Source of the DNA: Brachybacterium sp. EE-P12
GTDB taxonomy: Bacteria > Actinomycetota > Actinomycetes > Actinomycetales > Dermabacteraceae
Assembly: GCF_003711805.1 (NCBI RefSeq)
Contig: NZ_QXCP01000010.1
Coordinates: 63,061-127,060 of the forward strand
Length of the DNA stretch: 64,000 nt
Direction: 5' to 3'
Each line of letters opens with the position of its first letter. The first letter of the stretch is position 1. The position numbers and the translations under genes are program-made. The notes beneath the pieces are model-generated. The model did not search any database, had not been told where the DNA came from, and saw nothing but the letters and a program-made list of their open reading frames with translations. Positions 1 to 64,000 of the stretch are shown here, piece by piece.

Positions 1-156
1 GCCCTCGCCTGGGTCACCGACTGGCTGCACGAGGCGATCACGCACGGGGCGGCGCTGCAGGTGGGCAGCGGACACGGGCCCGTCGACCACTCGCACCGGG
101 CACGCCGCCTCGCAGCGGAGGCCGAGGCCGAGCAGCTCCCCCAGGCCGTCCGATGA
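1..156 (+). CDS. thiD: ThiD C-terminal end (HMP/HMP-phosphate kinase), cut by window edge
   Basis: The frame is open from base 1 and ends with TGA at 154-156. The 51 visible residues end in a VGSGHGPVDHSH-like motif, the C-terminal signature of hydroxymethylpyrimidine (phosphate) kinases (usual form GxGxGPVxHxH). ThiD phosphorylates HMP twice to HMP-PP for thiamine synthesis in the cytoplasm. Its stop overlaps the ATG of the next gene (ATGA), so it leads an operon with the transporter, thiM and thiE. The start lies outside the window. Confidence rests on the motif plus the thiamine context. Confidence 0.8.
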   Translation, partial: ALAWVTDWLHEAITHGAALQVGSGHGPVDHSHRARRLAAEAEAEQLPQAVR

Positions 157-1559
157 CCGCCCTCGACGGACTCGACCCCGGCTCCTCCGGACCCCGCGCC
201 ACCGGGCCTCGATCCACCGGGCCCCGCGCCGTCGGCACCCGCGCGCTGCCGCCTGCGGGCCGGGCAGCGCTGCGCGCCGGGGTGGTCGGCAACCTCATCG
301 ACAACATCCACGTGTTCCTGCCGGTCACGGCGCTGGCGCCGGCGATGCTGGTGATCGCGGGTCCGTCGGCGACTGCTTCGGCCGGGGCGCTGATCATCGT
401 CGCGATGCTGCTGGGCCGGCCCGTCGGCGGCGTGGTGTTCGGGCGGATCGCGGACCGCATGGGCCGCACCCGCACCACGCGTCTCGCGATCGGCGGCACC
501 GCGGTGTGCGCCCTCGCGATCGCGGTCGTCCCCACCCACGAGGTGCTCGGCGCCGGGACGGTCGCGCTGGTGCTCGTGCTGCGGTTCCTGGGCGGGATCT
601 TCGTGGCCGGGGAGTACTCGGCCGCGATCCCGCTGGCGATGGAGTGGTCGACGCCGCGACGCCGCGGCCTGATGAGCGGGCTGATCCTCTCGATGGCGCC
701 GTGGGCGCAGGCCTCGATCGCCTTCGCCGTCGTGATGCTGCTGGCCGCGCTCGGCCCCGAGCAGTACGCCGTCTGGGGGTGGCGGGCGCTCTTCGTGGCG
801 GGCGCCGCGCTGTCGCTCGGGATGATGCTCTACTACCGCCGCCATGTGGTGGATGCGCCGTTGCACGAGAGCGGGGCGCGGGAGGCCGACAGCCCCGCCC
901 CGTCGGCCCCGCGCCCCGGGCTGCGCAGCCTGCTGGGCGGTCGCTGGGCGTCGGCGTTCTGGACGGCGTTCGTGCTGATGACGGGACTGTGGCTGCTCAC
1001 CGACTCGACCGTGCTGCTGCTGACGGCGCGGCTCGGCACCGACTCCCTCCTCTCCCCGGAGGCCGTCCCGCTGGTGATGGGTGCGGCGGCGATCGCGCAG
1101 GCTCTGGTGATGGCGCTCGCGGGGCACCTGTCCAGCCTCGTCGGCCGCCGGCGGCTGCTCGTCGTCTGGGGTGCGGTCGCCGGGCTGCTCGGTCCGGTGC
1201 TGTGGTGGGCGGCGGTGCACGCCCCGAGCCTCGCCGTCGCCGCGCTGCTCGCGGCACTGCTGCAGGTCGCGACGGTCTCGGCCTACGGTCCGATCGCGGC
1301 GTACCTCTCCGAGCGCTTCCCCGCGACGGTGCGCTCGACCGGCTACGGCTCCGCCTACAGCCTCTCCCTCGTGCTGCCGGCGCTGTACCCGTTCTACGTC
1401 CCGGCGCTCGAGCCGTGGCTCGGCCGGCACACCACGGTCATGGCGATGGTGGCGCTCGGCGGGCTGCTCGTGGTGGTCGGGGCGCTGCTCGGGCCACGGC
1501 TGTCCCCGCGGGATCTGGACGCCGAGCTCGACGAGGTCGCCGTGAGGAGCGCACGATGA
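153..1559 (+). CDS. MFS transporter within the thiamine salvage operon
   Basis: 468 residues with about 12 hydrophobic segments. The first helix pair ends at a major-facilitator loop around GRIADRMGRTRTTR (about residues 100-115), the classic motif A position between helices 2 and 3. The ATG overlaps the thiD stop, and the thiM ATG overlaps this stop, so the gene is translationally coupled on both sides. Known: MFS proteins are secondary transporters in the cytoplasmic membrane. Inference from position only: it moves a thiamine precursor such as HMP or the hydroxyethylthiazole moiety. The sequence alone does not show the substrate, and metabolite/proton symport is also possible. Confidence 0.85.
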   Translation: MTALDGLDPGSSGPRATGPRSTGPRAVGTRALPPAGRAALRAGVVGNLIDNIHVFLPVTALAPAMLVIAGPSATASAGALIIVAMLLGRPVGGVVFGRIADRMGRTRTTRLAIGGTAVCALAIAVVPTHEVLGAGTVALVLVLRFLGGIFVAGEYSAAIPLAMEWSTPRRRGLMSGLILSMAPWAQASIAFAVVMLLAALGPEQYAVWGWRALFVAGAALSLGMMLYYRRHVVDAPLHESGAREADSPAPSAPRPGLRSLLGGRWASAFWTAFVLMTGLWLLTDSTVLLLTARLGTDSLLSPEAVPLVMGAAAIAQALVMALAGHLSSLVGRRRLLVVWGAVAGLLGPVLWWAAVHAPSLAVAALLAALLQVATVSAYGPIAAYLSERFPATVRSTGYGSAYSLSLVLPALYPFYVPALEPWLGRHTTVMAMVALGGLLVVVGALLGPRLSPRDLDAELDEVAVRSAR

Positions 1560-2356
1560 CCCCTCCTGCCGCCGACCCCGCACCGGATGCCGATCTCGCC
1601 CCGGTCCTGCCCGTCCTCGCGGCGGTGCGGGAGGCGGCGCCCCTGGTCCACTGCCTGACAGCGACCGTGTCGATGCAGCTCGTGGCCGACGGGCTGCTGG
1701 CCGCGGGAGCGCGCCCGATGATGACCGAGACCCTCGCCGAGGCACCCGTCGTCACGTCCCTCGCGGACGCTCTGCTGATCAACCTCGGCACGCTCAGCAC
1801 CGACGCGATGGAGGGCATCCCCGCCACGGTCGAGGTCGCCCGAGCGGAGGGACGCCCGTGGGTGCTGGATCCGACGGCGATCGGGCTCGCGCCCGTGCGC
1901 ACCCCGCTCGCGCGGCAGCTCCTGGAGCAGCGGCCGACGGTCGTGCGCGGCAACGCCTCCGAGGTGCTGGCACTGGTCGGCGCCGGAACAGGCGGTCGCG
2001 GCGCGGACTCGACCGCCTCCGCGGACTGTGCGGAGGAGGCCGCGGCCGAGATCGCCCGGCGCACCGACGGGGCCGTCGCCGTCTCCGGCGCGGTGGACCT
2101 GGTGCGGGATGCGCGACGCCGGGCCCGGCTCGCCCGAGGCTCCGTGCTGCTGCCGCGCGTGACCGGCACCGGCTGCCTGCTCGGGGCGCTCACCGCCGCC
2201 TGCACCGCCGCCTGGGAGGATCCCTTCGAGGCCGCGCTCGCGGCGAGCACCTGGCTCGCGCTGGCCGGGGAGCTCGCCGAGACGCGCGCGACAGGCCCCG
2301 GCAGCTTCCGCATGCACCTGCTCGACGCCCTCGACGAGATCGGACGACAGCCATGA
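1556..2356 (+). CDS. thiM: Hydroxyethylthiazole kinase
   Basis: 266 residues, a normal ThiM length. ThiM phosphorylates 4-methyl-5-(2-hydroxyethyl)thiazole for salvage. Seen: the C-terminal VTGTGCLLGALTAA block (about residues 201-214) carries the conserved Gly-Cys of the active site, DPTAIG matches the usual DPVG block, and TGPGSF near the end is typical. Odd: the N-terminal substrate motif, usually ITNxVxxNxxAN, reads LTATVSMQLVAD here, so the normal TN and N residues are replaced. Start chosen because ATG overlaps the upstream stop (ATGA) and the family N-terminus begins here; the same frame is open further upstream only by chance. thiE follows with another ATGA overlap. Confidence 0.9.
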   Translation: MTPPAADPAPDADLAPVLPVLAAVREAAPLVHCLTATVSMQLVADGLLAAGARPMMTETLAEAPVVTSLADALLINLGTLSTDAMEGIPATVEVARAEGRPWVLDPTAIGLAPVRTPLARQLLEQRPTVVRGNASEVLALVGAGTGGRGADSTASADCAEEAAAEIARRTDGAVAVSGAVDLVRDARRRARLARGSVLLPRVTGTGCLLGALTAACTAAWEDPFEAALAASTWLALAGELAETRATGPGSFRMHLLDALDEIGRQP

Positions 2357-3024
2357 CCCACCCCGCCCTGCAGCCCGGCCACCGCGCCCTGGACCTGCGC
2401 TGCTATCTGGTCACCTCCGGCTCCGACCGGCGCACCGTCGAGGTCGCGGCGCAGGCCGCGGCCGCCGGGGCCGGCGTCGTGCAGGTGCGGGCCAAGGACG
2501 CCACGACCGCGGAGCTGCTCGAGCTGGTGCTGGCCGTCGCGAAGGCCGTGCACACGGCCCGTCCCGCCACGCGGGTGCTGGTCGACGACCGGGCCGATGT
2601 CGCCGCGGCGGCCCGTGCCCGCGGCGCGCACGTGCACGGCGTCCACCTGGGCCAGGACGACCTGCCCGTCGCCGACGCCCGCGCGCTGCTGGGCCACGAC
2701 GCGGTCATCGGCCTCACCACGGGCACGCTCGACCTGGTCCGCGCCTCCGCCGAGGTCGCCTTCGACCTGGACTACCTCGGCGCCGGCCCCTTCCGCCGCA
2801 CGCCCACGAAGGACTCTGGCCGCGAGCCGCTGGGCGTCGAGGGCTATCCGGCGCTGGTGCGCGCGACGATGCTGCCGATCGTCGCGATCGGTGACGTCAC
2901 CCCGGCCGACGTCCCGGCGCTGTCCCGCACCGGGATCGCCGGGGTCGCGCTGGTGCGGTCGGTGATGGACGCCCCCGATCCGGCGGCCGTGGTGGGCGAG
3001 GTGCTGACAGGGATGGGCGCTTGA
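2353..3024 (+). CDS. thiE: Thiamine-phosphate synthase
   Basis: 223 residues. ThiE joins HMP-PP and thiazole phosphate to give thiamine monophosphate. Visible family blocks in order: VQVRAKD (strand 2 region), VDDRADVAAAA, VHLGQDDLPVADAR, the GLTTGTL phosphate loop, DYLGAGPFRRTPTK, and IGDVTPADVPAL followed by GVALVRSVM. Together these make the TIM-barrel phosphate-binding ends. The ATG overlaps the thiM stop. It is the last gene of the thi operon: a 42-bp gap with its own promoter separates it from the next gene. Confidence 0.93.
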   Translation: MTHPALQPGHRALDLRCYLVTSGSDRRTVEVAAQAAAAGAGVVQVRAKDATTAELLELVLAVAKAVHTARPATRVLVDDRADVAAAARARGAHVHGVHLGQDDLPVADARALLGHDAVIGLTTGTLDLVRASAEVAFDLDYLGAGPFRRTPTKDSGREPLGVEGYPALVRATMLPIVAIGDVTPADVPALSRTGIAGVALVRSVMDAPDPAAVVGEVLTGMGA

Positions 3025-3031
3025 GCCGCTC

Positions 3032-3060
3032 GTGACACCGCCGCGGCTCCGGCGTAGCGT
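3032..3060 (+). promoter_or_regulatory. Promoter for the 3067 oxidoreductase, leaderless type
   Basis: A GTGACA -35 box (3032-3037, 5 of 6 to TTGACA), a 17-bp spacer and a TAGCGT -10 box (3055-3060) end exactly 6 bp before the ATG at 3067. Transcription should start at or next to the A of ATG, leaving no room for a ribosome binding site. This is the best-formed of a series of such starts in the window. Confidence 0.65.
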
Positions 3061-3066
3061 CGGGAC

Positions 3067-4548
3067 ATGAGCCCCGATACTCGGTCCTCCGATGCACCGA
3101 CCTCCCTGAACGTGTTCGACGTGATCGTGCTCGGCGGCGGGCCCGTCGGCGAGAACGTCGCCCAGTACGCGACCGAGGGCACCGACCTCACCGCCGCGAT
3201 CGTCGAGGGCGAGCTGCTGGGCGGCGAGTGCTCCTACTACGCATGCATGCCCTCGAAGGCGCTGCTGCGCCCCCTCGCCGTCGCGGATGCCGCCGCGCAC
3301 CTGCCGGGGATCACCACGCCCGAGATCGACGCCACCGCCCTGCTCGCCCGGCGCGACGACTGGGTCTCCCACTACTCCGACACCGGCCAGGTCTCCTGGG
3401 CCGAGGGGGCGGGGCTGCACGTGGTGCGCGGGCACGGCCGGCTCGTCGGCGAGCGCGAGATCGAGGTCGCCGGGGCCGACGGGCGCGTCCCGCAGCGTCT
3501 GCGCGCCGAGCGCGCCGTCGTCCTCGCCACCGGCTCCGTGCCGGTGATCCCCGCATCGCTGCAGGACCTCGCGCCGTGGACCTCGCGCGATGCGACGGGC
3601 GTGGTGGAGGTGCCGGAGGAGCTGGTGATCATCGGCGGCGGCGTGGTCGCGGTCGAGGCGGCGACCTGGCTGGCCGCCCTCGGCTCCCGCGTCACGATGC
3701 TGGTGCGCGGGGACGCGCTGCTGCGCGGGCTCGAACCCTTCGCCGGACGCCATGTGCTCGAGTCGCTGCAGGCCCTCGGCGTCGACGTGCGTCTGGGGAC
3801 CTCGGTGATCGCCGGTGCGCGCGAGGACGCCCGGGACACGGGGCTGGGCAGGATCCACGGCGGCCGGGTGCGGCTCGAGCTCGAGGCCGACAGCCGCCGC
3901 GGCGCGGCCGACGACGGGCGCAGCGCCCTCGAGGCCGACGAGGTCCTCGTCGCGACCGGGCGCCGACCCCGCCTGCACGACGTGGGCCTCGAGACCGTCG
4001 GCCTCTCCCCCGAGGACGTCACGGGCGGCGCCGCGCTGCCGCAGTGGCTGCACGCCGTCGGCGATGCGAGCGGGGAGGCGCCGCTGACGCACTGGGGCAA
4101 GTACCGCGCCCGCGTGATCGGGCAGCGGATCCTCGCCGCCGCGACCGGGGAGGCGGCGGAGCCGGTGCCCGACCAGGTGCCGGTGCCGCAGGTCGTGTTC
4201 ACGGATCCGCAGGTCGCGGCCGTCGGCCTCACCGAGGCGGTCGCCCGCGAGGCCGGGCACCGGGTGGTGACCGCGCAGGTGCCCTTCGGCGGGGCGGCCG
4301 GCTCGGCGCTGCTGCGCGACGACGTCACCGGCACCGCGCAGATCGTCGTCGACCTGGAGACTCGCACCCTCGTGGGTGCGACGTTCGTCGGCCCCGAGGC
4401 CTCCGAGCTGCTGCACGCCGCGACGATCGCGATCGTCGGCGCGGTGCCGGTGCACGTGCTGCGCCATGCGGTGCCGAGCTACCCGACCGCCTCCGAGCTG
4501 TGGCTGCGGTTGCTGGAGAAGCTGCCGCGGGAGATGCGCGCCGGCTGA
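3067..4548 (+). CDS. FAD-dependent pyridine nucleotide-disulfide oxidoreductase
   Basis: 493 residues of the dihydrolipoamide dehydrogenase / mercuric reductase fold. Seen: an N-terminal FAD Rossmann motif GGGPVGEN (about residue 25), a redox-active Cys-x4-Cys (GGECSYYACMPSK, about residues 56-67), a second nucleotide-binding motif IIGGGVVAVEAA (about 188), and a third motif ending in HAVGDASG. Odd: the dimerisation end reads HAVPSYPTASELW instead of the HxHPTxSE of classical lipoamide dehydrogenase, so the base-donating His pair is not obvious. The substrate is unknown; a generic NAD(P)H:disulfide or quinone reductase role is plausible. Leaderless-type promoter directly upstream; strong hairpin terminator after it. 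Confidence 0.85.
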   Translation: MSPDTRSSDAPTSLNVFDVIVLGGGPVGENVAQYATEGTDLTAAIVEGELLGGECSYYACMPSKALLRPLAVADAAAHLPGITTPEIDATALLARRDDWVSHYSDTGQVSWAEGAGLHVVRGHGRLVGEREIEVAGADGRVPQRLRAERAVVLATGSVPVIPASLQDLAPWTSRDATGVVEVPEELVIIGGGVVAVEAATWLAALGSRVTMLVRGDALLRGLEPFAGRHVLESLQALGVDVRLGTSVIAGAREDARDTGLGRIHGGRVRLELEADSRRGAADDGRSALEADEVLVATGRRPRLHDVGLETVGLSPEDVTGGAALPQWLHAVGDASGEAPLTHWGKYRARVIGQRILAAATGEAAEPVPDQVPVPQVVFTDPQVAAVGLTEAVAREAGHRVVTAQVPFGGAAGSALLRDDVTGTAQIVVDLETRTLVGATFVGPEASELLHAATIAIVGAVPVHVLRHAVPSYPTASELWLRLLEKLPREMRAG

Positions 4549-4550
4549 TC

Positions 4551-4619
4551 CGGGCCCGGCGCCACGAGACTCCTCCCTTCGGAGGAGATGACAGATCGCA
4601 CTGGCGCCCGGGAGGCCCG
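4551..4619 (+). terminator. Three-tier hairpin after the oxidoreductase
   Basis: Nested perfect arms: CGGGCC/GGCCCG (4551-4556 with 4614-4619), GGCGCCA/TGGCGCC (4558-4564 with 4602-4608) and CTCCTCC/GGAGGAG (4570-4576 with 4581-4587, CTTC loop). An asymmetric internal loop of 5 and 14 nt lies between the middle and inner stems. Most simply a terminator, but the internal loop and the exposed GGAGGAG also suit a regulatory leader for the gene at 4680. Confidence 0.55.
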
Positions 4620-4679
4620 TCGGGTGGGATGGAGGGACTCGACCATCCGCGGCCCCGCGCCGCCTGCCCCGGGAGGACC

Positions 4680-5375
4680 ATGTTCCAGCGACTGCGCCGA
4701 CAGCGGCAGCTCGGCCGCGCGAAGCCCGGCGACGGCAGCGCGCTGAAGGACCTGCGCTGGTGGCAGACGCTCACCCGCACCCAGTTCGCCCTGGACCCCG
4801 AACCCGCCGCAGGTCGCGAGGCGTCGTACATCGTGGACGTGCGCTATCTGGCCACCGAGCTCGAGGGCGGGAAGATCGCCGAGGGCGCCCGGCACGCGCC
4901 GATCGCCTTCTACCGCGACGGCCGACAGCTCCACATCGCGAACTCGCCGGTCGCCTTCGAGGTGCCGGGAGGGACGGTCGAGGTCGCGATCGGCAGCTAC
5001 GGCCTTTCCCGGATGCACCTCGTCCCCTCGGACGACGGCCCCGCGCGGACGCTGCGTCCGCACCCCCGCTCGGCCGAGGGCCTGCGCGCCCGTTTCGGCA
5101 GCCGTCACCCCGGGGCGAGCCGACTGCTCGGGGCGCTCGCGATCGTGGTGCTGCTGATCGGGGTGGTGCTGATGCTTCCACAGGCCGCGGAGCTGATCAC
5201 GAGCATCCCGCCGGTCGCCGAGCGGGTCGGCACCTTCACCTCGCCGATCCAGCTGCCCGCCTGGCTGAACGTCGCGGTCACGGTCGCCGGTGTCCTGGCC
5301 GCGGTCGAGCGCGCGCTGACCCTGCGCAACCACTGGCTGATCGACGCCGAGACCACCTGGACCTCGTTCGTGTGA
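4680..5375 (+). CDS. Uncharacterised membrane protein with two C-terminal helices
   Basis: 231 residues, not recognised. The first ~140 residues are soluble and polar (start MFQRLRRQRQLGRAK), with a beta-rich stretch around ASYIVDVRYLATELE. Two hydrophobic segments follow near residues 146-165 (GALAIVVLLIGVVLML) and 195-215 (LNVAVTVAGVLAAVERAL), and the last residues are TTWTSFV. Start chosen at ATG 4680, with GGGAGGACC just upstream as ribosome binding site; the frame is open much further 5' but only as antisense-like noise inside the oxidoreductase. Stands alone between two hairpin/promoter regions. No function can be assigned. Confidence 0.75.
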   Translation: MFQRLRRQRQLGRAKPGDGSALKDLRWWQTLTRTQFALDPEPAAGREASYIVDVRYLATELEGGKIAEGARHAPIAFYRDGRQLHIANSPVAFEVPGGTVEVAIGSYGLSRMHLVPSDDGPARTLRPHPRSAEGLRARFGSRHPGASRLLGALAIVVLLIGVVLMLPQAAELITSIPPVAERVGTFTSPIQLPAWLNVAVTVAGVLAAVERALTLRNHWLIDAETTWTSFV

Positions 5376-5425
5376 CGGTCAGGGACGCCACCGGGTATTC
5401 GCTGGTCGGAGACCCCGCAGCGCCG

Positions 5426-5431
5426 TAGCGT
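5426..5431 (+). promoter_or_regulatory. -10 box of leaderless type before 5439
   Basis: TAGCGT ends 7 bp before the ATG at 5439, the same hexamer as before 3067. No good ribosome binding site precedes the ATG, which supports a leaderless mRNA. A convincing -35 box is not seen. Confidence 0.5.
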
Positions 5432-5438
5432 CGGCGCC

Positions 5439-6191
5439 ATGACAGAGAGCTCCCCCGGTTCCCGGCCCGGCCCCGATCCGCTCTTCGCCGAGCCGCGACT
5501 GGCCGCCTGCTACGACACCTTCGACGGCGAGCGCGACGACCTCACCAACTACCGGGCGATCCTCGCCGAGCACGGCGCGCGCACGGTGATCGACATCGGC
5601 TGCGGCACCGGGTCGCTCGCGCTGCTGCTCGCGGCCGACGGGATCCGCGTGACCGGGATCGATCCCGCGCTCGCCTCCCTCGAGGTGGCCCGCGCCAAGC
5701 CCCGTGCCGAGTCGGTGACCTGGCTGCACGGCACCGCCGAGGACCTCCCCGCCCTTGAGGCCGACGCGGCCGTGATGACCGGCAACGTCGCGCAGGTGTT
5801 CACGACCGACGAGGCCTGGACCGCGACGCTGCGCGGGATCCGCCGCGCGCTGCGGCGTGGCGGGGTGCTGGTGTTCGAGAGCCGTCGGCCGGAGCGACGG
5901 GCCTGGGAGGAGTGGCAGGCCGACACGGCCGAGACGGTCCACGAGGTGCCCGGGGTGGGCACGGTCCGGCAGCGTTCGACGGGGTTCGAGGTCGCTCTGC
6001 CGCTGGTGACCTTCTCCGACGAGTTCCGCTTCGAGGACGGGACCGTGCTGACGTCGACCTCGACACTGCGCTGGCGGGACGAGGCGGAGCTGCGCGCTTC
6101 GCTCGAGGCCGCCAGATTCGACGTCGAGGAGGTCCGTGACGCCCCGGACCGCCCGGGCAGGGAGTTCGTGGTGATCGCCCGGGCGGTCTGA
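5439..6191 (+). CDS. Class I SAM-dependent methyltransferase
   Basis: 250 residues. Motif I is clear, VIDIGCGTGSLALLL (about residues 49-63), followed by the acidic motif TGIDPA that binds the ribose, a post-II motif AAVMTGNVAQVF (about 110) and GGVLVFESRRPERRAWEEW. The family moves the methyl group of S-adenosylmethionine; the acceptor is not evident. A chromosomal single-gene unit with a leaderless-type promoter, converging on the AHSA1 gene. A ubiE/bioC-like small-molecule methylase is the likely group; the MTGN motif in the substrate region could be searched specifically. Confidence 0.85.
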   Translation: MTESSPGSRPGPDPLFAEPRLAACYDTFDGERDDLTNYRAILAEHGARTVIDIGCGTGSLALLLAADGIRVTGIDPALASLEVARAKPRAESVTWLHGTAEDLPALEADAAVMTGNVAQVFTTDEAWTATLRGIRRALRRGGVLVFESRRPERRAWEEWQADTAETVHEVPGVGTVRQRSTGFEVALPLVTFSDEFRFEDGTVLTSTSTLRWRDEAELRASLEAARFDVEEVRDAPDRPGREFVVIARAV

Positions 6192-6213
6192 GCAGGGCTC
6201 CGGGGATCAGGCC
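6185..6213. terminator. Bidirectional hairpin pairing two stop codons
   Basis: GGTCTGA (6185-6191) and TCAGGCC (6207-6213) can pair, with one G-U, around a 15-nt loop. The TGA of the methyltransferase and the complement of the AHSA1 stop are partners in the stem. Confidence 0.45.
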
Positions 6214-6866
6214 TCGGTGCCGGTGTAGAAGCCGTAGGTCGCGTCGGCCCGCTGCTGCGCGACGGCGGGGTCCTCGCCGGAGGCGGCGTGCGCGACGGCC
6301 CATCCGTCGGCCGCGCCGCGGTAGAAGGAGCGGCCCTCGTCGGTGCCGGCCCAGGCCTCGGCCTCGGCCGGGGAGAGGGAGCCCTCCACGCCGCCGAGGT
6401 GCAGGGACAGGCCCAGCAGGCCGCCGTCCCAGCCCACCCCGGTCGCGCCCGGGCCGAAGGTCTCCCACATCTCGGCGGGGACGTCGGCGACGCGACTGGT
6501 GTGCTCGAGCTCGAAGCTGGTGCGCTCGGCGTCGACCTCGGCCAGGCGCACGGTCAGCCACGACACGGAGCCCATGGCCTCCCAGGTCGCGGAGAACTCG
6601 GCGGCACCGGCCGACGGCGGCTCGCAGGCAGTGATCTCGCCGCCCGCATTGCCCTCGAACTGGTAGCGGCCGCCGAGGCGGAGGTCGCCGCTGACCGGCA
6701 GGAACCAGCGCGGGATGCGCTCGGCCGAGGTGACGGCCTCCCACACGTCGGCGAGGGCGGCGGGGTAGGTCTGCTCGAGGGACTGGACGTGCATCTGCTC
6801 GCCGTCGCGCTCCTCGGTGCGATAGGCGCGGGTGACGGACTGCAGCTGGGCGGGGACGTCGACCAT
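6207..6866 (-). CDS. SRPBCC / AHSA1-type START-domain protein
   Basis: 219 residues. The stretch from LEQTYPAALADVWEAVTSAERIPRWF (split here for length) through GRYQFEGNAGGEITACEPP to SWLTVRLAEVDAERTSFELEH is the typical activator-of-Hsp90-ATPase-homologue (AHSA1/CalC) profile: a helix-grip fold that binds hydrophobic ligands. The C-terminus TDEGRSFYRGAADGW is the usual end of this group. The start MVDVPAQ was chosen for the strong AAGGAGACC ribosome site 4 bp upstream. Its ATG lies one base from the ArsR stop, the common ArsR-AHSA1 operon, in which the regulator often controls the partner. Ligand unknown. Confidence 0.85.
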   Translation of the reverse strand: MVDVPAQLQSVTRAYRTEERDGEQMHVQSLEQTYPAALADVWEAVTSAERIPRWFLPVSGDLRLGGRYQFEGNAGGEITACEPPSAGAAEFSATWEAMGSVSWLTVRLAEVDAERTSFELEHTSRVADVPAEMWETFGPGATGVGWDGGLLGLSLHLGGVEGSLSPAEAEAWAGTDEGRSFYRGAADGWAVAHAASGEDPAVAQQRADATYGFYTGTEA

Positions 6867-6867
6867 G

Positions 6868-7338
6868 TCAGGTCTCCTTCTCGGTGGCGGGGGTCGTCGC
6901 GGCGGGCGGGGTGCCCGTCGCAGGGTCGGTGTGGGCGGGAGGGCTGCCCGTCGTCGCAGTGTCGGTGGGGTCGGTGGCGAGGCCGGAGCTCTCTGCCCGC
7001 TCGGCGGCGAGGCGACGCGCACGCTTGCCGCGGGCGAGCTCGGTGCCGAGAGCGTCGAGCTTCGGCAGCCAGAACCGCTCGAAGGGCGTCAGCCACTCCC
7101 TCGCCTCGCGCGGGCCACGGGGGTCGAGGGCGTAGAGGCGCCGACGGCCCTCCGGGCGGACGGTGGCGAATCCGTGCTCGCGCAGGACGCGCAGGTGCTG
7201 GGAGACGGCCGGCTGGCTGATCCCGAACTCCTGCTGCACGATCTCGCCGATCTCGCCCGCGCCGAGCTCCCCGTCGTCGGCGAGGAGCTCGAGGATCCGT
7301 CGCCGCACCGGGTCGCCGAGGACGTCGAGCGCGTGCAT
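6868..7338 (-). CDS. ArsR-family transcriptional regulator
   Basis: 156 residues with a winged-helix domain right at the N-terminus: LDVLGDPVRRRILELL, then the recognition region ISQPAVSQHLRVLREHGFATVRPEGRRRLYAL. The cysteine-rich metal site of true ArsR is not seen, so it belongs to the metal-independent ArsR/AHSA1-linked group. Start at ATG 7338 (MHALDVL) because a GGTGGAG site lies 9 bp upstream and the family begins here; an in-frame upstream ATG at 7374 would sit inside the -10/operator. The C-terminal tail is Thr/Pro/Ala-rich and probably disordered. First gene of the operon with the AHSA1 protein. Confidence 0.9.
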   Translation of the reverse strand: MHALDVLGDPVRRRILELLADDGELGAGEIGEIVQQEFGISQPAVSQHLRVLREHGFATVRPEGRRRLYALDPRGPREAREWLTPFERFWLPKLDALGTELARGKRARRLAAERAESSGLATDPTDTATTGSPPAHTDPATGTPPAATTPATEKET

Positions 7339-7360
7339 GGGCCCATGCTCCACCCGCCCA

Positions 7361-7388
7361 ATCATATAAGTCAACCCTTATGCGACAA
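7361..7388 (-). promoter_or_regulatory. Promoter and ArsR-type operator
   Basis: On the minus strand a TTGTCG -35 (7388-7383) and a TATGAT -10 (7366-7361) are 16 bp apart. The interrupted palindrome ATAAG-N6-CTTAT (7366-7381) fills the spacer, the expected place for an autoregulating ArsR repressor. Confidence 0.55.
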
Positions 7389-7390
7389 GG

Positions 7391-7464
7391 GGGTCGGCGG
7401 CGACCCGACCCGGCCAGTTGATCGACCTCCGGTACCAGGAAAGTGGTACGGGACGTCGATCGAC
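7391..7464 (-). terminator. Two hairpins downstream of the APC permease
   Basis: A 21-nt arm (7417-7437) pairs with 7444-7464 around a 6-nt loop; 18 of 21 positions are complementary and one mismatch is a G-U. Directly after it on the minus strand lies a second perfect stem GGGTCG-GCGG-CGACCC (7391-7406). Position after the permease stop makes transcription termination the simplest reading. Confidence 0.6.
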
Positions 7465-7477
7465 TCGGCGGCGCCGG

Positions 7478-8845
7478 TCACCGTCGCGCCGCGAGCACGA
7501 GTCCGCGGTAGGCGAGGCCGACGGCGACGAGCACCAGGCCCGCCACGATCGTGCGACCGGGCAGTGCGGCGACGAGCAGCACGCAGCCGGCGAGGCCGAT
7601 CCACTGCATCGCCTTCGGGAACAGCCGCCACTGCCCGGTCTGGGTGAGCGCGGCGAGGTTCGCGACCGCGTAGTACAGCAGCACGCCGAAGGACGAGGCG
7701 GCGATCGCGACCAGCACGTCGGAGGCGAGCAGCACGAGCAGCACCACCGCGACCCCGGCCGCGGTCTCCGCCCGCTGCGGGACCGAGAAGCGCGGGCTGA
7801 CGTGCGCGAGCACGGGCGGCAGGTCCCGCTCCCGCGCCATGGCGAGCACGGTGCGGGAGATGCCCGCGACCAGGGCGAGCAGCGCACCGGAGGCCGCCGC
7901 GACCGCGCCGATGGTCACGACCACGGCCCAGACCCCGCCCGCGCCGACCGCGTCCAGCGCCGTGCGGAAGGGCGCCGGGCCCCAGCCCTGCTCGCCCGGT
8001 GCCGGGCCCACCAGCACGAGGATCACCGACAGCACCAGGTAGATCGCACCGACCGCGGCGAGCGCGAGCAGGATCGCGCGGGGGATGGTGCGTCGCGGCT
8101 CGACGACCTCCTCGCCGAGCGTCGCCACCCGGGCGTAGCCGGCGAAGGCGAAGAACATCAGCGCCGCGGCCTGCACGAGGGCGAGGACGATGCCGAGCGC
8201 GCCGCCCTCCCCCGCGCCGGCGACGGCCGCGAGCCCGCCGTCCCACAGCCCGGCGGCCTGCCCGGCGAGGGGGCCGGGCACCTCCCACGTCCCGGCGCCG
8301 GCCCCGTCGCCCGCGCCTCCCGCCGGCCCGCCCGCCACGACCCCGGCGAGCAGCCGCACCCCGGTCAGCACGAGCGCGGCGAGGGCGACCGCGACCAGCA
8401 CCCGGGCGAGCGCCGCGGTACGGGTGATGCCGACCAGGTTCACAGCCGTCAGCGCCACCACCAGGAGCGCCGCGACGGGCCGCTGGAACGGCTCGGGCAC
8501 GAGATACGCCGCGACGACCAGCGCCATCGCCGCGCAGGAGGCGATCTTCCCGATCACGAAGCACCAGCCGGCGAGGAACCCCCACCACGGCCCGAGCCGC
8601 TCCCGGCCGTAGTGGTAGGTGCCGCCCGCGGCGGGGTGCTGGGCGGCGAGCTGCGCGGTCGAGATCGCATTGCACAGCGCGACCACGGCGGCGACCAGCA
8701 CCGCCGCCGGGGCGAGTGATCCGGCGAGGTCCTGGGCGGCGCCGAGGGAGACGAAGGCGCCGGCTCCGATCATCGAGGCGAGGCCGATCACCACCGCGTC
8801 GCGCAGTCCGAGGCGGCGGGAGAGGACGGCAGGTCCAGAGTTCAT
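7478..8845 (-). CDS. APC-superfamily amino acid permease
   Basis: 455 residues with about 12 hydrophobic segments. The first helix carries VIGLASMIGAGAFVSLG (about residues 17-33), the unwound GxG substrate-binding motif of APC transporters, and FFAFAGYARVATLGEEVVEPRRTIPRAI (quoted in part; about 215-240) is the conserved helix 6 plus following loop. Imports or exchanges amino acids or related amines across the cytoplasmic membrane; the particular substrate is not readable. The start MNSGPAVLS was chosen because it begins 12 residues before helix 1. No operon partner. A 13-bp inverted repeat precedes it. Confidence 0.88.
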   Translation of the reverse strand: MNSGPAVLSRRLGLRDAVVIGLASMIGAGAFVSLGAAQDLAGSLAPAAVLVAAVVALCNAISTAQLAAQHPAAGGTYHYGRERLGPWWGFLAGWCFVIGKIASCAAMALVVAAYLVPEPFQRPVAALLVVALTAVNLVGITRTAALARVLVAVALAALVLTGVRLLAGVVAGGPAGGAGDGAGAGTWEVPGPLAGQAAGLWDGGLAAVAGAGEGGALGIVLALVQAAALMFFAFAGYARVATLGEEVVEPRRTIPRAILLALAAVGAIYLVLSVILVLVGPAPGEQGWGPAPFRTALDAVGAGGVWAVVVTIGAVAAASGALLALVAGISRTVLAMARERDLPPVLAHVSPRFSVPQRAETAAGVAVVLLVLLASDVLVAIAASSFGVLLYYAVANLAALTQTGQWRLFPKAMQWIGLAGCVLLVAALPGRTIVAGLVLVAVGLAYRGLVLAARR

Positions 8846-8881
8846 CGAGGTCCGTTCGGGTGCTGGGGCGACGTGTCCGCG

Positions 8882-8942
8882 GAAGGGACGTGAGGAGCGC
8901 CCGGCCTGTGATGTGGAGGCCTGGTGCCGCTCACGTCCCTTC
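8882..8942 (-). promoter_or_regulatory. 13-bp inverted repeat in the permease upstream region
   Basis: GAAGGGACGTGAG (8882-8894) and its exact complement CTCACGTCCCTTC (8930-8942) enclose 35 bp, which can form a second short stem GGCCT/AGGCC. It lies about 37-97 bp upstream of the permease start and downstream of the nucleotidase terminator. It could be a folded 5' leader or paired sites for a dimeric regulator. Confidence 0.45.
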
Positions 8943-8968
8943 AACGGTCAGCCGGTGGTGACGCCCGG

Positions 8969-8996
8969 GCCGGGGCCGGAGAGGACCGGCCCCGGC
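8969..8996 (-). terminator. Terminator of the nucleotidase/nuclease gene
   Basis: A perfect 11-bp stem, GCCGGGGCCGG (8969-8979) with CCGGCCCCGGC (8986-8996), and an AGAGGA loop. It starts 9 bp after the stop codon on the minus strand. No T-run, as is usual in actinobacteria. Confidence 0.7.
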
Positions 8997-9004
8997 GGCC
9001 CGGG

Positions 9005-12000
9005 TCAGAGGCGGTCGAAACGGTACAGCCAGGCGGCGGTCTCGGCGCGGTCGACGCGGGCGTTCGGGCGGAGGTCGTCCCCGTCTACGATGCCCTCGTC
9101 GAGGCCCTCGGCCTGCAGCCACGCGATCGCGTCGGCCTGCGCGTCACCGCTGGGCGAGCCCACCTCGGGCGAGCCGGCCGCGGCGTACAGCGCCTCGGCG
9201 ACCATCCCCCGGCTCAGCGCCGCGCTCGGGCGGAACGCGCCGCCCTTGTTCGCGGTGAGCACGCCCTCGGACTCGGCCCACAGCATCGCCTCGTAGTGCG
9301 GGTGATCGGCCTTCACGTCCTTGAACGGCGAGCTCGCGGGGACATCCACCTCGGGACGGCCCGCCATCTCGTACAGGCCCGCGGCGAGGGTGACGCGGTC
9401 CGCGGCGCGGGTGGGACGGAAGGTGCCGTCCTCCCCGCCGGGGACGATGCCGCTGCCGGCCGCCCACCTGATCTCGTCGTGGTACGGGTGGTCGGAGCGC
9501 ACGTCGGTGAAGTCCGGGAGGGTCGGCGCCTCCTCGTACCCGGCGTCCAGTCCCACGATCATCGGGTCGTGGTCGGAGGAGGCGAAGGGGCCCTCCTCGT
9601 ACAGATCCACCACGTTGTTGCGGTAGCGGCCGTACTGGGCCATCACCGACTCGGGGCCGTTGATCTGCCAGTCGGTCGCGCCGGTGACGCGCTCGGCGGC
9701 CGACGGGGAGGCGATCACGTGGTCGAGCGAGCCGACCATGCCGCCGAAGCTGTAGGACCAGCCCTCCGGGTCGTGGGTCTCGCCGAGGTTCACGAAGCCC
9801 TGCTCGTAGAACGTCTGCAGCGGCTCCTCCTGGGTGTAGGCGTTGAAGTCGCCGCCGTGCAGGACGTCCTCGACCCCGAGCTCGGATGCGGTCTGCTCGC
9901 CCCAGGTCAGCAGCGCCTCGGCCTGCTGGAGGCGGGAGGTGCGGGCGTTGCCCTGGACCGGGTCGGCCGGGAGGCCTGCGTCCTCGGCGTCGGCCGAGCC
10001 CTTGGACTTGAAGTGGTTGATGGTGAAGAAGAACGGCTCGCCCTCGACCTGCTGGGCACCGTCGCCGTCGATCGGCACGAACACCTGGCCGAGCGGCTCG
10101 CGGGCGTTGTCGAAGGCGGGGTCGTCGGCGAGGATCTGCATCTGCCCCTCGGGGCGCACCTCGGCGGGCTTGAAGATGATCGCGTTGGTGATCACGTCCT
10201 GGCCGCCGTCCAGACCCTGCGCGGCGTAGGCCTCACCGGTGGGGACGTAGGCCCAGGTGCCCTCGCCGTCCTTCTCGTTCAGTGCGGCGACGAGGGTGGC
10301 GGTGGCCTCGTCGGCCTCCTCCCCGAGGCGGGCCGAGTTCTCGATCTCGGTCAGGCCCACCACGTCGGCGCCGGTGCCGGAGATCGCGTCGACGATCTTG
10401 GACTGCTGGCGCTCGAGGTCGTCGGCGCCCCACGCGCCGCGCAGGTCGCAGCCTCCGCGCACGGTGGTGCCGTTCCCGTCGATGTCGGTGTAGGGCTCGC
10501 AGCCGGGGGTGTCCTCGCCGAGGGTGGTGAAGTAGTTCAGCACGTTGAAGGTGCTGACCTGCACATCGCCGCCCACCTCGTCGGGGGTGTCCTGGCGGGT
10601 GTTCTCGAAGTCGACGCCGTCGGTCTCCGCGGACTCCCACGGGGTGGTGGTGTTCAGGCGCCAGGCGTCGAAGGAGTAGGCGACCACGACGGGCTCGGTG
10701 AAGACGGGGGCGGCCCCGACCCGCACCGGCTCCTCGGTGGTCAGCCAGCTCATCGGCTCGGTGGGGGTGCTCTGGAAGTTCGTGGTGCGGCCGTCGTCCA
10801 GCAGCACCTTGAGCTCCTCGCGGCTCTCGTAGTAGGCGGTGGCCTCCTCGCCGGGGCGCATGATGTCCCCGGCCTGCTGGAGCGGCTCGTCGCCGATCGC
10901 GAGGGCCACCTCGCCGTACTGGTTCGTGGCGTACACGTCGGTGACGGTGAACTCCTCCTCGCCGGGCAGGTAGAGCATGTGCTCGATGCTCTCGCGCTGC
11001 TCCTCCTCGGTGGGGAAGCCGCCGTCGAGGGTCGCGGGCTCGACCGGCTCGAGCGCCTCGTCCAGCGGTTCGAGACCGTCGGCGCCGACGGTGATCTGGG
11101 TGGAGCCGTGGTACTCGGAGACCTCGCCGGTCACGCGCACGGAGTCGCCGATCTCGACCTGGGAAGCGGTCGACGGGGAATAGACGAACACGGCGGTGGA
11201 GCCGGTGTGGGTGTCGACGTCCAGCGCCCCGCCGGTGCCGCCGGTCTGGATGACGTAGCCGTTCAGGCCGCCGGTCGCGTAGACGGCGGTGACGACGCCC
11301 TCGGTGGTCACGGCCTCGCCGACGAGCGGGCTCTCGGCGCCGGTGCCCTGGATCTCGGCGATCGACACCTCCTGCGCCTCGCCGGGCTCGCCTCCCTCAC
11401 CGCAGTCCTCGGTGACGGGCAGCTCGGCGGTGATCTCGGTCCCGGTGGCTGGGGCGGTGGTGATGGTCAGCGGGACGGGGGCGCCCTCGGAGGCGCACAG
11501 GCCCTCGGCGAGGGCGACCTCGGCGAGGGGCGCGCCGGTCTCCTCGTCCGGGCCGTAGGGCGCCTCGAAGGTGCCGTGCTCGCCCACGTCGACGGTGACG
11601 GAGGTGATCTCCGGTGCGCCGAGGCTCTGGGACTCCAGGCCCGCGAGGCGCAGCGTCGGCGCGTCCTCGTCGCCGGCGAGCTGCAGGTCCACCTGGCGCT
11701 GGGAGTAGTCCGGCGCGAGGTCCTCGTGCGCCTGCAGGTAGGCGATGAACGCATCGCGGTCCAGCACCCCGGAGTCGCGCACGTCCTGCGCCTCGGAGAG
11801 GGCCCACATGTTGTCGCCGCCCTCGAAGAGGAAGCTCGCGGTGACGATCGTGTACGTGCCCTCGGGATCGATCGGCTCGCCGTCCACGCGGATCTCGAGG
11901 ACCCGGTCGTCGGTGCCGCGGCTGCTGTCGTAGACGTACTCGACGTTCTCGGAGACGCTGAAGGCGAGGAACGCCTCGTCGCCCTCGTCGACGTCGCCGC

Positions 12001-13432
12001 CGTCCTCGCCGCGCTGCCACTGCTCCTCGAGCATCTGGGTGAGCTGGGCGCCGGTGACCTCGCCGGAGTTCAAGGTGTTGCCGAAGGGGACCATGCTGTT
12101 CGCCTCGGCGTAGGTGACCACGCCGTCGCCCTCGCCCGCGGGGGACTCGGCGTCCCAGAGCTCGGCGCGGATGCCGCCGGGGTTCATGAACCCGATGACC
12201 TCGTGCTCGCCGGCCAGGCCCGCGTCCTCGAGGTACCACCGCATCGAGTCGGCGAGCATGTTCCCGGCCGCGGAGTGCCGGGCGCGGTTGTCGCCCTTGG
12301 TGGTCGCCTGCTCGGTGACCGGTGAGTCGGGGGTGCGCACGCCGTCGATGTACGAGGCCTTCGTGTCGTCCCACGAGGTGGTGATGTCCCCGTCGATCGA
12401 GCCGACGGGCTCCGCACCGACCACGGCGGCCTCGTCGATCGCGGACTGCGCGATCTCGGTGACCTCCTCGGTGACCTCGGTGGAGGTGGTGCAGTCCTCC
12501 CCGGTGGAGCGCAGGGCGGGATCCGCGGAGACGTCCCAGTCCCCGTCCTCGCCGCGCTGCAGGGTGACGGTGCCGAGGTTCGCGGCGCTCGAGCCGGTCT
12601 GGAGGATCGGGCGCTCCTCGCCGTCCTGCCCGGGCACGGGGGCGGTGAAGGCGTAGGTGCGGTGGGAGTCGCCGTTGAAGATCGCATCGACCTCGGCGTC
12701 GGTGCCGGAGACGATCTGGTCGAAGATCGGGTCGGAGTTCGTCGGCGCGGAGCCGACCTCGCCGCTGCCGCTGGCGCCCTCGTGGTAGAGCGCGACGGCG
12801 ACGTCGTACTCGACCCCGTCGGCCTCGAGCTCGCCGATCACGTCGTTGACCGCCTCGACCGGGTTCCCGAAGGTGAGGCCATCGATCGCGGCGGGGCTGA
12901 CCTTGCCGACCGTCTTCGTGGTGACCGCGCCGATCACGGCGACCTCCACCCCGTCGCGCTCGACGATCGTGTACGCGTCATGGACCCGCTCGCCGGTGGC
13001 CTCGTCGTACACGTTCGCGGCGAGGTCGGGGAACTCGGTGCGCGGCTCGATGCGCTCGAACAGGTCGGCCTTGCCCTGGTCGTACTCGTGGTTGCCGATC
13101 GCGGTCGCGTCGACGCCGAGGGCGTTCAGGACGTCGATCGTCGGCTCGTCGTCCTGCACCGCGGACTCGAAGGCGGAGCCGCCGACGTTGTCCCCGGCGG
13201 AGAACAGGAACGAGGTCTCGCTCTGCCCGCGCACGGTCTCGACCTGGCAGGCGAGGGCCGAGGCGCCGCCGAGCGCGCCGTGGAAGTCGTTGAAGCCCAT
13301 CAGGGTGATCTCCTGGCCGGGCTCGGCCGCGAGCGCGTCCTGGGGGAGGAATGCTCCGGACAGCGCGAGCGCTGCGGCGCCGAGGCCGACGGCCGCGCCG
13401 CGCAGGGCGCCTGCGACAGGGTGGGCGTGCAT
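9005..13432 (-). CDS. Secreted 5'-nucleotidase / endonuclease fusion with SLH repeats
   Basis: 1475 residues. Order: signal peptide (1-36, ending ALA-AEP); metallophosphatase domain with GFNDFHGAL (about 46-54), GDNVGGS, GNHEYDQG and NGDSHRTYAF metal motifs; 5'-nucleotidase C-domain (to about 590); an OB-like region starting VSIAEIQGTG; an ExeM/NucH-type endonuclease/exonuclease/phosphatase domain with STFNVLNYF, LTEIENSA, HGGDFNAY and SDHDPMIVG; three SLH repeats at the end (DVRSDHPYHDEIRWA, FKDVKADHPHYEAML, and a shorter one). Likely scavenges phosphate and nucleosides from extracellular nucleotides and DNA while held on the envelope. Start MHAHPVAG chosen for AGGAG 7 bp upstream and a clean signal peptide. 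Single gene with its own terminator. Confidence 0.92.
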   Translation of the reverse strand: MHAHPVAGALRGAAVGLGAAALALSGAFLPQDALAAEPGQEITLMGFNDFHGALGGASALACQVETVRGQSETSFLFSAGDNVGGSAFESAVQDDEPTIDVLNALGVDATAIGNHEYDQGKADLFERIEPRTEFPDLAANVYDEATGERVHDAYTIVERDGVEVAVIGAVTTKTVGKVSPAAIDGLTFGNPVEAVNDVIGELEADGVEYDVAVALYHEGASGSGEVGSAPTNSDPIFDQIVSGTDAEVDAIFNGDSHRTYAFTAPVPGQDGEERPILQTGSSAANLGTVTLQRGEDGDWDVSADPALRSTGEDCTTSTEVTEEVTEIAQSAIDEAAVVGAEPVGSIDGDITTSWDDTKASYIDGVRTPDSPVTEQATTKGDNRARHSAAGNMLADSMRWYLEDAGLAGEHEVIGFMNPGGIRAELWDAESPAGEGDGVVTYAEANSMVPFGNTLNSGEVTGAQLTQMLEEQWQRGEDGGDVDEGDEAFLAFSVSENVEYVYDSSRGTDDRVLEIRVDGEPIDPEGTYTIVTASFLFEGGDNMWALSEAQDVRDSGVLDRDAFIAYLQAHEDLAPDYSQRQVDLQLAGDEDAPTLRLAGLESQSLGAPEITSVTVDVGEHGTFEAPYGPDEETGAPLAEVALAEGLCASEGAPVPLTITTAPATGTEITAELPVTEDCGEGGEPGEAQEVSIAEIQGTGAESPLVGEAVTTEGVVTAVYATGGLNGYVIQTGGTGGALDVDTHTGSTAVFVYSPSTASQVEIGDSVRVTGEVSEYHGSTQITVGADGLEPLDEALEPVEPATLDGGFPTEEEQRESIEHMLYLPGEEEFTVTDVYATNQYGEVALAIGDEPLQQAGDIMRPGEEATAYYESREELKVLLDDGRTTNFQSTPTEPMSWLTTEEPVRVGAAPVFTEPVVVAYSFDAWRLNTTTPWESAETDGVDFENTRQDTPDEVGGDVQVSTFNVLNYFTTLGEDTPGCEPYTDIDGNGTTVRGGCDLRGAWGADDLERQQSKIVDAISGTGADVVGLTEIENSARLGEEADEATATLVAALNEKDGEGTWAYVPTGEAYAAQGLDGGQDVITNAIIFKPAEVRPEGQMQILADDPAFDNAREPLGQVFVPIDGDGAQQVEGEPFFFTINHFKSKGSADAEDAGLPADPVQGNARTSRLQQAEALLTWGEQTASELGVEDVLHGGDFNAYTQEEPLQTFYEQGFVNLGETHDPEGWSYSFGGMVGSLDHVIASPSAAERVTGATDWQINGPESVMAQYGRYRNNVVDLYEEGPFASSDHDPMIVGLDAGYEEAPTLPDFTDVRSDHPYHDEIRWAAGSGIVPGGEDGTFRPTRAADRVTLAAGLYEMAGRPEVDVPASSPFKDVKADHPHYEAMLWAESEGVLTANKGGAFRPSAALSRGMVAEALYAAAGSPEVGSPSGDAQADAIAWLQAEGLDEGIVDGDDLRPNARVDRAETAAWLYRFDRL

Positions 13433-13899
13433 GGGGAGTCTCCTGGGAGGTGCGGCCGCGAGACGGCCTGAGCGGGAGGGGAGGGACGGAGAGGGAGGGA
13501 GCCGCGCCGGGGTGCGCGCCATCACATCTCACCCCATCCGCGGCGATACCGCCACCGGTTCGGCGGACCGGGACGGAACCGTCATCCGCCGTTCACCCGC
13601 CCGGGCCGGCACGAGACGCCGCTCACCGTGCCCGCCCCGAGCGTGTGAGTCGTGACCGGATGGCCCGCTCGTGCTGGTGCCCCGCCGCGCAGAAGTGGGT
13701 AGCATCGGCGAGGACTCTGGACGGTCCGGGTCTCCCGCCCCGCGGCCCCGGCCCGACGATCTCGGATCGGATCGCGGACGGCCCTCACCGCCCGAAGCCC
13801 GCACACTCCGCCGCTCTCCCCTCGATCAGATGCGGTGCACGACCTGGCCGGCCACCGCCGCGCCCCGTCGGCCGACGCGCCGCCCAAGGAGTCCTCCCC
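13433..13899. promoter_or_regulatory. 467-bp divergent regulatory region (nucleotidase / ndh)
   Basis: No convincing gene. It must hold the promoters for the minus-strand nucleotidase and the plus-strand ndh. A TAGCAT -10-like hexamer lies at 13700-13705, about 195 bp before ndh, without a clear -35. An AAGGAG site sits 9 bp before the ndh ATG. Short G+C-rich frames here have no recognisable product. Confidence 0.4.
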
Positions 13900-15339
13900 A
13901 TGATGCTGCCGTTCCTCAGCCGCCGTCCCACTGTCCCCGCGAAGGACGGCGCCAGCTGGCCGCACGTGGTGATCGTCGGCGGCGGGTTCGCCGGCGCCAA
14001 CGCGGTGCTGGGCCTGCGCGACTCCCGGGTGCGCGTCACCCTCATCGACCGCAACGTCTACAAGACCTTCCAGCCGCTGCTGTACCAGGTCGCGACCGCG
14101 GGCCTGAACCCGGGCGACGTCACCATGTTCCTGCGCGGCCTCTCGCTGAAGGTGCCGAACATGCGCTACCGCCAGGGCGAGGTCGTGGGCGTGGACCCCG
14201 AGCGGAAGATCGTCACGCTCAACGAGGGCCAGCGCGGCGACCAGGAGCTCTCCTACGACTATCTCGTGCTCGCGGGCGGCGCGACCACCACCTACTTCGG
14301 CACGCCGGGCGCCGAGGAGCACGCGATGCCGATGTACACGCGCGCGCAGGCGCTCGCCATCCGCGACCGGGTCTTCTCGGAGCTCGAGCGCTCGAGCCGC
14401 GAGGCCTGGCGCACCCACGACAAGCTGCACGTGTGCATCGTCGGCGGCGGGCCGACGGGCGTGGAGATCGCCGGGGCGCTCGCGGACTTCCGCATGCAGG
14501 AGCTGGACATCCTCTATCCCGAGATGGACCCCGGCACCCTGCAGGTCACGGTGCTGCAGCGCGGGGACGAGCTGCTCAAGGAGTTCAGCGACAAGTACCG
14601 CCAGTACGCCGCGGACGAGCTGCGCGATCGCGGGGTCACGCTGCGCCTGGGCCACGGGGTCAAGGAGGTCGGCTACGACCACGTGGTCCTCGATGACGAC
14701 TCGATCCTCGAATCGGACATCACCATCTGGGCCGCGGGCGTCGCGGTCCCCGACGCGGTCTCCGAGTGGGGTCTGCCGCAGGACAAGCGCGGCCGCCTTG
14801 CCGTCGACGACCACCTGCAGGTCAAGGACTTCCCCGGCGTGTACGCCGCAGGCGACATCGCCGCCCAGGACGAGCCACTCCCCCAGCTCGCGCAGCCCGC
14901 GATCCAGACCGGCGCGGCGGTGGCGCGGTCGATCGCCGCCGACGTGAAGGGCAAGGCCCGGCCCACCTTCTCCTACACGAACCTCGGCACCATGGCCACG
15001 ATCGGTCGCCATGCCGCGATCGCGGAGATCCCCTTCCTGGGCGGCCTCTCCGGCTCGATGGGCTGGGCGGCCTGGCTCGGCGTGCACATCACCAAGATGC
15101 TCGGCCACCGCAACCAGCGCGCCGTCGCGATGAACCTCCTGTCCCTCTACGGCGGCTCGCGCGCCACGCACCAGCCGAACCCCGTGGTGGGCGAGGTCGA
15201 CTCGCTGCGCGCGGCACGGATCTTCGAGGAGCAGGCACGCAACCGGCTCTTCGGCCTGAACGCCGGCGCCGCCTCCCCCGTCTCGCCGGTCTCCCCCGGC
15301 TCCGCCGACGAGGCCGACGAGGCCGCCGCCGTGCGCTGA
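13900..15339 (+). CDS. ndh: Type II NADH dehydrogenase (NADH:quinone oxidoreductase)
   Basis: 479 residues. NDH-2 oxidises NADH and reduces menaquinone at the membrane without pumping protons. FAD motif IVGGGFAGANAV near residue 22; the DRNVYKTFQPLLYQVATAGLNP block is the NDH-2 signature (quoted in two parts: DRNVYKTFQPLLYQ and VATAGLNP); the NADH motif VCIVGGGPTGVEIAGALADF is near 178; VYAAGDIA completes FAD binding; and the membrane-facing C-terminus contains GWAAWLGVHITKM. Start at the first of two adjacent ATGs, 9 bp after AAGGAG. The tail after about 440 is Pro/Ser/Ala-rich. Single gene, converging on the transglutaminase gene. Confidence 0.93.
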   Translation: MMLPFLSRRPTVPAKDGASWPHVVIVGGGFAGANAVLGLRDSRVRVTLIDRNVYKTFQPLLYQVATAGLNPGDVTMFLRGLSLKVPNMRYRQGEVVGVDPERKIVTLNEGQRGDQELSYDYLVLAGGATTTYFGTPGAEEHAMPMYTRAQALAIRDRVFSELERSSREAWRTHDKLHVCIVGGGPTGVEIAGALADFRMQELDILYPEMDPGTLQVTVLQRGDELLKEFSDKYRQYAADELRDRGVTLRLGHGVKEVGYDHVVLDDDSILESDITIWAAGVAVPDAVSEWGLPQDKRGRLAVDDHLQVKDFPGVYAAGDIAAQDEPLPQLAQPAIQTGAAVARSIAADVKGKARPTFSYTNLGTMATIGRHAAIAEIPFLGGLSGSMGWAAWLGVHITKMLGHRNQRAVAMNLLSLYGGSRATHQPNPVVGEVDSLRAARIFEEQARNRLFGLNAGAASPVSPVSPGSADEADEAAAVR

Positions 15340-15377
15340 CCCCCGGGCGCGGCAGGGTGGGGCGGTGCGGGGTCAGC
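15335..15377. terminator. Bidirectional terminator pairing two stop codons
   Basis: GCTGACCCC (15335-15343) and GGGGTCAGC (15369-15377) are perfect complements with a 25-nt loop. The ndh TGA (15337-15339) pairs with the TCA that is the stop of the transglutaminase gene on the other strand. Confidence 0.6.
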
Positions 15378-17889
15378 GGGCGGTGCGGATGAGCTCGACG
15401 ATCCGGTCGGCGTCGGCGCGCAGAGGGTGCTGCGGCGGCGATGCGGCACCGGGGGCGGGAGCGCGAGCGGCGGCGTCGTCCGGCGTGGCGCGGGACGGGG
15501 CGGCGTCGGCGGCGGTGGGAGCGTCGGGGAGCGGGGCGGCGTAAGCGGCGGCGGTGCGGGCGTCGGCGAGGCGGGCGGCTGCGGCGCGGTCCTCGTCCGT
15601 GACCTCGCGCTGACCGTCCGCGACCTGGTCCAGCAGGTCCTGGACGGCGCGATGCGGCGGCAGGGCGGGGTTCATCGCCAGCTGCTTGGGCGGCCGGCCC
15701 CACGCCCCCGTCAGTCCCAGCCAGCGGATCGCCGTCTCCCGCACGCGCAGCTCGCGGGTCAGCTCTGACCAGGCGAGGTCCCCCGCGCGCCGGCGCAGGC
15801 GCTCGGACTCGAGCGCCCTGGCACCGGCCCCGGCACCGGCACCGGCATGCAGCGCCGCCCAGCGTTCCTCGCGGGCGCGGCGACGGTGCCGCCGGATCGC
15901 GAGGACGACCACGGCGGCGGCGGTGGCCAGCAGCGCGGCGAGGCCGAGCAGGCTCACGGTGCCCCACTCGATGCGCTGCACGGTCTCGGGCGAGGGGCCC
16001 TGCTCGGCGGACTGGTCCTCCTCGGTCGTCTCGGTGGTCTCGTCCTCGCTGGTGCCCTCCTCGCTGCTCTCGCCCTCCTCCTCGGAGGTCGGGGCCTCGG
16101 CGGTGTCCTCGGGCGTCTCGGGCTCCTCCGCGTCGGGAGCCTGCTGGGTGACCTCGGGGGCGCTCACGCCGTTCGCGGCCGCGGCGGGGGTGGGCTCGAA
16201 CCGCACCCAGCCGTGCTCGGGGCCGAACCACACCTCGGGCCAGGCGTGGGCGTTGCGGGCGGTGACCACGTGCTCGTCCCCGTCGACGTCCCCCGCCGTG
16301 AACCCGATGACGACCCGGGAGGGATATCCCTGGGCGGTCATCATCAGGGCGAAGGTGGAGGCGAACTGCTCGCAGTAGCCGATCCGGTCCTCGAGGAAGG
16401 AATCCAGCGGGTCCTCGCCGGGCGGGGTGCTGACCGTGAGGGAGTACGCGAAGGAGGTGCTGAAGTACTCCTGGAAGGCGACCGCGGCGTCGAAGCCGTT
16501 CTCCGCCCCGGCGTCGTCCACGAGCTGCTGCGCGAGCTCGGCCGCGGCCTGCGGCACCTCGTCCTCCGAGGTGTAGCCGGTCGCGAAGGGGGCGCGGACC
16601 GCCTCGGGGGCGACGGCGCGCAGCTCCTCGGCGGAGGAGGTGCGCTGCTCGGTGAGCACGGTGTAGTGCTGGCCGGACAGGTCCGGGGGCACGAACTCGA
16701 GCCTCGCCTCGCCGTCGGTGGGCTGCAGCGTGATCGCGCGGCGCAGCGCGGTGCTGCCCGCGTCCACCTCCCGCACGTTCTCCGGCATCGGCAGCCGGTC
16801 ACCGCCCAGGCTCTGCAGCTCCACGTCGGTCTCCTGGAGGTCGCCGCTGTCGGCGTCCACCGCGGTCCCGTCCTCGCGCGCGTCGGAGAAGGAGGTGACC
16901 CCGAGCACGGGCTCCTCCCCGCGCTCATCGGCCCGGTAGGTCTCCCCGTCGAAGCGGTTCAGGGTGCGCAGGCGCAGGTAGGAGGGGTCCTCGGAGGTGG
17001 TGGTGTAGCGCAGCACCTCGGTGTCGGACTGCTCGAGCAGGGAGCGGCGCACGGAGACCTCGTCGTCGATCATCACCGGGCCCAGCCGCGGCGTGTCGGG
17101 GTCCTGCCAGCGTTCCAGCACGTCCACGTTCAGCGCGATCCGGGGCGGGAGCAGCTGCGGCAGCGCCGGGCCGAGCAGCGGGGAGAGACCGGCGACGAGC
17201 ACCACGCAAAGCACGGTCACGCCGGCGGTCCGGCCGGGGCGCGGCACGGGCCCCGCCTGGGGTCGGCGGTCACCCTCGAGATAGCGCGGATCGCCGTGGA
17301 CGGTGCGGGTGGCGAGGATCGCGGCGGCCGCGGCGAGGGGGCCGACGACGTTCCACCACGGCCCGCCCGTGGGCTGCTGGAGGGCCGGCACGAGCAGCGC
17401 CCCGCCGAGCAGGAGCGCGGTCGGGGTGTGCCAGCCGAGGTCGAGGTACATCAGGTCCAGCAGCAGGGCGAGCAGCGCCGCCAGCGCCACGACGATCACG
17501 ATCCCCGGCGCGCCGAGGGAGAGGGGCGGCAGGCCCGAAGCGAGCTCCTGCACGCCCTGTCGCAGCACCTCCGGCTGCGCCGCGGCGACGGCGAGCGGGC
17601 CCTGCGTCCAGGGCGCGAGGCCCTGTGCCGTCTCCACCGCGAGCAGCAGCACCGCCACCAGGCCCAGCTGCAGCACCGGCACCAGCATCGGGCGGGCCAG
17701 CAGGCGGCGCAGCACCACCCCGCCCAGCACGACGGGTGCCGCGCCGGTCAGGGTCAGCAGCAGCCAGGACGGTCCCTGCAGCAGCTGCGAGACGGGCGCC
17801 GCGGCGAGCAGCAGCGCGCCGAGGAGCAGCAGCGCCCGGCCCAGGAGATGCCCGCCCTCGAGGGAGGGACGGCCCATGAGCGGGCTCAT
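15373..17889 (-). CDS. TgpA-like membrane protein with transglutaminase domain
   Basis: 838 residues. N-terminal half-dozen membrane helices (about residues 15-240), a long extracytoplasmic part, then a transglutaminase/protease-like core with the catalytic Cys in GYCEQFASTF (about 520), His in NAHAWPEVWF (about 565) and a following RFEPTP. Next come an acidic Glu/Thr-rich linker, a final helix (VSLLGLAALLATAAAVVVLA, about 655) and a cytoplasmic DUF4129-like tail. Known: MoxR-DUF58-TgpA operons are widespread in actinobacteria and thought to act on cell-envelope proteins; the substrate is unknown. The start MSPLMGRP overlaps the DUF58 stop by ATGA, so coupled translation is likely. Confidence 0.9.
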   Translation of the reverse strand: MSPLMGRPSLEGGHLLGRALLLLGALLLAAAPVSQLLQGPSWLLLTLTGAAPVVLGGVVLRRLLARPMLVPVLQLGLVAVLLLAVETAQGLAPWTQGPLAVAAAQPEVLRQGVQELASGLPPLSLGAPGIVIVVALAALLALLLDLMYLDLGWHTPTALLLGGALLVPALQQPTGGPWWNVVGPLAAAAAILATRTVHGDPRYLEGDRRPQAGPVPRPGRTAGVTVLCVVLVAGLSPLLGPALPQLLPPRIALNVDVLERWQDPDTPRLGPVMIDDEVSVRRSLLEQSDTEVLRYTTTSEDPSYLRLRTLNRFDGETYRADERGEEPVLGVTSFSDAREDGTAVDADSGDLQETDVELQSLGGDRLPMPENVREVDAGSTALRRAITLQPTDGEARLEFVPPDLSGQHYTVLTEQRTSSAEELRAVAPEAVRAPFATGYTSEDEVPQAAAELAQQLVDDAGAENGFDAAVAFQEYFSTSFAYSLTVSTPPGEDPLDSFLEDRIGYCEQFASTFALMMTAQGYPSRVVIGFTAGDVDGDEHVVTARNAHAWPEVWFGPEHGWVRFEPTPAAAANGVSAPEVTQQAPDAEEPETPEDTAEAPTSEEEGESSEEGTSEDETTETTEEDQSAEQGPSPETVQRIEWGTVSLLGLAALLATAAAVVVLAIRRHRRRAREERWAALHAGAGAGAGARALESERLRRRAGDLAWSELTRELRVRETAIRWLGLTGAWGRPPKQLAMNPALPPHRAVQDLLDQVADGQREVTDEDRAAAARLADARTAAAYAAPLPDAPTAADAAPSRATPDDAAARAPAPGAASPPQHPLRADADRIVELIRTAR

Positions 17890-19247
17890 CGCTCCTCCTC
17901 CAGGGCCTTGGTCAGCAGGTCGTCGAGGGTGTCGGCGGAGCTGCCGCTCACGAGCGTCCATGCGCCGAGGCGGGAGCGGCGCGGCGGACGCTCCGCCCGG
18001 ACGGCGGCATGCTCCGCGGCGAGGCGGGCGGCGTGCTCCTCATGGGCGTGACCGAAGTCGTCGCCGTCGGCGGGGCCGATGCGGCGCGCACGCGGGGGCG
18101 TCTCGGGCTGCGCCTCGTCGAAGGCGGGGCCCAGCGCGATCGCGGTGCGGCGCGTGGCACGGCCCGCGAAGCGGTCCAGCTCGAGCCCGGCGAAGGGATC
18201 ACCGAGGTCGGGGCCGAGCGCGATCGCGAGCTCGGCGTGACCGGCGGCGTGGTCGCGGCCGACGCCGTGCTGCTCGTCGTCGTCGAAGTCGACCTCCGCG
18301 AGGGCGAGGAGGGAGGCGCGGCGCTCGACGGCATCGGCCTCGCTGCCCAGCGGCGAGGGGCCGGGGATCCCCCGGCGGCGCTGGGTGCGGGCGATCTCGT
18401 CGCCCGAGGCGTCCACGATCCGCACCTCCCAGCCGTTCAGGCCCAGCGACTCCAGCACGGTCGCGGCATGGGAGACCAGGGCGTCCTCGACCTGGGGATC
18501 GAGGCCCTCGCGGCGCGTGGTGTCCAGGACGACGACCGCGCTGTGCCCCGCCGACGGCTCGTCCTCACGGGTCATGAGCTGGCCGGTGCGGGCGCTGGCA
18601 CGCCAGTGGATGCGGCGGACGTCGTCGCCGGCGGCGTACGGGCGGGCGATCTGGCCGATCTCCCCCACCCCGGCGGCGGGCGCCGCGCCGAGGGGGCCGC
18701 TGTGCGCGATGCCGGTGAGGCGCTCGGCGGCGGGGGACATCGCGCCGATCACGGGCAGGCCCGTCACCCGCAGCTCGTCCTCGACGGTGCGGCGCAGGTG
18801 GAAGAGGCCGAACACGTCGCGGACCAGGACGGCGTACGGGCCGAGGCGGTGCGCGCCCCGTCGACCCACCCGCAGCACGTGCGGCATGCGCGCGGACAGC
18901 GGCAGGTCGCCCTGGCCGCCGAGCGGCGCCGGCAGGCGCTCGCGCACGATCGCGCGGCCCAGCGGCACCACGGTGATCCATGGGGTCGAGGTGGTCTCGA
19001 GCATCACGCGCGCGAGGCCGCCGACGGGCACCGCGTCGTCGACGACCCGGCGGCGGATGTCGAGCCCGCGGGAGCAGACGGCGATCCCGATCCCGCCGAC
19101 GACCAGGAGCAGCAGCAGCCCGGCGGCGAGCTGCCGGGCGGGCTCGACACGCGTGAGGTCGCCGAGCAGCCACAGCGCGGCGCAGGCGAGGAGCACGACG
19201 ATCCCCCGCCCGGTGGGGCGGAGGACCGTGCGTGCGCGCCGGGTCAC
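17886..19247 (-). CDS. DUF58 domain protein (MoxR partner)
   Basis: 453 residues. Two N-terminal hydrophobic segments (IVVLLACAALWLLG and LAAGLLLLLVVGGIGIAV, residues 14-58), then a soluble region whose signature RRIHWRASARTGQLMTRE (about 213-230), preceded by the GDDVR block, is the core DUF58 motif. The following VVVLDTT is the start of a von Willebrand A-like fold. The GTG start overlaps the moxR stop (GTGA). In such operons DUF58 is taken to work with the MoxR ATPase in assembly of envelope complexes; this is inferred from context. A Pro/Arg/Ala-rich C-terminus is odd but common in this G+C-rich genome. Confidence 0.88.
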   Translation of the reverse strand: MTRRARTVLRPTGRGIVVLLACAALWLLGDLTRVEPARQLAAGLLLLLVVGGIGIAVCSRGLDIRRRVVDDAVPVGGLARVMLETTSTPWITVVPLGRAIVRERLPAPLGGQGDLPLSARMPHVLRVGRRGAHRLGPYAVLVRDVFGLFHLRRTVEDELRVTGLPVIGAMSPAAERLTGIAHSGPLGAAPAAGVGEIGQIARPYAAGDDVRRIHWRASARTGQLMTREDEPSAGHSAVVVLDTTRREGLDPQVEDALVSHAATVLESLGLNGWEVRIVDASGDEIARTQRRRGIPGPSPLGSEADAVERRASLLALAEVDFDDDEQHGVGRDHAAGHAELAIALGPDLGDPFAGLELDRFAGRATRRTAIALGPAFDEAQPETPPRARRIGPADGDDFGHAHEEHAARLAAEHAAVRAERPPRRSRLGAWTLVSGSSADTLDDLLTKALEEER

Positions 19248-20275
19248 GTCTGCGGGGTGCTGCGCAGGACCTGGTCCACCAGCTCCCCGGCGCTCGCGCC
19301 GCGGGAGAGAGCCTGCGGGGTCAGGTGGAGGCGGTGGCGCCAGACGGGGAAGATGACGTCGGCGATGTCCTGCGGGGTGACGAAGCTGCGCGCCGCGAGG
19401 GCCGCGTTCGCCTTCGCCGCGCGCACGAGGTGCACGGCGGCGCGGGGCGAGGCGCCGAGGGTGACCTGCGGGTGGGAGCGGGTCGCCTCGGCCAGGCGCA
19501 CCACGTACTGGAGGATCACCGGGGAGGCGTAGACGCTGCGCACCGCCCGCACGTGGGCGGCGATCCGCTCGGGGCTGGTGCGCTGCCTGACCGCGTCGAC
19601 GATCTCCCGGTCCCCGTCGGGCACGGGCCCGGCCTGCGCCTCGAGCATGCGCGCCTCGGCGGAGGCGACCGGGTAGCCCATCGAGGTCTGGGCGAGGAAG
19701 CGGTCGCGCTGCGCCTCGGGCAGACGGTACGTGCCCTCCATCTCGACGGGGTTCGCGGTCGCGACGACCATGAACGGCTCGGCCAGCGCATAGGTCGTGC
19801 CGTCGACGCTGACCTGGCGCTCCTCCATCGCCTCGAGCAGCGCCGACTGGGTCTTCGGGGAGGCGCGGTTGATCTCGTCGGCCAGCAGGATCTGGGTGAA
19901 CACGGCCCCGGGCCGGAACTCGAACTGGCCGCTGGCCTGGTTGAACACGCTCGCGCCGGTGACATCGCCGGGCAGCAGGTCCGGGGTGAACTGGATGCGG
20001 TGGCGCTCGGCGCCGAGAGCGGCGGCGAGCGACTTGGCCAGCATCGTCTTGCCCACGCCGGGGATGTCCTCGATGAGGAGGTGCCCGCCGGTCAGCAGCA
20101 CCAGCACTGCGATGCGGGCCACTTCCTCCTTGCCCTCGACGACGGTCGCGATCTCGCGCACCACCGCCTCGGCCTCGTCGGCGATCTCGCGGGCCTGCGC
20201 CTCCGACAGCGGAGCCGCGGGAGCGCTCGCCTCCTGGTCGGGCGCGGTTCCGGCGCCGAGTTCATCCAGGCTCAT
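19244..20275 (-). CDS. MoxR-family AAA+ ATPase
   Basis: 343 residues. Walker A is in HLLIEDIPGVGKTMLAKSLA (about residues 62-81, GVGKT), Walker B ILLADEINRA (about 129), sensor 1 VVATANPVEMEGTYRLPEAQ (about 171-190) with the arginine-rich DRFLAQ following, and the lid motif SPRAAVHLVRAAKA (about 280). MoxR proteins are chaperone-like ATPases that act on VWA/DUF58 partners. Start MSLDELG chosen for the GGAGGAG ribosome site upstream. First gene of the MoxR-DUF58-TgpA operon; divergent from the LAATG surface protein. Confidence 0.93.
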   Translation of the reverse strand: MSLDELGAGTAPDQEASAPAAPLSEAQAREIADEAEAVVREIATVVEGKEEVARIAVLVLLTGGHLLIEDIPGVGKTMLAKSLAAALGAERHRIQFTPDLLPGDVTGASVFNQASGQFEFRPGAVFTQILLADEINRASPKTQSALLEAMEERQVSVDGTTYALAEPFMVVATANPVEMEGTYRLPEAQRDRFLAQTSMGYPVASAEARMLEAQAGPVPDGDREIVDAVRQRTSPERIAAHVRAVRSVYASPVILQYVVRLAEATRSHPQVTLGASPRAAVHLVRAAKANAALAARSFVTPQDIADVIFPVWRHRLHLTPQALSRGASAGELVDQVLRSTPQT

Positions 20276-20368
20276 CTCGGGCTCCTCCGGTGCGCACCCC
20301 AGCGGGTGTTCATGAAAAGTTTGCCGGGGGATGAACTCCTCGGGGTCCCCCGCGGCGACGTCGCCTCC

Positions 20369-20374
20369 TACAGT
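20369..20374 (+). promoter_or_regulatory. -10 box for the LAATG surface protein
   Basis: TACAGT at 20369-20374, about 35 bp before the ATG at 20409, gives a short leader that contains an AAGGTT ribosome site. A GGGGGA/TCCCCC inverted repeat lies just upstream in the region shared with moxR. No clear -35 box. Confidence 0.4.
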
Positions 20375-20408
20375 ATGGCGGGTCCGTGCACGCTTCCGAA
20401 GGTTCCAG

Positions 20409-21803
20409 ATGTCTGTCCGCCGCAAGGCCTCCCGGCTCTCCGCCGGGCTGCTCCTCGTCGCCGCGTGCGCGATCGGGCCGACGGCGGCTTTCGCCGAGGA
20501 GTCGGGGGCGTCCGACGGCGGGGGCGAGGACCCGGCCGGGAGCGACGCCTCGACGGATTGCGCCCTCGATCCGGACGACCCGGAGAAGGTCGTCCCGGAG
20601 CTCGCGCTCTCGGCCGATTCCGTGGAGATCGCCGACGACGTCTCTCTGACCGTGCGCTGCTTCCCCGAGCGTGGAACCGCAGAGGTCTCGGTCGTCGAGC
20701 CGGACGGGCACGTCGACACCCTCGATGAGGACGGGGGGCGAAGCGTGACGTCGACCAGCGTCGAGGTCTGGGAGTACACCCCCTCGCAGAGCGGCACGCA
20801 CTCCTTCCAGATCTCGGAAGGAGGCTGGTCGAACAACGTCCAGTTCACGGTCCCCGAATCCGCGGACGAGGACGACCCGCAAGAGGGTGGCTCCGACGAC
20901 GAGGACTCGAAGGACGAGGGCTCGAAGGGCGGCGACCAGCAGGACGACGGAGAGAAGGGCGACGGGGCCGACGAGGACGCTGTCGGCGACGGCTCGGACG
21001 ACGGCGCTGGTGATGATCAGGGCGATCCCGGTGCCGACGACAGCACGGGGGGCGACGACTCCTCCGGCGGTCAGGACAAGGGACCCGACGGTGACAGCAC
21101 GTCCGGGGGTGCCGCCGGTTCCGGCTCGACCGATGGTTCCGGGAGCGCCAGCGGCTCCGACGGCGACGGGGCGGACGGCTCCGACGGAGATGGCAGCTCC
21201 GACAGCTCCGGGAGCTCCGACAGCTCCGGCAGCTCCGGCACGAAGGAGAAGGGCTCCTCCGGCTCGAAGGGTTCCTCGAACGGTGCCGCAGAGGACGACA
21301 GCGACAAGGAGCCTGCCCCGTCGACGGCCGGCGATCCCGCCCAGGGCTCGCGACCCGCTCTCCCGCAGCCGCCCGAGCAGCCCGGCTCGGCGACCGACGA
21401 CTTCCCCTCCGCGTCCCCGGACCCGACCGCGGACCAGGAGCAGTCCGCCGCGCTCGCGGCCCTGATGACCTCGCTGTTCGCGAACGGCGTCTCCTCCGGA
21501 CAGGTCGGCACCTCCCCCGAGGACGCCCGCACCGTCATCGACCCGTCGGCCGACGCCTCGCAGATCGAGGTGCCGGCGGGCGGCGGGGTCGGCGCGTCCG
21601 ACGGCGGGGGCTCCGACGGGAGCAGCGCAGGGGGCAGTGAGCCTGGCGCTGGAGCCGACGAGCCCCGCGCGGGAGCCGACGACTCCGACGACGACGAGCT
21701 CGCCGCGACCGGGACGAACGCGCTCGTGACCGCCGCCCTCGCAGGCCTGGCGATCCTCGGCGGTGCCGGACTGCTGTGGTGGCAGCGCCGCAGCGACCGC
21801 TGA
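20409..21803 (+). CDS. Acidic cell-wall surface protein with LAATG sortase signal
   Basis: 464 residues. Signal peptide (1-31, ending AFA-EES), a small beta-rich domain with two cysteines (about residues 45-140, DDVSLTVRCFPERGTAEV, GTHSFQISEGGW), then about 250 residues almost wholly of Asp, Gly, Ser and Glu, and a C-terminal sorting signal: LAATG (about 429-433), a hydrophobic helix ALAGLAILGGAGLLWW and a positive tail RRSDR. LAxTG is the form used by class E sortases of actinobacteria. Start at ATG 20409 with AAGGTT upstream; the frame is open earlier but begins before a promoter. Role: displayed, probably Ca-binding spacer or adhesin stalk (inference). Faces the MoxR operon. Confidence 0.85.
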   Translation: MSVRRKASRLSAGLLLVAACAIGPTAAFAEESGASDGGGEDPAGSDASTDCALDPDDPEKVVPELALSADSVEIADDVSLTVRCFPERGTAEVSVVEPDGHVDTLDEDGGRSVTSTSVEVWEYTPSQSGTHSFQISEGGWSNNVQFTVPESADEDDPQEGGSDDEDSKDEGSKGGDQQDDGEKGDGADEDAVGDGSDDGAGDDQGDPGADDSTGGDDSSGGQDKGPDGDSTSGGAAGSGSTDGSGSASGSDGDGADGSDGDGSSDSSGSSDSSGSSGTKEKGSSGSKGSSNGAAEDDSDKEPAPSTAGDPAQGSRPALPQPPEQPGSATDDFPSASPDPTADQEQSAALAALMTSLFANGVSSGQVGTSPEDARTVIDPSADASQIEVPAGGGVGASDGGGSDGSSAGGSEPGAGADEPRAGADDSDDDELAATGTNALVTAALAGLAILGGAGLLWWQRRSDR

Positions 21804-21826
21804 CCTGCCGCACCGCAGTCAGGCGG
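21797..21826. terminator. Bidirectional hairpin pairing two stop codons
   Basis: CCGCTGAC (21797-21804) and GTCAGGCGG (21818-21826) pair with one bulged base. The TGA of the surface protein pairs with the TCA that is the stop of the MFS gene. Confidence 0.45.
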
Positions 21827-22991
21827 CGGCGCCGTGGCCCCGACGGGTCTGCAGGGCGATGAGCACGCCGATCAGCAGCGCGCCGACCATGAGTCCGAGC
21901 CCGCCCACGGCCACCGCGCCGCTCACCCCGAGCAGCGCGCCGAGCCAGCCGATCGTGATGCCGTTTCCGGTGCGCATGCCGCTGCCGATCATCGAGTAGA
22001 CGCCGACGACGCGCCCACGCTGGTCCTCCGGGGCGCGCAGCTGCACGAGCGCCTGCCCGATCGCGGTCGCGGCGAGGTTCGCGACGCCGCCGATCACGAG
22101 CGCGATCAGCGCGATGGGATAGCTCGTCGTCGTCGCGACGATCAGCGAGGTGAGTCCGAACAGCACCGCCGCGATGACCGCCCCGCGCACGTCGACCTTC
22201 AGGATCCCGGTGGCCTCGAGCAGGAAGCCGCCCACCACTCCCCCGACGCCGTTGGCGAACAGGAGCGCGCCGTAGCCGAGCCCGCCCTCGTCACCGGCGC
22301 CGAGCACCTGGGCGAAGTTCGGCATCGCGACCTGCAGCGACGCCCCGACGCACACCGCGATCAGGCCGGCGAGCGCGATCATGCCCACCAGCACCTTGTC
22401 GCTGCCGACCGTGCGCAGCACCCGCGGGGTGTCCAGGATCGAGATCCGTTCCCGGTGCACGTGGCCGCTTCGGGAGTGGCCCGTGAAAGGCGTGCGCAGC
22501 ATCAGCAGCGTCATCGGCAGGTAGAAGACGATGTTCGCGAAGATCCCCCACGTCGGCCCCAGGAGCAGCAGCAGGAGCGAGCCGACGATCGGGCCCGCGA
22601 GCACGCCGAGGGACTTGAACGTCGCGTTCAGGCGCACGGCGCTGGGCAGCTCGACGGGCTCGGCGAAGTCGTGGAGCATCAGCTGCTCGGCCGGACCCCA
22701 CAGCGCCCCGGCGCAGCCGTGCAGCACCAGCAGCACGCAGGCGCTCCACATCTCCAGCGTCCCGGTGAGGAACAGCAGACCCCAGCTCAGGGACACGAAG
22801 GCGAACAGGCCCTGGGCGATCTGGATGATGCGTCGGCAGTCGTACTTCTCCGCGAGGCCGCCGAACAGCACCGAGAACAGCAGGAACGGCAGCCAGTGGC
22901 TGATCACCTGGAAGCCCACCAGCCACGGGGACTCGAACACCTCCCACAGCACCCAGTAGGTGATGACGTGCTCGATGTTGTCACCCATCAT
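21819..22991 (-). CDS. MFS transporter with a damaged or non-standard start
   Basis: 390 residues from the first usable ATG, giving about 11 hydrophobic segments; GGLAEKYDCRRIIQIAQ is the motif A loop. A start at MMGDN leaves the first helix cut short. The same frame is open upstream and encodes, without any ATG, GTG or TTG, what looks like the true N-terminus (PTTTPTLRRFGPLRDRHSR, then PYLLTAGLS). An ATT codon at 23078-23076, preceded by GAAGAAGG, sits where an ATG would be expected. So either ATT is used, or a G-to-T change disabled the gene, or the base is a sequencing error. Efflux of a drug or metabolite is the generic family role. Confidence 0.75.
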   Translation of the reverse strand: MMGDNIEHVITYWVLWEVFESPWLVGFQVISHWLPFLLFSVLFGGLAEKYDCRRIIQIAQGLFAFVSLSWGLLFLTGTLEMWSACVLLVLHGCAGALWGPAEQLMLHDFAEPVELPSAVRLNATFKSLGVLAGPIVGSLLLLLLGPTWGIFANIVFYLPMTLLMLRTPFTGHSRSGHVHRERISILDTPRVLRTVGSDKVLVGMIALAGLIAVCVGASLQVAMPNFAQVLGAGDEGGLGYGALLFANGVGGVVGGFLLEATGILKVDVRGAVIAAVLFGLTSLIVATTTSYPIALIALVIGGVANLAATAIGQALVQLRAPEDQRGRVVGVYSMIGSGMRTGNGITIGWLGALLGVSGAVAVGGLGLMVGALLIGVLIALQTRRGHGAAA

Positions 22992-23354
22992 CGACAGCCC
23001 GGCGGTGAGGAGGTAGGGGCGGGAGTGGCGGTCTCGGAGCGGACCGAAACGGCGCAGGGTCGGCGTGGTCGTGGGAATCGGCCTTCTTCGTGGACGGAGC
23101 GGGACGACCCGGGCTCGTAAGGCGCAGGTCAGAGGAGCGGCAGGGGTGCCAGCCTACGGTCGGCCCACGAGACCGGGACAGGGCGGCCCGGCAGGAGAGA
23201 CCGGGCGGGCGACCCCGGTGTCGCCGACGGGCCTCAGGCGACATGAGCTGGCTATATGACCACCTCGTGCCGCTATAGGCCCGCCGGCGACACGACGCCC
23301 TCACCGCCGACGCCAGCCCGTTGCCACTGCGCCTGCGCGGCCAGCGGCCAGCGG
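22992..23354. other. Interval between the MFS start and the DUF202 gene
   Basis: The left 87 bp encode the probable lost N-terminus of the MFS transporter (see 21819-22991). Further right, GGCTATA (near 23250) and TATAGgCC (near 23275) form an interrupted inverted repeat that also contains the only A+T-rich spots of the interval, so a minus-strand promoter/operator for the MFS gene is likely. No other coding evidence. Confidence 0.4.
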
Positions 23355-23717
23355 TCAGCCGACGACGTCGGCGAGCAGCATGACGCCGCAGAGGATGCCC
23401 ACCAGGAGCACCGCGACGGTGGCGAGCAGCAGCGGGATGCCGCTGCGGTCGAGCAGGCCGGTGCCGTGCAGCGAGGCGTGGGCGCGGCGGTATCCCGTGG
23501 CGGCGAGGGCGTAGGCGAGGACGGCGAGCCCCGCGCCGAGGATCCCGAGGAGCACGGCGACCAGACCGAGCTGCGGCATGGTGAACCGCATCCCCACCAG
23601 GCTCGCGACCCCGAAGGCGAGGCAGGTGCGGCGCCAGGCCAGCAGGGTCCGCTCCGGCTGGAGGCCGGGGTCGAAGAGCCGGTCCCGCTCCCCGCTCCCG
23701 TCGGCCGGGGCGCTCAC
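23355..23717 (-). CDS. DUF202 small membrane protein (second copy)
   Basis: 120 residues. The motif LQPERTLLAWRRTCLAFGVASLV (in part) near residue 20 matches the NERTFLAWLRTALA signature of DUF202 proteins, which have three membrane helices; the others are at about 50-70 and 95-118. The GTG start overlaps the stop of the first DUF202 gene (GTGA). Function of DUF202 is not established. The two copies form a coupled pair behind the formylglycine-generating enzyme gene. Confidence 0.8.
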   Translation of the reverse strand: MSAPADGSGERDRLFDPGLQPERTLLAWRRTCLAFGVASLVGMRFTMPQLGLVAVLLGILGAGLAVLAYALAATGYRRAHASLHGTGLLDRSGIPLLLATVAVLLVGILCGVMLLADVVG

Positions 23718-24076
23718 GCGTACAGCCCGATGGTGACGAGCGCGGCGGCGATCACCACGCCGATGACCAGCAGCGCCCCGGAGGCGAGGCCCGGCAGCGG
23801 CTCGGCGCGGCGCAGGGAGCGCTCGGTGGCGCGCCATCCGATCCAGGCCTGCACCACGGACAGGGTGCCGAGCGCCAGGAACACCGCTGCGGCGGCGATC
23901 CGCCACCCGGTCGCCTCCGGCAGCGACAGCGCCTCGAGCGCGAAGGCCGCCGCGTACATCGCCAGCGCCGTACGCAGCCAGGCGAGGAAGGTGCGCTCGT
24001 TGGCGAGGCTGAAGCGGGGATCGGGTTCCTCGCCCTCGCCGTAGACGCTCCTGGGGAAGCGGCGGTCGACGCTCAT
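23714..24076 (-). CDS. DUF202 (YidH-like) small membrane protein
   Basis: 120 residues. LANERTFLAWLRTALAMYAA near residues 28-47 is the family signature, followed by helices at about 58-80 and 98-118; this matches the usual three-helix YidH architecture. ATG overlaps the stop of the upstream gene (ATGA), and the next DUF202 gene overlaps in turn. Known families of this type are uncharacterised inner-membrane proteins. Linked translation with a formylglycine-generating enzyme is notable but gives no clear role. Confidence 0.85.
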   Translation of the reverse strand: MSVDRRFPRSVYGEGEEPDPRFSLANERTFLAWLRTALAMYAAAFALEALSLPEATGWRIAAAAVFLALGTLSVVQAWIGWRATERSLRRAEPLPGLASGALLVIGVVIAAALVTIGLYA

Positions 24077-25086
24077 GCACGCCCGTCCCGTCGGCCGACG
24101 GTGCGGAATCCGCCGTTGCCCATCGAGGAGTCGGGGGTGTTCTGCGAGCGGGCCGAGTTGCGGTAGCGGTTGCAGTAGGAGAGGTGGCAGAGGTAGCTGC
24201 CGCCGCGCATGACGCGGGTCTGACCGTCCTGGGGGCCGACGGGGTCCGTGACCGTGGTGCGCTTGTCGGCCGTGGCGCCGCGGCGGTAGGTGGCGGGGTG
24301 GAACCAGTCCTCGCACCACTCCCACACGTTGCCGACCATCTGCCACAGCCCGTAGCCGTTCGGCGTGAAGCTGCGCACGGGGGCGGTGGTGAGGTAGCCG
24401 TCCTCGCAGGTGTTCCGGCGGGGGAACTCGCCCTGGAAGATGTTGGCGCGCCAGCCGCCCTCGTCGACCTCCTGATCGCCCCAGGGATACTTCGCGCCGT
24501 CGATCCCGCCGCGGGCGGCGTACTCCCACTCGGCCTCGGTGGGCAGGCGCCGGCCGGCCCAGTCGCAGTAGGCGATCGCGTCGTTCCAGGAGATGTGGAC
24601 GACGGGGCGGTCGCCGAGTCCGTCGAGATCGGAGAGCCGCCCGCCCGGGTGGCGCCAGTCGGCACCCTTGACGCCCGCCCACCACGGAGTGCCGTCGGCC
24701 GGGCCCATGATGTCCTCCTCCGGCGCGGCGAGCGCGAGGTGGAAGACGGCGGAGAATCCGAAGCTCTCCGCTTCGGTGACGTAGCCGGTCGCCTCGACGA
24801 AGCGGGCGAAGGCGTCGTTGGTGACGGTCGTGGCATCGATGTCGAAGGTGCTGATGGCGACCTCGTGCCGGGGCGTCTCCCCGTCGGCGCGGTTCTTGTC
24901 GCCGGAGGAGTCGCCCATGGTGAAGGTGCCGGCGGGAACCCGGATCTGCTCGATGGCGTGGCGGCCGGTGCCGGCCGACGCGGTCGCGCGCGCTCCCGGG
25001 ACGGAGAGATCAGGGAGCAGCTGCTCCCGGCTCGGGGTGCCGCAGCCGCAGCCGCATCCGCTGGTCGCAGGTGTCTCGGTCGTCAT
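24073..25086 (-). CDS. Formylglycine-generating enzyme (sulfatase activator)
   Basis: 337 residues. Oxidises the Cys of a sulfatase CxPxR motif to formylglycine. Seen: FGE-sulfatase domain from VPAGTFTMGD (about residue 50), RLPTEAEWEYAARGG, WPG-type block GNVWEWCEDWF, and the active-site RGGSYLCHLSYCNRYR with Cys300 and Cys305, the same Cys-x4-Cys spacing as human FGE Cys336/Cys341. This marks it as a true FGE rather than a mere C-type-lectin-like relative. The N-terminus has an unusual SGCGCGCG cysteine cluster that could bind copper or another metal. The adjacent sulfatase is a pseudogene, so this enzyme may now serve a distant substrate. Followed by coupled DUF202 genes. Confidence 0.92.
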   Translation of the reverse strand: MTTETPATSGCGCGCGTPSREQLLPDLSVPGARATASAGTGRHAIEQIRVPAGTFTMGDSSGDKNRADGETPRHEVAISTFDIDATTVTNDAFARFVEATGYVTEAESFGFSAVFHLALAAPEEDIMGPADGTPWWAGVKGADWRHPGGRLSDLDGLGDRPVVHISWNDAIAYCDWAGRRLPTEAEWEYAARGGIDGAKYPWGDQEVDEGGWRANIFQGEFPRRNTCEDGYLTTAPVRSFTPNGYGLWQMVGNVWEWCEDWFHPATYRRGATADKRTTVTDPVGPQDGQTRVMRGGSYLCHLSYCNRYRNSARSQNTPDSSMGNGGFRTVGRRDGRA

Positions 25087-25171
25087 CCTTCAGTCCCTTC
25101 ATCATCAGAGCGGCGCCGCCGACGGGCCCGGTCCAGCATGTCACTGCGTCGACGGGCCGCGCGCCCCGCGC

Positions 25172-25611
25172 TCACACCCCAGCGAGCACCTCGCCCTGGA
25201 CAGGCAGCCCGAGGCGTGCGAACTGGCTGGCCGGTGCGTCGTTCACTCGCATCGCCTCGGCGAGGAGCCGTGCCATCCTCAGCTCGGCCTCGTCGTCGAC
25301 CAGCGGCGAGAGCTGCTGCGGGTCCTGCTCGAGGTCGAACAGGGGGTGCCGTGCCGCCAGGGGTTCATCCGCCCGCCCACGGCCTCGACCCGGATCGTGC
25401 GCAGACCCTTGGTGAAGGTGAACGGCCCGGCCGGGGTCCAGTCCGTGAGCTCGACGGGGCTGAAGAGCGAGCGCATGTGGGCGGGCATGCACGGCATGGA
25501 CCCGGCGTAGAAGATGTCGAAGGTGACCGCCCCCTGGGCTAGCCGGGCGAAGCTCGGGGCCTCGACGATCGTCTCGCGGTACTGCTCGAGAGGGTCAGGC
25601 GCCGACTGTCG
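25172..25611 (-). pseudogene. Sulfatase remnant: internal deletion plus frameshift
   Basis: Minus-strand frame read from about 25611: PSFARLAQGAVTFDIFYAGS runs into the sulfatase active site MPCMPA (Cys codon 25489-25491). It then jumps directly to what looks like a sulfatase C-terminus, HMRSLFSPVELTDWTPAGPF, with the CxPxR Arg replaced by His. About 400 internal residues are missing. The frame breaks again in a run of five G (25342-25346, plus strand): MNPWRHGTP is followed by LFDLEQDP only if one base is added. The rest runs to the stop at 25172. The first ~30 residues are also gone. It lies directly upstream of the intact FGE gene, the expected pair. Family assignment is from recall of sulfatase ends. 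Confidence 0.75.
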
Positions 25612-25727
25612 TCAGGCGTCGCCCGTCGGCTGTGCGAAGCCGACGGCGGGGCAACGACCGGGCGACCGAACAGCCATGACGAGGCGGCGGGGTCGCCTTC
25701 ACAGCGCACCCGATATGCGGGCCGACT

Positions 25728-26078
25728 TCAGAGGTCGAGCACGAATCGCAGGGCGCGGTCGATCTCGCTCAGCTCAGCCGGACCGACCATTCCGCGGCGC
25801 GTGACGAGTCGTGTGGTCGAGATGGTGCGCAGCTGATCGCACCGGGCATGGGAGATGTGCCCGAGGCCTGTGGTGCCCGGCTCGATCTCGACGTGGCTGC
25901 GCAACCCATAGGCGGCGGAGGTGATCGGCACGACCGTGATCAAGCCGCCCGGACCGTTGTTGAGGATGTCGACGGAGACCACGACGGCCGGCCGACGGAA
26001 CGCCGGTTCGTGACCGACCGGCTGCCCGAGATCGACATCATGGACGTCTCCCCGCCAGATCACGTCAGCGAATCCCAT
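25728..26078 (-). CDS. MazF/PemK-family endoribonuclease toxin
   Basis: 116 residues. The core IWRGDVHDVDLGQPVG followed by AFRRPAVVVSVDILN (about residues 7-37) matches the MazF beta-barrel start with its conserved Arg. VVPITSAA and GLGHISHARCDQLRTISTTRL complete the RNase active-site region. Cleaves mRNA when free of antitoxin. Start MGFADVIW overlaps the antitoxin gene by 19 bp, as expected for translational coupling; an upstream in-frame ATG at 26108 lies deeper in the antitoxin. Second gene of the module. Confidence 0.88.
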   Translation of the reverse strand: MGFADVIWRGDVHDVDLGQPVGHEPAFRRPAVVVSVDILNNGPGGLITVVPITSAAYGLRSHVEIEPGTTGLGHISHARCDQLRTISTTRLVTRRGMVGPAELSEIDRALRFVLDL

Positions 26079-26296
26079 TCCTGCCGCTCGGCCACGTACT
26101 GCTCCCACAGTTCGGGATCCTCACGCAGCCGTGCATAATCGGCAGTCAGGCCCTGTAGGAACTCCTGCTTCTCCAGTGCGTCGATCGCGACATGCACGAC
26201 ATCGATGACGGATGTGCCCCGCGACTTGGCGAGGACCTGGAGACGTTCGGAATCGTGTCGTCGAACTCTGACCGTGGTGGTCTCGGAGGTAGCCAT
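26060..26296 (-). CDS. Antitoxin of the mazEF-like module
   Basis: 78 residues. The N-terminal part TTVRVRRHDSERLQVLAKSRG (split; about residues 7-27) fits a ribbon-helix-helix DNA-binding fold, and the C-terminus DPELWEQYVAERQEWDSLT would wrap the toxin. A near-perfect 19-bp palindrome overlaps its promoter, so autorepression by the antitoxin or complex is likely. No ribosome binding site; a TACAGT box 6 bp before ATG points to a leaderless mRNA. Confidence 0.8.
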   Translation of the reverse strand: MATSETTTVRVRRHDSERLQVLAKSRGTSVIDVVHVAIDALEKQEFLQGLTADYARLREDPELWEQYVAERQEWDSLT

Positions 26297-26302
26297 GAAC
26301 CC

Positions 26303-26323
26303 ACTGTAGACGAATCGTCTACA
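26303..26323 (-). promoter_or_regulatory. Operator palindrome overlapping -10 of the toxin-antitoxin operon
   Basis: TGTAGACGA-A-TCGTCTACA (26305-26323) is a perfect 9+1+9 palindrome. On the minus strand its right part forms TACAGT (26308-26303), a -10 box ending 6 bp before the antitoxin ATG. Bound protein would block RNA polymerase directly. Confidence 0.7.
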
Positions 26324-26350
26324 TTCAGCGAGGGGTGAGCGCCGAGCGCC

Positions 26351-27025
26351 TCACGGCGCGAGCAGCACCGCGAACAGCTCGAGGGTCTGCTGCAGCTCGA
26401 CCGAGGGCTCGAGCAGCCACTGGATCTGCAGGCCGTCGGAGGCGGCGACGATCAGCGCCGCGATCTGCTCGGGGTCGACGTCGCTGCGCACGTGGCCCGC
26501 GGCCTGGTCCTCCCGCAGGCGGCCCGCGAGCCTGTCCCGCACGCCTTCGAAGCGGGCGGTGAAGAACTCCTTGGCCGGTCCCTTCTCGTTCTCGAGAGAG
26601 GTCGCGACCAGGGTCGAGTAGAGCTGCACCAGGCCGGGCACCTCGAGGTTCGCCAGCGCCGCGTTCGCCATCACCTCGACGGCGAGCTCGTCGAAGGCCT
26701 CCGGCCCCTCCTTCTCGAGCCGGTCCAGATCGCGGCGGCGTTCGGCGTGCTCGTAGACGGCGACCAGGAGCTCCTCTCGGGAGGAGAAGTAGTGCAGCAG
26801 CGCGCCGTGGGACACGCCGATCGCCTCGGCGATCCGGCGCAGCGAGGTGCCGTCGGCCCCGCGGTCGCGGAACACCTCGATCGCGCGGTCGAGGATCTCC
26901 TGCCGCCGCGCGATGCCCTTGGAGTAGGAGCCGGCGCGGCCGATCCTCGCCGGCACCGGCACCGACGGGACGGCAGTGCCGGCGGGGTCGGCCGGGTCGC
27001 CGGCGGGCTCGTCGTCTGTGCTCAT
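26351..27025 (-). CDS. TetR-family transcriptional regulator
   Basis: 224 residues. After a 35-residue Pro/Ala-rich N-terminus comes a TetR helix-turn-helix: QEILDRAIEVFRDRGADGTS, LRRIAEAIGVSHGALLHYFSS (about residues 45-85). The C-terminal ligand domain (about 100-224) resembles the BetI/TetR_C type. It is divergent from the isomerase/oxidoreductase operon with a 21-bp dyad between, so it probably controls that operon and itself. Start at MSTDDEP because TACTGT lies exactly 6 bp before this ATG (leaderless type). Confidence 0.88.
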   Translation of the reverse strand: MSTDDEPAGDPADPAGTAVPSVPVPARIGRAGSYSKGIARRQEILDRAIEVFRDRGADGTSLRRIAEAIGVSHGALLHYFSSREELLVAVYEHAERRRDLDRLEKEGPEAFDELAVEVMANAALANLEVPGLVQLYSTLVATSLENEKGPAKEFFTARFEGVRDRLAGRLREDQAAGHVRSDVDPEQIAALIVAASDGLQIQWLLEPSVELQQTLELFAVLLAP

Positions 27026-27031
27026 GGCGCC

Positions 27032-27037
27032 ACAGTA
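27032..27037 (-). promoter_or_regulatory. -10 box of leaderless type for the TetR gene
   Basis: On the minus strand TACTGT (27037-27032) is followed by GGCGCC and then the ATG at 27025. No ribosome site is present. Confidence 0.5.
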
Positions 27038-27054
27038 TCCGTCCCCGACAGCCC

Positions 27055-27075
27055 GTCGGAGGCAAAACCTCCAAC
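27055..27075. promoter_or_regulatory. 21-bp dyad, candidate TetR operator
   Basis: GTCGGAGG-CAAAA-CCTCCAAC: 8-bp arms with 7 of 8 complementary positions and a 5-bp centre. It lies between the divergent TetR and isomerase genes, near a TACGCT -10-like box at about 27092 for the plus-strand operon. Confidence 0.5.
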
Positions 27076-27198
27076 TGGTGGGATCCGGTGCTACGCTGTC
27101 CCCCACGCACCGCGTCCTGCCCGGACGCCCCGTCCCGGAGCCGGCGAGCCCGCGGTGCGACCCGCCCACAGACGACGACGTACGAAAGCAGGTCACCC

Positions 27199-28023
27199 GT
27201 GGCATTGCCTCTCGCCTCCGTCCAGCTGTACACGCTGGCCGCGGAGTTCTCCGCCGACATGAACGGCTCCCTCGACAAGCTCGCGAAGATCGGCCTGAAG
27301 AACGTCGAGGCCTTCGACTTCGTGCGTCGACCGAAGGAGATCCGGGCGGCGCTGGACGCCTCCGGCCTCGCCTCCCCCACCGGTCACGCCCCGCTGCTCT
27401 CGGACGAGCTGTGGACGCCGGACGGCTCCATCCCCACCCCCTCCAACGAGGTCGTGTTCGAGGCCGCCGCCGAGATCGGGATGAAGACCGTGATCGACCC
27501 GATGGTCCCCACCGAGCGCTGGCTCACCGAGGACGGCGTGAAGGACATCGCCGAGCGCCTCAACGCCGCCTCCGAGAAGGCGAAGGAGTTCGGCCTCGCG
27601 GTCGGCTACCACAACCATGCCCAGGAGTTCCTCGCGGACTTCGACGGCCAGACCGCCTACCAGCGCTTCCTGTCGCTGGTCGACCCGTCGGTCGAGATCG
27701 AGCTGGACCTGTACTGGGCGCTCGTCGGCGGCCAGGACGTCGTCGCGCTGGTCCAGGAGCTCGGCGACCGCCTCGTCGCGATCCACGTCAAGGACGGCAT
27801 CAAGCCCGAGTCCAACCCCTTCGCACCCGGCGCCCCCGAGTTCAGCTCCTCGAGCCTGGACCAGCGTCACGCCGGCCAGGGCGAGGTGCCCACCGTCGAG
27901 GCGATGAACGCCGCGACGAACGTCAAGTACGCCGTCATCGAGTACGACAACGCCCCCGGCGACGTGTTCGAGGACGTCGAGAACAGCTACCGCTTCCTGA
28001 TCGACGGAGGACTCGCCGCATGA
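27199..28023 (+). CDS. Sugar phosphate isomerase/epimerase (AP-endonuclease 2 fold)
   Basis: 274 residues of the xylose-isomerase-like TIM barrel. Seen metal-ligand blocks: NVEAFDF, the VGYHNHAQEF block (about 135-144), EIELDLYWALVGG (about 160-172), AIHVKDG (about 195), and the closing VIEYDN. Start is GTG 27199 (MALPLASVQLYT) with AGCAGGT upstream. The stop overlaps the next ATG (ATGA), forming a two-gene operon with a Gfo/Idh/MocA oxidoreductase. Such pairs usually degrade or epimerise an inositol- or hexose-type sugar; the sugar is not identifiable. Confidence 0.87.
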   Translation: MALPLASVQLYTLAAEFSADMNGSLDKLAKIGLKNVEAFDFVRRPKEIRAALDASGLASPTGHAPLLSDELWTPDGSIPTPSNEVVFEAAAEIGMKTVIDPMVPTERWLTEDGVKDIAERLNAASEKAKEFGLAVGYHNHAQEFLADFDGQTAYQRFLSLVDPSVEIELDLYWALVGGQDVVALVQELGDRLVAIHVKDGIKPESNPFAPGAPEFSSSSLDQRHAGQGEVPTVEAMNAATNVKYAVIEYDNAPGDVFEDVENSYRFLIDGGLAA

Positions 28024-29156
28024 CCACCCCCTTCAACGGCCCCGTGGGCGTCGGCTTCATCGGCGCCGGCGTCATCTCGGACCAGTACCTGACCAACCTC
28101 ACCACCTTCCCGGACGTCGAGGTGCTGATCCTCGGCGACCTCGACACCGAGCGTGCCGCGGCCCAGGCGGAGAAGTACGGCGTCCCCGCCTCCGGCACCG
28201 CCCAGGACGTCCTGGACCACCCGGGCGTGCAGGTCGTCGTCAACCTGACGATCCCGGCCGTGCACACGGAGATCTCCTCGCAGGCGATCGCTGCGGGCAA
28301 GCACGTGTGGACCGAGAAGCCGCTGGGTCTGGACCGCGAGTCCACCGCCGCGCTGCTGAAGCAGGCCGACGAGGCCGGGCTGCGCGTCGGCTGCGCCCCC
28401 GACACCGTGCTCGGCGCCGGGGTCCAGACCGCGAAGCGCGCGATCCTCGACGGGCTCATCGGCCGCCCGCTGTTCGCGCAGACCTCCATGCAGTGGCAGG
28501 GCCCGGAGGTCTTCCACCCGAACCCCGCCTTCCTGTTCGCCAAGGGCGCGGGCCCGCTGCTGGACATCGGCCCGTACTACTTCACCACCCTGGTGAGCCT
28601 CTTCGGCACCGTCGAGAAGGTCGCCGCGATGGGCCTGAAGGCGCGCGAGGAGCGCGAGATCCTCGTCGGCCCGGACAAGGGGAAGACGTTCCCCGTCGAG
28701 CCGCCGTCGACCATCTCGGTGCTCACCCAGTTCGAGGGCGGCCAGACCGGCACCTCCCTGGTCAGCTTCGACTCGCCGCTGGCCCGTCAGGGCATCGTGG
28801 AGATCCACGGCACCGAGGGTTCGCTCTCGATCCCCGACCCGAACATGTTCGAGGGCCGCATCGCCTACGTGCGCCCCTTCGAGTCCTTCGGCGAGGCCCC
28901 GCCCGAGCAGGAGTGGATCGAGGTGCAGCAGGAGGGCCCGGTCACCGGCCGCGGCCTGGGCCTGCTGGACATGGTCCGCGCGATCCAGGACGGCCGCCCG
29001 CACGTGGCGAGCGGCGAGGTGGGCTATCACGTCCTGGACATCATGCTCTCCGCCGAGGAGTCGGCCGAGCGCGGCGAGTTCGTGCCCGTCGAGTCCTCCG
29101 TGGACACCGTGCCGGTCCTGCCCGAGGGCTTCGACCCGCTGGCGAAGACCCTCTGA
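28020..29156 (+). CDS. Gfo/Idh/MocA-family NAD(P)-dependent oxidoreductase
   Basis: 378 residues. Rossmann N-terminus VGVGFIGAGVISDQYLTNL (about residues 8-26) with NAD-binding GAGxIS, then ADVVVNLTIP-like VVNLTIPAVHTEI and the catalytic-block AGKHVWTEKPLGLDRE with the conserved EKP. The C-terminal sheet domain has DIGPYYFTTLVSLFG, where Asp/His ligands normally lie. Oxidises or reduces a sugar or cyclitol. ATGA overlap with the isomerase gene. A perfect terminator follows. Substrate inferred only as a sugar derivative. Confidence 0.9.
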   Translation: MTTPFNGPVGVGFIGAGVISDQYLTNLTTFPDVEVLILGDLDTERAAAQAEKYGVPASGTAQDVLDHPGVQVVVNLTIPAVHTEISSQAIAAGKHVWTEKPLGLDRESTAALLKQADEAGLRVGCAPDTVLGAGVQTAKRAILDGLIGRPLFAQTSMQWQGPEVFHPNPAFLFAKGAGPLLDIGPYYFTTLVSLFGTVEKVAAMGLKAREEREILVGPDKGKTFPVEPPSTISVLTQFEGGQTGTSLVSFDSPLARQGIVEIHGTEGSLSIPDPNMFEGRIAYVRPFESFGEAPPEQEWIEVQQEGPVTGRGLGLLDMVRAIQDGRPHVASGEVGYHVLDIMLSAEESAERGEFVPVESSVDTVPVLPEGFDPLAKTL

Positions 29157-29177
29157 GCAGGGCTTCCGCAGGATCCT

Positions 29178-29223
29178 GACCCGCCGGAGTCGGTGCGAGC
29201 GATCGCATCGGCCCCGGCGGGTC
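29178..29223 (+). terminator. Terminator of the isomerase/oxidoreductase operon
   Basis: Perfect 10-bp arms GACCCGCCGG (29178-29187) and CCGGCGGGTC (29214-29223), with an inner stem GGTGCGA/TCGCATC. Confidence 0.7.
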
Positions 29224-29519
29224 TCTGCGTGGGGAGGGCGGGGTCCGGGCGGGCCGGGGCCGGGCGGGTCCGGCCGCCACGGGGCCGGTGAGCTTCTGTG
29301 GCCGTGAGGACTCGTGTGCGGGCCGGCATGAGTCGCCCCGGGCACACATCCTTCCGGTCCGCCCGGGGTCCCGGCATGCCCGCCGTCGCGCCGCCGGCCG
29401 GTCAGCGAACAAGGGCTTTCGGACGCGCCATTCGCCCCTCTTCGCTGACCCGGCCTCGTGGACCTGTCCACGAGCGGCCCGCCCGTCGGCGCGACGGGCT
29501 CGGCGTCGCACCTCTCCCC

Positions 29520-29525
29520 TAGCCT
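29520..29525 (+). promoter_or_regulatory. -10 box of leaderless type before the patatin gene
   Basis: TAGCCT ends 7 bp before the ATG at 29533; supports that start. Preceded by a cluster of palindromes that could be operators. Confidence 0.5.
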
Positions 29526-29532
29526 GTGCGGC

Positions 29533-30688
29533 ATGACGCCCTCGCAGCCCGCCGCCTCGCCGGACACCACGCCGAGCGCCGCCTCGCACGCTGGAGGTGG
29601 AGGTAGAGGTGGAGGTGGAGGTGGAGGCGAGAGCAGGTCTGCGCACGCCGGGGGCGAGGACCTCTCGCGTCGGGTCGACCTCGTGATGGAGGGCGGCGGC
29701 GTCAAGGGCATCGCCCTGGCCGGGGCGCTCGAGGTGCTCGAGGAGCGCGGCTACCGGGTGCACCGCGTCGCGGGCTCGTCGGCCGGGGCGATCGCGGGCG
29801 CGATGGCGGCCTCGGGGATCCCCGCCCGCACCATGGTCGAGATCCTCCGCTCCACCGACTACCGGCGCTTCGAGGACGGGCCGTGGTGGACGCGCACGCT
29901 GCCCGGCAAGGGCCTGGCGATCCTGCTGCACAACGGCGTCCATCGGGGCGACTTCCTCGCGCAGTGGCTCGAGGAGCAGCTCGCCGTGCATGCCGACCCC
30001 GGCGGCTCCGGCACCTTCGGGGACCTCGCGCTGGACGATCCCGAGGTGGACGTGGAGCAGACGGATCCGCGCCGATACCGCCTGGTGGTGACCGCCTCGG
30101 ACCTCTCGGCAGGGAGGCTGCGCCTCCTGCCCCGGGATGCGGCCGAGTACGGCGTCGACCCCGCACGGCTGCGCATCGCCCGAGGCAGTGCGCATCTCCT
30201 CCTCGATCCCGCTGTTCTTCCGGCCCGTGCGCTGGAAGATCCCCGGCGGCGGCACAGCCGTGCTGGTGGACGGCGGGATGCTCTCGAACTTCCCCGTCTC
30301 GGTCTTCGACCGGCCGGGCGGCGAGGTGCCGCGCTGGCCCACCTTCGGCATCAAGCTCTCGGCCAAGCCCGAGGCGGACTTCGGCCAGCGCAACCGGATC
30401 CGCGGCCCGCTCTCCTTCGGCAGGGCGGTCGTGGACACCGTCACCGGGTTCTACGACCGGATGCACATCGACGCGCAGCACGCGGTGGAGCGGACGATCT
30501 TCATCGACACCGACTCGGTGCGCCCCACGCAGTTCGACCTCTCCGACGAGGACCGTGAGCTGCTGTACCGCGAGGGGCGCAGGGCCGCGACGGAGTTCCT
30601 CGACGGGGACGAGCGCGGGCAGGAGCCGTGGGACTTCGCGCGGTACGTGGAGCGGCACCGGAGCGGCGATCCGGGCTCCGCGGCGTAG
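29533..30688 (+). pseudogene. Patatin-like phospholipase, frameshifted
   Basis: The first frame carries a Gly-rich N-terminus (from a GGTGGA simple repeat, about 29595-29630), the oxyanion-hole motif EGGGVKGIALAGAL and the nucleophile motif GSSAGAIAGAM (GxSxG). At CGAGGCAG (30181-30188) an extra G shifts the frame: RLRIAR should continue AVRISSSIPLFFRP, which is found in the next frame, followed by the catalytic Asp motif DGGMLSNFPV and the rest to the stop at 30688. Removing one G at 30184-30185 restores a ~384-residue patatin. So the lipase is split, unless the base is a sequencing error. Family role: acyl hydrolysis of phospholipids. Confidence 0.8.
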
Positions 30689-30735
30689 CGCAGCTCGGCC
30701 GTCCAGACGACCCCGGGCGCCGCCACGGCACCCCG

Positions 30736-31764
30736 TCAGCGCTGTCTCACCAGTGGCATCAGGTCCTCGGCGATGCGTTCGAGCTCCTCGTGCAGCGGGG
30801 AGGCCTGGATGAGCAGCAGGTTCACGCCCGCGTCCCGGTAGGCGAGGATCTTCTCCGCGACCTGCTCGGCGGTGCCCACCAGCTCCGGGCGCAGCGCGCG
30901 GGTGCCGACGGAGTACTCGCGGGCGGACACCTCCACGTCGAGGTTCGAGTGCTTCGTGAACTCCTCGAAGGAGGCGTACCCGGGCGAGGTGGGGTCGATG
31001 GCGGTGATGCGCTCGAGCTCGGCACGGGCCTCGGCCTCGGTGTCCCGGACGATCACGTAGGCGCTCATGCCGATCGAGTCGAAGGGGGAGCCCTGGAGGC
31101 GCGCGCGGCGGGCGTTGACGTCCGCGACCTTCTCCCGCAGCTCCTCCACGGTCCCGCCGTGGGTGACGTAGGAGTCGGCGAAGACGGCGATCGCCTCGCG
31201 CCCGCCCTCGGACTCGCCGCCCGCGTAGATCGCCGGCACGCGGGCCGGCTTGGGCTCGACGACGGTGGACTCGATGTCGAAGTAGCGACCGTGCTGGCTG
31301 TACGGGGTCCGGCTGAGCAGGCCGCGCAGCGCGTCCACGAACTCGGTGCAGTGCACGTACCGGTCGTCATGGGAGGGGAACACCCCGCCGAACTGCCTCG
31401 CCTCCTCCTGCCACCAGGCGGCGACGACGTTCAGCGAGATGCGACCGCCGGAGATGTCCGCGAGGGTGGACAGCCGCTTGGCGGTGACCTGCGGGTTGTG
31501 ATATCCGGGACGGATAGCGGTGAGGATCTCGAGTTCCTCTGTGACCGCGGCGATCGCTGTGGCCAGCGACCACGCCTCCAGGCTCGGGGCCTCGGGCCCC
31601 TTGCGGTCGTTGAGGTAGAGCTCGGGAACCAGTGTGAGCTCGAAGCCGAGCCGATCGGCGAGCGTGCTGATCCGTCGGATGTACTCCCAGGTGGGCGGCA
31701 TCCCTTCGTCGCCGACGTTGCGCAGGAACCCGCCGTACACGGGGGTCCAGTAGTCGAATCTCAT
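30736..31764 (-). CDS. LLM-class flavin-dependent monooxygenase (sulfone/sulfonate type)
   Basis: 342 residues of the bacterial luciferase-like TIM-barrel family. Seen: FDYWTPVYGGFLRN at the start, AIRPGYHNPQVTAKRLSTLAD (about residues 88-108), SGGRISLNVVAAWW (about 110-123, flavin phosphate region), HDDRYVHCTEFVDAL, and VPAIYAGGESEGGREA. These blocks resemble SsuD/SfnG enzymes that use FMNH2 and O2 to release sulfite or methanesulfinate. A good AGGAGAGAC site precedes the ATG. Probably co-transcribed with the sulfhydrylase gene downstream in the divergent sulfur cluster order (31880-33307 lies upstream). Exact substrate unknown. Confidence 0.85.
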   Translation of the reverse strand: MRFDYWTPVYGGFLRNVGDEGMPPTWEYIRRISTLADRLGFELTLVPELYLNDRKGPEAPSLEAWSLATAIAAVTEELEILTAIRPGYHNPQVTAKRLSTLADISGGRISLNVVAAWWQEEARQFGGVFPSHDDRYVHCTEFVDALRGLLSRTPYSQHGRYFDIESTVVEPKPARVPAIYAGGESEGGREAIAVFADSYVTHGGTVEELREKVADVNARRARLQGSPFDSIGMSAYVIVRDTEAEARAELERITAIDPTSPGYASFEEFTKHSNLDVEVSAREYSVGTRALRPELVGTAEQVAEKILAYRDAGVNLLLIQASPLHEELERIAEDLMPLVRQR

Positions 31765-31879
31765 GTCTCTCCTGCAGGTGGTGCGGATGCCGGCGGCCGA
31801 TGGGCCGGGCAGGGTGATGATGCGTGGGCTGCGGGCGGTTCTCGGGCGCGGTGTGCGCGAGGTGCGGAGGGCCGAGGGG

Positions 31880-33307
31880 TCAGTCCGCCACGATGTCGTG
31901 GTGGCGCGCGGTCACCGCCTGCAGTGCGCGGGCCAGATCTGCGCGCAGGTCGGCGGGGTCCTCGACGCCGATGGAGAGGCGGATGGTGGTGTGGTCGATC
32001 CCGGCCGCCGCCCGCCCCGCCGCATCGAGTCGGGAGTGCGTCATGGTGGCCGGGTGCACCACCAGTGAGCGCACGTCGCCGATGTTCGCGGCCAGGGCGA
32101 AGAGCTCCAGGGAGTCGATGAGGGTCTCGACCTCCTCGAGCCCTCCGGCCAGGTCGAAGGAGAACACGCTCCCTGTCCCGTCCGGGAGCAGGCGGCGGAT
32201 GCGCTCGTGCTCGGGATGACCGGGCAGACCCGGATGATGGACGCGCGCCACCTGCGGCTGCTCGGCGAGGAACCGCGCCAGCTCGAGAGCGGTGCGCGTC
32301 TGTCGCCGCACGCGAAGCTCGAGGGTCTCGAGGCCCAGCAGTATCTGGGAGGCGCTTGTCGAGGACAGGGTGGGGCCGAGGTCGTGCACGCACTTGGCAC
32401 GGGCGAGGACCAGATATGGCGTGCGGCCCTCCGCTCCGTCGAATGCCTCGGTGAAGACGAGACCGCCGAACCGCTCGTAGGACCGGGTCAGGCGCGGCCA
32501 ACGCTCGGGGCGCGCATCGAACTCGAAGGTGCCGCCGTCCACGATCACGCCGGCGATCGCCGTGCCATGGCCGCCCAGATACTTGGTCGCCGAGTGCACG
32601 ACGATGTCCGCCCCGTGCTCGAGGGGGCGCAGCAGCACCGGTGTGGCCATGGTGTTGTCCACGACGACGGGGATCTGCGCGGCATGGGCGACCTCCGCGA
32701 TCGCACGCAGGTCCGGGACGGTCAGGACCGGGTTGCCGATGGACTCGAGGAAGACCGCACGGGTGTTCCCGCGCAGGGCCGAGGACCAGGCATCGACATC
32801 GAGGGGGTCCACGAAGGTGACGTCGATTCCGAGGTCCGCGAAGGTGTCGCCGAGCAGGTCGGAGGTGCCGCCGTAGAGCTTGTTCGAGGCCACGACGTGG
32901 TGGGGGCCGGGGCCGGCGGCGGCGACAAGGGTGAGGAGGGCGACGGCCACCGCCGCCTGCCCCGAGCCCAGCGCGAGCGCGCCGGCCCCGCCCTCGAGGT
33001 CGTTCACGCGGCGCTCGAGCACGGCGTTGGTCGGGTTGCCGTTGCGGCTGTAGATGTTGCCCGGGCGGGACAGGGCGAAGGTCTCGCGGGCGGCGGCGAA
33101 GCTGTCGAAGCGGTAGGCGACGGACTGGTACACGGGCACCGCGACGGTGTTCTGCGCGATGCCCGGGGTGTACCCCGCATGGACCTGGCGCGTGGCGAGG
33201 CCGGCGGGAGCCTCGCGCGACGCGGCCGACCCGTCACCGTCGCCGCCGTCGTCCGGGACGGGCTGAGCGGCGTCGTCGGGCCGCAGCGGTATCGGACGGG
33301 GTGTCAT
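31880..33307 (-). CDS. O-acetylhomoserine sulfhydrylase-like PLP enzyme
   Basis: 475 residues. Cys/Met-metabolism PLP family. PLP lysine in [16 protein letters not shown] (about residues 241-256), phosphate-binding [10 protein letters not shown] (about 118), [13 protein letters not shown] near 90 and the C-terminal [10 protein letters not shown]. The family replaces the acetyl group of O-acetylhomoserine by sulfide or methanethiol, or condenses cysteine (cystathionine gamma-synthase); the HPATMTHS and G-rich blocks favour the sulfhydrylase. About 40 residues are added at the N-terminus. Start MTPRPIPL with AGAGGA 10 bp upstream. It would fix the sulfide freed by the neighbouring monooxygenases. 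Confidence 0.87.
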
Positions 33308-33379
33308 CGTGGCGGGTCCTCTCCATGTCGCTGTTCGTCGTCCTGGACCACGGTGCCCCCTCCACGACGCCGTGGCATA

Positions 33380-33398
33380 ACTTATGCGCCCCATAAGT
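33380..33398. promoter_or_regulatory. 19-bp palindrome between the divergent sulfur operons
   Basis: ACTTATG-CGCCC-CATAAGT is perfect (7+5+7). It is the most A+T-rich spot of the 270-bp gap between the sulfhydrylase (-) and the ABC binding protein (+), so it probably overlaps a promoter and binds a dimeric sulfur or methionine regulator. Confidence 0.55.
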
Positions 33399-33577
33399 CG
33401 TTCTATGAACGGAGGGAGGCGCTCGCGCCTCTCGTCGTGCGACGGTGTGCCCCAGGCCGCCCCGGGACTCCCGGCACGGAGCGGTGCGGCTCGCGGCGGA
33501 ACACCGCCGCGTCCCCGGGAGGGCGCCGACCATGCAGCCGAACCGGCGCCCCGACCATCGACCACGAAGAGGCACAC
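33399..33577 (+). promoter_or_regulatory. Structured 5' leader of the organosulfur ABC operon
   Basis: About 170 bp between the palindrome and the ATG at 33578 are rich in short complementary arms: GAGGCG-CTCG-CGCCTC, CGTCG-TG-CGACG and a GTGCC/GGCAC pair. I could not match a known riboswitch core such as SAM-I, SAM-II or SAM-IV. Structure may be incidental in such G+C-rich DNA. Confidence 0.25.
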
Positions 33578-35173
33578 ATGGTGCACCCGCTCAGGACGAC
33601 TCCAGACGACGCCGACCAGGCCGCCGCCCGCCCCCTTCCCCGACGCGCCCTGATGGCAGGGTCGCTGCTGGGCGGCGCCGGTCTCCTGGCCGGCTGCGGA
33701 GGCGACGCCGGGACGGGTGCGGCCCTCGCCGCCGCGGCCGATGCCCCGTCCCGCACCCTCACCTGGGGTTGGCGGCTGCCCACCACCTGGGACTCCGCTC
33801 GTGGGATCGGCTACGACGTGCACGTGCTCTCCCTGGTCTACTCAGGCCTGACCAGGCTGCGGCCCGACGGCGAGCTCGCGCCGGACCTCGCCCGCTCCTG
33901 GACCTACAACGAGGCCGGGGACGCGGTCACCTTCCACCTGCGGGAGGGGCTGACCTACAGCGACGGCACGGCGGTGGACGCCGCCGCGGTCAAGGCCGGC
34001 CTCGAGCGCAGCCGGGACCTGCCCGGCGCCACCAGCGCGCAGTCCCTCGCGGTCATCGAGGAGATCACCGCGGACTCGGAGACGGACGTGACGCTGCATC
34101 TCGCCGCGGTCGACCATCAGGTGCCGCTGCTGCTGGCCGGGCTGATCGGCCATCTGGTCTCCCCACGGGCGATCGCGGACGAGGTCGCGCTGAACACCAC
34201 CCCTGTGGGGGCGGGGCCGTTCGTGCTGGAGGAGTACGTGCCCGGCTCGCACGTGCGCCTGGCCCGGAACCCGGAGCACTGGAATGCGCAGGAGATCCTG
34301 CTGGACGAGCTGCGGATCGTGCCCCGGCCGGCAGAGGCGGTGACCTACGCGGGGCTGTCCTCCGGCCAGTACGACATCGCCCACGTCGAGGACTCGCAGA
34401 TCGCGCCGCTCGAGGAGGCCGGGTTCTCGGTGACCGGCGGGACCTGCTTCAACGTGCACACCATCGAGGTCAACAACCGTCATGCCCCGTTCGACGACCC
34501 GCGCGTGGTCGAGGCCTTCAACCGGGCGATCGACCGTGACGCGATCGTGGACGGCATCCTCTTCGGGCACGGCGAGCCGGACTGGCAGCCCTTCACCCGC
34601 GACCTGCAGGGCTACGACCCTGCGCTGGACAGGCACTGGGACCACGACCCGGAGCGGGCGCGCGCCCTGCTCGCCGAGGCGGGCCTGGACGGGCCCGTCC
34701 CTGTGAGCTTCCACGTCATCGGGGACGCCGGCGGCGACATCTCGGCGCGGATCGCGGAGGCGGTCCAGGCTCAGGTCGCCGAGGTCGGGTTCGAGCTCAC
34801 CATCGAGATCGCGCCTCCGGGCGCCGGCCAGAAGGCCGCGCACTCCTACACATTGTTCATGTACTCCTTCTCCGGCCGGGAGTCACCCGTGCAGGCGCTC
34901 GAGGTCCTCTACGACCAGGACGGCTGGATGAACATCTCCCAGCGCCAGCCCGAGGGGTTCGACGAGGCGCTCGACCTGGTGCGGCGCACCCCGCTGGACG
35001 CCCCGGAGTACACGCCGCGCCTGCAGGCGGCGACCCGGCTCGCGGTCGTGGGCGCGTCCCCGCACGCCTGGATCGCGAACTGGAACCGGGCCCATGCGAT
35101 GAACGAGCGCGTCACCGGCTTCACCCACTGCCGGCACACCCAGCGCTTCGAGGGCGTGGGGGTGCGGTCATGA
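33578..35173 (+). CDS. ABC substrate-binding lipoprotein, peptide/nickel type (SBP_bac_5)
   Basis: 531 residues. Signal with twin-arginine-like PRRALMAGSLLGGAGLLAG and lipobox LLAGC (Cys about residue 37). Core blocks: YSGLTRLRPDGELAPDLARSW (split; about 90-110), VTFHLREGLTYSDGTAVDAA (about 122-141), TPVGAGPFVLEEYVPG, and NNRHAPFDDPRVVEAFNRAIDRDAIV (in part), all typical of DppA/OppA/NikA proteins. Captures the solute outside the membrane and passes it to the fused permease system downstream (ATGA overlaps throughout). Because the operon ends with a flavin monooxygenase and faces sulfur genes, the ligand is likely a sulfur compound (inference). Confidence 0.88.
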   Translation: MVHPLRTTPDDADQAAARPLPRRALMAGSLLGGAGLLAGCGGDAGTGAALAAAADAPSRTLTWGWRLPTTWDSARGIGYDVHVLSLVYSGLTRLRPDGELAPDLARSWTYNEAGDAVTFHLREGLTYSDGTAVDAAAVKAGLERSRDLPGATSAQSLAVIEEITADSETDVTLHLAAVDHQVPLLLAGLIGHLVSPRAIADEVALNTTPVGAGPFVLEEYVPGSHVRLARNPEHWNAQEILLDELRIVPRPAEAVTYAGLSSGQYDIAHVEDSQIAPLEEAGFSVTGGTCFNVHTIEVNNRHAPFDDPRVVEAFNRAIDRDAIVDGILFGHGEPDWQPFTRDLQGYDPALDRHWDHDPERARALLAEAGLDGPVPVSFHVIGDAGGDISARIAEAVQAQVAEVGFELTIEIAPPGAGQKAAHSYTLFMYSFSGRESPVQALEVLYDQDGWMNISQRQPEGFDEALDLVRRTPLDAPEYTPRLQAATRLAVVGASPHAWIANWNRAHAMNERVTGFTHCRHTQRFEGVGVRS

Positions 35174-36138
35174 GGGCCCTGCTGCTGCATGCCGCGGCGC
35201 GCGCCCTGCCGGTGCTGCTGGTCACCGCCGCCGTCACCTTCGGGCTCGGCGCCTTCGCCCAGCAGGAGCCGGCGGAGCTGCTGCTGGGCGAGGCCGCGAC
35301 CGAGGAGGCGGTGGCGGCGCTGGATCACGAGCTGGGCCGGGACCGTCCGCTGCCGCTCCAGTTCGCCTCCTGGCTGGGCCATGCCGTGCAGGGCGATCTG
35401 GGCGAGAGCTGGTTCACCGGCATCGCGGTGACCTCGACCATCGCCGAGCGGCTGCCGGTGAGCATGTCGATCGCGGGGCTCGCCCTCCTGATCGCCGTGG
35501 TGCTGGGCGCCTCGGCCGGGATCCTCGCGGCGCTGCGCCGCGGCAGCTGGATCGACACGGCCGTCACCGTGACCGCGTCGACGCTCGCGACCCTGCCGCC
35601 GTTCGTGGTCTCGATCATGCTGATCCTGCTGTTCGGGGTGGCGGTGCCGATCCTGCCCACCGGGGGCTACGTCCCCCTCGCCCAGGACCCGTCGGGCTGG
35701 CTGGCCTGCATCATCCTGCCCGCGGTCGCGCTGTCCCTCGAGGCGGCCGCGGACATCGCCCGCCAGCTGCGCACCGCGCTGGTGTCCACACTGGAGCAGA
35801 ACTTCGTGCTCGGCGCGCGGCTGCGCGGACATTCCGGGGCCCGGATCCTGCTGCGCCATGCGCTGCCGCACGCCGCCGGTCCGGCGCTGTCCGTCGTCGG
35901 GCTGCAGGTGCCGCGCCTGGTGGGCGGGGCGATCATCGCCGAGCAGATCTTCTCCCTGCCGGGTCTGGGACTGATGGCCTTCGAGGGGGCGACCACCGGG
36001 GACATGCCGGTGGTGCTGGGCGCCGTGATGGTGATCGTGCTCGCGGTGCTGCTGAGCACGTTCGTGATCGACCTGCTGCTGACCGCGCTGCACCCGCAGG
36101 AGCGGATCGCCGCTCGCACCGAGAGGGTCCCCGCATGA
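35170..36138 (+). CDS. ABC transporter permease, DppB type
   Basis: 322 residues with six membrane helices. The N-terminal helix and LDHELGRDRPLPLQFASWLGHAVQGDLG (in part) are typical of DppB-like subunits. The EAA loop appears as ARLRGHSGARILLRHALPHA (about 217-236), which touches the ATPase. Overlaps the binding-protein stop (ATGA) and the following fusion gene (ATGA). Confidence 0.9.
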   Translation: MRALLLHAAARALPVLLVTAAVTFGLGAFAQQEPAELLLGEAATEEAVAALDHELGRDRPLPLQFASWLGHAVQGDLGESWFTGIAVTSTIAERLPVSMSIAGLALLIAVVLGASAGILAALRRGSWIDTAVTVTASTLATLPPFVVSIMLILLFGVAVPILPTGGYVPLAQDPSGWLACIILPAVALSLEAAADIARQLRTALVSTLEQNFVLGARLRGHSGARILLRHALPHAAGPALSVVGLQVPRLVGGAIIAEQIFSLPGLGLMAFEGATTGDMPVVLGAVMVIVLAVLLSTFVIDLLLTALHPQERIAARTERVPA

Positions 36139-37973
36139 ACACCGTCCGCACCCTGCTGCACCGGCCCTCGGCCGTGACCGCTCTGCTGCTCCTGGTGGTG
36201 GTCGCGGTGCTGACCGCTGTCGGCGACCTGATCGCCCCGCACGACCCGCTGGCCCCGCAGACCTCGCAGGTGCTCGAGGCGCCCTCGGCCGCGCACTGGC
36301 TGGGCACGGACTACCTGGGCCGCGACATCCTCTCGCGGCTGCTGGCCGGTACACGGCTGTCCGTGCTGGCCGCGCTCGAGGCGGTGCTGATCGCGCTGGT
36401 GCTGGGCACCGGGGCGGCGCTCGTGGCCGTGTTCTCGTCCCGGCCGGTGCGCTGGGTCATCGAGCGGATCTTCGACTCCTTCATGGCGCTGCCGTTCATC
36501 ACCTTCGCGGTCGCGATCGGCGCCCTGCTGGGCAACAGCATCCACGCCGCGATGATCGCCGTGGGCATCCTGGCCGCGCCCACCTACTTCCGGGTGGTGC
36601 GGGCCTCGGTGCTAGAGACCGTCCATACCCAGTACGTCGAGGCGGCACGGCTGCTCGGGGTGCCGCTGCCCCGCGTCGTCCTCACCCATGTGCTGCCGAG
36701 GATCGTGCCGGTGCTGCTGGTCACCTCCGCGAGCACGCTCGCGGCGAGCCTGCTGGTGGTGGCCAGCCTGACGTTCCTGGGAGTGGGGGTGCAGCCGCCC
36801 ACGCCGACCTGGGGCGGCATGCTCTCCGCGGACCTGTCCTACCTGGCGCTGCGTCCCTTCAACCCGGTCGCGCCGGCGGCCGCGATCATGCTGACGGTGG
36901 CGGCGCTCGGCGTGCTCGCCGATCGGCTGCGCGATGTGCGGGGAGACGCCGGAGCACAGGAGGCACGGGGGTCGAGCACCGAGGGGGCAGGCGAGGCCGC
37001 GGGCGGCGCGCCGTCCGCCACCTCGCACCGGGCGACCCTGGTGGCCGACGGCTCGCAGGACCCGGCGACGGGCACGGCCTCGGCGCCGGCTCCGGTGGTC
37101 GGGCGGCACCAGGCGCCGCACGCCGCCGAGACCGAGGCGCTGGTCGAGATCGACGACCTCCGGATCGAGGCCGACACCGGGGGGCAGCTGGTGCGCGGTG
37201 TGAGCCTGCGCGTCCCGCGCGGGGCGAGCGTGGGGATCCTCGGAGAATCCGGCTCCGGCAAGTCCATGACCGTCAAGGCCCTGCTGGGAGTGCTCCCGGA
37301 GGGCGTGCACATCACCGGCGGTCGCCTCCGCTTCGCCGGCGAGGACCTCACCGCCCCCGACGCGCCCTGGCAGGAGCTGCACGGCCACCGCATCGGCGCC
37401 GTGTTCCAGGACCCCGCGACCTGGTTCACCCCGCATCTCAGCGTCGGCGCGCAGATCGACGAGGTGCTGCGGCACACCCAGGGCCTCGGCCGGGCTCAGG
37501 CGGCCGCCGCCCGCGCCGAGCTCTTCGCCCAGGTGGGCCTGCGGGATGCGGAGCGCGTCGCACGCCAGTACCCGCACGAGCTCTCCGGCGGGATGCTGCA
37601 GCGCGTGCTGCTGGCGATCGCCGTCAGCGGAGAGCCGGACCTGCTGGTGGCCGACGAGGCGACCACGGCCCTGGACGTGACGGTGCAGGCGGAGGTGCTC
37701 ACCCTGCTGCGCCGGCTGCGGCAGGAGCTCTCGCTGACGGTGCTGATGATCTCCCACGACCTCGCCGTCCTCGCCCACAGCTGCGACTACCTCTACGTGT
37801 TCCGCCGCGGCGAGGTGGTCGAGGAGGGCCCCACGGAGGCCGTTCTCCACATGCCGCAGCACCCCTACACCCGCACCCTCGTGGCAGACCACACCGTGTT
37901 CGGGATCGAGGCCGTCCGCGCCGCCGGCACGGCGGCGCAGGTCCACCCCGTGAGAGAGGCAGCATCCCGATGA
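36135..37973 (+). CDS. ABC permease-ATPase fusion (DppC plus DppD)
   Basis: 612 residues. Residues 1-275 are a DppC-type permease: N-terminal helix, GTDYLGRDILSRLLAGTRLS (about 54-73), and EAA loop ARLLGVPLPRVVLTHVLP (about 170). Residues 275-335 form a Gly/Ala/Ser-rich linker. Residues 335-612 are an ABC ATPase with Walker A GESGSGKS (about 371), Q-loop FQDP, signature LSGGMLQR (about 482) and Walker B LLVADEATTALD (about 504), ending with the oligopeptide-type C-terminal HPYTRTLVA. The fusion fixes one permease to one ATPase. The second ATPase follows by ATGA overlap. Confidence 0.92.
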   Translation: MNTVRTLLHRPSAVTALLLLVVVAVLTAVGDLIAPHDPLAPQTSQVLEAPSAAHWLGTDYLGRDILSRLLAGTRLSVLAALEAVLIALVLGTGAALVAVFSSRPVRWVIERIFDSFMALPFITFAVAIGALLGNSIHAAMIAVGILAAPTYFRVVRASVLETVHTQYVEAARLLGVPLPRVVLTHVLPRIVPVLLVTSASTLAASLLVVASLTFLGVGVQPPTPTWGGMLSADLSYLALRPFNPVAPAAAIMLTVAALGVLADRLRDVRGDAGAQEARGSSTEGAGEAAGGAPSATSHRATLVADGSQDPATGTASAPAPVVGRHQAPHAAETEALVEIDDLRIEADTGGQLVRGVSLRVPRGASVGILGESGSGKSMTVKALLGVLPEGVHITGGRLRFAGEDLTAPDAPWQELHGHRIGAVFQDPATWFTPHLSVGAQIDEVLRHTQGLGRAQAAAARAELFAQVGLRDAERVARQYPHELSGGMLQRVLLAIAVSGEPDLLVADEATTALDVTVQAEVLTLLRRLRQELSLTVLMISHDLAVLAHSCDYLYVFRRGEVVEEGPTEAVLHMPQHPYTRTLVADHTVFGIEAVRAAGTAAQVHPVREAASR

Positions 37974-38857
37974 CCAGCACGCTCACCCCCACCCGTGACC
38001 GGGCCGTCCGCGTCGGCCCCGGACGGGCCGCGCAGCGCCCGGCCCTCACCGTCCGCGACCTCGCGGTCCGCTACGGGACGCGGGAGGTGCTGCACGGGAT
38101 CGATCTGGACGTGGCGCCCGGCGAGGTGGTGGGCCTGATCGGCGAATCCGGCTCCGGGAAGACCTCGCTCGCCCGCACCGTGCTTGGCCTGGTCGCGGCC
38201 GCTGCGGGCACCATCGAGGTGGACGGCCACCTGGTCACCGGCTTCACCCGCGCCCAGTGGCGCGCCTTCCGCCGCGCAGGCCACGCCCAGTACGTGTTCC
38301 AGGACCCGCTGAGCAGCCTGGACGGACGCCTCACCGCTCGTGCCTCGGTGCTCGAGGGCGCACGCCAGACCTTCCCCGCCGCCGCAGTGCGCCACGCCGA
38401 GCAGGCGCTGGAGACCGTGGGGCTGGACCGTGCCCTGTGGGAGAGCCGTCCCGCCGAGCTCTCGGGCGGGCAGCGCCAGCGGGTGGCGATCGCACGGGCT
38501 CTGGCCGTGGACCCCGCGCTGCTGGTGTGCGACGAACCGGTCAGCGCCCTGGACGCCTCGAGTCGGATCGAGGTGGTGCGCACGCTCACGGCCGCGGCCC
38601 GTGCCGGCACCGGCATCCTCCTGATCTCCCACGACCTCTCCTCCCTCGGAGCGATCGCGGACAGGGTGCTGGTGCTGCACGGGGGTGCGATCGTCGAGTC
38701 CGGTCCCGCCGCCGAGGTGCTCGGCGCGCCCCGCCACCCCTACACGCGGCGGCTGATCGACGCGATCCCGACGCTCGACCGGCCTGCACCGGAATCACGC
38801 CATCGTGCACGCGAGAGCGGCCCTGCCCTCGCACCGACCCCGCTCCTCCACCCCTGA
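37970..38857 (+). CDS. ABC ATP-binding protein, DppF type
   Basis: 295 residues. Walker A GESGSGKTS (about residue 57), Q-loop FQDP (about 108), signature LSGGQRQRV (about 163), Walker B LLVCDEPVSALD (about 182), H-loop LISHD, and the HPYTRRLIDAIP end common to peptide-type transporters. Second ATPase partner of the DppC-DppD fusion. ATGA overlap with that gene; followed after 24 bp by the SsuD-like gene. Confidence 0.92.
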   Translation: MTSTLTPTRDRAVRVGPGRAAQRPALTVRDLAVRYGTREVLHGIDLDVAPGEVVGLIGESGSGKTSLARTVLGLVAAAAGTIEVDGHLVTGFTRAQWRAFRRAGHAQYVFQDPLSSLDGRLTARASVLEGARQTFPAAAVRHAEQALETVGLDRALWESRPAELSGGQRQRVAIARALAVDPALLVCDEPVSALDASSRIEVVRTLTAAARAGTGILLISHDLSSLGAIADRVLVLHGGAIVESGPAAEVLGAPRHPYTRRLIDAIPTLDRPAPESRHRARESGPALAPTPLLHP

Positions 38858-38881
38858 TCCCTCATCACGAAGGAGACTGAC

Positions 38882-40006
38882 ATGGCAGAGATCCTCGGAA
38901 TGCTCTCGTCCCAGCGCGGATCCGAGACCCACCCGGTCGACGGCCCGGCCGTCGATCCCGGATGGATCCGGGACTTCGGGCGCGCCCATGAGGAGGCCGG
39001 CTTCGACCGGGTGCTGATCGGCTACTCCTCGGCCTCGCCGGACGGCTTCGCCCTCGCCTCCGCCGTGCTGCAGGCGACCGAGCACCTGGGGGTGCTCATC
39101 GCCCATCGCCCGGGATTCGTCGCCCCGACGGTGGTGGCGCGAAAGCTCGCGACGCTCGACCAGCTCAGCGGTGGCGGGCGGGTGGCGATCCATCACATCT
39201 CCGGCGGTTCGGACTCGGATCAGGCTCGTGACGGCGACTTCTCGACCAAGCCCGAGCGCTACCGCCGCACCGCGGAGTTCATGGACCTGCTGCGCCGGGC
39301 ACTGGACTCCCACGAGCCCCTGGACCACTCCGGGGAGCACTACCGGGTGCGAGGAGCACGCAGCGCCGTGCACCCGGTGCACCCCGGCGGGATCCCGCTG
39401 TGGTTCGGCGGACTGTCGGAGGAGGCGGTGCGCGTGGGCGGCGAGCACGCCGACGTGTACGCGCTGTTCGGAGAGACGAGGGCCGAGGTCGCGGACCGCA
39501 CCGCGGCGATCCGCGAGGTCGCCGCGGCCGCCGGCAACGAGCGCCTGCGGTTCTCGCTGTCGACCAGGCCCGTGGTCGCCGAGACCGAGGACGCGGCGTG
39601 GGACAAGGCCGACCGGTACCTCGCGCAGGCACGGGCCCACCTGGAGGCCGGCGCCGCAGGCGATCCGCTGCGGATGCGCCGCTACGCGCCCGGCGAGCGC
39701 GCTTCCGTCTCCGCGGACCGGCTGCAGCGCCTGGCCCACCAGCACGACGTGCACGACGAGCGGCTCTGGTTCGGGATCACCAAGCTGATGGGGCCGCAGG
39801 GCAACTCCAGCGGCCATGTGGGCACCGGCCGGCAGGTCGCCGACGCGCTGCTGGAGTACTGGGAGCTGGGCGTGGAGAACTTCCTGATCCGCGGCTTCGA
39901 TCAGCTCGGAGACGTCGAGGACTGGGGGAAGCTGCTGATCCCCGAGCTGCGCGCCGGCATCGCCGTCAAGCAGGAGAGCCCTCGGGGAGCGCTCTCGCGG
40001 GCGTGA
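38882..40006 (+). CDS. Alkanesulfonate monooxygenase-like FMNH2 enzyme (SsuD group)
   Basis: 374 residues of the luciferase-like family. Seen: DRVLIGYSSASPDGF (about 41-55), IAHRPGFVAPTVVARKLATLD (split; about 76-96), LSGGGRVAIHHISGGSDSDQ (about 99-118), KPERYRRTAEFMDLL, and GIPLWFGGLSEEAVRVGGEHADVY (in part). These are the SsuD blocks for binding FMNH2 and the sulfonate. AAGGAG lies 8 bp before the ATG. Last gene of the ABC operon, so the importer probably feeds this enzyme with a sulfonate-like or thioether substrate, and the sulfite joins cysteine/methionine synthesis. Confidence 0.88.
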   Translation: MAEILGMLSSQRGSETHPVDGPAVDPGWIRDFGRAHEEAGFDRVLIGYSSASPDGFALASAVLQATEHLGVLIAHRPGFVAPTVVARKLATLDQLSGGGRVAIHHISGGSDSDQARDGDFSTKPERYRRTAEFMDLLRRALDSHEPLDHSGEHYRVRGARSAVHPVHPGGIPLWFGGLSEEAVRVGGEHADVYALFGETRAEVADRTAAIREVAAAAGNERLRFSLSTRPVVAETEDAAWDKADRYLAQARAHLEAGAAGDPLRMRRYAPGERASVSADRLQRLAHQHDVHDERLWFGITKLMGPQGNSSGHVGTGRQVADALLEYWELGVENFLIRGFDQLGDVEDWGKLLIPELRAGIAVKQESPRGALSRA

Positions 40007-40035
40007 GCGGGGACGGCGTACTCAGCTCACCGCCC
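39999..40035. terminator. Bidirectional terminator pairing two stop codons
   Basis: GGGCGTGAGC (39999-40008) pairs with GCTCACCGCCC (40025-40035) with one bulged C. The monooxygenase TGA pairs with the TCA that ends the GNAT gene. Confidence 0.6.
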
Positions 40036-40485
40036 GAGGCGGTCCACCCGCTCCCACGGCCAGTCCTCGGCGAGCCACTCGGCGAGCGCGTCCGCGAGCG
40101 GACCGTCGAGCTCGGCGCAGCTGGCCCGCACCCAGGACTGGATCTCCGCCTCGAAGGCGGGGGCCTGGGCCGGGTAGATGTACACGCAGCCGATCACGTC
40201 GCCGCCCGACGGCTCCAGGACGGTGAAGGTGAAGCCCTTCCGCGCGGCGAAGTCCGCGGCGTGCCGCTCGAGGTCCTGCAGGTTCCGCTCCGGGCTCATC
40301 CCCTCGGGCGGCGGCCAGGAGCCGTCCGGATAGCCGGGGGTCGCACGGATGTGGTCGACGCTGCTGGTCCAGGCGGCGAGGTCCGCCGTGTTGTGCTGCG
40401 GGCCGAGGGGCTCGAGGCGGAAGCGCTCACGCACCAGGGAGGTCGGAGGGACGAAATCGGCGGGGACGAAGACGTCGGTGTCCAT
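40027..40485 (-). CDS. GNAT-family N-acetyltransferase
   Basis: 152 residues. Acetyl-CoA-dependent acyltransferase fold: RERFRLEPLGPQHNTADLAAW at the start, then GFTFTVLEPSGGDVIGCVYIYP (split, about 86-107; beta4-beta5), and a closing RASCAELDGPLADALAEWL. The pyrophosphate-binding loop (Q/RxxGxG/A) is not clear, so activity is uncertain. Start at ATG 40485 (MDTDVFVP) because TACCGT lies 6 bp upstream of it; leaderless type. Target unknown. Confidence 0.75.
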   Translation of the reverse strand: MDTDVFVPADFVPPTSLVRERFRLEPLGPQHNTADLAAWTSSVDHIRATPGYPDGSWPPPEGMSPERNLQDLERHAADFAARKGFTFTVLEPSGGDVIGCVYIYPAQAPAFEAEIQSWVRASCAELDGPLADALAEWLAEDWPWERVDRLGR

Positions 40486-40491
40486 GCACCG

Positions 40492-40497
40492 ACGGTA
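40492..40497 (-). promoter_or_regulatory. -10 box of leaderless type for the GNAT gene
   Basis: Minus strand TACCGT (40497-40492), then CGGTGC, then ATG at 40485. No ribosome site. Confidence 0.5.
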
Positions 40498-40634
40498 GCG
40501 AACGATCCCTCCCGGCACCACGGAGCCCCCGGACCCACGTCGTGCCCCTGCCCGTCGTGGAGGGATGCCCTGGCGTGACCCCGGCTGGCCCCGTACGGTG
40601 GGCCGGGCCGCTCCCCCTCGTCGACAGGTCCTCC

Positions 40635-41519
40635 GTGCCCTCCCTTCTGCGACTGTCCGGACCCGCTCTCGGTCTCGGCGCCGTGCTGATCATCGTGACG
40701 GTCTCGCTGGGACGCGGGATCGACGTCCTCTACCTGCTGGGGGTGGCGCTGGCCGTGCTGGGGGTGTCGGGCCAGCTCCTCCAGAGCCGGCTCCAGCGCC
40801 CGACGGAGCAGCGGGATCCTCTCCCGGTCGCGGTGCCCGTGCGGGGGCGGTGGCGGGGCCTGAACTCCCCTGCCTCGAAGATCCCCTCGCACACCCATCG
40901 GCTCGCGCAGACCTACGCCATCGACATCACCCACGAGCCCGAGGGCGCCTCGCCCCGAGCTCTGGATCCGCTCCGCAGTCCGATGCGCCGCCCCGAGACC
41001 TTCCCGTCCTTCGGCCAGGAGGTCCTCGCCCCCTTCGACGGCGAGGTGATCGCGGTGCACGGCACGAGTCGGGACCATCTCAGCCGCCTCTCCCTGCCGG
41101 GCATCGCGTACCTGGTGCTCGAAGGTCTCGTGCGCAGCCTCGGCTCCCCACGGCACCTGCTGGGGAACCACGTCATGGTGCGTGCGGTCGGGAGCGGCGC
41201 GGCCGACGAGCCGGGCCGGGCGGCCGGGGCGGGCTCGGCCGACGGGCCGGTCGCGGTGCTCGCCCATCTCCGGCGCGGCTCCCCCGCAGTGCGGGTGGGC
41301 GAGCGGGTGCGGGCCGGTCAGGTGCTCGGGCAGTGCGGGAACTCGGGCAACTCCTCCGACCCTCACGTCCACTTCCAGCTGATGGACGGTCCCGACATCG
41401 GCACCGCGAGAGGCCTGCCCTTCACCTGGCACCATCTCGACGAGGACGGCGCCCCGCAGCACGGAGTGCCCGCGAACGAGGAGCTGTTCACCGCGGTCCC
41501 GGTGGACCCCACCCGCTGA
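40635..41519 (+). CDS. M23-family peptidase with N-terminal membrane helices
   Basis: 294 residues from GTG 40635; an earlier GTG at 40542 would add 31 residues. Two hydrophobic segments (about 8-50, GLGAVLIIVTVSLG and LYLLGVALAVLGVSG) anchor it. The C-terminal part has the metallopeptidase layout: SHTHRLAQTYAIDIT (first His and Asp), EVLAPFDGEVIAVHG, VAVLAHLRRGS, and the HxH motif in GNSSDPHVHFQLMDG (about 254-268). M23 enzymes cut peptidoglycan cross-bridges; here probably in the wall next to the membrane. The AGGTCC upstream supports the later start, but this is not certain. Confidence 0.75.
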   Translation: MPSLLRLSGPALGLGAVLIIVTVSLGRGIDVLYLLGVALAVLGVSGQLLQSRLQRPTEQRDPLPVAVPVRGRWRGLNSPASKIPSHTHRLAQTYAIDITHEPEGASPRALDPLRSPMRRPETFPSFGQEVLAPFDGEVIAVHGTSRDHLSRLSLPGIAYLVLEGLVRSLGSPRHLLGNHVMVRAVGSGAADEPGRAAGAGSADGPVAVLAHLRRGSPAVRVGERVRAGQVLGQCGNSGNSSDPHVHFQLMDGPDIGTARGLPFTWHHLDEDGAPQHGVPANEELFTAVPVDPTR

Positions 41520-41534
41520 CCGCTCAGGGCACGC

Positions 41535-42725
<1,191 letters not shown>

Positions 42726-42769
42726 TCATCCCTGCAGGTCGCCCGATCGTTCCGGGCCGCGCGACGCCA

Positions 42770-42775
42770 TACCCT
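42770..42775 (+). promoter_or_regulatory. -10 box of leaderless type before 42783
   Basis: TACCCT ends 7 bp before the ATG at 42783 with no ribosome site between. Confidence 0.45.
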
Positions 42776-42782
42776 GATCCTC

Positions 42783-43502
42783 ATGACGTTCGCCGGCCTC
42801 CTCGCCTTCCTCGGTCTCGCCGTGGTGACGATGGACGTGCTGGGCGGGGTGATCGCCACCTCTGTGCTGCTGAGCGGCGGGAGGCTCCGCCACCTGCTGG
42901 CCTTCTTCGGCGGGTATGCCGCGGTGATCATCGTGGCGACGATCGTGCTGCATCCGCTGCTGGCCCTGCTCGGCGCGTGGCTGCGCCCGGTGCTCGCCTC
43001 GAACGGCGCGATCGGCAGCGTCGAGGTGGTGGTGGGAGCGGTGCTGGGCGGTGTCGCGCTCCATCAGTTCCGCGCCTCCCGCCGCCCGCCGGGCCCGCCC
43101 GGACGGCTCCAGCGCCGCAGCGCCCCGCGCCGTCTGGCGCTCTGGCCGATGCTGCTGGCCGGGGTGGCGTTCTCGGGCACGGCGCTGGCCGATCCGGCGT
43201 TCCCGATCGCGGTGGGCATGGCATCCCAGGTGGAGCATCTGCCGTGGCGAATCTGCCTGCTGGTGCTGTGGCATCTTCTCTACCAGGCGCCGCTCGTGAC
43301 GATGATGGTCATCGCCGCCACCGGCAGGCACGACCGGCTGGTGCACCGCTTGGCCGACTGGACCGCCGAGCGCCGCCGCGTTCTGCAGGGGGCGCTGGCC
43401 GTGGTGCTGGTGCTGCTGGCGGCGGTGGTGCTGACGGACGGGATCTGGTCGCTCGTGGGCGGTCACGAGCCGTGGCTGCGCCAGCTGCTCGCGCTGCGCT
43501 GA
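42783..43502 (+). CDS. Six-helix membrane protein (GAP / LysE-like)
   Basis: 239 residues with hydrophobic segments at about 3-25, 38-58, 70-95, 118-138, 150-175 and 190-215. The N-terminal helix carries the AVVTMDVLGGVIATSVLLSGG block, and a central basic loop RRPPGPPGRLQRRSAPRR joins the halves; LADPAFPIAVGMASQ repeats an Asp-Pro motif. This layout resembles GAP (sulfolipid-addressing-protein) and LysE-type exporters. No substrate can be named. Single gene with leaderless-type promoter. Confidence 0.65.
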   Translation: MTFAGLLAFLGLAVVTMDVLGGVIATSVLLSGGRLRHLLAFFGGYAAVIIVATIVLHPLLALLGAWLRPVLASNGAIGSVEVVVGAVLGGVALHQFRASRRPPGPPGRLQRRSAPRRLALWPMLLAGVAFSGTALADPAFPIAVGMASQVEHLPWRICLLVLWHLLYQAPLVTMMVIAATGRHDRLVHRLADWTAERRRVLQGALAVVLVLLAAVVLTDGIWSLVGGHEPWLRQLLALR

Positions 43503-43503
43503 C

Positions 43504-43797
43504 AGGCACGTCGGCGATCGACGCTCCCTCTCCCTCGCCGCCCATCGCGACGAGCTGCTCTCCCTGGGCGCACGGCACGGCATCGAGGACATCCGCGCGT
43601 TCGGCTCCGTCGCGCGAGGCTCCGATCACCACCATTCCGACGTCGACCTCCTCGTGCGGCTCCGTCCCGATGCAGACCCCTTGGGCTATGCACTCTTCGT
43701 CGAGGACTCGGTGCGCCTGCTCGGCGTCCCCGTCGACGTGGTCGTCGAGGACGGGAACACCCCCGTGCACATCCGGCGGACGGCGGTGCCGCTGTGA
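43504..43797 (+). pseudogene. MNT-type nucleotidyltransferase antitoxin, start lost
   Basis: Open frame ending TGA 43795-43797 gives HRDELLSLGARHGIEDIRAF, then GSVARGSDHHHSDVDLLVRL: the GSxxRG...SDxDLL signature of minimal nucleotidyltransferases (about 31-50 residues from the front). No ATG, GTG or TTG lies in frame before this core. The frame begins inside the previous gene's end, so the 5' end was truncated. In HEPN-MNT modules this protein silences the HEPN RNase. Partner remnant follows. Confidence 0.65.
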
Positions 43798-43844
43798 TCC
43801 GGTCCGATGACCGTCAGGAGCCGTCCCCGCGGTGGGACGTCTGA

Positions 43845-44213
43845 CCACGCGGCGAGAGCACCCCCGATGGCGCACCCCCTGCCTCGCAGGTCCTGCGCAC
43901 TGAGCTCGCACGCATCGAGCACCGTGTCGAGGACGTCATCGCGCAGGGGCGGGCCGCCTTCGTCGAGGGCTCCGAGAGCTACGACCGTGCCACCGTCGCA
44001 GTCCTCCGCCTCGCCGCGCTCTTCGAGGAGGAGAAGCGCTTCGGGACATCTCTGACCGTGGTGACCACGGACGAGCGCCGTGGCATCACGACCACGAGGG
44101 ACATCGCGGCGCGCAGCGGGTGCGGAGCGATGAGCTCGGAGATCCTCTGGCGGACGGTGACCGAGCGCATCCCCGACGTCGTCGCGAGGATCCACGCTGC
44201 CCTCGACGCCTGA
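43845..44213 (+). pseudogene. HEPN-domain toxin remnant, start lost
   Basis: The open frame reads QVLRTELARIEHRVEDVIAQG, RAAFVEGSESYDRATVAVLR, LAALFEEEK, then RGITTTRDIAARSG and EILWRTVTERIPDVVARIHAAL, matching a HEPN/DUF86-type helical protein (from recall). It has no standard start in frame. The spacing after the MNT-like gene is typical of an MNT-HEPN pair. The RNase motif RxxxxH expected in HEPN toxins is not seen. So the toxin-antitoxin pair looks dead on both sides. Confidence 0.55.
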
Positions 44214-44219
44214 GAGGGC

Positions 44220-45065
44220 TCATCCCCGCGCGAACAGTCCCAGCGCGTCCCAGGCGACCCAGCCGCCCTCGGCCAGCTCGAGCTCGATCACGTTCTGCCC
44301 CGCCTGCAGCAGCGCGGCCGGGACCGGCAGCTCGAAGCGGGCCCGCTTCAGCGCCGTGCCGGGAACGGTCGCGTCCCCCTCGCGGGAGCCGCGGGTCGCG
44401 CCGACCGGCAGCTCGAGATCGGCGAGCTCATCGCCGTTCGCGCGGAGGCGGAGGACGCCGCCCAGGCGCGTGGTGTCCACGAGCCACAGCGCGAGGTCGA
44501 GATCCTCGCTCGGGGCCTGCTCGAGCGAGACGGTCCAGCGGGCGCTGTAGGGGATCCCGCCGGCCCAGGCATCTCCCGGACCGGGCAGCAGGTACGGCCA
44601 CGACTCCCCCGGCTCGTCGACCCCGTCCTCGTACTCGATCAGCGCCTCCGGGTACCGCTCGGGGATCTGCGCGTAGGAGGCGGGGGCGAGGTGGTGCTCG
44701 AGGGTGCGGCCGTCGAACTCGCCGATCCGCGCCACCTCCGTCCCGGTCGCGGTGACCGAGGGGCGGGAGGTGGCGGTGACCGCTTCCGAGACCTCGCCGC
44801 GCTCCCCCGCGTCGGAGACGGCCTGGACCGTGTACGTCCAGGTCTCCCCTTCCGGGCCGAGGCCCGCGTGCGTGAAGCGCGGATAGACCGTCTTGCCCAG
44901 CAGGACGGAGTCCTCGGCCTCGGTGGGGGCGTCCTCGCCGGGCACGGCGTGGATGCGGTAGTGGTCGATGAGGGGGTCGAAGCCGAGGGAGTCCCAGGTC
45001 AGGGAGTTCTCTGCGAGGACGGGCTCGGCGGCGAGACCGGTGACGACGGCGGGGCGCGGGCTCAT
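44220..45065 (-). CDS. FN3-like and lyase-type beta-sandwich protein, PhoD partner
   Basis: 281 residues. Residues 1-95 resemble a fibronectin type III domain (LAENSLTWDSLGFDPLIDHYRIH, TYTVQAVSDAGERGEVSE). Residues 110-281 resemble the C-terminal carbohydrate-binding-like domain of rhamnogalacturonan lyases (IGEFDGRTLEHHLAPASYA, ARWTVSLEQAPSEDLDLALW, ENGQNVIELEL-like QAGQNVIELEL). No signal peptide. AAGGAG 8 bp upstream. It lies 20 bp after the PhoD gene on the same strand, so probably co-transcribed. Role unclear; the fold binds sugars or supports a lyase domain that is absent here. Confidence 0.6.
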   Translation of the reverse strand: MSPRPAVVTGLAAEPVLAENSLTWDSLGFDPLIDHYRIHAVPGEDAPTEAEDSVLLGKTVYPRFTHAGLGPEGETWTYTVQAVSDAGERGEVSEAVTATSRPSVTATGTEVARIGEFDGRTLEHHLAPASYAQIPERYPEALIEYEDGVDEPGESWPYLLPGPGDAWAGGIPYSARWTVSLEQAPSEDLDLALWLVDTTRLGGVLRLRANGDELADLELPVGATRGSREGDATVPGTALKRARFELPVPAALLQAGQNVIELELAEGGWVAWDALGLFARG

Positions 45066-45085
45066 GCGGGGCTCCTTCGAGCGGC

Positions 45086-46654
45086 TCAGGCCGGGATGAG
45101 GCGGGGCTCGCCCGCGGGGGTCGTGAAGCGGGCGCGGAGCTGCTCGGGGGCGGTGTCGTCGGCCTCGATCCAGTCGACGACACGGAAGCTCGAGACCATC
45201 TCCTGCGGCGTGAGGCGCACGTGCACGTAGCCGCGTCGACCGTCGTAGAGCTTCACGTACTCGTGCCGGGTCCACGTCTCGGGGGTGCCGGCATCCGCAG
45301 CGCCGTCCCCGTCGGAGGCGATCGAGGTGCACACCAGCTCCACGCCGAGGGCCCCGGCGGCGGGATCGTCGGGGTCGGCGGGGATCTCGGCGGCGACGTG
45401 CTTGTGGATGTCGCCGGTGAGCATGACGGGGTTCGACGCCTCCGCCATCTGCGCGAGCAGACGCCGACGGGCGGCCGGGTAGCCGTCCCACATGTCGGTG
45501 CTGGCCTCGTCGATCGGCACCAGCACCACGCCGTTGGCCAGCAGGTTCCAGGTCGCCGTGGAGCTCGCGAGGCGCTCGCCCACCCATTCCTCCTGCTCGG
45601 TGCCGAGGATGGTGCGGTCCTCGCGATGCTGCTCGGCGGCGTCGGCCGGCTTCGCGTCGCGGAACTGGCGGGAGTCCAGCAGGGAGAAGCGGGCGAGAGA
45701 GCCGACGTCGAAGCCGTCGGTGATGTCGGTGTCCGTCCCGTCCGGCAGCGCGGCGACGTCCAGCGGCATGTTCTCGTAGAACGCGCGATAGGCCACGGCG
45801 ATCCGGTGGGCGAAGTCGTCCTCGGGGATCCCGGTGTCGGAGAGGGCGCCGGTGTAGTTGTTCTGCACCTCGTGGTCGTCCCAGACGGCGACGGCGGCGG
45901 CGCGGGCGTGCACGGCCTGCAGGTGCGGGTCGGACTTGAACAGGGCGTAGCGCAGCCGGTACTGCTCGAGCGTCTCGATCTCCACCCGGTGCGCCTCGCC
46001 CACCTCGGCGCCCTGGCGCCACAGGTTCGTCTCGGTGATGCCGTACTCGTAGATGTAGTCGCCGACGAAGACGACGAGATCGAGGTCCTCCTCCGCGGCG
46101 AGATGACGGTGGGCGGTGAAGTGGCCGTGGTACCACGCCTGGCAGGAGACGAGCCCGAAGCTGAAGGATTCCGCTGGTTCCCCCTCCGCCGGCAGGGTGC
46201 GGAAGCGGCCGACGGGGCTGAGCTCCCGGCCCGCGCGGAAGCGGTAGAAGTGCTCGGTGCCGGGATCGAGGCCCTCCACCCGGGGGTGGACGGCGTGGGC
46301 GAGCGCGGGCTGGGCGAGGGCGCGGCCGTGGGCGACGATGCCGCGGAACTCCTCGTCGGTCGCGACCTCCCAGCGCACGGTCACCTCCTTCAGGGGCATC
46401 CCGCCGTGGCCGTCCTCGGCGAGGGGTTCGGGGGCCAGGCGCGTCCACAGCACGGCGCCGTCGGGGCGCGGGGCGCCGCTGGCGACGCCGAGGGAGAACA
46501 TCCCCTCGGGCGCGGCGGCGCCCTCGAGCTCCGACGGCGGCTCCGAGCGGGCGGAGCGGGCGTCGATGCCGAGCGCGATCACGGCGGCGGAGGCGCCGCT
46601 GAGCTGGAGCAGCCGGCGGCGGCTGACGGGGGCACGGGTGGCCGTGGACGGCAT
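45086..46654 (-). CDS. phoD: PhoD-family alkaline phosphatase / phosphodiesterase (Tat-exported)
   Basis: 522 residues. Twin-arginine signal SRRRLLQLSGASAAVIALG (residues 10-28). PhoD-like fold: N-terminal beta domain FSLGVASGAPRPDGAVLWTRL, then FGLVSCQAWYHG, VVFVGDYIYEYG (metal Asp), AVWDDHEVQNNY (metal Asp-His), SLLDSRQFRD, and MLTGDIHKHVAAEI near 385. PhoD releases phosphate from organic esters outside the membrane with Fe/Ca. The GGGAGATCCC site precedes ATG 46654. Upstream 46671-46690 is the terminator of the small gene; the FN3 protein follows in the operon. Confidence 0.92.
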   Translation of the reverse strand: MPSTATRAPVSRRRLLQLSGASAAVIALGIDARSARSEPPSELEGAAAPEGMFSLGVASGAPRPDGAVLWTRLAPEPLAEDGHGGMPLKEVTVRWEVATDEEFRGIVAHGRALAQPALAHAVHPRVEGLDPGTEHFYRFRAGRELSPVGRFRTLPAEGEPAESFSFGLVSCQAWYHGHFTAHRHLAAEEDLDLVVFVGDYIYEYGITETNLWRQGAEVGEAHRVEIETLEQYRLRYALFKSDPHLQAVHARAAAVAVWDDHEVQNNYTGALSDTGIPEDDFAHRIAVAYRAFYENMPLDVAALPDGTDTDITDGFDVGSLARFSLLDSRQFRDAKPADAAEQHREDRTILGTEQEEWVGERLASSTATWNLLANGVVLVPIDEASTDMWDGYPAARRRLLAQMAEASNPVMLTGDIHKHVAAEIPADPDDPAAGALGVELVCTSIASDGDGAADAGTPETWTRHEYVKLYDGRRGYVHVRLTPQEMVSSFRVVDWIEADDTAPEQLRARFTTPAGEPRLIPA

Positions 46655-46670
46655 GGGATCTCCCGGTCGG

Positions 46671-46690
46671 CGGTGGGGGTCCTCCCACCG
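46671..46690 (-). terminator. Terminator of the 46834 small gene
   Basis: CGGTGGG (46671-46677) and CCCACCG (46684-46690) form a perfect 7-bp stem with a 6-nt loop, lying between the small gene's stop and the PhoD start on the minus strand. Confidence 0.55.
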
Positions 46691-46833
46691 TCTTCCGCCC
46701 GGATGGAGCCGGGATGAACGCTCGGCCACGCAGCCGCGAAGAGCTGCGGAAGAGAGCAGCGGGATCGCCCCCTCCGCCCGCGACCGGGCCGATCAGCCGC
46801 CGATCTCGCGCCCCCGCGCCGGTGCCGAGGCTC

Positions 46834-47046
46834 TCATGCCCCGCCGCACTGGCTCTTCATGAGCGATGCGACGGTGCCCCGCTCGATCGCGAACCCCTGG
46901 GTGAACACCTTCTGCACCAGATGCCGGGGGAACGGCCCGACGGTGACCTCCTCCGCACCGCTGGTGCAGGTGATCCAGGTCGAGTTGTCCTGGCTGATGA
47001 TCGTCAGCGCATCACCGTCGACGTCGGACAGCTCGAAGGTGTTCAT
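46834..47046 (-). CDS. Small DVDGDALT protein (70 aa), unknown family
   Basis: 70 residues: ELSDVDGDALTIISQDNSTW, then ITCTSGAEEVTVGPFPRHLV, ending MKSQCGGA. It is clearly a paralogue of the first ~65 residues of the protein at 53462. Shared blocks are DVDGDALTI, STWITCTSG and EEVTVGPFP. A beta-rich fold with two Cys is likely; no signal peptide or helix. AGGAGAAGA precedes the ATG by a normal distance. It lies between a LuxR-type regulator and PhoD with its own terminator. Function unknown. Confidence 0.8.
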   Translation of the reverse strand: MNTFELSDVDGDALTIISQDNSTWITCTSGAEEVTVGPFPRHLVQKVFTQGFAIERGTVASLMKSQCGGA

Positions 47047-47092
47047 TCTTCTCCTGAGGGACGGGGCCGGGCACGGCGGTCCGGGGCGGGAT

Positions 47093-47140
47093 CGACACCC
47101 CTCATCCTGCGATGCAGGAGACTCTTGCTGACGGGTGTCG
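47093..47140 (-). promoter_or_regulatory. Nested inverted repeats upstream of the small DVDGDALT gene
   Basis: Outer arms CGACACCC (47093-47100) and GGGTGTCG (47133-47140) are perfect, and TCCTGC-GAT-GCAGGA (47105-47119) forms a second perfect hairpin inside. On the minus strand this is 47-94 bp before the ATG, suited to a leader RNA switch or operator. Confidence 0.45.
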
Positions 47141-47262
47141 CGAAAGACTCTCCGCCTCCCCTACCCGCTCTCCTGCCCACCCCACCCGGAGGGGTAGCAA
47201 TGCCGGTCACATCGCGGTTCGGCCCGCCGAGCGCACAGGTGGGCTCCACCTCGAGGAGATTG

Positions 47263-49695
47263 TCAGAGCCCGCGGACCGAGGCCTCGTGGAGCAGCTCGT
47301 CGCGGTTGCTCGCCCCGAGCTTGCGCATCAGGTTCGCGCGGTGGAACTTCACGGTGTTGACCGAGACGAACATGGCCTTCGCCATCTGGGGATTGGTCGC
47401 TCCACGACGCAGATGGTCGAGCACCTCGCGCTCCCGCCCCGAGATCTCGAGGGTGGGGCGGTTCAGCGCCCCGGCGATGGCGTGCGCCTGATCGAGGCGG
47501 AGCCGCTCGCCGCCGGGCACGTCCTCGGCGATCTCCCGCAGGGCTCGCAGCTCCTCGGAAGTGGCGTGCGCGAGAGGGTACAGACCGAGCCGTCGCCGCG
47601 CGGTCAGCGCGGCCGCGTCGGCCAGGGCGGTGCGCGCCGCGGGCACCCGGTCCTCGCGCACCGCGTACAGCGCCTCCATGAGGTGCACCGTGAACTCGGT
47701 GCGCGGGTAGAACGGCTGGCCCGGCATCGGCGTCACGGGCAGGTATCCGGGACTGGGGACGGGCCTGCCCGCGTGCCTGCTGAGGAAGTCCGCGACCCGC
47801 TGGATCTGGCTGTGGGCGCCTTGGGCGAACGGCCCGGGCACCGCGAGGGTGGAGAGTTCGTACGCGCGGACGTAACCCTCGAACTCCTCCATCGCTCGGC
47901 GAAGGATGGCCAGGTGGGCACGCATGTGCTGCAGGATCGGCCAGAGCTCGGGCACCGCGAGGCGGTCCGACGCGGCGCGCAGATGAGCATCGGCGTCTTC
48001 GAACCTGCCCTCGTCCAGCGCCTCCCACATCAGGGCCATCCCGGCCACGACGATGTCGCAGTCGTGCCGTAGGAACTGGGTCCCCGCCAGCAGCACGGAG
48101 GCATCGAAGACGTCCTCGAGCCCGCGGGCCCGATGATCGTGGAGGATCAGGCGGCGCGCGAAGTCCAGCCTCTCCCCGAGCGGATCGAGGCGCTGCGGGT
48201 CCACCTCCATCACCTGCACGGCGAACCGGGCGATCTCTGCAGCCGGGATCGTGTTCCCGCTGCGGAAGGCGGTGTCGGCGAGGAAGAGCAGCTCGGAGAC
48301 CTCGCGCCCGCCGATCGCCTCGACCGCCTCCGAGGCCACGAGATCGGCGACCAGCGCACGGGCCCGGGTGAAGATCTCGATCATCTGCTCGCGGTCGCCG
48401 ATGTGGAGAGCGAGCGCCAGCGCGTAGGCGAGCGCGCCGCTCCGCGCCCACGGCGTGCCCGCCCCGGGCGCGCTGAGCCGCAGCACCAGCGCCTGCTGCG
48501 CCGCGCGGACCGAGACCGGGGAGCGGCGGCGGTCCGCGCCCAGCCGCAGCCGTGCGGCGAGCAGCGCGGGCCGCTCGACCAGAGCGAGCGGGCTGATCCG
48601 TATCAGCGGCGTCCACAGCGGGGTCATCGCGTTGGGCAGCAGGTCCCAGATCCATTCGCTCAGCAGCTCCTCGGCCTCGTCGATCTCCCCCGCGGCCAGG
48701 TGCATCGACATCAGGAGCTCGCGGTCGCCCGTGGCGCGCGCGATGTCGACCACGCGATCGGCGGCGTCGTCCTTCTCGCCCGGGCTCGCGGAGATCGCGC
48801 GGAGCACCACCTGACGGATGCTCTCGGTCCAGCGGAACACCCGTCGGCGCATCCCGGGATGCCAGACCATCGAGCCCATGCCGAGGTCGTGGAGACGGCG
48901 GAGGTCGGCGAGCGCATCACCCCCGTCGCTCAGCGCCTCCGCATCCTCGACGGTGAAGCGCGGCAGGTGGGCCGCTCGGCGGAAGAAGCGGGCGAAGCGG
49001 CCGGTCCTGCCCAGCAGCGGCTGGTCGACGAGGAACGCCGCGAGCGCGCGATCCCGGGTGACCAGGCCCGCCTCCACCTCCACCGGCATGCTCGCCAGCG
49101 ATGCCAGGACCGCCCCGGGATGACCCAGCGTCGCGCGGTGCAGGGACGTCAGCGCCTCCGCGGAGAGCTCGACGCCGCGCTCGGCGAGCAGCCGGTGCAT
49201 CTCGGTCCGGTCGAGCCACACGTCCCGATCGTCGAGGGTCGAGTAGTAGATGCCTCTGGCCTGCACCTCGGCGCGCAGATGACCGAGGTCGTAGCCCGCG
49301 ACGACCAGGCGGACGCCGCCGTCGAGGAGGGGCAGCAGGACGGCGAGGCCCCGTGCGCTGAGCTGCTCCGCCTCGTGGATCGCGAGGGTCATGGGGCGGC
49401 GGACGTCCTGGAGAGCTCGCACGACGGCGCCCCGCAGCTGCGCATCGTCCTGCGGAAGATCGGGGAGGTCGTAGGAGATCCGATGGCGCAGCGCGCTCCA
49501 CAGCAGCTGGACGATCGCGCGGGGCTCGACGGGCAGGCGCCGCGCGTCGAAGAGCATCCGCAGCTCGCCGTCGCGGTGACCGCCGCGCTCCTCCCACTGG
49601 CGCAGCGCCGAGCGCGTGCCGCTGCCGTAGACCGCCTCGACCAGCATCAGCGGCGAGGCGCTGTCCAGCGAGGTGAGCAGTCGCCGATGCAGCAT
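47263..49695 (-). CDS. LuxR-family regulator with degenerate STAND ATPase domain
   Basis: 810 residues of MalT-like layout. C-terminal LuxR DNA-binding domain: ISGREREVLDHLRRGATNPQ, MAKAMFVSVNTVKFHRANLM, RKLGASNRDEL (about 745-800). The N-terminal region has the ATPase order, but the P-loop reads VYGSGTRSAL (about residue 20) where GxxGxGKT/S is expected: the Lys is Arg. The Walker B region reads LAIHEAEQLS. So ATP hydrolysis is doubtful. The middle is helical repeat-like. Start MLHRRLLT with GGAAGGG upstream. Divergent from the CoA-transferase genes; could control the nearby small protein or the CoA-transferase. Confidence 0.85.
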   Translation of the reverse strand: MLHRRLLTSLDSASPLMLVEAVYGSGTRSALRQWEERGGHRDGELRMLFDARRLPVEPRAIVQLLWSALRHRISYDLPDLPQDDAQLRGAVVRALQDVRRPMTLAIHEAEQLSARGLAVLLPLLDGGVRLVVAGYDLGHLRAEVQARGIYYSTLDDRDVWLDRTEMHRLLAERGVELSAEALTSLHRATLGHPGAVLASLASMPVEVEAGLVTRDRALAAFLVDQPLLGRTGRFARFFRRAAHLPRFTVEDAEALSDGGDALADLRRLHDLGMGSMVWHPGMRRRVFRWTESIRQVVLRAISASPGEKDDAADRVVDIARATGDRELLMSMHLAAGEIDEAEELLSEWIWDLLPNAMTPLWTPLIRISPLALVERPALLAARLRLGADRRRSPVSVRAAQQALVLRLSAPGAGTPWARSGALAYALALALHIGDREQMIEIFTRARALVADLVASEAVEAIGGREVSELLFLADTAFRSGNTIPAAEIARFAVQVMEVDPQRLDPLGERLDFARRLILHDHRARGLEDVFDASVLLAGTQFLRHDCDIVVAGMALMWEALDEGRFEDADAHLRAASDRLAVPELWPILQHMRAHLAILRRAMEEFEGYVRAYELSTLAVPGPFAQGAHSQIQRVADFLSRHAGRPVPSPGYLPVTPMPGQPFYPRTEFTVHLMEALYAVREDRVPAARTALADAAALTARRRLGLYPLAHATSEELRALREIAEDVPGGERLRLDQAHAIAGALNRPTLEISGREREVLDHLRRGATNPQMAKAMFVSVNTVKFHRANLMRKLGASNRDELLHEASVRGL

Positions 49696-50024
49696 CCGAC
49701 CCTTCCGGCCCCCTGGTATCCCTAGCGACCTCAGGGGCCGCAGCCATCGCCTGCAGGGGCGGGGCAGGCATGAGCACTGCCTCGCCGTCCAGGCCAGGAT
49801 AGCCATCAGGTGAGGACGCGAGCGCACTTCCCTCCCTGACGGATCGGTCGGATCGCTGGCCCCTCGGAACCTCCGGCGGCGACCTCGCCGGCACCGGTCC
49901 TGACCTGGACGGCCACCATGCGGTGGCGCGGTTCACGGCGCGCACCTAGGCTCGGGAGCGAACCGCGCCCCGTCGGCACCGGCACCGACGGCGAGGGGCG
50001 AGCGGTGGGACAGGAAGGACAGCG
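49696..50024. promoter_or_regulatory. 329-bp divergent region (LuxR regulator / CoA-transferase)
   Basis: Holds the promoters of both genes. A TAGGCT -10-like box lies at 49947-49952 for the plus strand, with AGGAAGGAC just before the ATG at 50025. No other gene is visible; frames through it are G+C-rich noise. Confidence 0.4.
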
Positions 50025-50741
50025 ATGTCCAAGGTCTCGGACGACATCGCCGCGGAGCTCGCCGCCGTGCTGCGCGACGGGATGACGATCGCGGTGGGCG
50101 GCTTCGGGCTGTGCGGGATCCCCACGGACCTGATCGCGCTCGTGCGCGACAGCGGGGTCCGCGGCCTGACCGTCGCCTCGAACAACCTCGGCGTGGACGG
50201 GAAGGGCCTCGGGATCCTGCTCGAGAACGGCCAGATCGACAAGGTGCTCTCGAGCTACGTCGGCGAGAACAGGTTCTTCATGCAGCAGTACATCGACGGG
50301 AAGCTCGACGTGGAGTTCGTGCCGCAGGGAACCCTCGCCGAACGGATGCGCGCCGGCGGCTCCGGCATCCCTGCCTTCTACACCCCCACCGGGTACGGCA
50401 CCCCGGTCGCCGAGGGCAAGCCCGTCGCCGAGTTCAACGGCCGACGCTGCGTGCTCGAGCGCGCCATCCATGCCGACGTCGCCCTCGTCCACGCCCGCAC
50501 CGCCGACACCTTCGGCAACCTCCGGTACCGCCTCACCGCACGGAACTTCAACCCGCTCGCGGCGATGTGCGGGCGCACCACCTTCGCGGAGGCCGAGCAG
50601 ATCGTCGAGCCGGGCGAGCTGGCCCCGGACGACATCCACACCCCCGGCGTGTTCGTCCACCACCTGATGCGGGCCACCGCCGCGAAGGACATCGAGCAGC
50701 GCACCACGCACCCCCGCCCCGGCCCGAAGGAGGTGGCCTGA
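50025..50741 (+). CDS. scoA: 3-oxoacid CoA-transferase subunit A
   Basis: 238 residues. Class I CoA-transferase alpha subunit: [15 protein letters not shown] (about 22-36, CoA-binding glycine motif GGFGLCG), [33 protein letters not shown] (about 99-118) and [13 protein letters not shown]. Moves CoA from succinyl-CoA to acetoacetate. Two bases separate its stop from the beta subunit. AGGAAGGAC precedes the ATG. Confidence 0.92.
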
Positions 50742-50742
50742 G

Positions 50743-51384
50743 ATGGCCTGGACCCGTGACGAGATGGCCGCGATCGCCGCCGCGGAGCTGCGCGACGGCG
50801 ACTACGTGAACCTCGGCATCGGCATGCCCACCCTGGTCGCGAACCACCTCCCGGACGGCGTGGACATCACCCTGCAGTCCGAGAACGGCGTGATGGGCAT
50901 GGGCCCCTTCCCCTACGAGGGCGAGGAGGACCCGGACCTCATCAACGCCGGCAAGCAGACCATCACCCTGCGCCCGGGCGCGGCGATCTTCGACTCCGCC
51001 ACCAGCTTCGGGATGATCCGCGGCGGCAAGATGGCCACCGCGATCCTCGGCGCCATGCAGGTCACCGCCGCCGGCGACATCGCGAACTGGCAGATCCCCG
51101 GCAAGCTCGTCAAGGGCATGGGCGGGGCGATGGACCTCGTCGCCGGGGCGCGGCGCGTGGTGGTGATGATGCAGCACGCCGCGAAGGACGGCACCGCGAA
51201 GATCGTCCACGAGTGCTCGCTGCCGCTGACCGGGGTGGGCGTCGTGAACCGGATCATCACCGATCTCGCCGTCCTGGACGTCGCCGAGGACGGTCTCGTG
51301 CTCACGCGCCTCGCCCCCGGCGTCACCGAGGACGAGGTCCGCGCGCTCACCGAGCCCGAGCTCACCGTCCGCCCGGCGGGCTGA
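50743..51384 (+). CDS. scoB: 3-oxoacid CoA-transferase subunit B
   Basis: 213 residues. The catalytic Glu lies in [20 protein letters not shown] (about 44-63, SENG). [13 protein letters not shown] near 27 and [20 protein letters not shown] near 126 are the other family blocks. Forms the active enzyme with subunit A for ketone body or acetoacetate use. Converges with the first sigma-fusion gene. Confidence 0.93.
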
Positions 51385-51399
51385 ACGCGGCGCGCGCAG

Positions 51400-51423
51400 C
51401 GAGCTCGGACGGCTCAGAGCTCG
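51400..51423. terminator. Hairpin between scoB and the sigma fusion
   Basis: CGAGCTC (51400-51406) and GAGCTCG (51417-51423) pair perfectly with a 10-nt loop. Confidence 0.5.
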
Positions 51424-53234
51424 GCGGATTCGGTCGGTGCCTCGGCGGCCGGCGGGAGCTGCGGGCCGCTCGGATCGGCCCCGGGCCTCGGCAGCGACGG
51501 AACGATGACCGCACCGGCGTCGCCGCCGGGTCCGTCGCCGGTTCCGCCGCTGTCGCCGTCCGACTCCCCCGCAGTCCCGTCCTCCGTCGCGCCGTCACCC
51601 GTGTTCGGATCCGCGCTGGGTCCGGTCGGCGAGGCAGGATCCGTCGACGGGTCCTGCGATGGGGGCGGCGACGGCTGGCCGGGGCTCGGCGGGGACATGG
51701 GCTGGCCCGGCCAGGTCGGTCGCGGCGGATCCTGCTTGTCCTTCCCCGTGTCCGTCGCGGGATCGCTCGGGGAGGTGGGCGGCTGCGGTGTCGGCTCCTC
51801 CGTTGCGTCCGGCGAGCTCCCCTGCCGGGGCGGGGCCGTGACCGTCGCACCCTCGTCGGCGGGGACCGGCGTCGACCCGGAGGCGGGCGGCGCGGCGGAG
51901 TCGGACTCGTCCGACGTGCTCGCCGAGGGCGACTGCGCGGCGGGATCGGCGTCGTCCGAGGTGCTCGTCGAGGGCGACGTCGAGGAGGCCTCGTCGGGCC
52001 CGCCCGGAGCGGCGACGGGGATCGGCACGGGCGAGGCGGCACCGGTCGCGGCGGCGCCGGTGGCGGTGGACGTCGAGGACGATGCCGCGGCCGCCTCTTC
52101 CGGACCGTCGCCGCCCGTGGCTGCGCCGTCTCCTCCCTGCACCCCGCCGTCACCGCCGGCGGCACCGGTGCCGTCGGCGGCATCGGCACTCCCCTCCTGC
52201 TGCGGCGCCGACCACGTGGCGACGCCGAAGACGGAGGGAGCATCCTGCACCGAGCCGAGCAGGAGCCCGCTCCCGACGGCGAGCACGACGATCGCCCCGA
52301 GAGTCACGAACGCCCCGGCATGGGATGCGAGCGCACCCCGGAGGGCACCGGAGCCTCCGCCCGCGTCGAGGGACGCCAGCGGGCTCCGCGGCGCGAGGGT
52401 GCCGTCGGCGGAGGGGCCGACGGCGGCGACATCGGCCGAGAGCCGCTCCAGCAGCAGGGGCGATCCCAGGACCAGCGGCAGCAGGACGGAGCGGAGCTGC
52501 ACGGCGAGCCCGCGCAGCTCATCGCGCGCAGCAGCGCATCGCGCGCAGATCTCGAGATGGCTCGCGACGGCGGCGGACCGGGCGGGCGCGAGCCGCCCGT
52601 GCTCATGGGCATCGAGGTCCTGCGCGACGCTGCGGCACGCCGGCGCGGCGTCGGAGGTGTCCAGGTGCGCCTGGAGCCAGGCGGCCCGCAGACCCTCCCG
52701 CGCCCGACGGGAGAGCTGCGCGATCGCGTTCGGGCTGCGTCCCAGCTGCGGCGCCAGGGCCCGGGGCGTCTCGCCCTCGACCTCGGTGAGCCACAGGATC
52801 CGCTGCCACGCCTCGGGCAGTTTCTCGAAGGCGGTCCTGACCAGCTGCCGGTCGAAGAGCTCGTCGACGCCGTCGGGCGCCGTGAACCGGTCGGGCACGA
52901 CGCGTTCGAGATCGTCCACGGCGTCCTCGTGCGTGCGGCGGGCCCGGTCGATGGCCTCGTTGCGCACCACGCGCATGAGATAGGGCGCGAATCCGCGGCG
53001 CGGCCCGCCGCCGCGCAGGATCGACTTGAGGATCTTCAAGAACGCCTCCTGCGCGACGTCGTCGGGATCGTGGGAGCCGCCGAGGCTCCGCGCCAGGCGC
53101 AGCGCCTCGTGGCGATGACGGCGGTACAGCACCGCATAGGCGCCGGTGTCCCCGGCACGCACGGCGGCCAGCAGCTCGTCCTCCGTGAGCGTCTCGAGGG
53201 CACGGATGCGGCCGTCGGGGGCGGGCTCCGTCAT
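51414..53234 (-). CDS. Membrane-tethered ECF sigma factor with anti-sigma-like zinc finger and surface tail
   Basis: 606 residues. Sigma-70 region 2 at about 20-100 (TGAYAVLYRRHRHEALRLAR, DDVAQEAFLKILK), region 4 HTH at 140-190 (LPEAWQRILWLTEVEG, GRSPNAIAQLSRRAREGL), then H226, C230 and C233 in SHLEICARC, a zinc-finger signature of anti-sigma factors. A helix follows at about 306-328 (AFVTLGAIVVLAVGSGLLLG), then 280 residues rich in Ser, Pro, Thr, Asp and Gly that should lie outside. Known ECF groups with such C-terminal extensions exist, but I cannot place this one. Release likely needs proteolysis. Divergent from the 53462 paralogue gene. Colinear with 55089-57434. Confidence 0.88.
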   Translation of the reverse strand: MTEPAPDGRIRALETLTEDELLAAVRAGDTGAYAVLYRRHRHEALRLARSLGGSHDPDDVAQEAFLKILKSILRGGGPRRGFAPYLMRVVRNEAIDRARRTHEDAVDDLERVVPDRFTAPDGVDELFDRQLVRTAFEKLPEAWQRILWLTEVEGETPRALAPQLGRSPNAIAQLSRRAREGLRAAWLQAHLDTSDAAPACRSVAQDLDAHEHGRLAPARSAAVASHLEICARCAAARDELRGLAVQLRSVLLPLVLGSPLLLERLSADVAAVGPSADGTLAPRSPLASLDAGGGSGALRGALASHAGAFVTLGAIVVLAVGSGLLLGSVQDAPSVFGVATWSAPQQEGSADAADGTGAAGGDGGVQGGDGAATGGDGPEEAAAASSSTSTATGAAATGAASPVPIPVAAPGGPDEASSTSPSTSTSDDADPAAQSPSASTSDESDSAAPPASGSTPVPADEGATVTAPPRQGSSPDATEEPTPQPPTSPSDPATDTGKDKQDPPRPTWPGQPMSPPSPGQPSPPPSQDPSTDPASPTGPSADPNTGDGATEDGTAGESDGDSGGTGDGPGGDAGAVIVPSLPRPGADPSGPQLPPAAEAPTESAEL

Positions 53235-53328
53235 GGTCCTTCTCAGTCCCTTCGCCGAGGCCGCCCGGTGCGGCTCCTCCGGTGACGTCGCCGGGGCCCT
53301 TCACCGGGGACCACGGGCGACTTGTCCG

Positions 53329-53358
53329 AGTATGTCGTCTTTGTGCAGTATGTCACCA
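53329..53358. promoter_or_regulatory. Direct repeats in the region between sigma fusion and 53462
   Basis: AGTATGTC occurs twice (53329-53336 and 53347-53354), 18 bp apart, and the second copy extends into TATGTCACCA (53349-53358). TACGTCACCA occurs again at 57574-57583 upstream of the other sigma fusion. Shared position and sequence make a common regulator or self-regulation likely. Confidence 0.45.
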
Positions 53359-53461
53359 CCCCGTGTGGATATCGATCGCGCGCGTCACGAAACCGCGGCT
53401 CGTGCGTGGAAGAGGGTGACGGCCTGTCGGGGCCGCCCGACCTGACCTTCCGGAGAACCAC

Positions 53462-53932
53462 ATGAGCAACATCGAGCTGACCGATGTCGACGGCGACGCG
53501 CTGACCATCTACATCCGCGACGAATCGACCTGGATCACGTGCACCAGCGGCACCGAGGAGGTGACCGTCGGCCCCTTCCCCACGCAGGTGGTGCGGTCCG
53601 TCGTGGACCGCGGCTTCGAGGTCGAGGGCGGCACGCTCTCAGCGCTCGTCCGGCGCACGCCCGGGGGGACGGTGCGGCTCACCGAGGAGATGCGCGAGCG
53701 CGCCTGGGAGGCCTTCGCCCTCGAGAGCGGAGTGCAGGGCGGCGAGGAGGAGGCTGCGGCCCGGGAGGCGCTCGACCGAGCGCTCGAGGCCGCGCTCGCC
53801 TCTCCCGCCCGTCCGCCCGCGGCGGAGGCTCTCGCGGACGAGCTGCGCCGCGCCGCGATCACGATCGCGGACGTCGACCGCCTCGCCGACCACCTGGTCG
53901 CACACGGCTACCGGAAGGGGACGTCCCTCTGA
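53462..53932 (+). CDS. DVDGDALT protein (156 aa) with added helical half
   Basis: Residues 1-65 match the 70-aa protein at 46834 (ELTDVDGDALTIYIRDESTW, ITCTSGTEEVTVGPFPTQ). Residues 75-156 are predicted helical and Ala/Glu-rich (RLTEEMRERAWEAFALESG, ending DRLADHLVAHGYRKG). CCGGAGAA ribosome site 5 bp upstream, with a GTCGGG-GCCG-CCCGAC hairpin 8 bp before it. No signal peptide. It faces the first sigma fusion across a region with direct repeats, so it may be controlled by it. Family not recognised. Confidence 0.8.
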   Translation: MSNIELTDVDGDALTIYIRDESTWITCTSGTEEVTVGPFPTQVVRSVVDRGFEVEGGTLSALVRRTPGGTVRLTEEMRERAWEAFALESGVQGGEEEAAAREALDRALEAALASPARPPAAEALADELRRAAITIADVDRLADHLVAHGYRKGTSL

Positions 53933-53942
53933 CCGAGGCGCG

Positions 53943-53948
53943 TATCCT
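53943..53948 (+). promoter_or_regulatory. -10 box of leaderless type before the deaminase
   Basis: TATCCT ends 6 bp before the ATG at 53955, after GCCGGG. No ribosome site. Confidence 0.5.
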
Positions 53949-53954
53949 GCCGGG

Positions 53955-55076
53955 ATGCCGCTGCCCCGTGACCTCGTCCGCTCTCTGCCGAAGGTGGTCC
54001 TGCACGACCACCTCGACGGCGGGCTGCGCCCCGAGACCGTGATCGACCTGTGCCGTGAGCTGGGGATCGAGCCGCCCGGCGCCGATGGGCAGCAGGTCGC
54101 GGACTGGTTCCACGACGCTGCGGACTCCGGCTCGCTGCCCGCCTATCTCTCGACCTTCGAGCGCACCGTCTCGCTCATGCAGTCCGCCGCCCACCTGCGG
54201 CGGATCGCGCGCGAGTTCGTCGAGGACATGGCGGCCGACGGGGTCGTGTACGCGGAGACCCGCTGGGCACCGCATCAGCACACGGGAGCCGGGCTGAGCC
54301 TGGACCAGGCGGTGCAGGCGGTGCAGGACGGGCTCGACGAGGGCGTCGCCGCGGTCGAGGCCGGCGGCGGGCGGATCGTGGTGGGGCAGCTGCTGTGCTA
54401 TCTGCGCCACCTCGAGCCGAGCGACGACCTGGTCGAGATCGCGCTCGCGCGCCGGGGCCGCGCTCCGGCGCACGCGGACGCCTCGACGGGCGCCGGGCCG
54501 GCGCGCCCGGCCGCCTCCGCAGGAGTGGTGGGACTGGATCTCGCCGGGCCCGAGGTGGGGTTCCCGGCCTCCCGCTTCGCCGCGCAGTTCTCTCGCGCAC
54601 GTGCGGAGGGGCTGCGCGTCACGCTCCATGCCGGAGAGGCCGACGGACCCGCCTCGATCGCCGATGCGCTGGACACGGGCGCCGAGCGGCTCGGCCACGG
54701 GGTGCGCCTGGTCGAGGACCTCGACGGGGACGTGCTCGGCCCCGTCGCCGCGCGTGTGCTCCGCGAACGGATCTGCCTCGAGGTGTGCCCGAGCTCGAAC
54801 CTCCAGACCGGCGTCGCCACGACGATCGCCGAGCATCCCGTCGGCCGGCTCCACGACTCCGGCTTCGCCCTCGCGCTCAGCAGCGACAACCGCCTCATGA
54901 GCCGCACCTGCACCAGCCGGGAGACCTCTCTCGTCGCCGAGACGCTGGGCTGGGGCGTCGAGGAGCTCGAGCAGATCGCGCTCTTCGCGCTCAGCAGCGG
55001 CTTCGCGCCCGCGCCGCTGCGGGACGCGCTCGCCGAGGAGGTCGTGCGTCCGGCCCATGCCGAGGCGCGCCGCTGA
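53955..55076 (+). CDS. add: Adenosine deaminase
   Basis: 373 residues. Deaminates (deoxy)adenosine to (deoxy)inosine. Zn ligands in VVLHDHLDGGLR (HxH, about residues 15-26), HAGEADGP (His-Glu, about 220), ERLGHGVRLVEDL (about 240-252) and the catalytic Asp in ALSSDNRLMSRT (about 313-324). The family motif HLDGG is intact. Length is slightly over the usual ~340 because of an Ala/Gly/Pro-rich insertion around 175-190. A leaderless-type promoter lies upstream; converges on the second sigma fusion. Confidence 0.92.
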   Translation: MPLPRDLVRSLPKVVLHDHLDGGLRPETVIDLCRELGIEPPGADGQQVADWFHDAADSGSLPAYLSTFERTVSLMQSAAHLRRIAREFVEDMAADGVVYAETRWAPHQHTGAGLSLDQAVQAVQDGLDEGVAAVEAGGGRIVVGQLLCYLRHLEPSDDLVEIALARRGRAPAHADASTGAGPARPAASAGVVGLDLAGPEVGFPASRFAAQFSRARAEGLRVTLHAGEADGPASIADALDTGAERLGHGVRLVEDLDGDVLGPVAARVLRERICLEVCPSSNLQTGVATTIAEHPVGRLHDSGFALALSSDNRLMSRTCTSRETSLVAETLGWGVEELEQIALFALSSGFAPAPLRDALAEEVVRPAHAEARR

Positions 55077-55088
55077 TGGGCGCCGCGC

Positions 55089-55095
<7 letters not shown>
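55070..55095. terminator. Bidirectional terminator pairing two stop codons
   Basis: CCGCTGA (55070-55076) and TCAGCGG (55089-55095) are perfect complements around 12 nt. The deaminase TGA pairs with the TCA that ends the sigma-fusion gene. Confidence 0.55.
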
Positions 55096-57434
<2,339 letters not shown>

Positions 57435-57573
57435 CCGACCGTCCACTCCCTTCCCTGGCCACGCCTCGCACGGCGAGTCCGCCGTGGTGCTCCTGCCCCG
57501 TTCCACGGTGGATCCGCCTCGCTATGCCGCCATTGTGAGATGCCTCGCGATCCGTCGACCAGCGAATCGGACA

Positions 57574-57583
57574 TACGTCACCA
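57574..57583. promoter_or_regulatory. TACGTCACCA site upstream of the second sigma fusion
   Basis: Matches TATGTCACCA at 53349-53358 upstream of the paralogous sigma fusion, in the same orientation and at 140 and 115 bp from the respective starts. Confidence 0.35.
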
Positions 57584-57638
57584 AACGGCAGGTGCTCGAG
57601 GTGCTGCGCGGCCTGCGGCTCCGGCGCCGCGACGGCGC

Positions 57639-58634
57639 TCAGAGGCTCGAGCCGCGCACCTCGAGGCGCGGGGCGAGCACCTGGCGCCGCGGCGGCTCCC
57701 CCTCCCCCTCGACGAGGTCCAGGAGCGTGCGGCCGGCGAGCCGGCCGAGGGTCTTCAGCCCCATGTCAACGGTGGTCAGCGGGGGGCGTGACGCGAGCGC
57801 CATGACGTCCCAGTTGTCGAATCCGGTGACCCGGACCTGGCCGGGCACGTCGACGCCGCGCTCGCGCAGCCGGTCGGTGACGCCGCGGGCGATCTGATCG
57901 GAGCCGCAGCAGAAGCCGTCGACATCCGGATGCGCGGCGAGCGTCATGTCCACCGCATGGCGGCCCCACTCCTCGGACCAGTGCCCGTACTGGGGCGGGG
58001 CGATCAGCGCCTCGCCGAGGGCATCCGCGGTCGCCTCGGCGCGGATCGCCGCCGAGTGGTGGCGCTGCGGCCCGGTGACGTGCACGATCCGTCGGGAGCC
58101 CATCGCTGCCAGGTGCTCGGCGGCGGCCCGGGCACCGGCCGCCTCGTCGGCGACGACGGCGAAGTCCTCAGGGTCGTCCGAGGGCGAGAAGGCGTAGACG
58201 GTCGGGATCGGCAGCCCCACCGAGGGGCGCGGATCCGTGGTGCGCCCGGTGATGATCAGCCCGTCCACGCGCCGCTCCTGGAGCGAGGCCAGGTAGTGGC
58301 GCTCGCGCAGCACGTCGTCACGGGTGTCGCACAGGATGATCGCCATCCTCCCGGCGGCGAGCGCATCCTCGACCCCCATGAGCAGCGGGATCGTGAAGCG
58401 GCCGAAGCTGTCGGTGGTCAGCAGGCCGACGGTGTACGTGCGGGTGTCCGCCGGGCCGCGCCCCGAGGCGCCGGCGACGAAGCCGAGCTCCGCCGCGGCC
58501 TCCTTGACCCGCGCCCGGGTGTCCTCGCGCAGCTGGCCGGTGTCGTTCAGGGCCTTGGACGCGGTGCTCACCGAGACCCCGGCACGTTCGGCGACGTCGG
58601 CGATGCGGGGGGCGGTCCGGCGGATGCTCTTCAC
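57639..58634 (-). CDS. LacI-family transcriptional regulator
   Basis: 331 residues. N-terminal HTH with PRIADVAERAGVSVSTASKALN (split; about 9-30) including the hinge-side region; then a sugar-binding periplasmic-like core: TVGLLTTDSFGRFTIPLLMGV, DGLIITGR, AAEHLAAMGSRRIVHVTGPQ, VDGFCCGSDQIARGV and VTGFDNWDVMALASRPPLTT. GTG start 58634 after AGGAGGT. Divergent from the GH127/ABC operon, which it most likely represses, with arabinoside-type sugar as inducer (inference). Confidence 0.92.
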   Translation of the reverse strand: MKSIRRTAPRIADVAERAGVSVSTASKALNDTGQLREDTRARVKEAAAELGFVAGASGRGPADTRTYTVGLLTTDSFGRFTIPLLMGVEDALAAGRMAIILCDTRDDVLRERHYLASLQERRVDGLIITGRTTDPRPSVGLPIPTVYAFSPSDDPEDFAVVADEAAGARAAAEHLAAMGSRRIVHVTGPQRHHSAAIRAEATADALGEALIAPPQYGHWSEEWGRHAVDMTLAAHPDVDGFCCGSDQIARGVTDRLRERGVDVPGQVRVTGFDNWDVMALASRPPLTTVDMGLKTLGRLAGRTLLDLVEGEGEPPRRQVLAPRLEVRGSSL

Positions 58635-58675
58635 GTGACCTCCTGGGGCTCCCCGTCCCGTCGGCGGGGCAGGGG

Positions 58676-58724
58676 TTGTCGGGGCGCTGCGCCCATGCCA
58701 TTATCGACACAGAAACTCGTTTTC
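58676..58724 (+). promoter_or_regulatory. Promoter and LacI-type operator of the GH127 operon
   Basis: TTGTCG (58676-58681) and CATTAT (58699-58704) are 17 bp apart. Just downstream GAAACTCGTTTTC (58712-58724) is an interrupted palindrome of the GAAAC...GTTTTC type, close to LacI-family operator style, at the expected +1 region. Confidence 0.55.
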
Positions 58725-58764
58725 CGCACTTTCCGCAACGAAGCTCACAGTGAGGACCTGCTCC

Positions 58765-60732
58765 ATGGTCGCCGCCCGCACCGCCCTGTCCGCCCCCGCC
58801 CTGTGCGCACCGGCCCTGCCCACCCCGGGTGCCGCCGCCGCGCTGCACCCCCTCGACGCGGGCCGTGCCCGGATCACCGGCGGGTTCTGGCACACCCGCC
58901 AGCAGCGCAACCGCGTCGCCGGCCTCCGCTCGGGCCACGCGCAGCTCGAGGCCTCCGGCACGCTGGAGAACTTCCGCCGCGTCGCCAGGGCCGAGCAGGG
59001 CGAGGCGAGCGGGATGATCTTCCAGGACTCCGACGTCTACAAATGGCTCGAGGCCGTGGCCTTCGAGCTGGGGCGAGAGGACGACGCCGAGCTGCGCACC
59101 TTGGCCCGCGAGGTCACGGAGCTCGTCGCCTCCGCCCAGCTGGAGGACGGCTATCTCAACAGCGTCCACACGCTCCGCCACAGCGCCGAGGAGAGGTACA
59201 CGAACCTCGCCTGGAACCACGAGCTGTACTGCTACGGACATCTCATCCAGGCCGCTGTCGCCCTCGCCCGCAATGCCGGGGAGGAGAAGCTGCTCGACGT
59301 CGCGCTGCGGATCGTCGCGCACCTGCGCACAGTCTTCGGGCCCGACCTGCGCCAGGCCACGGGCGGCCATCCCGTGGTCGAGATGGCGCTCGTCGAGCTG
59401 CACCGGCTGACCGGTCGCGAGGAGATCCTCGACCTCGCCCGTTTCTTCCTCGACGTGCGCGGGAAGGGCGAGCGCTTCGACGACGTGAGCCCCGGACCCG
59501 GTTACTTCTCCGCCGACGCGCCCGTGCGCGAGACCGTCTCCGTCGAGGGCCACGCGGTGCGCGCCCTGTACCTCTTCGCCGGCGCGACCGATCAGGCGAT
59601 CGAGGACGACGATGCGGAGCTGCTCGCCCGCTGCGAGTCCGTGTTCGCCGATCTCCTGGCCACGAAGACCTACGTCACCGGCGGCATGGGCGCGCGCTGG
59701 GACTGGGAGGCCTTCGGCGACCCCTACGAGATGACCACCGATCGCGGCTACGCCGAGACCTGCGCGGCGATCGGCGCGATCCAGTGGGCGTGGCGGCTGC
59801 TGCTGGCGACGGGGAAACCGCACTACGCCGACGCGATCGAGCGCCTTCTGCTGAACGCCTTCCTGGCCGGGGTGTCGCTCGCCGGGACCGAGTACTTCTA
59901 CGTCAACTCCCTCCAGCTGCGCGACGGCGCGAAGGCCGACGAGGGCCGCTCGATCGCCCACGGCCGCCGCGGCTGGTTCGACTGCGCCTGCTGCCCGCCC
60001 AACATCATGCGCACCCTGGCGAGCCTGGACCACCTGGTCGCGACGCAGGACGCTCACGGCCTGCAGATCCACCAGTACGCGAGCGGCACCTGGTCGGCCG
60101 GCGAGGGCGAGGAGACCCTCACGGTCACCACCGCGACCGACTACCCGCACGACGGCCGCATCACGGTGCGCGTCGACGCCGCGCCGTCGGCCCCGCGCCG
60201 GCTCTCGCTGCGGATCCCCGACTGGTCTCGCGGACGCGCCCGGCTCACGGTCGACGGGGACACGGCGACCGTGCCCTCGGGCGAGGCCGTCGCCGTCGTG
60301 GAGAAGGTGTTCGCCCCGGGCGAGGAGATCGCGCTCGAGCTGGACCTGACCCCGCGCTTCATCGGCACCCACCACCGCCTGGACGCCTCCCGCGGCGCCG
60401 TCGCCCTCGAGCGCGGGCCGCTCGTCTACGCGATCGAGAACGAGGACCAGGTCGACGACGTCACCGTCGACGACGCGCAGATCGACCCCGACGTCATGCC
60501 CGAGGCCGGAGCGCCGATCGACGCCCTCGACGGCGCGGTGCCGCTGCGCCTCGCCGGCAGCGTGGTGCGCTCCTCCCCCGCCGCGGACGCCTGGCCCTAT
60601 CCCGTCCACGGCAGCGACGACGCGGTCCAGGAGCGCACCGCGCACACCTGGACCGCGATCCCCTACTTCGCCTGGGGCAACCGCTCCGTCGCCGCGATGC
60701 GCGTGTGGCTCCCGCTGCAGGAGCGATCGTGA
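58765..60732 (+). CDS. Glycoside hydrolase family 127 (beta-L-arabinofuranosidase type)
   Basis: 655 residues. Cleaves beta-L-arabinofuranosides. Catalytic Cys in WFDCACCPPNIMR (Cys pair CC just before PPN, about 410) and acid/base Glu in YAETCAAIGA (about 332); the metal site cysteines cluster in CACC. Other GH127 blocks: GGFWHTRQQRN, KWLEAVAF, DGYLNSVH and TYVTGGMGARW. Start ATG 58765 chosen for the GTGAGGA ribosome site 9 bp upstream; a GTG at 58750 is in frame but less likely. No signal peptide, so acts inside on imported sugar. Its stop overlaps the GTG of the binding protein (GTGA). Confidence 0.9.
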   Translation: MVAARTALSAPALCAPALPTPGAAAALHPLDAGRARITGGFWHTRQQRNRVAGLRSGHAQLEASGTLENFRRVARAEQGEASGMIFQDSDVYKWLEAVAFELGREDDAELRTLAREVTELVASAQLEDGYLNSVHTLRHSAEERYTNLAWNHELYCYGHLIQAAVALARNAGEEKLLDVALRIVAHLRTVFGPDLRQATGGHPVVEMALVELHRLTGREEILDLARFFLDVRGKGERFDDVSPGPGYFSADAPVRETVSVEGHAVRALYLFAGATDQAIEDDDAELLARCESVFADLLATKTYVTGGMGARWDWEAFGDPYEMTTDRGYAETCAAIGAIQWAWRLLLATGKPHYADAIERLLLNAFLAGVSLAGTEYFYVNSLQLRDGAKADEGRSIAHGRRGWFDCACCPPNIMRTLASLDHLVATQDAHGLQIHQYASGTWSAGEGEETLTVTTATDYPHDGRITVRVDAAPSAPRRLSLRIPDWSRGRARLTVDGDTATVPSGEAVAVVEKVFAPGEEIALELDLTPRFIGTHHRLDASRGAVALERGPLVYAIENEDQVDDVTVDDAQIDPDVMPEAGAPIDALDGAVPLRLAGSVVRSSPAADAWPYPVHGSDDAVQERTAHTWTAIPYFAWGNRSVAAMRVWLPLQERS

Positions 60733-62051
60733 TCGGCCGGCGCTCACTGCTCCGCGCCGGGCTCGCGCTCGGCGCGTCCGGCACGGGCGCCGCAGCCCTC
60801 GCCGCCTGCGCCGGGACCCTCCCACCTGTCGACACGACCGCGAACGGATTCGGCGAGGACGCCACCGGGAGCGTCACCGTGTGGTGCCGCGCCGCGACGC
60901 AGACTGCGATCCAGGCCGCGGCCGAGAGCTTCAACGCCGTGCACGATGAGCTCGAGGTGAGGGTGCTGCCGATCCCGGACGCCCAGTACGTCACCAAGCT
61001 CGCCACCTCGATCCGCGGCGCCTCCGTCCCCGACATCGTCGACTTCGATCTCATCAACTGTCCGCTGTTCTCCGTGCGCGAGGCTTTCGCGGACATCACC
61101 GAGCTGGTCGAAGCGCTCCCCTTCCGTGACGCGCTCTCCGTCGGCCACATGGGGCTCGCCGAATACGAGGACCGCATCTACGGCATCCCGTTCATCGGCG
61201 ACTACTCCACGCTCTTCGCCAACACCGACCTGCTCGCTCGGGCCGAATTGGACCTCGAAGAGGTCTCGAGCAGCCTCGAGTCCCTGATGGAGGCGTGCCA
61301 AGCCCTGAAGCGGGATCTCCCGGAGACGGCGCCGTGGACGTTCCCCGGCAACGCCTCGGGCGCGATGGGATTCACCATCCAGCCGATGATCTGGGCGGCG
61401 GACACGGACCTGATCGCGGGCGAGCTCGGCGACCAGTCCGGGAACGTCGCCGGCAACGACGTCGTCGAGGCGGTCCTCGAGTTCCACCGGCAGCTGTGGG
61501 TCGACGATCTCGTTCCGCAGCGGGCCTTCGTGGAGGACGGCTCCCAGTGGGGGCACGACTACCGCTCAGGCGAGGTGGTGTTCTTCCCCGGCGCCTACGG
61601 CTCGGCGGTCGCCGAGGCCGACGAGGAATTCCGTCCATCCTCGCAGAACGTGCTCCTGCCTGGGCCGACCGGCGGGCGGGCGACCTTCTCCGGCGGGGAC
61701 AACATGTGCCTGCTCAACGGTGCCCGCAACCCGTCAGGCGCATGGATGTTCATGCGGCACACCCTCGAGCTCGACGTGCAGCGCGCTCTCCCTGACAGCG
61801 GCTACATGCCGATCCGTTCCGACAGCGCCGACGCCGCCTTCGCGGAGTCCTACGAGCAGGCCGTCCTGCCCGTCACGCACCTCGACGAGGGGTACGTGCC
61901 CTCGACCCTCGCGTACAACCTGCTCTACAACCAGTCGACCAGCCCGTGGTTGGCGATGATCCGTCGCGCGGTGTTCGACGGCGACGTGCCGGGCGCCATG
62001 GCGGAGGCCCAGTCCGAGTACGACCGCATCCTCACGCAGACCCAGCTCTAG
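60729..62051 (+). CDS. ABC sugar-binding lipoprotein (extracellular family 1)
   Basis: 440 residues. Lipobox LAACAG (Cys about residue 22) after GRRSLLRAGLALGASG. Blocks such as VTVWCRAATQTAIQAAAESF, SIRGASVPDIVDFDLINCPL and GGDNMCLLNGARNPSGAWMF fit the family 1 solute-binding fold. GTG start overlaps the GH127 stop and has AGGAG upstream. It delivers the arabinoside or oligosaccharide to the two permeases. Confidence 0.9.
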   Translation: MIGRRSLLRAGLALGASGTGAAALAACAGTLPPVDTTANGFGEDATGSVTVWCRAATQTAIQAAAESFNAVHDELEVRVLPIPDAQYVTKLATSIRGASVPDIVDFDLINCPLFSVREAFADITELVEALPFRDALSVGHMGLAEYEDRIYGIPFIGDYSTLFANTDLLARAELDLEEVSSSLESLMEACQALKRDLPETAPWTFPGNASGAMGFTIQPMIWAADTDLIAGELGDQSGNVAGNDVVEAVLEFHRQLWVDDLVPQRAFVEDGSQWGHDYRSGEVVFFPGAYGSAVAEADEEFRPSSQNVLLPGPTGGRATFSGGDNMCLLNGARNPSGAWMFMRHTLELDVQRALPDSGYMPIRSDSADAAFAESYEQAVLPVTHLDEGYVPSTLAYNLLYNQSTSPWLAMIRRAVFDGDVPGAMAEAQSEYDRILTQTQL

Positions 62052-62060
62052 GAGCACGTC

Positions 62061-63023
62061 ATGACCGCACTCGACGCGACGACGCGTCCCGGCCCCCTGG
62101 GGAGCCGTCACGAGGCGGGCGTCTCCTCGCCCGCACCGCGACGCCGCTCCCGCTCGCTCACCCACCGCCCCGCCACCGGGGTGCTGCTGATCGCCCCTGC
62201 CCTCTTGCTCGTCGCCTTCTTCGCGCTGGTCCCGTTGCTTCTCGCGGTGTACATCTCCTTCACGAACTGGCCGCTGATCGGCGACTACCGCTTCGTGGGG
62301 CTGGACAACTACATCCAGGCCGTGCAGGACCCGGGCATGTGGAAAGCGCTGCGGTACACCCTGCTCTACACAGGCATCGTCACCGGTCCGATCCTGCTGC
62401 TCGGCTACGGGCTGGCGGTCCTGGTGCGCTCCAACCGTCGCGGCGCGACCGTGCTGCGCACCATCTTCTTCCTCCCCTACGTCATCGGTCTCACGACGCT
62501 GAGCTACATGCTCGTCCTCGAGGCGCAGCCTGACTCCGGGGCGCTGAACCGTATCCTCGCGGGCCTCGGCCTGACCGACGGCAGCACGGCGTGGCTGCTC
62601 GACGGCGTGCTCGGGACGATCGTGCTCTCGGCGCTCGTGATCTGGGCGGTGCCGGGGCTGACCATGATCCTGCTGCTCTCCGCGATGCAGGGCGTGCCCA
62701 CCGAGGTCTACGAGGCGGCGGACATCGACGGCGCGAGCTGGCGGCGTCGCGAGTGGTCGATCACGGTGCCGATCATCCGCCCGGCGATCGGGATGTCGCT
62801 GATCATCTCCGTGATCGGCTCGTTCCTGGCGTTCAACCAGTTCTTCATCCTCACCAAGGGCGGGCCCGGCACCGACACCACCACGATCGTCGGCTTCGTC
62901 TACAACCGCGCCTTCGTCGAGCTGCAGCTCGGCTCGGCCACCGCGATCTCGCTGATCCTCGTCGTGTTCACGGCGCTGGTCACGATCGCCCAGTTCGTCC
63001 TGCTCCGAGGAAGTGATGAGTGA
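62061..63023 (+). CDS. ABC sugar transporter permease (MalF/UgpA type)
   Basis: 320 residues with six helices after a basic N-terminus (HEAGVSSPAPRRRSRSLTHR). The EAA loop is VYEAADIDGASWRRREWSIT (about 214-233), followed by VPIIRPAIG. AGGAG lies 8 bp before the ATG. First of two permeases; the second starts within the stop codon region. Confidence 0.93.
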   Translation: MTALDATTRPGPLGSRHEAGVSSPAPRRRSRSLTHRPATGVLLIAPALLLVAFFALVPLLLAVYISFTNWPLIGDYRFVGLDNYIQAVQDPGMWKALRYTLLYTGIVTGPILLLGYGLAVLVRSNRRGATVLRTIFFLPYVIGLTTLSYMLVLEAQPDSGALNRILAGLGLTDGSTAWLLDGVLGTIVLSALVIWAVPGLTMILLLSAMQGVPTEVYEAADIDGASWRRREWSITVPIIRPAIGMSLIISVIGSFLAFNQFFILTKGGPGTDTTTIVGFVYNRAFVELQLGSATAISLILVVFTALVTIAQFVLLRGSDE

Positions 63024-63871
63024 TGAGCCGTCCCGTCGTCAAGGACCGTCGTGCCGTGCCATATGCCGTGCTCGGCGTCTTGTTCGCACTGATCTTCAGT
63101 CTGCCGCTGCTGTGGTCGATCCTCCGCGCCTTCCAGCCCAACGAGACGATCCTGGGGACCCCGGCGCTCCCGGAGCTGTTCGACCTCACCGGGCAGAACT
63201 TCTCCGTCTTCCTCTCCTCCGACGCGGTCATGCTCCGCCCGGTGCTCAACAGCATCGTGGTGTCGCTGTCGACCGCAGCTCTCACCGCCCTCGTCGCGAC
63301 CCTGGCCGGCTACGGCTTCTCGAAGTTCAGCTTCGGCGGCTCGCGCCTCGCCTTCGGCCTCATCCTGCTGTCGATGATGGTGCCCTTCCAGGCGATCCTC
63401 ACCCCGCTGTACCTGCTGATGAACTCGGTGGGGCTCACCGACTCGCTGCTGGGGCTGGTGCTCTTCTCCGCCAACTTCGCGCTCCCCTTCGGGATCTTCC
63501 TCATGAAGAACACCTTCGATACCGTGCCGCAGGCCCTCGAGGACTCCGCCATCATCGACGGCGCGGGCACTCTGCGAATGCTGGCGGAGGTGCTGCGGCC
63601 GATGATCATCCCGGGGATCGCGAGCTCCGCCCTCTATGCCTTCCTCACCTCGTGGACAGAGTTCCTGGGCGCTCTGACCTTCCTGACCACGGAGAAGTAC
63701 TTCACCCTCCCGATCGCCCTGCTGAACATCCAGGTGGGCACGTACGGCGAGGTCGACTTCGGCCAGCTCGTCGCCGGCTCCGTGATCGCGATGATCCCCT
63801 GCGTGATCCTGTACGTCTCGCTGCAGCGGTTCTACGTGCAGGGCCTGGCCGCCGGGGCTGTGAAGGGCTGA
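63023..63871 (+). CDS. ABC sugar transporter permease (MalG/UgpE type)
   Basis: 282 residues with six helices. EAA loop ALEDSAIIDGAGTLRMLAEV (about 172-191), then LRPMIIPGIASSALYAFLT. The ATG at 63023 shares its A with the preceding stop (TGATG); a GTG at 63020 is an alternative. GAGGAAG upstream. No ATPase follows, so a shared MsiK-type ATPase elsewhere is expected (inference). Confidence 0.93.
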   Translation: MSRPVVKDRRAVPYAVLGVLFALIFSLPLLWSILRAFQPNETILGTPALPELFDLTGQNFSVFLSSDAVMLRPVLNSIVVSLSTAALTALVATLAGYGFSKFSFGGSRLAFGLILLSMMVPFQAILTPLYLLMNSVGLTDSLLGLVLFSANFALPFGIFLMKNTFDTVPQALEDSAIIDGAGTLRMLAEVLRPMIIPGIASSALYAFLTSWTEFLGALTFLTTEKYFTLPIALLNIQVGTYGEVDFGQLVAGSVIAMIPCVILYVSLQRFYVQGLAAGAVKG

Positions 63872-63918
63872 GCCGCCCGCCCTGTCTCCGTCCGCACCGT
63901 TGTGCCACAATCGCACAC

Positions 63919-64000
63919 ATGGCCGCCATCGATTCCCGAGAGCTCGGGCACCGCATCCAGGAGTCACGCACCCGTCGAGGAATGTCCCAGGACGGACTCG
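63919..64000 (+). CDS. XRE-family HTH regulator, cut by window edge
   Basis: 27 visible residues, including RELGHRIQESRTRRGMSQDG, match the first helices of an XRE/Cro-type HTH (LGxRIxxxRxxRGMSQ). CACAAT lies 7 bp before the ATG, as for other leaderless-type starts here. The remainder is outside the window. Confidence 0.75.
   Translation, partial: MAAIDSRELGHRIQESRTRRGMSQDGL

Follow-up and report, generated by a model that had tools for sequence, protein, structure and literature searches.

A probable sulfatase pseudogene beside an intact FGE gene in Brachybacterium sp. EE-P12

Here, we report on a 64,000-nucleotide stretch of Brachybacterium sp. EE-P12 (the window; contig NZ_QXCP01000010.1, positions 63,061 to 127,060), in which the remains of a C-type sulfatase gene (25172-25611, minus strand; 566 to 599 residues when full) lie beside an intact gene for the sulfatase-activating formylglycine-generating enzyme (FGE; 24073-25086, minus strand). 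The source genome is a draft of 3.96 Mb (21 contigs, 99.99% complete). Two sulfatase pieces abut at CMPA/HMRS; the minus-strand translation runs from LEQYRETIVEAPSFARLAQGAVTFDIFYAGSMPCMPA directly into HMRSLFSPVELTDW and continues in the next frame as LFDLEQDPQQLSPLVDDEAELRMARLLAEAMRVNDAPASQFARLGLPVQGEVLAGV to a stop, about 139 codons being left. By tblastn, these correspond to residues 16-52, 404-452, and 454-505 of the 599-residue sulfatase of genome G022, which serves as the numbering reference. The N-terminal piece (25480-25590, minus strand; 84% by tblastn) has no start codon in frame ahead of residue 16. It is followed by a first C-terminal piece (25345-25491, minus strand; beginning HMRS; 78%), a G5 run (25342-25346, minus strand), a second C-terminal piece (25187-25342, minus strand; 83%), and the last codons with the stop (LAGV; 25172-25186, minus strand). 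The last codons are fused to residue ~506 at a joint whose position is uncertain in the alignments, and the G022 gene ends in AALAG. Between remnant and FGE gene lies an intergenic stretch (25087-25171, minus strand) common to genome G016, where the blastn match (L069) extends through 25194.

On its other side, the remnant is bordered by a 40-bp 3' tail of a lost PadR gene (25611-25650, minus strand; blastn, 82.5% to L028 9721-9760, the PadR end). Where relatives carry PadR and major facilitator (MFS) genes, the window has a PemK/MazF-type toxin gene (25728-26078, minus strand; PF02452, E value 7.9e-23) and, upstream of it, a small gene (26069-26296, minus strand; 88% identical in G016) that had no Pfam match and is a likely antitoxin gene by position.

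The FGE gene is the only PF03781 match in the whole genome (E value 4.6e-79), and the match covers positions 4 to 254 of the 255-position profile, that is, the full domain. In alignment with the solved FGE 2q17, SYLCHLSYCNRYR falls opposite SYLCHDSYCNRYR, and both active-site cysteines are kept (SYLCHLSYC versus SYLCHDSYC), as the preliminary description of this DNA had stated. The closest relatives are those of Brachybacterium paraconglomeratum (91%) and "Candidatus B. merdigallinarum" (90%). Pairwise dN/dS was 0.12 to 0.25, and the value of about 0.15 to 0.19 on the window branch indicates purifying selection.

The joined remnant peptide was searched against 38 genomes of the genus. The single full-length joined match was the window itself; seven other genomes matched each half on its own, at a spacing of about 1 kb within one open frame (amino acid identity, 57 to 62% for the N half and 63 to 76% for the C half). 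The intact relatives encode 566 to 599 residues with the N terminus MKAI(I/M)LMFDSLNRHML and the motif CMPAR; the G022 orthologue, at the syntenic place, matches PF00884 (E value, 1.2e-33). Against its DNA, the remnant halves are 89.1% (N) and 81.9% (C) identical by blastn; in G022 some 1.06 kb separates the two matches, which overlap by 9 nt at the window's joint. Homology, lesions, and synteny are thus direct observations, and they bear out the earlier claim that a single sulfatase gene was collapsed by deletion rather than two unrelated proteins being joined. Neither remnant piece matches the PF00884 profile, no single open frame encodes the whole PF00884 domain, and the remnant reads CMPAH for the CMPAR of relatives; of CxPxR, the type I sulfatase motif in which formylglycine is made from the cysteine, cysteine and proline are kept and arginine is gone, as previously noted. 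The remnant cannot be an enzyme.

The damage is wider than the single collapse with loss of about 400 residues first proposed. At least three deletions are present, and the PadR and transporter genes upstream have been lost as well. From the 5' end, the start codon, residues 1 to 15, and part of the intergenic stretch are missing; the central deletion removed 984 to 1,065 nt depending on the relative compared (328 to 355 residues, fewer than the 400 first estimated) and is in frame against every relative; and the C terminus has lost about 90 residues ahead of the stop. The second lesion of the preliminary description is real: the G5 run is one base short of all seven relatives, and the frame is broken there. 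That description had overlooked the lost start with 15 codons, the missing ~90-residue C terminus, the toxin pair, and what is left of PadR. A C-terminal deletion common to the window and G016 was considered and rejected; what the two demonstrably have in common is limited to the intergenic sequence following the stop.

The central joint (25480-25489, minus strand; sense strand ATGCCCGCCC) was located by the overlap of the two blastn matches. Intact genes read TGC ATGCCCGCN at the N site and CTG ATGCCCACN at the C site, and the window reads ATGCCCGCCCACATG. In six of the seven relatives, ATGCCC stands at both deletion ends (in G028, the two read ATGCCG), and random joint ends 900 to 1,200 nt apart in these genes had 6 nt or more in common in 0.3% of trials; together these argue for a microhomology joint. 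The ancestor of the window may have had a ten-base repeat, ATGCCCRCCC, with no more than one mismatch. The proposed short direct repeat at both ends thus stands at the DNA level, but not as the shared Met-Pro-Ala suggested earlier: all seven relatives have MPT, and none has MPA, in the C-terminal copy.

Could the short form still function, encoding a small protein of sulfatase origin that acts, for example, as a decoy for FGE? The in-frame central deletion, the retained CMPA, and a stop at the usual distance ahead of FGE (85 bp, with 69 to 75 bp in G028 and G025) would fit. Such a protein is, however, extremely improbable given the missing start codon ahead of residue 16, the mid-gene frameshift, the lost arginine, and substitutions at five positions where the seven relatives are invariant (N13S, N26I, R42L, W74R, and Q79R, numbered within the compared segment); moreover, no conserved short form was found in the 38 genomes of the genus, a form that would have spoken against the decay proposed in the preliminary description.

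The same sites bear on the age of the loss, which had been called fresh. The sister, G022, has no change at residues invariant in the seven relatives. Branch dN/dS was 0.30 to 0.36 for the remnant and 0.19 to 0.23 for the sister branch (134 codons, with wide limits), and remnant dN exceeded sister-branch dN in 0.87 to 0.88 of bootstraps, a modest excess that is not significant alone; outgroup-polarised codon-position counts were too small in number for dating. The likeliest course is that the sulfatase was constrained over most of the branch and that constraint was lost in its later part. "Fresh" holds only loosely in that sense: because of the three deletions and the frameshift, the loss is not brand new, and the five altered invariant residues likewise sit poorly with the word.

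Full sulfatase genes with PadR and an MFS transporter gene upstream occur in seven Brachybacterium genomes, with FGE directly beside the sulfatase in G022, G028, and G025. The slot is complete in G022 (MFS1, FGE, sulfatase, PadR, MFS2, TetR, sugar isomerase), and MFS2 is absent from that of the window, where the toxin pair is found instead. The pair also occurs in G016 and not in this slot of G004 (B. paraconglomeratum KCTC 9916), G010, or G022, which means more than one gain or loss. FGE and TetR, but no sulfatase, occupy this slot in G004, G010, G016, and the partial G029. A four-gene tree (G029 left out) groups the window with G004 and places intact G022 apart from G016 and G010. Repeated sulfatase loss with FGE kept is the simplest reading, although support for joining G016 with G010 is weak (46% and 0.95 in the two trees). 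That the collapse is an assembly artefact and an intact gene exists is barely credible: the genome is a draft of 21 contigs, but the stretch is internal to a 238-kb contig, carries several separate lesions and diverged residues, and the gene is wholly absent from four neighbours of the same slot.

The rest of the genome was searched for CxPxR sulfatases, as the preliminary description had advised. Seven other PF00884 loci were found, and every one has CxPxR; five are whole, and two are truncated at contig ends. Two of the seven are on the window's contig, ~135 kb away. The two cut loci, L006 and L007 at the ends of contigs C6 and C11, are closely similar (CTNSICTPSRASILTGTYSH), suggesting a duplicated region that the assembly could not join. 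The earlier phrase "an activator with no local substrate" is correct to the letter but misleading, because with seven other CxPxR sulfatase loci and a sole FGE the enzyme is no orphan; its predicted clients are only not next door.

We therefore favor, at about 93%, a sulfatase pseudogene within a PadR-sulfatase-FGE locus that is being eroded, with FGE kept for the other CxPxR sulfatases. The process is ordinary gene decay. The order of events is our inference: the lineage would have ceased to need one C-type sulfatase; three or more deletions (the 5' end with the start codon, the central 1 kb between ATGCCC copies, and the C-terminal part), the central one perhaps by slippage or end-joining at the short repeat, and a one-base frameshift would have cut the gene to ~139 codons; and deletion, or replacement by the toxin pair, would have removed the regulator and transporter genes upstream. 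FGE has probably been retained as the one activator that this genome has for its remaining CxPxR sulfatases.

This retention argument does not cover every relative. In the complete genome of G004, no PF00884 match was found at an E value of 0.001, and its intact FGE gene (L148/L077, at L077:9001-10005) has a branch dN/dS of 0.14 to 0.17, indicating purifying selection. Weak PF00884 pieces of G004 were examined and set aside; they read YPSVTYPNHT at the nucleophile place, with no CxPxR there, in a frame that we take to encode a phosphodiesterase-like protein. The FGE of G004 is a candidate true orphan, and it may reflect either a recent total loss of sulfatases or other FGE clients. A constrained, intact FGE with no detectable sulfatase hints at a role outside PF00884; that FGE is kept in this Brachybacterium group for such a role, the window being an earlier stage of the same path, is conceivable but doubtful. 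That the FGE of this locus is a substrate-less relic on its way out appears very unlikely: no sulfatase adjoins it, and G004 offers a parallel, but this genome has seven CxPxR sulfatase loci and one FGE, whose dN/dS is low (~0.15 to 0.19) and whose cysteines are both kept. Separately, a second FGE-like gene in G022 (L156, G022:C1:952971-953890) gives two separate matches, interrupted by a stop or frame change, and looks broken.

Literature searches on FGE alongside a sulfatase pseudogene, on FGE in the absence of sulfatases, and on Brachybacterium sulfatases gave titles and abstracts that held nothing on point. A single pseudogene is by itself of little weight. The series from full cassette (G022) through wreck (window) to FGE alone (G004, G010, and G016) neatly illustrates, in nature, how a modifying enzyme can outlast a neighboring substrate gene, and G004 makes FGE clients outside the known sulfatase family a testable question. 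It also cautions that the orphan status of an enzyme should not be called from its neighborhood alone.

Compared with type I (CxPxR) sulfatases of PF00884, the remnant is alike over G022 residues 16-52 and 404-506 and differs in having lost its start, the CxPxR arginine, an unbroken frame, and most of the catalytic domain. The window FGE has the same full domain as aerobic FGEs of PF03781 (2q17, 392 bits; human SUMF1 structures) and both cysteines, with nothing notable save a Cys/Gly-rich N-terminal stretch. Bacterial pseudogenes formed by deletion between short direct repeats have a joint on a 6- to 10-nt imperfect repeat, secondary deletions, and a frameshift in common with this remnant; only the graded series in neighbors, with the activator kept, is somewhat unusual.
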